A DNA stretch of 33,433 nt, taken from Bacteroidales bacterium. GTDB taxonomy: Bacteria > Bacteroidota > Bacteroidia > Bacteroidales > PUMT01. The position numbers and the translations under genes were made by a program. The DNA is taken from positions 1-33,433 of the forward strand of contig SKND01000232.1 of NCBI GenBank assembly GCA_007120695.1, given 5' to 3'. The notes under the pieces were generated by a model, which saw only the letters and a list, made by a program, of their open reading frames with translations, was not told where the DNA came from and did no database searches. Shown here one piece after another: positions 1 through 33,433 of this stretch (positions are counted from its first letter, which is position 1; the number at the start of each line of letters is the position of its first letter).

Positions 1-873
1 AGGCCCGGCAGATCTCAGTTGACACCAATTGCATTGACTGCCACAGCCATTTACTATCATACAGTGGTTATATCTTCGGAGATGGCTGAATTGATAGGAA
101 TGACTGAAAAGGCTAAAGAACTTACCCTGGTGGGTGATGAAATCAGGCAGGCTTTTAATGACAGGTTTTATGATAGCGAGACAAAGGTCTATTCCACAGG
201 AAGCCAGACAGCTATGGCCATGCCTTTGTATCTGGGACTGGTGCATGAAGATGATCGTGAAGCAGTTCTGGCAAACCTGATCAGATCCATTGAGAGCTCC
301 GGCAAGGCTCTTACTGCGGGAGATGTGGGGTTTTTCTATCTGATCAGGGCGCTTACTGAAGGAGATGCTTCTCAACTGATTTTTGAGATGAACAACCGCA
401 CCGATGTTCCCGGTTACGGGTATCAGTTGAAAAGAGGTGCCACATCCCTGACAGAATCATGGGCAGCCCTCGAAACTTCTTCACACAATCACCTGATGCT
501 GGGTCATATCATGGACTGGTTTTATGGTGGACTTGCAGGTATTCGTCAGACCGGCAATTCAACAGCCTACCGCAATATTCTTATTGAGCCCCATTTTATC
601 GGAGAAATCCAGTGGGTCAATGCAGATTTTGAAACACCCCATGGTACCGTAATATCTAGTTGGAAAAGGGAGGGAGATGAAATATACCTGCATGTCAGGA
701 TTCCTGTCAATACAGTGGCAAATATTATTATTTCAGTAACTTCGCCGGACAGGGTAACTGAAAGCGGGATACCTGTCCGGCAATCGGAACATATAGAAAT
801 TGCAGGATCTTTTGACGGGAAACTTGGTCTGGTTATCGGATCAGGTGATTACCGGTTTCGCTTTGAAAATTAA
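1..873 (+). CDS. GH78 alpha-L-rhamnosidase, C-terminal part (5' end cut by window edge)
   Basis: The frame is open from the first base, so the gene begins to the left; the TTG at position 19 is an internal Leu codon, not a start. The visible 290 or so residues are the second half of the (alpha/alpha)6 barrel and the C-terminal beta-sandwich of GH78. Family marks are LTPIALTATAIYYH near the beginning, then RGATSLTESWA, whose Glu matches the GH78 catalytic base, then SSHNHLMLGH, and the WFYGGLAGIRQ segment that closes the barrel. The general-acid region lies outside the window. GH78 enzymes invert alpha-L-rhamnosides. The signal peptide and cell location cannot be seen. A 178-bp gap precedes the next gene on the same strand. 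The family call is firm, the exact substrate unknown. Confidence 0.9.
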   Translation, partial: RPGRSQLTPIALTATAIYYHTVVISSEMAELIGMTEKAKELTLVGDEIRQAFNDRFYDSETKVYSTGSQTAMAMPLYLGLVHEDDREAVLANLIRSIESSGKALTAGDVGFFYLIRALTEGDASQLIFEMNNRTDVPGYGYQLKRGATSLTESWAALETSSHNHLMLGHIMDWFYGGLAGIRQTGNSTAYRNILIEPHFIGEIQWVNADFETPHGTVISSWKREGDEIYLHVRIPVNTVANIIISVTSPDRVTESGIPVRQSEHIEIAGSFDGKLGLVIGSGDYRFRFEN

Positions 874-1051
874 TTATGAGACATATTCTTGAGTTAAAAA
901 TAGGATAAGAAACATTTATGGCTCTGTTTTTAATTGATGATTCAGGTAGCTAAGGGTTTTGAAATTCTACTATACCCGGAACCCGGGCTATTAACACAAC
1001 ATATGATTGTTCTGTAAATTTTTGCTTTTTATGAACTTAAAATTTGGAATA

Positions 1052-4000
1052 ATGAACCCATCAAAAAAACTTTTTTCTGGATTTTCAATACTTTTCTGCT
1101 TGATTATTGCCTTCACTGCTTGCCAGCAGGATAGAAATGAAGTGGCTTACGAGACAAAGATAAATGATTATAAGAGTCTGATCGATAATTTCAGAAATCC
1201 TGATTCAGAATATCGTTCTGTTCCACTTTGGGTGTGGCATGAAGTTATCACGAAGGAAAAAATTGACCTGAAGCTTGCAGAGTTTAAGGATAAGGGGTTT
1301 GGGGGATTTTTTGTGCATCCCAGGTATGGAATGATAACAGAGTACCTTTCAGATGATTGGTATGAAATGTTCGGGTATACACTTGAAGTGGCAGAAGAGC
1401 TGGGGTTATATGTTTGGATATACGACGAAAATTCATATCCCAGTGGTTTTGCAGGAGGTTTGGTACCTCATTATATGCCTGATTCATACAAGCATGGCCA
1501 GTCCATACGAATTCACAGGACAAATGAATTCAAAATTGACCCGGATCTGAGATACCTGCATTATTTTGAGGTCATGCCGAACGGCGATTTGGTTGAATTT
1601 GATAATCCTGATGAAAGAACAGGAGATAAAGGAGAATTTGTTTTATTTGAGATTGTTAATTATCCAACCACCAAGTGGCATGCAGGGCATTCATATGTCG
1701 ACCTGCTTTATCCGGGGGTAACTGAAAAATTTATGGAGATTGCAATTGAGGGTTACCAGGAAAGGTTTGGTGAACATTTTGGGAATCTGATACCCGGAGT
1801 ATTTACTGATGAACCCAATATTGCTCCAACAGGGGGCAGGACAGCTGTAAAATGGACTCCCGATCTCTATGAGGAATTTGAAAAACGATGGGGTTACAGG
1901 CTTCAGGATAACCTGCTTTCACTTTTTGAGGAGGCTGGAGACTGGAAAAGGGTAAGACATAATTATTTTCAGCTTTTGCTTCAGATGTTTATAGACCGTT
2001 TTGCAAAACCATGGTTTGAGTATACGGAGGAACATCAGCTTAAATGGACCGGGCACTACTGGGAACATGGCTGGCCCAGTCCGCACCATGGAGGGGATAA
2101 CATGGCCATGTATGCATGGCATCAGGTTCCGGGAATTGACCTTTTGTTCAACACTATTTTTACAACTGAACGGCCTACACAATTTGGCAATGTCAGAAAT
2201 GTAAAGGAGGTAAGAAGCGTGGCTAACCAGACAGGGAGGACTCGAACACTGTCGGAAACATACGGTGGTGCCGGTTGGGAGCTTACCTTCGAGGATATGA
2301 AAAGGCTGGGTGACTGGATGTATGTGCTTGGAGTTAATTTCATGAACCAGCACATGACTCATACAACACTCCTGGGGGACAGGAAGCATGATTACCCGCA
2401 ATTCTTTTCCTACCATTCCCCATGGTGGGATCTTTACGGTTACCAGAATGATTATTTTGCAAGGCTGTCGGTGGCAATGTCGGCCGGCAGACAAAAAAAC
2501 AATATCCTGGTTATTGAACCTACTACCAGCACGTGGATGCATTATTCTTCCTATAGTCGTGACCCATATATAAATGAGATTGGTGACAACTTTCATGATC
2601 TTCTGGACAAACTTGAACAGTACAAGATAGCATATGACCTGGGCTCTGAAAATATCATAAAGGATATCGGTGCAATTGACAACGGCCATTTTGTCGTGGG
2701 AGAAGCTCAATACGATCTTGTAGTTCTTCCTTTCGGAATGAAAAATATTGACAGACCCACTTTTTCGCTCCTGGAGCAGTATCTGGAATCAGGCGGCAGG
2801 GTTGTTTCACTGCAAACAATACCTGACCGGATAGAAGGCGCTGAATCCGATGATGTTGTAAAGCTTATGAATGATTATGAAGATCAGTGGAAACATTCCT
2901 CCTGTTTTACGGATGCCGATGTTTATCAGTTATTTGAAAATAGGAATCTGAAGTTCAGCGAGTCTTCCATGATGTCTAAATGGTTTTTTCATCATGTAAG
3001 AGAGTTGGACGACGGAAGGCTGGTATTCCTTGTGAACACATCTCCTGATGAAATCTTCGAGGGTAATTTTACTGCAGTTGGAAAAACAGTTATTGGGCTT
3101 GATCCTGCCACGGGTGATGAAGCTTCCTATCCTTTTACCTCAGGAGAAGAAGATATAAATGTTGAATTTCTGATCAGGCCCGCCGGATCTCTGTTACTCT
3201 TTATATCCGATGATGAAATGGAGGTTTCAGTCCCTCATGAAAAGCCTGAAGCAGATATAATACTGGAGACCGGTATCAGTGCTGTAAGACCATTAACCGA
3301 AAATATGCTGACCCTTGATTATGGTGAGCTATTCTTGAATGGCGAATCACATGGTAGAATGTATTACTATGCAGCTGGCAATATAATCTGGCAGGATCAT
3401 GGATATCCTGACAATCCCTGGGCAAATTCAATCCAGTTTAAAACTGAATTGATTGATGCCGATACTTTTGCAATCGATACAGGATTCGAGTTTGTATACG
3501 ACTTCAATATCTCGGAAGGGACAGATCTGTTATCCATGACAGCTGTAGCTGAAAGACCTGAAATATTCAAGCTGTCAATAAATGATATCAGCCTGGAACC
3601 AATCCCGGATAGATGGTTTCTGGATAAGGATTTTGTTGTGTATGCCATAGGTGAGCACCTTAATGCCGGGGAAAACAAAATCAAGCTTAAGGTTGAGCCA
3701 ATGAGTATGCTGGCAGAGTTGCATACTATTTATCTTACTGGTAACTTTTCACTTCGCAGTGCAGAAAAAGGTTGGGACATATTCCCTTTAGAGCCATTAT
3801 CTATTGGGTCATGGAAAGAGTCAGGCTATCCTTTCTACTCCGGTCAGGTTATGTATACAAAGAATCAGTCATTTTCTGAGGTACCGGAAAGAGCTGTTGT
3901 TCAGCTTGGGGAATGGGAGGGTACCGTTGCTGAAGTCAGAGTTAATGACCAGCATGCCGGGATAATACAACAACTTCCCTACCAGGCAGATATAACAGAT

Positions 4001-4210
4001 TGGCTCGTTACGGGCGATAACAAGGTTGAGGTAATAGTATACGGATCGCATAAAAACCTGCTGGGTCCGCACCACAATGTTACCAGAAGAGGTATTGCAA
4101 CCCCGTGGGATTTTAAGAGTGCTCCTGATATCCAACCTCCAGGAGAGGAATATGACCAGCTTGATTACGGCTTATTGGAAGATTTTAGCATTAAGGTAGC
4201 AAGTAAATAA
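1052..4210 (+). CDS. GH106-related TIM-barrel lipoprotein, putative glycoside hydrolase
   Basis: A 1052-residue exported protein. I start at ATG 1052 because it gives a clean Sec lipoprotein signal with lipobox FTAC (Cys24); the upstream TTG 1007 and ATG 1031 only lengthen the n-region. Residues 55-135 carry the fold seen at the start of GH106-like proteins: PLWVWHEV, a GFGGFFVHPRYGM strand, then IYDENSYPSG. Candidate acidic residues are D253/E254 in GVFTDEPN and E402 in TLSETYGG, where GH106-type enzymes keep their glutamates. The last 150 residues look like a galactose-binding or GH2-type sandwich with Trp-rich strands. The match to true GH106 is distant (compare the gene at 24269), so rhamnosidase activity is inferred, not shown. 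It lies 16 bp before the next GH78 gene, so the two are probably co-transcribed. Confidence 0.75.
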   Translation: MNPSKKLFSGFSILFCLIIAFTACQQDRNEVAYETKINDYKSLIDNFRNPDSEYRSVPLWVWHEVITKEKIDLKLAEFKDKGFGGFFVHPRYGMITEYLSDDWYEMFGYTLEVAEELGLYVWIYDENSYPSGFAGGLVPHYMPDSYKHGQSIRIHRTNEFKIDPDLRYLHYFEVMPNGDLVEFDNPDERTGDKGEFVLFEIVNYPTTKWHAGHSYVDLLYPGVTEKFMEIAIEGYQERFGEHFGNLIPGVFTDEPNIAPTGGRTAVKWTPDLYEEFEKRWGYRLQDNLLSLFEEAGDWKRVRHNYFQLLLQMFIDRFAKPWFEYTEEHQLKWTGHYWEHGWPSPHHGGDNMAMYAWHQVPGIDLLFNTIFTTERPTQFGNVRNVKEVRSVANQTGRTRTLSETYGGAGWELTFEDMKRLGDWMYVLGVNFMNQHMTHTTLLGDRKHDYPQFFSYHSPWWDLYGYQNDYFARLSVAMSAGRQKNNILVIEPTTSTWMHYSSYSRDPYINEIGDNFHDLLDKLEQYKIAYDLGSENIIKDIGAIDNGHFVVGEAQYDLVVLPFGMKNIDRPTFSLLEQYLESGGRVVSLQTIPDRIEGAESDDVVKLMNDYEDQWKHSSCFTDADVYQLFENRNLKFSESSMMSKWFFHHVRELDDGRLVFLVNTSPDEIFEGNFTAVGKTVIGLDPATGDEASYPFTSGEEDINVEFLIRPAGSLLLFISDDEMEVSVPHEKPEADIILETGISAVRPLTENMLTLDYGELFLNGESHGRMYYYAAGNIIWQDHGYPDNPWANSIQFKTELIDADTFAIDTGFEFVYDFNISEGTDLLSMTAVAERPEIFKLSINDISLEPIPDRWFLDKDFVVYAIGEHLNAGENKIKLKVEPMSMLAELHTIYLTGNFSLRSAEKGWDIFPLEPLSIGSWKESGYPFYSGQVMYTKNQSFSEVPERAVVQLGEWEGTVAEVRVNDQHAGIIQQLPYQADITDWLVTGDNKVEVIVYGSHKNLLGPHHNVTRRGIATPWDFKSAPDIQPPGEEYDQLDYGLLEDFSIKVASK

Positions 4211-4226
4211 ATTAAACTTTTAAACG

Positions 4227-6695
4227 ATGCGAGCTTTTAAATATTTTTTAAACCTGAATATGACAAAACTACCAGTAATAGTTTCTGTATTGTTTTTACT
4301 TAATGCCTGTGGCGGAATGCAGGACCAGGCAGACAGAGAAGGCTTGTCTGATAGTGGTGATGCACTCTGGATTGGAGATGGAAGTGAAGAACCCGAAAAA
4401 GATTCATTGCATTACCTTGATGATCCTGCTCCCGTCTTCCGGAAGGAATTCAAGGCAGAAAACGAAATCAAGACGGCAACTCTCTATATAACGGCAGCAG
4501 GTTATTATACTGCAACAATAAATGGATCAAGGGTCGGAAAAGACATGTTTGAACCTGCCTGGACCGATTTCTCAAAACGGATTTACTATTCGGGATATGA
4601 TGTAACCTCACAGTTGCAAAACGGGAACAATTGTCTTGGTGTGATGCTGGGTAACGGATTTTATAATCCACTTCCCCTGAGGATGTGGGGCCATAGAAAT
4701 CTCAGGGAGCCTCTAACGGTTGGCAGGCCCGTTTTCATTGCCCGGCTTTTAATTGAATATGAAGACGGCAGCGCAGAGGAAATAGTTACAGATGAGACCT
4801 GGAAGTTTTCTTATGGTCCGGTTATAAAGAATAATGTATTCCTTGGCGAGGTATATGATGCCCGGAGGGAGATTCCAGGATGGAACATGCCCGGGTATAA
4901 TGACCGGTCCTGGGAGAATGCCTTATTAAGTGAGGGACCCGGTGGAGAACTGCAGAAAACATTTTTTCCCCCGATGCAGATAACCCAAAGAATAACTCCG
5001 GTAGAGATCTATACTTGTCCCTCTGATAAAGCTAATTTTATTGCAGATATGGGGGTTAATTTTACCGGCACATACAGGATAAGAATATCGGGTAATACCG
5101 GCGACAGTATCACCTTAAGATTTGGTGAAAGGATATATGAAGATGGTACACTTAATCCAATGACCGCTGTTTGCGGTCAGATTAAAAGGCCGGGTATGGG
5201 TGGTCCAGGCGCACCTGATATAGCCTGGCAATCTGATGTGTTTATTATCGGCGATAATACGGACATCTGGTACAGTCCTGAATATACTTACCACACCTAC
5301 AGGTACATGGAGATTTCAGGCCTGGAAAAAATGCCGGAGATATCTGATATCGAGGGCTTGTTCATTCATAATAATGTGACCGCTAACAACACTTTCACCA
5401 CCTCATCTGATCTTATCAACTCCATACAGGACATGACGGAAAGAACCTTCCTGGCAAATCTTATAAGCGTGCAGGCTGATTGTCCGGCAAGAGAGAAATT
5501 CGGATATGGCGGCGACATTAATGCTGTCAGTGAGGCTTATATATATAATTACGACATGCAGTCATTCTACCGCAAAACAGTATATGACTGGCTGGATGCT
5601 ATGAATGATTCCGTATTTGTTGATACGGCACCCTATGTTGGTATAAGGTATTGCGGGATCAGCTGGGAGTCAGCGTTTCTTATCACTCAGTATTATCTCT
5701 ATTTATATTATAATGACACTGAATTAGTTGAAGAACTGTATGATATAAACAATCAGTGGATGGATAAAGTAGCAAGGATTCATCCTGAAAAAATTGTTAA
5801 TAGCGGACTAAGTGATCATGAATCTCTATTGCCGGTTCCCGTGCAACTGACAGGGACCTCCCATTACCTTAAATGTGCCAGGATAATGCAGGTATTTGCT
5901 TCAGTTATGGATGATAAGGAAAACGAGGAGAAATACAGACGGCTGGCAACAGAATTAGAGGGTCTTATCAGGGCTGAATTCTGGGACAAATCTGTGGAAG
6001 GCCCGATAAACAGGCAAACCCTGTTTGCAAGTTTACTTTACTATGATATCGTTCCCGCTGATGAAACCGATGCTGCAGTAGATTCATTGCTGAAAGCAGT
6101 AAATAATGCTCCTTCCGGGCATTTTATTACGGGAATATTTGGCACTAAATATATACTTGAGGCACTTTCTCGCAGCAACTCAGCAAACCTGGTATATGAC
6201 ATTGTTAACAGTACATCCTACCCCGGCTGGGGTCATATGATAGACCGTGGAGCTACCACATTGTGGGAAACATGGAGGGAAAGTGACAATACTTATTCCA
6301 ATTGCCATCCCATGTTCGGATCGGTATCGGAATGGTTCTATAGATGGCTTGGCGGCATCAGGCCTGATCCTGGTAACCCGGGCTTTGAAAAATTCATTTT
6401 ATCACCATCAACACCCGATGGTCTCAGCTATGTTAATTCCAGTTACCATTCCCCTTTCGGGGAAATTATATCAAACTGGGAAAAGAAGGGGCCTGATAAC
6501 TGCAGGTATGAAATGAAGGTTCCCCTCGGCAGCACAGCTAATGTCATATTGCAGGTAAATGAAGCACAAAGGGTTAATATCGAAAAAAAATATGACAACA
6601 ATTTTGATCCCGGACTGATTGATGGTCTGCAATCAGGCAATTTTGAGCTTGATGAAGGAGAGTATATAATTGTCATTTCACCAGATATGAAATAA
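4227..6695 (+). CDS. GH78 alpha-L-rhamnosidase, lipoprotein
   Basis: 822 residues with lipobox LNAC (Cys28 from this start). An alternative ATG at 4260 would give a short 17-residue signal ending at the same Cys. The order is N-terminal beta-sandwich (about 60-240), the GH78 concanavalin-like domain (about 260-380), the (alpha/alpha)6 barrel (about 390-710) and a C-terminal sandwich. The general-acid segment is ADCPAREKFGYGGD (D418, R422, E423, D430) and the base is E681 in GATTLWETW, followed by NCHPMFGS. All canonical GH78 catalytic positions appear intact. It lacks the Ig-like N-terminal domain carried by the two paralogues at 19444 and 21820, so it belongs to a different GH78 branch. It should remove alpha-L-rhamnose from oligosaccharides at the outer membrane or in the periplasm. 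Confidence 0.93.
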   Translation: MRAFKYFLNLNMTKLPVIVSVLFLLNACGGMQDQADREGLSDSGDALWIGDGSEEPEKDSLHYLDDPAPVFRKEFKAENEIKTATLYITAAGYYTATINGSRVGKDMFEPAWTDFSKRIYYSGYDVTSQLQNGNNCLGVMLGNGFYNPLPLRMWGHRNLREPLTVGRPVFIARLLIEYEDGSAEEIVTDETWKFSYGPVIKNNVFLGEVYDARREIPGWNMPGYNDRSWENALLSEGPGGELQKTFFPPMQITQRITPVEIYTCPSDKANFIADMGVNFTGTYRIRISGNTGDSITLRFGERIYEDGTLNPMTAVCGQIKRPGMGGPGAPDIAWQSDVFIIGDNTDIWYSPEYTYHTYRYMEISGLEKMPEISDIEGLFIHNNVTANNTFTTSSDLINSIQDMTERTFLANLISVQADCPAREKFGYGGDINAVSEAYIYNYDMQSFYRKTVYDWLDAMNDSVFVDTAPYVGIRYCGISWESAFLITQYYLYLYYNDTELVEELYDINNQWMDKVARIHPEKIVNSGLSDHESLLPVPVQLTGTSHYLKCARIMQVFASVMDDKENEEKYRRLATELEGLIRAEFWDKSVEGPINRQTLFASLLYYDIVPADETDAAVDSLLKAVNNAPSGHFITGIFGTKYILEALSRSNSANLVYDIVNSTSYPGWGHMIDRGATTLWETWRESDNTYSNCHPMFGSVSEWFYRWLGGIRPDPGNPGFEKFILSPSTPDGLSYVNSSYHSPFGEIISNWEKKGPDNCRYEMKVPLGSTANVILQVNEAQRVNIEKKYDNNFDPGLIDGLQSGNFELDEGEYIIVISPDMK

Positions 6696-6834
6696 GAATT
6701 ATATTATGATGTTTAATGATATTTGACTTAATTTTGGTAATTATTCAGGTGTCCATAAAATTATAAAAATATGTGATCTCCCTGTGATAGATTTTATTCT
6801 TTTAAATCAATGCAATCATAATTTGGTCATTAAT

Positions 6835-6869
6835 CAATACAATACAATTCAATACAATTCAATTCAATG
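6835..6869 (+). repeat. Pentanucleotide tandem repeat ending in the sulfatase start codon
   Basis: Seven consecutive 5-bp units read CAATA, CAATA, CAATT, CAATA, CAATT, CAATT, CAATG with no interruption. The ATG at 6867 is the end of the seventh unit, so the array fills the position where the ribosome would bind. A change in copy number would alter leader length and spacing but not the reading frame. Confidence 0.85.
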
Positions 6870-8462
6870 ATGAACCACATTTTACCTAAATCTTTGGCAT
6901 TACTGACAATTGGAGCAGGATTTGCTTCGTGTTCCCCGAGTAATATTGAATCTCAACGCCCGAATATATTGTTTATTATGACTGATGATCATACCCAGCA
7001 GGCCTTACATGCTTATGGTCAAGGCTTGCTGGATACAGTCCTTTTTCCCAATATGGATCGCCTGGCAAAAGAAGGAGCTATTTTCATGCAGAGTTTTGTC
7101 ACAAATTCCATTTGTGCACCAAGCCGTGCCGTTATGCTGACGGGTAAACACAGCCATATTAACGGGAAGATTGATAATTCAGTGCCATTTGACTGGGATC
7201 AGCAAAATTACCCTAAGTTGTTGCAGCAGGCTGGTTATCAGACTGCGCTGATTGGGAAGATACACCTTGCCGGGGCCCCCCAGGGATACGACTACTCCAT
7301 GACACTGCCTGGGCAGGGCAGTTATTACAATCCTGAATTTATTAAGAATGGGGAAGAGAGATTACATTTTGAGGGTCACTGTGAACGGATAATTCCAGAT
7401 TTTGTGGTAGACTGGCTTGATAATGAGTGGGACAGAAACAGGCCTTTTGCCATAAATTATCATACCAAGGCACCCCATCGTAACTGGATGCCTGAGCCTG
7501 AATACCTTGATTTTCTGGAAGATCATGTGTTTGATTTTCCAGAAAACTTTTTTGATGACTATGAGGGGAGGGGTACAGCGGCCCGTGAACAGGAGATGGA
7601 AATTGTAAATCATATGTATTGGGGGTGGGATATGAAATTTGAGAATAATCCCTTTACCGGAGAACCAAGTCGTTTAGCTGCACCATTTGGCCGGATGACC
7701 GATGAGCAGATGGCGGACTGGAATGCGGTTTATGGTCCGCCGAATGAAGCTTTTCTAAAGGAAATGCCGGAGGGCAGGGAACTTGCAAAATTCATGTACC
7801 ACCGGTATTTACGCGACTATCTTAAAACTGTAAAGTCGGTAGACGATGGAATTGGGCAGGTTCTCGGGTATTTGGAAGACAATGGATTATTGGAAAACAC
7901 CGTTGTAATATATACATCCGATCAGGGTTTTTACCTGGGCGAGCATGGATGGTACGATAAACGGTTCATGTATGAAGAATCTTTCAGCACTCCACTTTTG
8001 GTACGGTTTCCAGGGGAGATAAGTCCCGGCACTAAAGTTCATGAAATGGTAGTCAATCTGGATCTTGCACCAACTATTCTGGATTATGCCGGCGTTGAGA
8101 TACCATCCGATATGCAGGGAGCATCATGGCGTGAAATTGCAACCGGAAAAAAAGTTCCCTGGCGCGACGCAGTCTATTATCATTACTATGAGTATCCATC
8201 AGTGCACATGGTGAAGAGGCATTACGGGGTGCGGACTGACCGTTATAAACTTATCCATTTTTATTATGATGTGGATGAGTGGGAGCTATATGACCTGGAG
8301 GAAGACCCCAACGAGATGCAAAGCGTGTATGGCGATCCTGCTTATGCGGAAATTCAGGGTATGTTGCACAAAAGGCTGCTGGAACTTCGCGAACAATATG
8401 GCGACTCCGACGAGCTGCAACAGCAGTTTTTAAATGAATTTCTGGAAAGAAGCAGGAACTAG
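6867..8462 (+). CDS. S1-family sulfatase, Cys-type, lipoprotein
   Basis: 531 residues; the type I (formylglycine-dependent) sulfatase fold is clear. The signal ends in lipobox FASC (Cys22). Metal ligands D40/D41 lie in NILFIMTDDH, and the formylglycine precursor is C83 in CAPSR (residues 83-87). Other active-site marks are GKIHL (K131, H133, in place of the usual GKWH), H204 in KAPHRNW, D352/Q353 in TSDQG, H360, and K365. The C-terminal subdomain carries the usual WELYDLEEDP. It removes sulfate esters from glycans; the position attacked cannot be told. The ATG is preceded by the CAATW repeat rather than a recognisable ribosome site. It lies 171 bp after the GH78 gene, so it may have its own promoter. 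A maturase (anSME) must be encoded elsewhere. The poly-T downstream lacks a convincing stem. Confidence 0.95.
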   Translation: MMNHILPKSLALLTIGAGFASCSPSNIESQRPNILFIMTDDHTQQALHAYGQGLLDTVLFPNMDRLAKEGAIFMQSFVTNSICAPSRAVMLTGKHSHINGKIDNSVPFDWDQQNYPKLLQQAGYQTALIGKIHLAGAPQGYDYSMTLPGQGSYYNPEFIKNGEERLHFEGHCERIIPDFVVDWLDNEWDRNRPFAINYHTKAPHRNWMPEPEYLDFLEDHVFDFPENFFDDYEGRGTAAREQEMEIVNHMYWGWDMKFENNPFTGEPSRLAAPFGRMTDEQMADWNAVYGPPNEAFLKEMPEGRELAKFMYHRYLRDYLKTVKSVDDGIGQVLGYLEDNGLLENTVVIYTSDQGFYLGEHGWYDKRFMYEESFSTPLLVRFPGEISPGTKVHEMVVNLDLAPTILDYAGVEIPSDMQGASWREIATGKKVPWRDAVYYHYYEYPSVHMVKRHYGVRTDRYKLIHFYYDVDEWELYDLEEDPNEMQSVYGDPAYAEIQGMLHKRLLELREQYGDSDELQQQFLNEFLERSRN

Positions 8463-8827
8463 CTTATAGATATGCCCGGGATCTTAATTTTTCTTTTTTG
8501 ATTTAGCTTCATTAAAAAACCCACGTTCTTAGAACGTGGTCATGTCCTGGCGGGGCTTTGCCGGTATTTATTAAGTCAGCGATCCGAAGAGCGATCAAAT
8601 GATTGCAATTACTTATCTGTATCGTTCCAAATTTGCTGGTGAAGTGATTGCCACCACCAACTGAGCCAAAACACTGCCACTGTTTCATGCTACCAGTATA
8701 ATTGATATTCCCTGAAGCTGCCTGATGAACTGCACCGGACAAGGTATTTCTAAGTTTGTGATTTAACAAGGTTAAAGCAGGTAATTAAAGTCTGAACCAA
8801 ATTAAAGAGGATAAATGCAAAGTTAAA
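8463..8827. other. Convergent intergenic region with decayed minus-strand reading frame
   Basis: 365 bp between two convergent genes. On the minus strand an 85-codon frame (8769 to 8512) runs straight through the terminator hairpin at 8514-8539, which a normal gene rarely does. Its product contains GSVGGGNHF and ends GHDHVLRTWVF, the last part being the translated hairpin. I do not recognise a protein family. It may be the eroded end of an insertion element of the IS200/IS605 type, which carry such hairpins at their ends, or simply non-coding sequence. I do not call it a gene. Confidence 0.35.
8514..8539 (-). terminator. Rho-independent terminator on the minus strand
   Basis: A perfect 9-bp inverted repeat CCACGTTCT / AGAACGTGG (8521-8529 and 8531-8539) has a one-base centre. 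A run of six A on the + strand (8514-8519) becomes a U-run for minus-strand transcripts. It lies about 290 bp beyond the end of the minus-strand FMN_bind-like gene and would stop its transcript before the sulfatase gene. No U-run follows on the + strand. Confidence 0.7.
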
Positions 8828-9925
8828 TCATTGCATAGTGATTTCTTTGATCAGTTTTTCAGTCTGAGATCTAACAAATGCATTTTCGTTGGATGCAAGT
8901 CTGTTCAAAATTGATTCTATACGTTTATCTGTATAATGTTCAGGGTGAATTAACTGGAAAATCGGATTCAAAGCTCCTATACCAATATTTTGTTCAGCGA
9001 ACAGCTCTAATAATTTCAGAACTACTTCAGAATCTGTATTTTCAAGTGCCACGAATCTCCAGATTATTTCTTGTTTTCTATGCTGATCAACTTCACGCAA
9101 AACAGATAATAAAAAACTTTGTTCAGCTGTATCAGTTAGCTGTCCTGGTTGAAAATAATCTAATGCATGCTGAGAAATGCGGGGGTTGTCAGATTGTATC
9201 ATATTGGCAATTATTTCATAAAACTCCTTATGATATTCCGGATTGTTATTTATATAATTAATAGCCCATTTTTGATAAACAGGATTTTCATTTTCAAATA
9301 GCAGTCTGAGATATTCCTGGTTTACCCTCTTATCTAAAAGAGAAATTATTTTGTCTCTTGTATGTCCATATACAGTATGCCATAAAGTATGACAAGTATA
9401 TATAGCACCTTTAACGGTTATATGTTCCAAACCAGGATCTGTTGCAGATGTAATGCCGTCTACCCCTTTAAGTTTATTAGATTCTTCTTCAATGGTCAAA
9501 TCTGCGGGTTCTAAATTTCTGAGAATGGATGAAGGATTACTCAATACATTATCAAGTTTTTTGTAATCAGCAAAGTCAAATTCTGTATTATCCGATTTTG
9601 TCAATGGGTTATTATCAGTGAGTTGAATACCCAGATAATTTCCCACCCCATCCCAAAATAACCATAATTCAATCATTTTACATTCACCGGTCATACAAAC
9701 ATCTTTAAAAATTTCACGACCAAACCAGACGGTAATTCCCCTTTCATCCTGGAGCTCATAAATTTCTTGTCCCGATAAAGAATCAATTTTATCAGGAAAA
9801 GGATGAGTCAGCAAATTCCCCTCCATATCCCAAAAACCCTTATCAGGTTTCTTTGTATACACCTGCGTTTGTATTGGTGTTAGGAATAAAAAAGGTAGAA
9901 TTAAGAATAAAATATTTGGTTTCAT
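8828..9925 (-). CDS. Exported FMN_bind-like domain plus HEAT-like repeat protein
   Basis: 365 residues, the only convincing gene on the minus strand. A Sec signal peptide (about 1-20, no lipobox) is followed by a region resembling periplasmic FMN_bind-type domains: a Cys pair in DVCMTGECKM (C77, C82), WDGVGNYLGI, then DGITSAT (156-162) and VKGAIYTCHTLWHTVYG. In FMN_bind proteins the motif D-x-[IV]-[ST]-G-A-T carries FMN on the last Thr; here Ser replaces Gly, so covalent flavin on T162 is only possible. Residues about 190-365 are helical repeats of HEAT-like spacing. It is flanked by AT-rich non-coding DNA, and its orientation and lack of any sugar-related domain make it look like an insertion into the PUL. 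Function unknown; an exported redox or scaffold role is a guess. Confidence 0.75.
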   Translation of the reverse strand: MKPNILFLILPFLFLTPIQTQVYTKKPDKGFWDMEGNLLTHPFPDKIDSLSGQEIYELQDERGITVWFGREIFKDVCMTGECKMIELWLFWDGVGNYLGIQLTDNNPLTKSDNTEFDFADYKKLDNVLSNPSSILRNLEPADLTIEEESNKLKGVDGITSATDPGLEHITVKGAIYTCHTLWHTVYGHTRDKIISLLDKRVNQEYLRLLFENENPVYQKWAINYINNNPEYHKEFYEIIANMIQSDNPRISQHALDYFQPGQLTDTAEQSFLLSVLREVDQHRKQEIIWRFVALENTDSEVVLKLLELFAEQNIGIGALNPIFQLIHPEHYTDKRIESILNRLASNENAFVRSQTEKLIKEITMQ

Positions 9926-10113
9926 ATTCTTTTTGTTTACCGCCGTATATCAATAAAAACAAACCAATAATAATTTTGTTTCCCGTCTCAATTAATTTAG
10001 GTTTCAATTTACATAAAAGATCTTGTTTCAAATCCAATAATCAAGATAAGCATGTAAAGTCAACAAAATCACCTCTTTCAATTTGACTTTCAAAAGTTAA
10101 TGCATTGGCAGTC

Positions 10114-10157
10114 ATTTCAAACAAAAAATATAAATAAAAAGTTATTTTATGCATTGA
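10114..10157 (+). repeat. Imperfect direct repeat, copy A
   Basis: This 44-bp stretch matches 10510-10553 without gaps. The inner 36 bp (10122-10157) agree at 31 positions, sharing TATAAATAAA, AGTT and TTTTATG. AT richness lowers its significance, but the ungapped length exceeds what I see elsewhere in this region. Confidence 0.5.
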
Positions 10158-10238
10158 TACGAATAATTCAGACTAGTATCTTGCCTGCAATATTTATGTA
10201 TAAGACCATAATATTTCACTTTAAGCATATATATCTTT

Positions 10239-10418
10239 AAGGTACTCTGGTGAAAGGATTTAATAAGTAAAGTATAGCAATTGATAAATTTCAATAGAAG
10301 TGATATCAGGTATTAGTTTGGGTTTGTAATGTTCCGCCCCTGTATTTAAAAAGGTTTGGTAGTTCCTTTTATTTACAGGGGTTTTTTTAAATGAAACCTT
10401 CATAATATAGAGTACCTT
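10239..10418. repeat. Inverted repeat pair enclosing an orphan terminator
   Basis: AAGGTACTCT at 10239-10248 is the exact reverse complement of AGAGTACCTT at 10409-10418. Weaker matching (ATATAT-rich) continues about 14 bp outward on both sides. The 160 bp between the arms contain the terminator at 10337-10388. It could be a small non-autonomous element, a structured RNA, or chance in AT-rich DNA. Confidence 0.45.
10337..10388 (+). terminator. Rho-independent terminator on the + strand with no gene before it
   Basis: CCCCTGTA near 10337-10344 pairs with TACAGGGG near 10374-10381. The pairing extends through an A/T-rich stem (ATTTAAAAAGG against CCTTTTATT) with small mismatches around a loop of about 10 nt. 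Seven T follow (10382-10388). No + strand gene lies upstream within this region, so it would end a non-coding transcript or protect susC from upstream transcription. Confidence 0.65.
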
Positions 10419-10509
10419 GTTTACATATATTCCTGATCATAGAATTTGAATATCTTCTTCCTATTACGATGATTATTGATAAATAAGGGTTGGTTTTTAT
10501 TTAAAATGA

Positions 10510-10553
10510 AATTCAGGCAAAATCTATAAATAAATAGTTGTTTTATGTATTGA
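10510..10553 (+). repeat. Imperfect direct repeat, copy B
   Basis: Partner of 10114-10157, 396 bp downstream. The copy is followed by TTGACTTTGAAAA (from 10550), close to TTGACTTTCAAAA, which precedes copy A (from 10083). The order of the two blocks is therefore swapped relative to copy A. Confidence 0.5.
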
Positions 10554-10622
10554 CTTTGAAAATAAATGACTTTACATTTCCAAATTAAACAAATACTTTA
10601 AATCCACAGTCATAAAAAACAT

Positions 10623-10658
10623 TTATATAGTCCGGCATCTATCAATAAAACTATATAA
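10623..10658. promoter_or_regulatory. Perfect 9-bp dyad, possible operator
   Basis: TTATATAGT (10623-10631) and ACTATATAA (10650-10658) are exact reverse complements separated by 18 bp. The spacing of arm centres (27 bp) would suit a dimeric regulator contacting successive turns. No regulator gene is in the window, and an AT-rich dyad of this size could arise by chance. Confidence 0.3.
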
Positions 10659-10770
10659 GGGAAAGGAAATTCTAACATTAAAAACCAAATTGCCTATGCA
10701 GAACTTTACAAAGTTTTCAATGAATCTCTATGATACTACGTATCACAAAAAGTAATAAATAAAACAAGGG

Positions 10771-10787
10771 GATCGACTTCGTCGATC
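10771..10787 (+). promoter_or_regulatory. Small hairpin upstream of susC
   Basis: GATCGAC and GTCGATC form a 7-bp stem with a TTC loop, the most GC-rich spot in this leader. No T-run follows, so it is not a terminator. It lies upstream of the candidate promoter and may be a protein-binding dyad; if transcription begins earlier it would be an RNA structure in the leader. Confidence 0.35.
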
Positions 10788-10838
10788 TAAAATAGGCTAT
10801 TATCCTAATATAGAATATAAACTAACCACTAAACTTAA

Positions 10839-10866
10839 TTGACAGAATAATAGCTTTTTATACTTG
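10839..10866 (+). promoter_or_regulatory. Candidate susC promoter of Bacteroidota type
   Basis: TTG at 10839-10841 (within TTGACA) lies 17 bp before TATACTTG (10859-10866). This matches the Bacteroidota -33 TTG / -7 TAnnTTTG pattern with one mismatch. Transcription would begin near 10873, leaving a leader of about 113 nt. Called by eye only. Confidence 0.35.
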
Positions 10867-10985
10867 TATTAACAGAGGTGAATTATTTTTTGCAAAAATT
10901 CAATAAACCAGTTAACATTAATCAAAACCTTTAATTTCATGACAAAATCAGAAATTAATTATCTAATCAACCTAAATCTCACTTT

Positions 10986-13900
10986 ATGAAAACAAAAATT
11001 ATTCGAAAGCTGGGTTATCCAAAAGATTATGTAATAAGGATTCTTGGCATTCCTTGTTTACTTATTTTTTTAACCTTTTTAATCAATAATCAGGTCTATG
11101 CATTAGATTCAGATTACGAATCGATGCAAAGGGAAATTACAGGACAAGTTATTGATGCCGAAACCGGAGAGCCACTTCCTGGTGTTAACATTCTGATAGA
11201 GGGTACCAGCATTGGCGTAGTAACCGATTTAGATGGGTACTACAAGATTGAAGCAGCTGTTAACGATGTGCTTGTTTTTTCTTATGTAGGTTTCCTTTCT
11301 GCAAGAATTGTTGTTGATGATCAGGGGGTGGTTAATATTGAGTTATCACCTGATCTGGCCAGACTTGACGAAGTAGTTGTCATCGGTTATGGTACAGCCC
11401 GACGCAGGGATATTACCGGTACTGTAAGCAGTGTTAATATTGAAGACAGTCCGGTTTCTATGATGCCAAATGTAAATGCACTATCAGCCTTAAGAGCAAC
11501 AACTCCCGGCTTAAATATTGGAGCCACAAATACAGCAGGGGGAAGTCCCCAGTCCTTATTAATCAGGGGACAAAACTCCATATCAGCTTCAAATTATCCA
11601 TTAATAGTGTTGGATGGTGTAATGTACCTCGGAAGTATCAATGATATAAACCCGGCCGATATTGCATCAGTTGATGTTTTAAGAGATGCGTCATCAACAG
11701 CTGTGTATGGTTCAAGAGCTGCAAATGGTGTAATTATTATTAATACGAAAAGGGGCCGAACAGAAAAACCAACACTTTCCTTTACAACTAATACAGGCAT
11801 ATACCGCTGGATTCAACGGCCCCAGATGGCAAGTAATGAACGTAGGCTGGAAAAATATGGTACTCATGTTGGGTCTGATGACCCAATGGAATTTTTATAT
11901 CCTAATGAGCGTAAAAATTATGCAGCTGGCAGATACTATCATGTCCCTGATATAATATCCAGGACAGGAAATATTCAGGATCACCAATTAAGTATCTCCG
12001 GCGGACTTGATAATTTAAATTATTTTCTGTCAACCGGTTTTACTGATCAGAAAGGAGTGATGATTGGAGATGATTATAACAGGATTTCTTTAAGAGGGCG
12101 TGTCAACACCTACATTACTGACTGGCTGCAAATAGGAGTTGATGGCAGGTATAATCGTTCAGATTACTCTGGTGTGGGAGTTCCAACTGGCACCATTAGA
12201 TACGGTGATTCATATGAAGAATATTACCGGGGTGATCCGGAAGACGGACTTCTAGAAAAGTGGCCCTTTACAGAAAGGGCACCCGGCATAATGCCTTATT
12301 CAATGAATCCTTTATGGCCAACAAACGCTAATCCTGATCATGTTCTGGATGATGTGAATCTTCAGGATTTTTATAATCTGGCTACCTTTGCACATATTGA
12401 AGCACCATTTCTTGACGGACTCAGCTATCGTGTAAATTTCACAAGAAATTACCGTAATTTCCAGCAGGAAAGATTTTATTATGAGAATTATTTTATAGAA
12501 GGTGGCAACGCAGACGATCTGAGTAGATATAGTCCTGAGACCATAGCCGGTTTTCTCGGTCAGGCACAGGGTTTTACGAGAGACAGGAAGATATCCAACT
12601 ATGTTTGGGATAATATTATTAATTTCAGGAGAAGAGTTGATCAGCATTTTGTTGATATAACACTCGTGGCTACCAGGGATTACCAGTCCGACAGGCAATT
12701 TCAATTGAATGGCAGCAATTTCCTTGACAACGGCAACACCCTTCTCGGAATTGACGGTATAACTCTGGCTGCTAACCAAACAAATACTAATAATCATACT
12801 GAATTTTCGAATATTGGTTACCTGGCCCGTCTGAATTACACCTTTAATGACAGATATCATCTAACTTCTTCGTTCCGCAGGGATGCTTCCTCTGTGTTTG
12901 GTGCAAGGAATAAATGGGGAAATTTCCCGTCAGTCGGTCTGGCATGGACAATAACGGAGGAAGATTTCATGCAAGGTAATGAATTTATTAATTACCTAAA
13001 GGTTAGGACTTCATATGGAAAAAACGGAAACCAGGGCATTTCGGCTTATCAAACATTGGCTCGTGTTGCAGCCGGACAATCAGGCGGAATAAGGTATCAG
13101 TTTGGTGATCAGCCTGGTGCTTCAAGATATGGTTTGGCTCTGACTTCGCTTGGAAATGATCTGTTGGGTTGGGAAACAACTACATCATTAAATTTCGGAT
13201 TTGAAGCTGCCTTGCTGCAGGAACGTCTTTTTGTGGATTTGGATTTCTATTTTTCAGAAACAGTCGACCAGCTATTTGTCAGACAAATTCCAATTATGAC
13301 CGGGTTTGGGTCAATAAGGGCAAGTATGGGTCAGGTTGACAACAGGGGCATCGAACTGTCACTACGCACAATTAATATACAAAATAGTATCTTAACATGG
13401 TCATCTCACTTAACATTTTGGCAGAACAGAAATATCCTTGCCGAGTTATATGGTGACGGAAGAGATGATATCGGAAATAATCTGTTTATAGGGAAATCCC
13501 TCAATGCCATATATGGCTTTGAGTGGATCGGCATTGTTCAGGAAGATGACACCGAGTATATGGAAAATACCGGTGCAAGTCCCGGTGATGCCAAATATGC
13601 CGATTTAAGTGGAGATGGAAGAATTACTTTTGACGATGACCGGAAAATTTTAGGTTATCAAAAGGAAAACTTCAGGTTAAATCTTTCCAACACCTTACAA
13701 TATGGCGATTTCGAGTTTTATGTACATCTATCAGGTGTTTTTGGTGGAGGTGATAATTATTACATGTCACCCAATCCGGGGGCTTATTTAGCAAATCAAC
13801 CTGGGTTTGTTAGAATGGAGTTTTTAGATCACATTGATTATTGGACGCCCGAAAACCCAAGTGATACATATCCCTCTATCTACTATGATGAACCCCGGTT

Positions 13901-14135
13901 TCTGGGATTGCAATCCAGGACTTTTGTACGAGTGCAGGATGTAGTCTTATCATATACATTCAGAGGAGACTGGATGAGAGACATAAATATAGAGGGACTG
14001 CGAGTAAATGTATCTGGTCAAAACCTCTATACATTTACCGGCTGGGATGGTGAACCTGAGATGGGATTTGGCGGCTGGGACCGTTATTATCCGATTCCTG
14101 CAAGTTATACGCTGGGATTTAATATCACTTTTTAA
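10986..14135 (+). CDS. SusC/RagA-type TonB-dependent outer-membrane transporter
   Basis: 1049 residues, normal for the family. A long signal peptide ends around VYAL (residue 40). It is followed by a CarboxypepD_reg-like domain (ITGQVIDAETGEPLPGVNI from residue 51), the TonB-linked hallmark DEVVVIGYGTARRRDITG (from 129), a plug domain with LRDASSTAVYGSRAANGV, and a 22-strand barrel ending in YTLGFNITF with the terminal Phe expected for Bam insertion. There is no N-terminal STN domain, so it does not look like a transporter that signals directly to an anti-sigma factor. It imports oligosaccharides together with the SusD lipoprotein encoded 22 bp downstream. The long upstream leader suggests regulated expression. 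Substrate specificity is inferred from the neighbouring rhamnosidases and sulfatases. Confidence 0.97.
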   Translation: MKTKIIRKLGYPKDYVIRILGIPCLLIFLTFLINNQVYALDSDYESMQREITGQVIDAETGEPLPGVNILIEGTSIGVVTDLDGYYKIEAAVNDVLVFSYVGFLSARIVVDDQGVVNIELSPDLARLDEVVVIGYGTARRRDITGTVSSVNIEDSPVSMMPNVNALSALRATTPGLNIGATNTAGGSPQSLLIRGQNSISASNYPLIVLDGVMYLGSINDINPADIASVDVLRDASSTAVYGSRAANGVIIINTKRGRTEKPTLSFTTNTGIYRWIQRPQMASNERRLEKYGTHVGSDDPMEFLYPNERKNYAAGRYYHVPDIISRTGNIQDHQLSISGGLDNLNYFLSTGFTDQKGVMIGDDYNRISLRGRVNTYITDWLQIGVDGRYNRSDYSGVGVPTGTIRYGDSYEEYYRGDPEDGLLEKWPFTERAPGIMPYSMNPLWPTNANPDHVLDDVNLQDFYNLATFAHIEAPFLDGLSYRVNFTRNYRNFQQERFYYENYFIEGGNADDLSRYSPETIAGFLGQAQGFTRDRKISNYVWDNIINFRRRVDQHFVDITLVATRDYQSDRQFQLNGSNFLDNGNTLLGIDGITLAANQTNTNNHTEFSNIGYLARLNYTFNDRYHLTSSFRRDASSVFGARNKWGNFPSVGLAWTITEEDFMQGNEFINYLKVRTSYGKNGNQGISAYQTLARVAAGQSGGIRYQFGDQPGASRYGLALTSLGNDLLGWETTTSLNFGFEAALLQERLFVDLDFYFSETVDQLFVRQIPIMTGFGSIRASMGQVDNRGIELSLRTINIQNSILTWSSHLTFWQNRNILAELYGDGRDDIGNNLFIGKSLNAIYGFEWIGIVQEDDTEYMENTGASPGDAKYADLSGDGRITFDDDRKILGYQKENFRLNLSNTLQYGDFEFYVHLSGVFGGGDNYYMSPNPGAYLANQPGFVRMEFLDHIDYWTPENPSDTYPSIYYDEPRFLGLQSRTFVRVQDVVLSYTFRGDWMRDINIEGLRVNVSGQNLYTFTGWDGEPEMGFGGWDRYYPIPASYTLGFNITF

Positions 14136-14157
14136 TTAACACCTCAAATTAAAGAAT

Positions 14158-15876
14158 ATGAAAACAAAAATCAGGATATTTAAGTTTTTAATTTTTCCAT
14201 TAGTACTCTTAATGGGAACATTAGGCTGCGAGAAGGATGAAGATTTCATAAGAGAAGTACCAAATACATTTTACACCCTGGAAAATGCTTTTTCTACAGC
14301 AAGTCAGGTTGATGCAGCCGTTATTGCATGCTACCAGCATGCCAGAAATATTTACTGGCCTAACCATCATACTGCCTATACACTTAAGGGCAAGGGAACT
14401 GATGTTATTGATGTTCCATTGCTCAGAATTGGTAGTACCTTATCCGATTATAGCAGGAATGATCCTGAAACGGGTGAGTTTAACTCGATTTATTCCACGT
14501 TTTATCAACTCATTTCTAAAGCTAATACAGCACTTTTTGCTGCCGAATTGGAACAGATAAAGTGGGGATCGGAAGAAGAAAAAAACTATGTTGTTGCACA
14601 GGCAAAATTCTTCCGTGCATTTGCTTACAGGAATTTAGGTCAATTATATGGTGGTGTTCCGATCGTTGACGAAATTATAACCGAGCCAAGATTTGATTTT
14701 GTTCGTTCGACAAGGATTGAAACGTATCAGTTTGCCATCGACGATCTCGAAAGCATTCTTAACGATTTACCCGAAACGACAGCTTCTGGCGGAAGGATTG
14801 TCAGAGGCGTTGCACAGCATTACCTTGCTGAATTATATCTTTCATTGGGAATAGAGCTTGAAGAGCAAGGCCAGAATGGTGATGCAATGTATGACAAGGC
14901 AATTCAATATGCTGATGGTCTGATTGACGGGGGACTGTATTCTTTGATGACAGAAAGGTTTGGCACCCGGATGGATGAAACCCCCAGTACTCGTTTTTGG
15001 GATCCCGGAACCGCTGATGTATACTGGGATTTGTTTCAGGAGGGGAATGTAATGTATCAGGATGGAAATTCTGAGACAATATGGGCGTTCCCTATCGACT
15101 TTGAAGCATGGCAAGCTGAAGATGGACAGTCCAGGTTACCATATATACGTAGCTTTGGCCCGGTTTTCCGCTGGATAGACGGTTTTATTGGAGTTGAAGA
15201 AGATGGCGGAGGACGCGGAGTTGCTTTTGTTACACCAACAATGTATACAAGATATGATGTTTGGGAGGGACCTGTTGGAGAGAATGATATGAGAAATGCC
15301 GAACATAATTTTCGCAGGATGTTTTATTATAATGACCCTGATCATCCAAACTATGGAGAGGTAATTCCATATTCTGAGATATACAGGGATGATAATTTCA
15401 GGGGAATGATATTTCCTGTACATATGAAAATTAACACGGATAAAGTTCGGGGTGTTGATGTCGGAAACAATTATGACAATTTGTTTCGCGATGAATATGT
15501 AGTGCGTTTGCCTGAAACAATTCTTCTGCGTGCCGAAGCTCATTTCCGCAGAGGGAATTTAAATGGTGCTGCTGATGATATCAATTTGATCAGGGACCGT
15601 GCTCAGGCTGATTACCGGGTTACATCAGCGGATGTTGATATTGATTTTATTCTTGATGAACGCACAAGAGAGCTATATGCTGAAGAACATCGCTGGAATA
15701 CCTTATTAAGGATGGGAGGCACAGTTGCTGTAGACCGTATCAGGGCACATGCTTTCTGGCCCACGACTCAGGCTACATTAACCTGGGATTTTAATCTGTG
15801 GCCGATACCACAACCTGTTATTGACAGGAATATTGGTGCTGACCTTGAACAGAATCCAGGATGGACACAATTTTAA
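14158..15876 (+). CDS. SusD/RagB-type surface glycan-binding lipoprotein
   Basis: 572 residues with lipobox LGC (Cys24) followed by the acidic run EKDED, of the kind that directs Bacteroidota lipoproteins to the cell surface. Family marks are QAKFFRAFAYRNLGQLYGGVPIVDE, the TPR-like helices, the long central insertion, RLPETILLRAEAHFRRGN, DERTRELYAEEHRW, and the C-terminal LWPIPQPVIDRN...QNPGW. It forms the lid over the SusC barrel and captures the glycan at the surface. It starts 22 bp after susC, and the pair ends in a strong terminator, so SusC and SusD are probably made at a higher level than the enzymes that follow. Confidence 0.97.
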   Translation: MKTKIRIFKFLIFPLVLLMGTLGCEKDEDFIREVPNTFYTLENAFSTASQVDAAVIACYQHARNIYWPNHHTAYTLKGKGTDVIDVPLLRIGSTLSDYSRNDPETGEFNSIYSTFYQLISKANTALFAAELEQIKWGSEEEKNYVVAQAKFFRAFAYRNLGQLYGGVPIVDEIITEPRFDFVRSTRIETYQFAIDDLESILNDLPETTASGGRIVRGVAQHYLAELYLSLGIELEEQGQNGDAMYDKAIQYADGLIDGGLYSLMTERFGTRMDETPSTRFWDPGTADVYWDLFQEGNVMYQDGNSETIWAFPIDFEAWQAEDGQSRLPYIRSFGPVFRWIDGFIGVEEDGGGRGVAFVTPTMYTRYDVWEGPVGENDMRNAEHNFRRMFYYNDPDHPNYGEVIPYSEIYRDDNFRGMIFPVHMKINTDKVRGVDVGNNYDNLFRDEYVVRLPETILLRAEAHFRRGNLNGAADDINLIRDRAQADYRVTSADVDIDFILDERTRELYAEEHRWNTLLRMGGTVAVDRIRAHAFWPTTQATLTWDFNLWPIPQPVIDRNIGADLEQNPGWTQF

Positions 15877-15892
15877 ATACTGATTAAGGTAA

Positions 15893-15941
15893 AAGAGGTT
15901 GTTGCGAATGTCTGAATGATATCCTGACAACCTCTTTTTTT
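15893..15941 (+). terminator. Rho-independent terminator after the susCD pair
   Basis: AAGAGGTTGT (15893-15902) pairs perfectly with ACAACCTCTT (15927-15936) around a 24-nt loop, and the T-run continues to 15941. It lies 17 bp past the susD stop. The genes from 15993 onward must depend on readthrough or on a promoter in the 51 bp before the FAD gene. Confidence 0.85.
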
Positions 15942-15992
15942 ATATTTAATGCAATAAAGAATTAAATGCGACTGTATATATTATAGATTATC

Positions 15993-17357
15993 ATGAATAA
16001 AATCAAAAGGAGATCCGTCATAAAATCGTTGGGTTCAATTTCCCTGGGAATGTTAGCTCCTATATCATTAAAAGGTGGTATTAATATTGAAAATGAATCC
16101 CATAATTCTCAGATAATAAGTACCGACGTACTTATTGTGGGTGGAGGTACGGCTGGTGTTATTGCTGCTATTCAGGCTGGTCGCGCAGGTTGCAAGACTA
16201 TGTTAATTGAGAATGGCAGTCAGCTTGGCGGCACCATTACTACCGGCGGTGTAACTTTCCCTGGTTTGTTTCATGCATGGGGCAGAAGAATTATAGGCGG
16301 CCCGGGATGGGAGCTGGTCAGAGAGTCAGTTGATTTGGACCATGGTTTTCCGGATTTTTCAACACCACCCGGTCGTCACTGGCATCATCAGGTTCCTGTA
16401 AATGGCCCTCTATATGCACTGGTGGCTGAAGAAAAATGCCTTGAGGCAGGAGTAGATATAAGGTATTACGAAACTCCTACAAATGTAACTTTTAAGGACA
16501 ATAAGTGGTATGTGAAAATTGCCGGTAAGGGTATACAAAAAGAAGTGATTTGCAATCAGATTGTTGACTGCACGGGCAACGCTGCAGTCACATCTCTGGC
16601 TGGATTTGGTGTGAGAAGAGAAGAAGTAACACAACCGGGATCCATATTGTTTATTCTTGGGGGATATGATTATGAATCCCTTGATCTGGAATTAATTCCG
16701 GACCAATATAGAAATATGCTCAGGCAAAATTGGCGGATCAAGGGGGGAGGTGCTGACTTTAGTAACCAGCCATTCACTCCATATACATTTTTAGTTGTTA
16801 ATGGAGCTGACTCCACAAATTCTGAGTCACATACAAATGCTAATATCAATGGCCGGACAGCGGTATTACAAATTTTACGCGAGCTAAGATCATTACCCGG
16901 CTGTGAAAAAATCAAAATAGTTGATATGAGGCCTGAGACGGCTGTACGTGAAACATTCAGAATTGACGGTGTTTATTCGATTACTTATTCTGATTATATT
17001 AATGGTAAAGTATTTGATGATTCATTATCTTATTCCTTTTATCCTATAGATCTATGGAGAGAGGGAGAACCAATCCTTCAGGAATATTTAGAGAAAGATA
17101 CCATTGCAACAGTGCCATTGCGAGCATTAATTCCAAAAGAAAGCGAAAATTTAATTGTTGCGGGCAGATGCGTAAGTAGCGACAGGATGGCCAATTCTGC
17201 ATTAAGAGTTCAAGCCTCCTGCATGGGAATGGGACAAACTGCCGGAGCAGCTGCCGCGCTAGCCAGTATGAAAGGAACGACTCCCCTGAATGTGCCGCTT
17301 GAGGAACTTAAAAAAATGATTGAGAACCATGGAGGTATTATTCCAAAATATTCCTGA
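15993..17357 (+). CDS. Exported FAD-dependent oxidoreductase (FAD_oxidored-type)
   Basis: 454 residues. The N-terminus KRRSVIKSLG resembles a Tat signal, which would export a protein already folded around FAD. The Rossmann motif is VLIVGGGTAGVIAAIQAG (G50-G52, G55), with E73 at the end of the second strand expected to bind the FAD ribose, then QLGGTITTGGV. A second FAD segment near the C-terminus reads NLIVAGRCVSSDRMANSALR and GMGQTAGAAAAL. Similar proteins of this Pfam group often occur beside glycoside hydrolases, but their substrates are mostly unknown. It might oxidise a sugar hydroxyl or another small molecule. It is the first gene after the susCD terminator and lies 48 bp before the unassigned TIM-barrel-like gene. 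Confidence 0.85.
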   Translation: MNKIKRRSVIKSLGSISLGMLAPISLKGGINIENESHNSQIISTDVLIVGGGTAGVIAAIQAGRAGCKTMLIENGSQLGGTITTGGVTFPGLFHAWGRRIIGGPGWELVRESVDLDHGFPDFSTPPGRHWHHQVPVNGPLYALVAEEKCLEAGVDIRYYETPTNVTFKDNKWYVKIAGKGIQKEVICNQIVDCTGNAAVTSLAGFGVRREEVTQPGSILFILGGYDYESLDLELIPDQYRNMLRQNWRIKGGGADFSNQPFTPYTFLVVNGADSTNSESHTNANINGRTAVLQILRELRSLPGCEKIKIVDMRPETAVRETFRIDGVYSITYSDYINGKVFDDSLSYSFYPIDLWREGEPILQEYLEKDTIATVPLRALIPKESENLIVAGRCVSSDRMANSALRVQASCMGMGQTAGAAAALASMKGTTPLNVPLEELKKMIENHGGIIPKYS

Positions 17358-17405
17358 TGATTCAGAGCAGGGCGTGTTATTTAAAGCCGGACCTTAAATT
17401 ATACT

Positions 17406-19361
17406 ATGAAAAGATCAGTCTGCATATTGTCCATATTTTTGCAAACCTTCGTTATATTAGTTTTACATGGTAACCAGGGTATAAATCAAAATGTCAGTAA
17501 AGATTTTCCTGGAAAGGGCGGACTAAAGCAAACAACCGGCGGAAAGGCAATAGCACCTGTAGTTGATATTCAGCCCTACCTGAGAGGTTTTCATGACTAT
17601 GAACGTGTGCGTGAAGAGATGCACCTTTTAAGGAAATTAGGTTTTGAAAGGGTCTATTTTGTTCTTTGCCAGCCAGGTTACCCTGCGTTCTCAGACCCCA
17701 ATATTTCAATCATGCCCCCCAATAAAGGAACCGGGAATAATACACTTGAATCAATACTGGCCCTGGGAGATCCTAACTGGGTATATATGTATGAGGCCCA
17801 AAGACAGGGAATGGAGGCCTGGGCAATATTAAAGCCATATGAATCAGGCACCGGTTTCACAATTCCTCATGGAGCAAGTGCGCCATTAAGCAGAAGCCAT
17901 GTAGAAACTATAGGCGGGCAACATATTCATTTTGATAATTTGTTGTCAGATAATCCTGAGTTAAGGATAAAGAGAAAACCTGCCCCGGATTCAATTATCA
18001 AAAGGTTAAATGAGCCGGTGGAATCTGTTGAGATTGCATTTTGCCTTGATTCATTCAAACAAACAACCAGACAGGGGTATTTTGAATTTGAAGGTCTGGA
18101 AGATAGTAAGTTAACAATACCCGAGATTAAGCTGTGGATAAGTCGTGATAATGGTCGTTATGTTAAATATGAGGGTAATTATGAAGTTACTTCGAAAATT
18201 GATTACCGGCTGGCAAGGGATGCGAATGGCTTTCTACTTGGAGATGTACCGAAACGATTCCTGGTCATGACAATAAAAGGGATTAATTTACCTCAGGAAT
18301 TCCGTTACATGGCCATCACTCTTGAGGAATACAGAAATTTTTATTCCATTCCTTATTCCATGATAAAAGCATTTACAGCGAAAGGGGAAATACCTGTTAC
18401 AACAGGTCATCACGTTAGGACCTCTATAAGCCCGGTTGAAAGAATAAAACCTTCTGAGGAAAGGGAGTGGGGACTGGAGTCCCGCCCGGTTACCGGTCCC
18501 CGGGCAGCGGAATCATTCATGGATTGGGGGTTTGAATTTGAGTTTCAGGGCACCGGGCACTGGGGGGATGGTTGGGTAAGCAGTCCTGTTTTTGGTATTG
18601 GAATTGGTAAACGTCAATATATGGCCGGTACCCCCTGCGAAGCTTATCCCGAGGTCCAGGATTACTGGCTTGAGCAGGTCAGGCGGATAATGACTATGGG
18701 ATATGATGGAATTGATTTCAGGCTGCAATACCATTCCGGAAACGTGACAGATTATATAGATTTCGGTTATAATGAGCCTTTAATACAAAGGTACAAGGAA
18801 AAACACGGGGTTGATATTCTCAAAGAAGAAGCGGACCCGATGGAGATCATGAGAATCAGGGGTGAATACTTTCATCTTTTCCTTGACAGGGCTGCTGAGA
18901 TAATCCATTCTCATAACAAGAAAGTCAAGATTCATCTCCGGCATGCACATGAAGAACCCCTTCTGGATGGTAATTTCAATGAGCTTGGTTTCTGGGCAAT
19001 GCCCAAGATCCTGCTTGACTGGAAGCGGGCAGTTGATCTTGCCGACGAGGTAACCATCAAACATTATTATCATAATAATTACCGCCCCTGGATGGCTGAC
19101 AGCATTAAAAACTATGCCCGCAAATCCGGTAAACGGATCTGGGTACATTGTTACATTTCGCAGGGAGGAGAATTAAATGATAATTTCTTTGATGCTGTTG
19201 AAGCCGACGAGAGAATAGGAGGGATTTTATTGTATGAGGTAGAATCGCTGATAAATGTTGGATGGGCACATAGCCACAAGGCATCCGAACCTGTAGGGGG
19301 TTATATTGACGAAAATGTCAACAGGTTGCGGTTACTTATGGAGCGGCTTGAATATAAATAA
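17406..19361 (+). CDS. Exported TIM-barrel-like protein of unassigned family, candidate glycoside hydrolase
   Basis: 651 residues with a Sec signal (about 1-22) and no lipobox, so periplasmic or secreted. I do not recognise a named family. The sequence reads like a (beta/alpha)8 barrel: VVDIQPYLRGF (52-62), RVYFVLCQPGYPAF (82-95) and EAWAILKPYESG (137-148). A beta-rich insertion of discoidin-like appearance follows (about 200-310). The barrel then resumes with GYDGIDFRLQYHSG (432-445), KVKIHLRHAHEE (506-517), EVTIKHYYHNNY (548-559), RIWVHCYISQGGE (577-589) and GGILLYEVESL (605-615). Acidic residues at strand ends, D437 and E611/E613, are the natural catalytic candidates, with H513 and H515 nearby. 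Location between the FAD enzyme and the GH78 paralogues suggests a glycan-active role. A non-hydrolytic role such as a lyase or binding protein is possible. Confidence 0.8.
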   Translation: MKRSVCILSIFLQTFVILVLHGNQGINQNVSKDFPGKGGLKQTTGGKAIAPVVDIQPYLRGFHDYERVREEMHLLRKLGFERVYFVLCQPGYPAFSDPNISIMPPNKGTGNNTLESILALGDPNWVYMYEAQRQGMEAWAILKPYESGTGFTIPHGASAPLSRSHVETIGGQHIHFDNLLSDNPELRIKRKPAPDSIIKRLNEPVESVEIAFCLDSFKQTTRQGYFEFEGLEDSKLTIPEIKLWISRDNGRYVKYEGNYEVTSKIDYRLARDANGFLLGDVPKRFLVMTIKGINLPQEFRYMAITLEEYRNFYSIPYSMIKAFTAKGEIPVTTGHHVRTSISPVERIKPSEEREWGLESRPVTGPRAAESFMDWGFEFEFQGTGHWGDGWVSSPVFGIGIGKRQYMAGTPCEAYPEVQDYWLEQVRRIMTMGYDGIDFRLQYHSGNVTDYIDFGYNEPLIQRYKEKHGVDILKEEADPMEIMRIRGEYFHLFLDRAAEIIHSHNKKVKIHLRHAHEEPLLDGNFNELGFWAMPKILLDWKRAVDLADEVTIKHYYHNNYRPWMADSIKNYARKSGKRIWVHCYISQGGELNDNFFDAVEADERIGGILLYEVESLINVGWAHSHKASEPVGGYIDENVNRLRLLMERLEYK

Positions 19362-19443
19362 CATTCTATTATTATTGCTTGATTAAGCTATATCTGTTTC
19401 TTATGTTGTATTATTATGACTTTCTATGTTTCTAATCTGACCA

Positions 19444-21783
19444 ATGATACCTTATATGAAAACCAGTATTAAACTTAAATCTTATTATGCTTATTTGCTT
19501 CTATTTGGTATCTCCATTGTTATTATTAACTGCTGCAGTCTCTTAAAGCCTGAAACTGCTCCAGGCGGTTTAATGACTGATCTGCTATTGCATCCGGAAA
19601 GGGCGGTGATAACCAATTCTTCACCTAAGTTTTCCTGGATTGTAAACGGTCGCGGCAATGGAGCAATGCAGACGGCTTATCAGATATTGTTAGCCTCTGA
19701 TCCGGAACTTCTTGAAATTGATAATCCTGATAAATGGGATTCCGGAAAGGCAAATTCTGATCAATCAATCGCTGTTCCCTATAAAGGTGACAATCTGGAT
19801 GAAAACAGAAGTTACTGGTGGAAGGTACGCACCTGGGATTCAAATGGAGAAGTGAGCGCCTACAGCACCCCGCAAAGATTTAATACAGGTATTTTTTATA
19901 GCCAGGAAAAGAAATGGCCAGGAGAGAGTCATTGGGTGGAACTCGAAATAGACGGTAAAAAGGAGTATGTTTTAGAGAACCGGCATCTTATCAGCTACAG
20001 GGACAAAGCTCCGGTTTCCATTATCAAGAACTCTTACGGCAATCACTTTATAACTTTTGAGAAGGCTTTCTTTGCTACCCTGAAAATAATAGTTGATGAA
20101 CCTGTCGAGCACCCGGATACTATCATCATACATCTTGGTGAAAAACTTGCACCCGGGAACCAGGTTGACAGAGAACCCGGTGGTTCCATAATCTATCAAA
20201 AGCACAAAATGGTAATAGTACCAGGGAAGAAAGAATACCTTCTTGAATTACCAAGGCAGCATCTGCGATATCCTAACAGTCAGGTACTGGCTGATCATTT
20301 AAATGAGGTAACTGCTTTTCGTTATGCAGAGATTGAGGGATGGACTGGTGATTTAAAAGTTGACCAGATATGGCAACATGCATTACTTTATAATTTTGAC
20401 GATCAGGCATCTGCTTTTCATTCGTCTGATAATAACCTGAATCAGATATGGGATCTCTGCAAGCATACACTAAAAGCAGCGGCATTTATGGGAGTGTTTA
20501 TTGATAATGGTACCAGGGAACGTATGCCATATGAAGCGGATGCTCACATGCAGCAGGTTAGTCATTATGCAGTGGATCGTGAATTTGCCATACAGCGTTA
20601 CACTACAAACTTTCTGATTTTTAATCCAAGCTGGCCTACTGAATGGCATCTTCACATTGTTCCTATGGCCTGGGCTGATTATATGGCAACCGGGAATATT
20701 GATTTTATTGAAAAGCATTATGATGAATTGATAAAAAAAACATTACTCCCTCTGGCTAGAGAAGATGGCCTGATCAGTACCAGGACCGGTCTCGTGACTG
20801 AGGAGTTCCTGGCCAGTATTCATTATCATGGAAGTCAGTTCAGAGATATTGTTGACTGGCCCCAGGGAACGCCTGCCGATGAAACCGAACTCAGGAGCGG
20901 TCATGGTAGTGTAACCTTTGAAGGTGAAACTGACCGCTACATTTTTTCTGATATAAATACAGTTGTAAATTCCATGCATTACTACAATCTTGTGTTAATG
21001 GAAAAAATTGCAGATGTCCTTGGTAAAAAAGAAGATAGAGATTTTTTCAGGGAGAGGTCAGAACTTGTAAAGTCTTCAATTAATGAAAAGTTGTTTGATG
21101 ATGAAAAAGGTTTGTACCGGGATGGAGAAGGGGTTGACCATCATGCATTTCATGCCAGTATGTTTCCAGTGGCCGTTGGTCTTGCTCCTGAATCCACCTA
21201 TTCCGGAATACGGGAATTTCTTGTTTCAAAGGGAATGGGATGCAGTCCGATAATGGTCAGGTACCTCTTTGATGCCTTATATGAACTAGAGGCCGAAGAT
21301 TATGCACTGGAATTGCTTACATCGGAGACTGACAGAAGCTGGATGAACATGATAAGTTTTGGTTCTTCAGGTGTAGCCGAAGCCTGGGATATGAAGTACA
21401 AAAGAAATCTTGCCTGGATTCAACCAACAGGAGCTACGCCAACTTATATTATTTCCAGAAAAATTTTTGGGATTGAACCACTTGAACCTTCTTTCCGGAG
21501 AATTCTTATTAGTCCCCGACCTGGCTCCCTTGAAAGAGCAGAAATAAAACATCCTACCATTCGAGGAAGTATAAACATGAAACTCACCAATTTTGAAGAT
21601 GTTTTTTCGGTTGATGTAACACTACCGGGGAATACCACGGCAGATATTTCTCTCCCGAAAAAATTTAAGAATTACAATCTGTTATGTAATGGAGAAAAAA
21701 TAGAAGGTAAAGATTTAAATGACCGTATACTAATCGAGGATGTTAGCCCGGGTCATTACTTTTTCGAGATGAGAAAAAATTGA
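19444..21783 (+). CDS. GH78-like alpha-L-rhamnosidase paralogue 1, altered active-site loops
   Basis: 779 residues. ATG 19456 is an equally good start; either gives a lipobox around IINC (Cys30 here). An Ig-like N-terminal domain (about 40-150, with WDSGK and YWWKVRTWD) and a sandwich domain precede the (alpha/alpha)6 barrel. The acid region is DNGTRERMPYEADAH (D354, R358, E359, D366) and the base is E646 in GVAEAWDM, so the main carboxylates remain. Compared with the tandem copy at 21820, two loops that are nearly invariant in this group have changed: SPYGTPY has become SPIMVRY (601-607), and WNHAWGA has become WIQPTGA (658-664), which removes a His and a Trp normally lining the sugar site. 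The protein is otherwise well kept. It may have another specificity or little activity. The paralogue starts 36 bp downstream. Confidence 0.88.
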   Translation: MIPYMKTSIKLKSYYAYLLLFGISIVIINCCSLLKPETAPGGLMTDLLLHPERAVITNSSPKFSWIVNGRGNGAMQTAYQILLASDPELLEIDNPDKWDSGKANSDQSIAVPYKGDNLDENRSYWWKVRTWDSNGEVSAYSTPQRFNTGIFYSQEKKWPGESHWVELEIDGKKEYVLENRHLISYRDKAPVSIIKNSYGNHFITFEKAFFATLKIIVDEPVEHPDTIIIHLGEKLAPGNQVDREPGGSIIYQKHKMVIVPGKKEYLLELPRQHLRYPNSQVLADHLNEVTAFRYAEIEGWTGDLKVDQIWQHALLYNFDDQASAFHSSDNNLNQIWDLCKHTLKAAAFMGVFIDNGTRERMPYEADAHMQQVSHYAVDREFAIQRYTTNFLIFNPSWPTEWHLHIVPMAWADYMATGNIDFIEKHYDELIKKTLLPLAREDGLISTRTGLVTEEFLASIHYHGSQFRDIVDWPQGTPADETELRSGHGSVTFEGETDRYIFSDINTVVNSMHYYNLVLMEKIADVLGKKEDRDFFRERSELVKSSINEKLFDDEKGLYRDGEGVDHHAFHASMFPVAVGLAPESTYSGIREFLVSKGMGCSPIMVRYLFDALYELEAEDYALELLTSETDRSWMNMISFGSSGVAEAWDMKYKRNLAWIQPTGATPTYIISRKIFGIEPLEPSFRRILISPRPGSLERAEIKHPTIRGSINMKLTNFEDVFSVDVTLPGNTTADISLPKKFKNYNLLCNGEKIEGKDLNDRILIEDVSPGHYFFEMRKN

Positions 21784-21819
21784 TAGAAATATAATATTGC
21801 ACGTAAAAATAACAATGAA

Positions 21820-24144
21820 ATGAAATCACAAATTAGAATGAACTCAAAATTTGCATCTGAATTATTTTTTGTTTTATTTCTTGTTTTGTTGGTAAGCTGT
21901 CAACATTTTCAAGAAGATCCTGCTCCGACCGGATTGATGACTGATCTATTACTGCATCCTGAAGGGGCTGTAATAACGAATCCATCTCCCAGGTTTTCAT
22001 GGATTGTAAATGGTAGCGGTGACGGTGTTATGCAAACTGCTTACCAGATAATGGTTGCTACCGACCCGGATCTTATCGAAAACGGTAACCCAGATGCATG
22101 GGATTCCGGAAAAGTAGATTCAGATGAATCAATAGCCATTCTTTATACAGGAGGTAGTCTGAATGAAAATACGGGTTATTGGTGGAAAGTCAGGATCTGG
22201 GATCAAGATGGAGAGGTGAGCGCTTACAGTACCCCGCAAAGGTTTAATACAGGCGATTTTGGTAATGTTGAAAGAAACTGGCCGGGTGAAAGCCGCTGGG
22301 TGCAATTGAAGACCAATGGTGAAACAGAGTATGTTTATGAAAACCGGCATCCAATCCGTTACCATGAGGTCTTCCCGGTTTCCGTTGTAGAAAATGAATC
22401 CGGCAACCATTTTATAAGTTTTGAAAAAGCTGCATTCGGAACACTCATTCTGACACTTGATGAGCCTGAAAATGAAAGTAAACTTGTAATTCATCTTGGA
22501 GAAAAACTTGCACCGGGCAATCAGGTTGACCGGAATCCGGGAGGATCCATCACCTATAACCGCTTTGAGCTTGTAATTAGACCAGGTCAGACTGAATACC
22601 AGGTAGATATCCCCCGGTTTATTTCAAACTATCCTAACAGCCAGGTACTTGAGGAGCACATGCCGGAGGTGGCTGCTTTTCGTTACGCTGAGATAGAAGG
22701 CTATACCGGCAATTTACAGACCAGCCAGGTGCGCCAGCATGCATTGCTTTATCATTTTGATGATGATGCTGCCCATTTCATCTCTTCAGACGACAACCTT
22801 AATCAGATTTGGGAACTTTGCAAGCATACCCTCAAGGTAACACCTTTTATGGGGGTATATATAGACGGAGGAGCCCGTGAAAGGATGCCATATGAAGCTG
22901 ATGCTTATGTTCAGCAGATAAGTCACTATGCTGTTGACCGTGAATATGCCATTCAGCGATACACTAATGATTTCATGATTTTTAATCCAAGCTGGCCAAC
23001 TGAATGGCACCTGCATATAGTGCTTATGGCCTGGGCAGATTATATGGCCACCGGTAATCCTGATTTTCTGGAGAAGTATTATGATGAGCTTAAAAAGAAA
23101 ACACTTCTCCCCCTTGCCAGGGAAGATGGTCTTATCAGTACCCGTACAGGCCTGGTTACCGAAGAATTTCTGGCCAGTATTCATTACCATGGCAGGAGTT
23201 TCAGGGATATCGTTGACTGGCCCCAGGGAACACCTGCCAATGAAACTGAACTCAGGAGTGGTCATGGTAGTATCACCTTTGAAGGAGAAACAGACCGGTA
23301 CATATTTTCTGATATCAACACGGTTGTAAATGCCTTTCACTACCGCAATCTTGTTTTGATGGCCAAAATTGCCGGTGTGCTGAATAAATCCGAAGATGAG
23401 GTATTTTTCAAAGAAAGGTCCGCACTGGTCAAATCCTCAATGAATGAAAAACTGCTGGATAAGGAAAAAGGCTTGTATCGAGACGGAGAGGGAGTTGACC
23501 ACAATGCATTTCATGCCACTATGTTTCCTGTGGCATTTGGTATTGCGCCGGAGGCTTACTACTCTCAGATACTTGAATTTTTTATCTCAAAAGGTATGGC
23601 ATGCAGTCCCTATGGTACTCCGTATCTATTCGATGCCCTCTACAAAATGGGTGCAGAGGATTATGCTTTTGAGCTTTTGACATCGGAGACTGACCGCAGC
23701 TGGATGAATATGATAAGGTTTGGCACAACTATTACTTCAGAGGCGTGGGATATAAAATATAAAAGGAACATGACATGGAACCATGCCTGGGGCGCTGCAC
23801 CTACATATATAATAACCACTGGTATATTTGGGATTGAACCTCTTGAGCCGGCATTCAGGACCTTCCTTGTAAAACCGCAACCGGGATCTCTGGAGAGTGC
23901 CGAAATAAAGAGTCCGACAATCAGGGGGCCGATTCATGCAAAATTCAACAGGGAACCCGAGGGTATATTTAATCTGGAGCTTGTTATCCCTGCCAACACA
24001 AATGCCAGGGTTATGCTTCCCCTGCCCGACAAGGATGATTTTACGGTCTTGATGAATGGCAGGGAAATGCCCGTTGTTATTGAGGACGGATCTGTTCTGG
24101 TTGATAATTTAAAGGCCGGCAAATATCTGATGGAAATAAGATAG
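21820..24144 (+). CDS. GH78-like alpha-L-rhamnosidase paralogue 2, lipoprotein
   Basis: 774 residues with lipobox VSC (Cys27). It has the same domain order as the preceding gene and, by eye, roughly two-thirds identity, highest in the barrel. The N-terminal Ig-like domain has FSWIVNG and YWWKVRIWD. The acid region is DGGARERMPYEADAY (D349, R353, E354, D361) and the base is E641 in TSEAWDIKY. The loops SPYGTPY and WNHAWGA (653-659) are present as expected for a working member, with H655 and W657. It probably releases terminal alpha-L-rhamnose or a related alpha-L-deoxysugar. The pair clearly arose by tandem duplication and this copy keeps the ancestral active-site loops. The 124 bp that follow before the GH106 gene hold nothing I can name. 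Confidence 0.92.
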   Translation: MKSQIRMNSKFASELFFVLFLVLLVSCQHFQEDPAPTGLMTDLLLHPEGAVITNPSPRFSWIVNGSGDGVMQTAYQIMVATDPDLIENGNPDAWDSGKVDSDESIAILYTGGSLNENTGYWWKVRIWDQDGEVSAYSTPQRFNTGDFGNVERNWPGESRWVQLKTNGETEYVYENRHPIRYHEVFPVSVVENESGNHFISFEKAAFGTLILTLDEPENESKLVIHLGEKLAPGNQVDRNPGGSITYNRFELVIRPGQTEYQVDIPRFISNYPNSQVLEEHMPEVAAFRYAEIEGYTGNLQTSQVRQHALLYHFDDDAAHFISSDDNLNQIWELCKHTLKVTPFMGVYIDGGARERMPYEADAYVQQISHYAVDREYAIQRYTNDFMIFNPSWPTEWHLHIVLMAWADYMATGNPDFLEKYYDELKKKTLLPLAREDGLISTRTGLVTEEFLASIHYHGRSFRDIVDWPQGTPANETELRSGHGSITFEGETDRYIFSDINTVVNAFHYRNLVLMAKIAGVLNKSEDEVFFKERSALVKSSMNEKLLDKEKGLYRDGEGVDHNAFHATMFPVAFGIAPEAYYSQILEFFISKGMACSPYGTPYLFDALYKMGAEDYAFELLTSETDRSWMNMIRFGTTITSEAWDIKYKRNMTWNHAWGAAPTYIITTGIFGIEPLEPAFRTFLVKPQPGSLESAEIKSPTIRGPIHAKFNREPEGIFNLELVIPANTNARVMLPLPDKDDFTVLMNGREMPVVIEDGSVLVDNLKAGKYLMEIR

Positions 24145-24268
24145 TAGTTAAGAACACTTATCTGGTTATAAATCACACTTGATTTCAGGGCAAAATCCCG
24201 CCAGAACATTGCCGCTAACAGACGCGGGTATCAAAGATTAACCAAAATGATTTTATAATTTACTTCAT

Positions 24269-27200
24269 ATGAGAAGAGTTATTTTCGGACTGCTAATAGT
24301 AGTCTCATTAATTAATCTATCAGGTAGTGTATCTAAAATAGATAACGAAGTTCTTGATAACGATGTGGTCAGATTTAAACCCTCCGTAAACCTTGAGGAG
24401 GATTTCTTAAATCCTCCTGGTTATGCAAGGGCCCGAGCCTATTGGTGGTGGCTCGAGGGTAATATATCGAAGGAGGGAATCGTGAGCGATCTGACCGAAA
24501 TGAAGAGAGTAGGAATAGAGGGAGCTATGATTTTTGATGCCGGTTCTTCTACCTATGAGGGTTGGGGTGTCACCAGGAGTGAACCGGGTCCGGTTTTCAT
24601 GAGTGACCAGTGGCGCGAGTTATTTGTTTATGCCTGCCGGGTTGCAGATAGCCTGGGAATAGAGGTAAGCCTGAATATGGGTAGCGGCTGGAATTCCGGC
24701 GGTCCCTGGGTAACCCCCGAATTTGCATCGAAAAAAGTGGTATGGAGTGAAACAAGTGTGACCGGACCTGCAACTCTTCAGAAACAATTACCCCTGCCGG
24801 AGGGATTGCTTCATACCTATTATTATTTTTACCGGGGTGAATATTACTGGGAGCCCGTAACCGTCCTGGCACTTAAGTTAACACCCTATGCATCAGATGT
24901 AGAGCCTCTTGAGAATTTTGATCTTAAGGCAGTGCACTCAATACGTATTCCTTTCACCGACAATGGTTTGGGTTATGACTGGGAGGTATTCGTAAAAGAA
25001 GAGGAGTCAGGCGAGAATGACAGCCATGTTAAATTTGAAGACATTATTGATATAAGTGACAAAGTTGATGCCAATGGGAACATCCATTGGGACGTGCCGG
25101 AGGGTGAATGGACAATTCTTCGTTTTGTGTCAACGGGGACAGGCATACGTGTTTCAACTCACAGTCCGGGTGGCGGTGGACTGGCTATTGATTATTTGAG
25201 CAGTGAAGCGATGGAGCATCATTATAACAATATTGCCGGTGTAATAGTTGAGGATCTTAAACGTGAAGGAATTGAAAGTCTGAAATATTTACATGATGAC
25301 AGCTGGGAACTTGGTGCGACCAACTGGACCGGGGTTTTTCCCGAGGAATTTGAAAAAGCTAACGGTTATTCCATATATAAATATTTGCCTGTTTTAACAG
25401 GAAAGATTATAGATAATCGCGAGGTTTCAAACCGGTTTTTGTATGATTTCAGACGTACTATAGCTGATCTGATATGGAAAAATCATTACGTTAAGTTTGC
25501 TCAGTTAAGTCATGCGGACGGCCTTGCAATTCATTCTGAGGCTGGAGGACCTCATCCTGCCCCGATTGACGGGATGAAGAATCTGGGCCAGAATATAATA
25601 CCAATGGGTGAATTCTGGATTCGTGCCGAAACTCATCGAGTTGAACCGCACCGGCGAATTTATATCAAGCAATCTGCATCGACTGCCCATACCTATGGAA
25701 AGCGTTTTGTTTCAGCTGAAGGGCCTACCAGTATCGGTCCACACTGGGAGGAGGATTTCTTTTATATGAAACCCACGATGGATCGTGTTTTTTGCGAGGG
25801 ACTTAACCGTTTTGTTATTCATACTTTGACCCACTCTCCTGAAAAAGAGGGGAAACCCGGCATTGAATATTTTGCGGGGACCCATTTTAATCCCAATGTC
25901 ACCTGGTGGGATCAAAGCCGGGCGTTCCTTGACTGGACAAGCCGTATCTCATTTATGCTTTCCCAGGGACTGTTCACCGCCGACGTGTGTATCTATTACG
26001 GCGATAATGTGCCGAACCAGGTTCCGCTGAAGCATATTCGCCCTGATCTGGGTGAAGGTTACGATTATGATGTGACCAATACAGAAGTTATCATGTCCCG
26101 TATGTCAGCCCGGGATGGTAAGATCGTTTTGCCTGACGGTATGAGTTACCATGTGCTTGTCCTGCCTGAGCGCAGGGCAATTCCCCTCGAGGTTCTTGAA
26201 AAGATCCGGGAATTGGTAAAAGATGGTGCTACAGTTATGGGGCCGAGACCTGCGACTTCCGTCGGACTTAAAGATATAGAAAGTTCAGAAAAGAGAGTTC
26301 AGCAAATTGCATCTGAGTTATGGGGGGGAATAGATGGTGCAACAATCACAGAGAACAGGTTTGGCAAAGGCAAAGTTGTCTGGGGTAAAAACATCCGTGA
26401 TGTTCTTTTGGAAAAAGGAGTTATTCCTGATTTCACGTACAAGAGTACCCGTGAATATGAACGTGAGAGCGGTTCACCACCACATCATTACAACATTGAT
26501 TATATTCACCGGAGTACGGAAACCGCAGAAATATACTATGTTGTCAACCGTAATGATCACCCCGATTTTATTAATGCCACATTCAGGGTCACCGGTAAAA
26601 TCCCTGAATTATGGTATCCTGAAACCGGGAAGTCAGTTGATCACAAAATCTTCATCTCTGATAACAACAGTACTTCGCTACCGCTGTTTCTTGAGCCCTA
26701 CGGCTCGGTAATGGTGGTATTCCGGAAACCTGCAGACGGGACCCATATAGTTTCCCTTAAGATGGACGGCGATGAGATTTTTCCTGAATTGCCCGGGAGA
26801 GACATCGATAAAGCACCATTTATAATTAATGACGATGGTAATCTTGTATTTGCAAATAGTGCAAATTATAATATTACCTGGTTTAACGGAAGAGTGCAGG
26901 AATTTGATGTTACCGGCAAGTTGGCAGAGCAGCCCATTACCGGCGACTGGCACGTGGAGTTTGACAAGAAGTGGGGAGGCCCTGAACAGACGGTATTCAA
27001 AGAGTTGGCATTGTGGAATGAACACGATGATCCCGGAATAAAATATTATAGCGGGGCAGCAGTCTATAAAAAGAATTTTCATCTTTCAGCCGGGCAGCTG
27101 GAGAACAACAATATCCTTCTTGATTTGGGTGAGATGTACAATGTTGCTGAAGTTACAATCAATGGTCAACACACGGGCGTCTGGTGGATCAAGCCATTCA

Positions 27201-27415
27201 GGAATGAAGTGACAAGGTACCTTAGGGCAGGTGAAAATTCTATAGAGATAAAGGTGGTCAATCTCTGGCCGAACAGACTTATTGGCGATCAGTTGCTCCC
27301 TGAGGAAGAGCGTTTTACGAAAACCAATGTAATAAAGTTTACAGCCGATTACCCCTTGCTCCCCTCAGGTTTGGCCGGTCCGGTAACTCTTTCTTTTTAT
27401 CCTGATCTTAATTAG
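24269..27415 (+). CDS. GH106 alpha-L-rhamnosidase
   Basis: 1048 residues, a full-length GH106 enzyme. A Sec signal (about 1-20) lacks a lipobox, so it is periplasmic. Hallmarks in order are FLNPPGYARARAYWWW (46-61), IVSDLTEMKRVGIEGAMI (71-88), NMGSGWNSGGPWVTPE (136-151), KYLHDDSWELGATNW (339-353), GLAIHSEAGGPHP (418-430, E424), MGEFW (E448), and RFVSAEGPTS (479-488, E484). The glutamates in SEAGG and SAEG match the catalytic and calcium-linked positions of the family. The C-terminal GH2-like sandwich has EMYNVAEVTINGQHTGVWW and NSIEIKVVNLWPNRLIGD. GH106 enzymes invert alpha-L-rhamnosyl linkages, often in rhamnogalacturonan-type chains. It is a much closer family match than the gene at 1052. 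Confidence 0.95.
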   Translation: MRRVIFGLLIVVSLINLSGSVSKIDNEVLDNDVVRFKPSVNLEEDFLNPPGYARARAYWWWLEGNISKEGIVSDLTEMKRVGIEGAMIFDAGSSTYEGWGVTRSEPGPVFMSDQWRELFVYACRVADSLGIEVSLNMGSGWNSGGPWVTPEFASKKVVWSETSVTGPATLQKQLPLPEGLLHTYYYFYRGEYYWEPVTVLALKLTPYASDVEPLENFDLKAVHSIRIPFTDNGLGYDWEVFVKEEESGENDSHVKFEDIIDISDKVDANGNIHWDVPEGEWTILRFVSTGTGIRVSTHSPGGGGLAIDYLSSEAMEHHYNNIAGVIVEDLKREGIESLKYLHDDSWELGATNWTGVFPEEFEKANGYSIYKYLPVLTGKIIDNREVSNRFLYDFRRTIADLIWKNHYVKFAQLSHADGLAIHSEAGGPHPAPIDGMKNLGQNIIPMGEFWIRAETHRVEPHRRIYIKQSASTAHTYGKRFVSAEGPTSIGPHWEEDFFYMKPTMDRVFCEGLNRFVIHTLTHSPEKEGKPGIEYFAGTHFNPNVTWWDQSRAFLDWTSRISFMLSQGLFTADVCIYYGDNVPNQVPLKHIRPDLGEGYDYDVTNTEVIMSRMSARDGKIVLPDGMSYHVLVLPERRAIPLEVLEKIRELVKDGATVMGPRPATSVGLKDIESSEKRVQQIASELWGGIDGATITENRFGKGKVVWGKNIRDVLLEKGVIPDFTYKSTREYERESGSPPHHYNIDYIHRSTETAEIYYVVNRNDHPDFINATFRVTGKIPELWYPETGKSVDHKIFISDNNSTSLPLFLEPYGSVMVVFRKPADGTHIVSLKMDGDEIFPELPGRDIDKAPFIINDDGNLVFANSANYNITWFNGRVQEFDVTGKLAEQPITGDWHVEFDKKWGGPEQTVFKELALWNEHDDPGIKYYSGAAVYKKNFHLSAGQLENNNILLDLGEMYNVAEVTINGQHTGVWWIKPFRNEVTRYLRAGENSIEIKVVNLWPNRLIGDQLLPEEERFTKTNVIKFTADYPLLPSGLAGPVTLSFYPDLN

Positions 27416-27458
27416 ACAATTACATAAGTTTATCATGTTAAATATTTAATAATTTAAA

Positions 27459-28847
27459 ATGAAACAGATATCTGGCTTTATATTAGGAGGGTGTATCCTT
27501 GCAGGTTGTGTTCCCGGAGAAAATGATCACCCTGATGACGGACTTCCCAATATAATATTTATTCTTACAGATGATCAGCGTTGGGATGCGCTGGGATATG
27601 CAGGGAATAATGAAATATTGACTCCTGAGATGGACAAACTTGCCCGGGAAGGTAATTATTTCAGAAATGCATTTGTAACAACTCCGATTTGCATTGCCGC
27701 CCGGGCAAGTTTTTTTACCGGGTTATATGAAAGGACTCACGGTCATACGTTTCAACAAGGAGAAATTGACCATGCCTTTATGGATCATTCTTATCCCGCA
27801 CTAATGATGGAATCTCCATATTACACAGGTTTTTTTGGTAAATTTGGTATCAGTTACAGTCTGAGGGATAACTTATTTGATGAAGCCGAAGTTTTCGACA
27901 GAAATAATAGTTATCGTGACCGAAGAGGGTTTTTCTACAAAACCATTGATGGGGATACTGTTCATTTAACCCGGTATACCGGACACCAGGCAATTGAATT
28001 TATAAAAAATGCCCCTGAAGACAAACCGTTCTGCCTTTCCCTTAGTTTCAGCGCGCCGCATGCTCATGATAGTGCTCCAGACCAGTTTTTCTGGTCACCC
28101 GAGGTAGATACTCTGTACCAGGATATGGATATTGGTCAACCCAGAAAGGCCTCAGAACAATTTTTTATGGAACAACCTGTGTATGTAAGGGAAGGCTTTA
28201 ACAGGACAAGGTGGTACTGGAGATTTGATACTCCTGAAAAATATCAGCACAGTATGAAAGGATATTACCGGATGATCTCCGGTATTGACCTGGAAATTGG
28301 CAAAATTAGACATCTTTTGGAATCACGGGGTATTGCCGATAATACCATTATTATTTTTATGAGTGATAATGGCTATTTCATTGGAGAAAGGCAGCTTGCC
28401 GGGAAATGGCTGATGTATGAGCCTTCTGTTCGTGTGCCTCTGATCATTTACGATCCAAGGAATCATGATCAAAGGGATATTGAGGATTTGGTGCTTAATA
28501 TTGATATACCTTCTACCATTTTGGATTATGCCGGTATCGATATTCCTTCCGATTATCAGGGCATCAGTCTTGCTGACTATAGCAAAAATGAAAATCCTGC
28601 TGAAGACCGGGATCACTTTCTGATTGAGCATCTCTGGGATTTTGAGAATATACCGCCCAGCGAAGGTATTCGTACTAAACAATGGAAATATTTCAGATAT
28701 ATAAATGATCCCGGACATGAGGAGTTATATGATATGGTAAGGGATACCGATGAAATCCGGAATTTAGCTGATCATGAACAGTATCAGGGCGTCCTTGAGG
28801 AAATGAGGATGAAGACTGACAGCATTATTCTTGAGCTTAAAAATTAA
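27459..28847 (+). CDS. S1-family sulfatase with CIAAR motif, lipoprotein
   Basis: 462 residues with lipobox AGC (Cys17). Metal ligands are D38/D39 in FILTDDQ. The formylglycine precursor is C78 in CIAAR (78-82), where Ala replaces the more common Pro; the C-x-A-x-R form is accepted by anaerobic maturases in known cases. Further sites are H201 in FSAPHAH, D303/N304 in MSDNGY, and K316 in AGKW. Two usual motifs differ: GKFG (127-130) stands for GKWH, and GERQ (309-312) for GEHG. The [17 protein letters not shown] segment points to the branch that includes several glycan exo-sulfatases. It starts 43 bp after the GH106 gene, likely in the same transcript. The substrate position cannot be assigned. 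Confidence 0.93.
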
Positions 28848-28962
28848 TGGTTAAGTAATTGTTTATGAGTTAGATCTAATGAGTAAATATTTAGATTTAG
28901 TCATTGGTCTCATTTATTTCTAAAGCCGGTTAAACATTCCATAAGATGATAAATGAAGCATT

Positions 28963-30459
28963 ATGAAAGGAAGCAATGGATTTAAAATATGTGCTACAGA
29001 CCGCAGAAAATTTATCAGAAACTCTGCAATGGCGGCAGCAGCTATTACCTTATCTCCGTTTTTACCAGCCTGCAAAACCAGTGGTAAAAAACCCAACATA
29101 GTTTATGTGTTTGCGGATCAATGGAGGGGATCGGCGACAGGTTATGGTGTGGATCCGAATGTTAAAACACCAAACCTGGACCGGCTGGCAGAGGAATCAA
29201 TAAATTTCCGCAATACAGTGTCAGTATGTCCGGTATGCACTCCATATCGTGCTGCGCTGATGACGGGACGATACCCTACCTCAACTGGAATGTTTCTCAA
29301 TGATCTCCATCTTCCATCAGATGAACTATGTATGCCGGAGATATTTAAGAATGCCGGTTACAACACCGGGTATATAGGTAAGTGGCATCTGGACGGACAC
29401 GGCAGGCGTGCGTTCATACCCCCGGAACGCCGCCAGGGGTGGGAGTATTGGAAGGCGGCAGAATGCGATCATAGCAATAACCAGTCCCATTACTATGCTC
29501 AGGACTCTGAAGAGATGCTGTTCTGGGAAGGCTATGACGCCTTTGCCCAGACAAAGGATGCACAGCGATATATCCATTACCATGCAGGTGATGACCAGCC
29601 GTTTATCCTGATGCTTTCTTTTGGTCCACCGCACCCCTCATCTGATGAGGCCCCGGAAGGATACAGGGCCCTTTATACGCAGGATGAGATTAAAACTCCC
29701 CCAAATGTGCCTGCTGAAGACCGGGATGCGGCACAGAGGCACTTGTACCATTATTACTCACACTGCACCGCGCTGGACCATTGCGTTGGTGAGTTGATGC
29801 AAACACTCAATGAAGCAGGCATTGATGAAAATACAATTTTCGTGTTCACTTCTGATCACGGAGGCATGCTCCTCTCGCATGGCCTGCCACAGCACTGGAA
29901 ACAGGTGGCATGGGGCGAATCGGCTCATGTGCCTTTTCTGATCCGCTATCCTGCGGCTCACGGCAGCCAGGGACGAACTGTCGATACACCATTGAACACC
30001 CCGGATATTTTACCGACTTTACTTGGTCTGGCAGGCGTGAGGGTTCCCGGCAGCGTTGAGGGTGATGATCTTTCTTCGCTGATCTATGAGGTAGGTGAGA
30101 TAGAGGACCGGACTGCATTATATATGTCCATAGCACCCTTTGTCGGTCAGGGTGAAGCTCACCGCTCAATAAGGACGAAAAGATATACCTATGTCCGCAA
30201 CCTGGACGGACCATTTCTTCTGTTTGACGACAGGGAGGATCCGTGGCAGATTGATAACCTGGCAGAGAAGTCTGAATATGAGACGGTCCTGAGGGAACTT
30301 GATTCCAGGCTGATGAACGGACTTGCAGAGATAGGCGATGATTTTCGCCCACCGGATTCGTATATTGATGAATGGGGATATGAAGTGGAACCGGTCAGAA
30401 GAGCCATTCCATACCAGGATTTTGCCACAGAAGGGCAATCTCCCAAACGAAAGTCTTAA
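28963..30459 (+). CDS. S1-family sulfatase, Cys-type, Tat-like lipoprotein signal
   Basis: 498 residues. The N-terminus TDRRKFIRNSAMAAAA is Tat-like and ends in lipobox LPAC (Cys37), which differs from the plain Sec lipoproteins around it. Metal ligand D52 lies in VFADQWRG. The formylglycine precursor is C92 in CTPYR (92-96). Other sites are GKWHLDGHGR (K140, H142), H224 in FGPPHPS, D298/H299 in TSDHG, and K313. It is closely related to the sulfatase that follows (shared GKWHLDGHGR, YDAFAQT and GDDLS segments) but with Cys rather than Ser at the key position. The stop codon lies 2 bp before the next start, so the pair is probably translationally coupled. The 115 bp upstream show no clear promoter. 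Confidence 0.95.
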   Translation: MKGSNGFKICATDRRKFIRNSAMAAAAITLSPFLPACKTSGKKPNIVYVFADQWRGSATGYGVDPNVKTPNLDRLAEESINFRNTVSVCPVCTPYRAALMTGRYPTSTGMFLNDLHLPSDELCMPEIFKNAGYNTGYIGKWHLDGHGRRAFIPPERRQGWEYWKAAECDHSNNQSHYYAQDSEEMLFWEGYDAFAQTKDAQRYIHYHAGDDQPFILMLSFGPPHPSSDEAPEGYRALYTQDEIKTPPNVPAEDRDAAQRHLYHYYSHCTALDHCVGELMQTLNEAGIDENTIFVFTSDHGGMLLSHGLPQHWKQVAWGESAHVPFLIRYPAAHGSQGRTVDTPLNTPDILPTLLGLAGVRVPGSVEGDDLSSLIYEVGEIEDRTALYMSIAPFVGQGEAHRSIRTKRYTYVRNLDGPFLLFDDREDPWQIDNLAEKSEYETVLRELDSRLMNGLAEIGDDFRPPDSYIDEWGYEVEPVRRAIPYQDFATEGQSPKRKS

Positions 30460-30461
30460 TT

Positions 30462-31910
30462 ATGAAATCACCTTTGTTATTGGCAGGAATAGGTGCAATG
30501 CTTGTTTCCTGCACCGAAGAAAATAATGAACTGCCCAATGTGGTTTTTATATTTGTCGATGAACTCCGCACACAGGATCTTGGTTATAATGGTAACCCTG
30601 ACGTGTTGACCCCGCATATTGACAAACTGGCGGGAGAAAGCATTGACCTGTACAATACCATATCCGGATGCCCGGTAAGCTCACCATACAGGGGCAGTTT
30701 GCTGACAGGACAGTACCCGCTGACTCACGGTGTATTTGTAAACGATGTATTGCTTGACCCTGAAGCTGTGACCCTGCCCAAAATATTTAATTCTGCCGGT
30801 TATGAAACTGCCTATATTGGCAAATGGCACCTGGATGGACATGGCAGAAGTTCCTTTATACCCCGGGAAAGGCGGCATGGTTTTGATTACTGGAAGGTTC
30901 TTGAATGCACACATGATTACAATAATTCATGGTATTGGGGTAATAATGATGAATTCAAAAAATGGGACGGCTATGATGCCTTTGCACAGACCAGAGATGC
31001 AATTAATTACATCAATGAAAGGAAAGATGGAGAAGACCCGTTCTTTTTAATGATCTCCTGGGGGCCGCCACACACCCCCTTTCAGACAGCCCCCGAAGAA
31101 TATAAACAGATTTACCGGCAAAAAGAACTGAGCGTACGGCCCAATGTGCCTGAAGAATATCATGAAGAGGTCAGGCATCATCTTACAGGCTATTATGCCC
31201 ATATCACAGCGCTGGATAAATGCGTTGGAGACTTGCAGAATGCCATAAAGGATGCGGGACTGGAAGACAATACGATATTTATTTTTACCAGTGATCATGG
31301 TTATATGATCCATTCCCAGGGGTGGTTTCATAAACAGATATTCTATGAGGAATCTATCCATGTGCCGTTTTTGCTGAAATATCCTGCTAAATTTGGGAAG
31401 CAGGGGCAATCCAACGAAATGCTTATGAATACACCCGATATTATGCCCACACTGCTTGGCTTAAGCGGACTTCCAATTCCCGAAACCGTAGAGGGCGATG
31501 ACTTATCTGATATTTTGACAGGAAAAAGAAAGGACGATACAGAAGCAGTACTGCTGGCATGTTACCATCCCTTCGGCCAATGGTCCCGTCCGGCAGGCGG
31601 GGAGGAATACCGGGGCGTCAGGACCAAACAATATACATATGCCTGTGATCTGGAAGGCCCCTGGGTACTGTTTGATAATTCAAACGATCCTTACCAGTTG
31701 AATAACCTGATTAGTTGTGAAGATCATGAAAGTGTGCGGAAAGATTTGCATGCCACAATGGAAAATCTGCTTGACAAGACCGGCGATTCATTTGAACCGG
31801 GTATGAATTATATAAACCGGTGGAATTATGTTGTTGATGATAGAGAAACCATACCATACAGGGAGATAAATTTTCAGGGAATTCCAATAGAAACATTTAT
31901 GAAAAAATAA
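30462..31910 (+). CDS. S1-family sulfatase, Ser-type, lipoprotein
   Basis: 482 residues with lipobox VSC (Cys17). The signature reads S73-S-P-Y-R77, so the formylglycine would come from Ser73, not Cys. A Cys (C70) lies three residues earlier but outside the motif. Other active-site residues are in place: D33 in FVDELR, K121/H123 in GKWHLDGHGR, H204 in WGPPHTP, D278/H279 in TSDHG, and K291. Ser-type sulfatases need a radical SAM maturase (anSME), because the aerobic FGE acts on Cys only; none is encoded in this window. The start lies 2 bp after the previous sulfatase stop. It arose by duplication of that gene or the reverse, and the two may act on different sulfate positions of the same glycan. 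Confidence 0.95.
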   Translation: MKSPLLLAGIGAMLVSCTEENNELPNVVFIFVDELRTQDLGYNGNPDVLTPHIDKLAGESIDLYNTISGCPVSSPYRGSLLTGQYPLTHGVFVNDVLLDPEAVTLPKIFNSAGYETAYIGKWHLDGHGRSSFIPRERRHGFDYWKVLECTHDYNNSWYWGNNDEFKKWDGYDAFAQTRDAINYINERKDGEDPFFLMISWGPPHTPFQTAPEEYKQIYRQKELSVRPNVPEEYHEEVRHHLTGYYAHITALDKCVGDLQNAIKDAGLEDNTIFIFTSDHGYMIHSQGWFHKQIFYEESIHVPFLLKYPAKFGKQGQSNEMLMNTPDIMPTLLGLSGLPIPETVEGDDLSDILTGKRKDDTEAVLLACYHPFGQWSRPAGGEEYRGVRTKQYTYACDLEGPWVLFDNSNDPYQLNNLISCEDHESVRKDLHATMENLLDKTGDSFEPGMNYINRWNYVVDDRETIPYREINFQGIPIETFMKK

Positions 31911-32028
31911 ATCCCTGCATTACTAACTGTTAATTAATGCGCCCTTGAGCTTAAAGTGTATTAAAGGCTATTAAACTATACGGATAATATATTATTAAAC
32001 ATATTTCAGACCTTTAAAAAATTATTAT

Positions 32029-33433
32029 ATGACTACAAAAGTTGGATTGTTTGGGATTGGCCTTGACACTTACTGGGGGCAGTTTGATGGTTTACTTGAA
32101 AATCTGAATGGCTATCAGAAAAGGATAAGGGAAAAAATCGGAAGTTTTGGTGTAGAGGTAATCGATGCCGGGATGGTTGATAACTCTGCTAAGGCACTTG
32201 ATGCATCTGTGCTGCTTAAAAGCCGGGATGTTGAGATAGTATTCCTGTATATTTCTACATATGCATTATCATCTAATGTTTTGCCGGTTGCCCAGAAGCT
32301 TAAAGTTCCCGTTGTTATTTTAAACCTGCAACCTGTACCTCAGTTAGATTACGAAAAGTTTAACAATCTTGGCGATAGTGGTAAAATGACCGGTGCATGG
32401 CTTGAACATTGCCAGGCTTGTTGTGTGCCTGAAATTGCCAGCGTATTTAACCGGACGGGAATCTCATATGATATAGTGACCGGATATCTGGATGAAAACT
32501 CAGCCTGGGATGAAATTGAAGCATGGACAGAAGCTGTTCAGGTAGCTGCCAGTATCAGGAATAACCGGCTGGGTGTCCTTGGGCACTATTATGGCGGGAT
32601 GCTTGATGTATATACAGATATGCTCAAACAATCGTCGGTATTTGGCACTCACATTGAACTGCTTGAAATGTGTGAACTGAAAAAATATCATGATGAAGTT
32701 ACTGATGAAGAAGTTTCAGAAAAGATTCAGGAGTTTAAGACCGTTTTTGAGGTGGCATCCGATTGTGAAGAACCAGAAATAGAACGGGCGGCCAGGACAT
32801 CGGTAGCCCTGGATAAGCTTGTTAAAATAAGGGATATAGGTTCATTGGCTTACTATTATGAAGGACAGGATGGTAATGATTATGAAAACATTGTCACTTC
32901 AGTTATTGCAGGTAATACACTCCTTACAGGGAAAAACATTCCGGTTGCAGGCGAATGTGAGATAAAAAACGCCCAGGCTATGAAGATTATGGCTGAATTT
33001 GGTTCCGGGGGTTCCTTTTCTGAATTTTACCTTATGGACTTTAAGGATGATGTAATATTTTTGGGGCATGACGGACCTGCCCATTCTGCTATAGCTGAAG
33101 GTCCTGTCAAATTGGTGCCTTTGCCTGTTTACCATGGGAAACCCGGCAAAGGACTTTCCATTCAGATGAGTGTTAAACATGGACCTGTCACACTGCTTTC
33201 TGTTGTGGAAGGAAAAGAAGGGATATTTCTGCTGGTAGCCGAAGGCGAATCTGTTCCCGGCCAGGTGCTTCACATTGGGAATACCAATAGTCGCTATAAA
33301 TTTTCACCTGGTGCAAAAGAATTTATGAATAGTTGGTCAAAACAGGGACCCGCTCACCATTGCGCCATTGGCGTAGGTCACATTGCCAATAAGATCCTTA
33401 AACTTGGACAGATAATAGGAATTGATGTTGTAA
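32029..33433 (+). CDS. L-arabinose/L-fucose isomerase-like protein (3' end cut by window edge)
   Basis: The frame is open from ATG 32029 to the last base (468 codons plus one base), so the stop lies beyond the window. No signal peptide: the protein starts TTKVGLFGIGLDTYWGQF and is cytoplasmic. The segments VIDAGMVD, VVILNLQPVPQLDY, GVLGHYYGGMLDVYTD and DIGSLAYYYEGQDG follow the N-terminal and central domains of the AraA/FucI fold. IPVAGECEI and GGSFSEFYLMDF hold the glutamates that bind the catalytic metal in this superfamily, and FLGHDGPAH follows. It probably interconverts an aldose and a ketose released by the locus, but it is not a classical L-rhamnose isomerase and the sugar is uncertain. 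It is 118 bp after the last sulfatase; that gap shows no terminator. Confidence 0.85.
   Translation, partial: MTTKVGLFGIGLDTYWGQFDGLLENLNGYQKRIREKIGSFGVEVIDAGMVDNSAKALDASVLLKSRDVEIVFLYISTYALSSNVLPVAQKLKVPVVILNLQPVPQLDYEKFNNLGDSGKMTGAWLEHCQACCVPEIASVFNRTGISYDIVTGYLDENSAWDEIEAWTEAVQVAASIRNNRLGVLGHYYGGMLDVYTDMLKQSSVFGTHIELLEMCELKKYHDEVTDEEVSEKIQEFKTVFEVASDCEEPEIERAARTSVALDKLVKIRDIGSLAYYYEGQDGNDYENIVTSVIAGNTLLTGKNIPVAGECEIKNAQAMKIMAEFGSGGSFSEFYLMDFKDDVIFLGHDGPAHSAIAEGPVKLVPLPVYHGKPGKGLSIQMSVKHGPVTLLSVVEGKEGIFLLVAEGESVPGQVLHIGNTNSRYKFSPGAKEFMNSWSKQGPAHHCAIGVGHIANKILKLGQIIGIDVV

Follow-up and report, generated by a model that had tools for sequence, protein, structure and literature searches.

A candidate exported TIM-barrel enzyme distantly related to GHL10 pairs with an FAD oxidoreductase in a rhamnose-linked Bacteroidales locus

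Analysis of a 33,433-nt stretch of DNA from a Bacteroidales bacterium (contig SKND01000232.1; the whole stretch is called the window below) revealed that the gene at 17406..19361 on the (+) strand (the target) has an FAD oxidoreductase as its most consistent partner, which is the new finding of this analysis. The target product appears to be an exported protein of a distant GHL10-like TIM-barrel family. The explanation toward which we lean is that it is an exported (β/α)8-barrel enzyme of a distant GHL10-like branch that processes a rhamnose-containing sulfated glycan, in a pathway with the FAD oxidoreductase and a CX4C-motif protein. Because of its distant kinship with a poorly understood group of sugar-cleaving barrels, and because the FAD oxidoreductase is found in every target-bearing genome identified, the target qualifies well as a candidate new enzyme of rhamnose-rich polysaccharide breakdown, and it is the pairing with the flavoprotein that makes it worth testing.

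The 651-residue ORF described in the initial annotation proved to be real, as the target forms one uninterrupted frame of 651 codons. Its first ~27 residues (17406..17486, + strand) read as a Sec-type signal peptide region, and the N termini of its homologs are similarly Sec-like, e.g., MNISKALTILLLIVTGSVMAQT, with the target and the homologs judged by eye. The upstream genes on the same strand encode a SusC-like TonB-dependent transporter (10986..14135; 46 to 48% identical to the target-adjacent SusC in three other genomes), a SusD-like glycan-binding lipoprotein (14158..15876; ~54% identical to the target-adjacent SusD in three other genomes), and the FAD oxidoreductase (15993..17357; PF12831, E-value of 1.7e-76), which carries a twin-arginine-like leader. 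Downstream, the (+) strand run continues with two GH78 genes, a GH106 gene, and three sulfatase genes, confirming the earlier placement of the target between an FAD oxidoreductase and GH78 genes. Searches of the target against Pfam (0 families at E ≤ 1), NCBIfam, PHROGs, and PDB sequences returned no match, in agreement with the claim that it belongs to no recognized family; specifically, the Pfam search found none of the GH78/GH106 α-L-rhamnosidase domains PF17389, PF25788, and PF17132 in it. Elsewhere in the window, positions 1007-4210 encode a very divergent GH106-like protein (E-value of 1.3e-16) with a jelly-roll domain match that adjoins a GH78, and a gene running off the window (32029-33433) resembles L-arabinose isomerase (E-value of 5.7e-15) and sulfoquinovose isomerase (E-value of 1.1e-14), both far below cut-off.

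Six close relatives of the target were found at 60 to 66% identity, five of them in Bacteroidota and one in a Hydrogenedentota metagenome-assembled genome (MAG). When 84,980 species genomes were scanned for close relatives only, homologs were recovered from Arenibacter catalasegens, A. aquaticus, Kriegella aquimaris, Cyclobacterium qasimii, and the Hydrogenedentota MAG, while the sixth came from genome G610 in a profile search of 299 Flavobacteriaceae. Homologs numbering six at this level of identity across two phyla indicate that the target is more than a product of chance. The gene is seldom present and has a scattered distribution, with carriers making up 1 of 395 genomes in the class, 1 of 16 in the family, and 3 of the 299 Flavobacteriaceae, and no relatives were found on plasmids or viral contigs. 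Since the Hydrogenedentota copy is as similar to the target as the Bacteroidota copies are, sequence comparison suggests that the family has been horizontally transferred. Profile searches also uncovered distant kin in Hydrogenedentota, namely, two proteins that are ~22 to 25% identical and carry the β-rich insert described below (L014 and L015), and a shorter branch that lacks it (L016-L019, L021, and L023), along with one further distant relative (L022). The members of the shorter branch constitute an unnamed shorter barrel family, one of which (L018) extends into a second region. We found no earlier report of the target family in papers on rhamnan enzymes, on PF12831 in polysaccharide loci, or on these genera.

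Whole-genome searches revealed that an ortholog of the FAD oxidoreductase is present in all seven target-bearing genomes at 52 to 61% identity, even where the two genes are unlinked; in one of these (G395), the ortholog was matched as two segments of one gene. Among the 299 Flavobacteriaceae, the target occurs in 3 genomes and the oxidoreductase in 4, with all three target carriers possessing both and only 1 of the 296 genomes without the target possessing the oxidoreductase (Fisher P = 9e-7, a value that ignores shared ancestry and to which two of the three genomes contribute after entering the sample as target carriers). The target is linked to SusCD in four genomes, i.e., the window and G396, G397, and G399. 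In the latter three, the gene order is SusC, SusD, target, FAD oxidoreductase, and CX4C protein; the window differs in having the order SusC, SusD, FAD oxidoreductase, and target, with the CX4C-protein homolog located upstream of SusC on the opposite strand (8828..9925, − strand). The target and the oxidoreductase lie apart in G610, G398, and G395. The CX4C-motif protein of the window has no Pfam family and is 25 to 27% identical to its homologs elsewhere, which are oxidoreductase-adjacent. Specifically, it is the gene next to the FAD oxidoreductase at seven of the eight sites read outside the window (one each in G396, G397, G399, G610, G419, and G395 and two in G398), the exception being the G395 site, a 6.2-kb contig (L076) in which no CX4C homolog was found; in the window itself, SusC and SusD stand between the two genes. 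A DxI[ST]SAT stretch resembling flavinylation sites was present in three of the seven CX4C copies checked. Assignment of the CX4C protein as an FMN-binding-domain protein was unsupported by Pfam at E ≤ 10. Our literature search found no report on the role of flavin oxidoreductases in polysaccharide loci.

For the fold, two AlphaFold models were obtained from a shallow alignment (the window and five homologue loci), and both were weak, with a mean pLDDT of 53 for the first and 50 for the second, which was predicted without the signal peptide and was no better. The initial annotation had described strand alternation and a β-rich insertion, and both were seen, at low confidence, in the predicted models: β and α segments alternate, the first model is consistent with a barrel, and the insertion lies between strands 3 and 4 at ~residues 195-330 (~135 residues; 17988..18395, + strand), with the β-rich segment seen at ~207-330 in the first model. 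It is common to L014 and L015 and absent from the shorter relatives. A structure prediction followed by a Foldseek search had been put forward as a check, and its outcome depended on the model. For the first model, the top Foldseek match was Cwp19 (5oq3, E-value of 8.9e-6), and VIA-align likewise ranked Cwp19 first (Z of 13.6 over 265 residues, and 13.1), with PgaB and GH42 at Z ~11 over 240 to 252 residues. For the second, Foldseek placed at the top not Cwp19 but an N4 tail protein along with sugar epimerases, the latter comprising ketose 3-epimerases and the 3-keto-glucoside 4-epimerase YcjR. As the best matches of the two models differ, the fold by itself does not settle the matter.

Sequence profiles pointed in the direction of the first model. 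GHL10 corresponds to Pfam PF02638, has Cwp19 of Clostridioides difficile as its solved example (5oq2, 5oq3), and also includes DigH. When compared with all PDB sequences, a profile of 16 relatives retrieved Cwp19 at an E-value of 8e-6, which weakened to 0.027 without L022. A profile of the nine long members matched a set of 20 GHL10 sequences with 91% probability (E-value of 1.1e-6; reversed control, 0.1%). In comparison, the close family alone reached only 21%, and a comparison with merely two GHL10 sequences gave an uninformative 3%, the rise requiring both the 20 GHL10 sequences and the distant relatives. GHL10 and GHL6 themselves scored 90% in the same test, so the relation of the target to GHL10 is one of superfamily depth. 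GHL6 (PF14871) was rejected as a relative of the target (probability ≤1.2%). The target does not reach the PF02638 gathering cut-off, and the distant relative L022, at 26.4 bits, falls short of that cut-off, which is 27.9. Motifs common to the target and Cwp19 are DP...EA...GME...PY leading into strand 3 and PEV...DG leading into strand 4. The models weakly support the fold class and the profiles a distant relationship, which makes the target a distant, uncharacterized GHL10-like branch and not a GHL10 member. The proposal that it is a TIM-barrel, glycan-active enzyme of no named family gains partial support, with the GHL10 glycosidase Cwp19 as its nearest relative by profile and by fold, the latter through weak models.

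Next to this kinship stands a different set of conserved residues. In Cwp19, the active-site candidates lie where two strands end, with Asp196 and its neighbor Asp195 on strand 4 and Arg132 on strand 3 (PMC5765458); index 127 of the PDB sequence corresponds to residue 132, as calculated from the construct. Alignment of the Cwp19 NPYR with the KPYE motif of the target (K143-E146, end of strand 3; 17832..17843, + strand) places E146 at the position of Arg132, whose equivalent is not kept, as Glu146 is found in all nine long members. The strand 4 motif DGIDFRLQYH (18705..18734, + strand), which contains D434, D437, R439, and H443, lacks the GHL10 Asp-Asp (Cwp19 Asp195-Asp196), with R439-L440 in its place in 7/7 close members and S-T in the shorter branch. 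E146, D434, D437, R439, H443, and E611 (end of strand 8; 19236..19238, + strand) are invariant in 9/9 long members, and D434, H443, D547, and E611 are invariant in 15/15 aligned relatives, while the shorter branch has H or L in place of D437. The catalytic set initially suggested therefore held in part: D437 and E611 are invariant in 7/7 close members, but H513, H515, and E613 are not conserved, and the conservation check proposed for D437 and E611/E613 likewise retained the first two in all close homologs and lost E613. From the alignment, E146 emerges as a stronger candidate catalytic residue than H513, H515, or E613. As a working guess, E146 and E611 may form an acid pair assisted by D437 or H443.

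The gene context points to rhamnose. In the window and in two other genomes, G610 and G419, neighboring genes encode rhamnosidases, sulfatases, or enzymes of rhamnose catabolism. In G610, a rhamnulose-1-phosphate aldolase gene (TIGR02632, above cut-off) lies ~3 kb past the target on its downstream side, together with rhamnose isomerase-like and kinase genes. On this basis, the substrate may be a rhamnose-containing sulfated glycan, probably algal, and the link to rhamnan envisaged earlier is plausible from the context. Counting against it, no rhamnosidase was seen in the part of the genes around the target that was scanned in G396, G397, and G399. Algae produce methyl-pentose glycans of this kind, which are reported to be difficult for bacteria to break down (PMC8857213). 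In more detail, in G610 (L032, 4963-11343), genes for an aldolase-dehydrogenase, an isomerase-like protein, a kinase, and an NCS1-type transporter follow the target and a BNR-repeat protein, and in G419, which lacks the target (L075, 2837-18407), SusCD is found with a sulfatase, the FAD oxidoreductase, the CX4C protein, CstA, a second sulfatase, and a GH78.

In the reading we favor, the adjacent SusCD pair most likely imports oligosaccharides of a rhamnose-containing sulfated polysaccharide, which the exported barrel enzyme would then most likely cleave or process in the periplasm. The flavoprotein would most likely act in the same compartment on oligosaccharides, presumably those of the same glycan, alongside the rhamnosidases and sulfatases, and the barrel enzyme probably shares one pathway with the exported FAD oxidoreductase and with the CX4C protein. 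A tentative idea, which we consider improbable, is that these three form a redox-coupled module: the flavoprotein would oxidize one of the sugars in the chain that contains rhamnose, the oxidized product would be all that the barrel enzyme can cleave or rearrange, and electrons would travel via the CX4C protein. It is also rather doubtful that the target is a lyase, transglycosidase, or sugar isomerase/epimerase and not a hydrolase, acting, for example, on a keto sugar supplied by the FAD oxidoreductase. Such activity would be in line with the co-occurrence of the two genes, with the second model's matches to ketose 3-epimerases and YcjR, and with the nature of the nearest solved relative, Cwp19, a lytic transglycosylase that cleaves peptidoglycan (PMC6016235). 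However, the epimerase matches stem from a weak model, TIM barrels generally match each other, and the sequence profiles, compared with GHL10, GHL6, and PDB sequences, point to GHL10.

Cwp19, together with the peptidoglycan glycosyl hydrolase DigH (PMC12288456), also raises the question of whether the target is a cell-wall enzyme that lies in this locus by chance. We consider this very improbable: the linkage to SusC and SusD is conserved in four genomes, and this linkage and the very patchy occurrence (1/395 genomes of the class and 3/299 Flavobacteriaceae) fit a catabolic accessory gene and not a housekeeping wall enzyme. A catalytically dead barrel with a glycan-binding or scaffolding role in the SusCD system would fit the change of the GHL10 Asp-Asp to Arg-Leu, the presence of Gln441 at the GH18-type acid position, the adjoining SusD, and the β-rich insert. 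Yet E146, D437, R439, H443, and E611 are invariant in nine members down to ~25% identity, and the family also occurs in the Hydrogenedentota MAG on an 11.8-kb contig without a SusCD match, and we judge a non-catalytic role unlikely.

If catalytic, the target would establish a carbohydrate-enzyme family of its own, whose active site departs from that of its nearest kin at both positions thought important there. The co-occurrence would also provide a lead on how the flavin oxidoreductases of polysaccharide loci help degrade sulfated rhamnose-containing glycans.

Among known systems, the GH78 and GH106 α-L-rhamnosidases share the target's locus and presumably its glycan, but the target is without their Pfam domains. 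The PgaB and GH42 barrels resemble the first model in fold (VIA Z ~11), although no sequence-level match to the target was found. The GH18 strand 4 motif is DxxDxDxE; DGID opens strand 4 of the target, and several GH18 chains appeared in the VIA list at Z ~10. GH18 identity was nevertheless rejected, as all close members have D434-x-x-D437-x-R439-x-Q441, where R439 takes the place of the third Asp and Q441 that of the acid Glu; Glu is found at the latter position in L014 only. Cwp19 and GHL10 resemble the target in the first model's best fold match, in the best PDB profile match, and in the motifs of strand 3 and before strand 4, whereas the target stands apart from them by its lack of a Pfam match, its ~135-residue β-rich insertion, and its setting beside SusCD and a flavoprotein.
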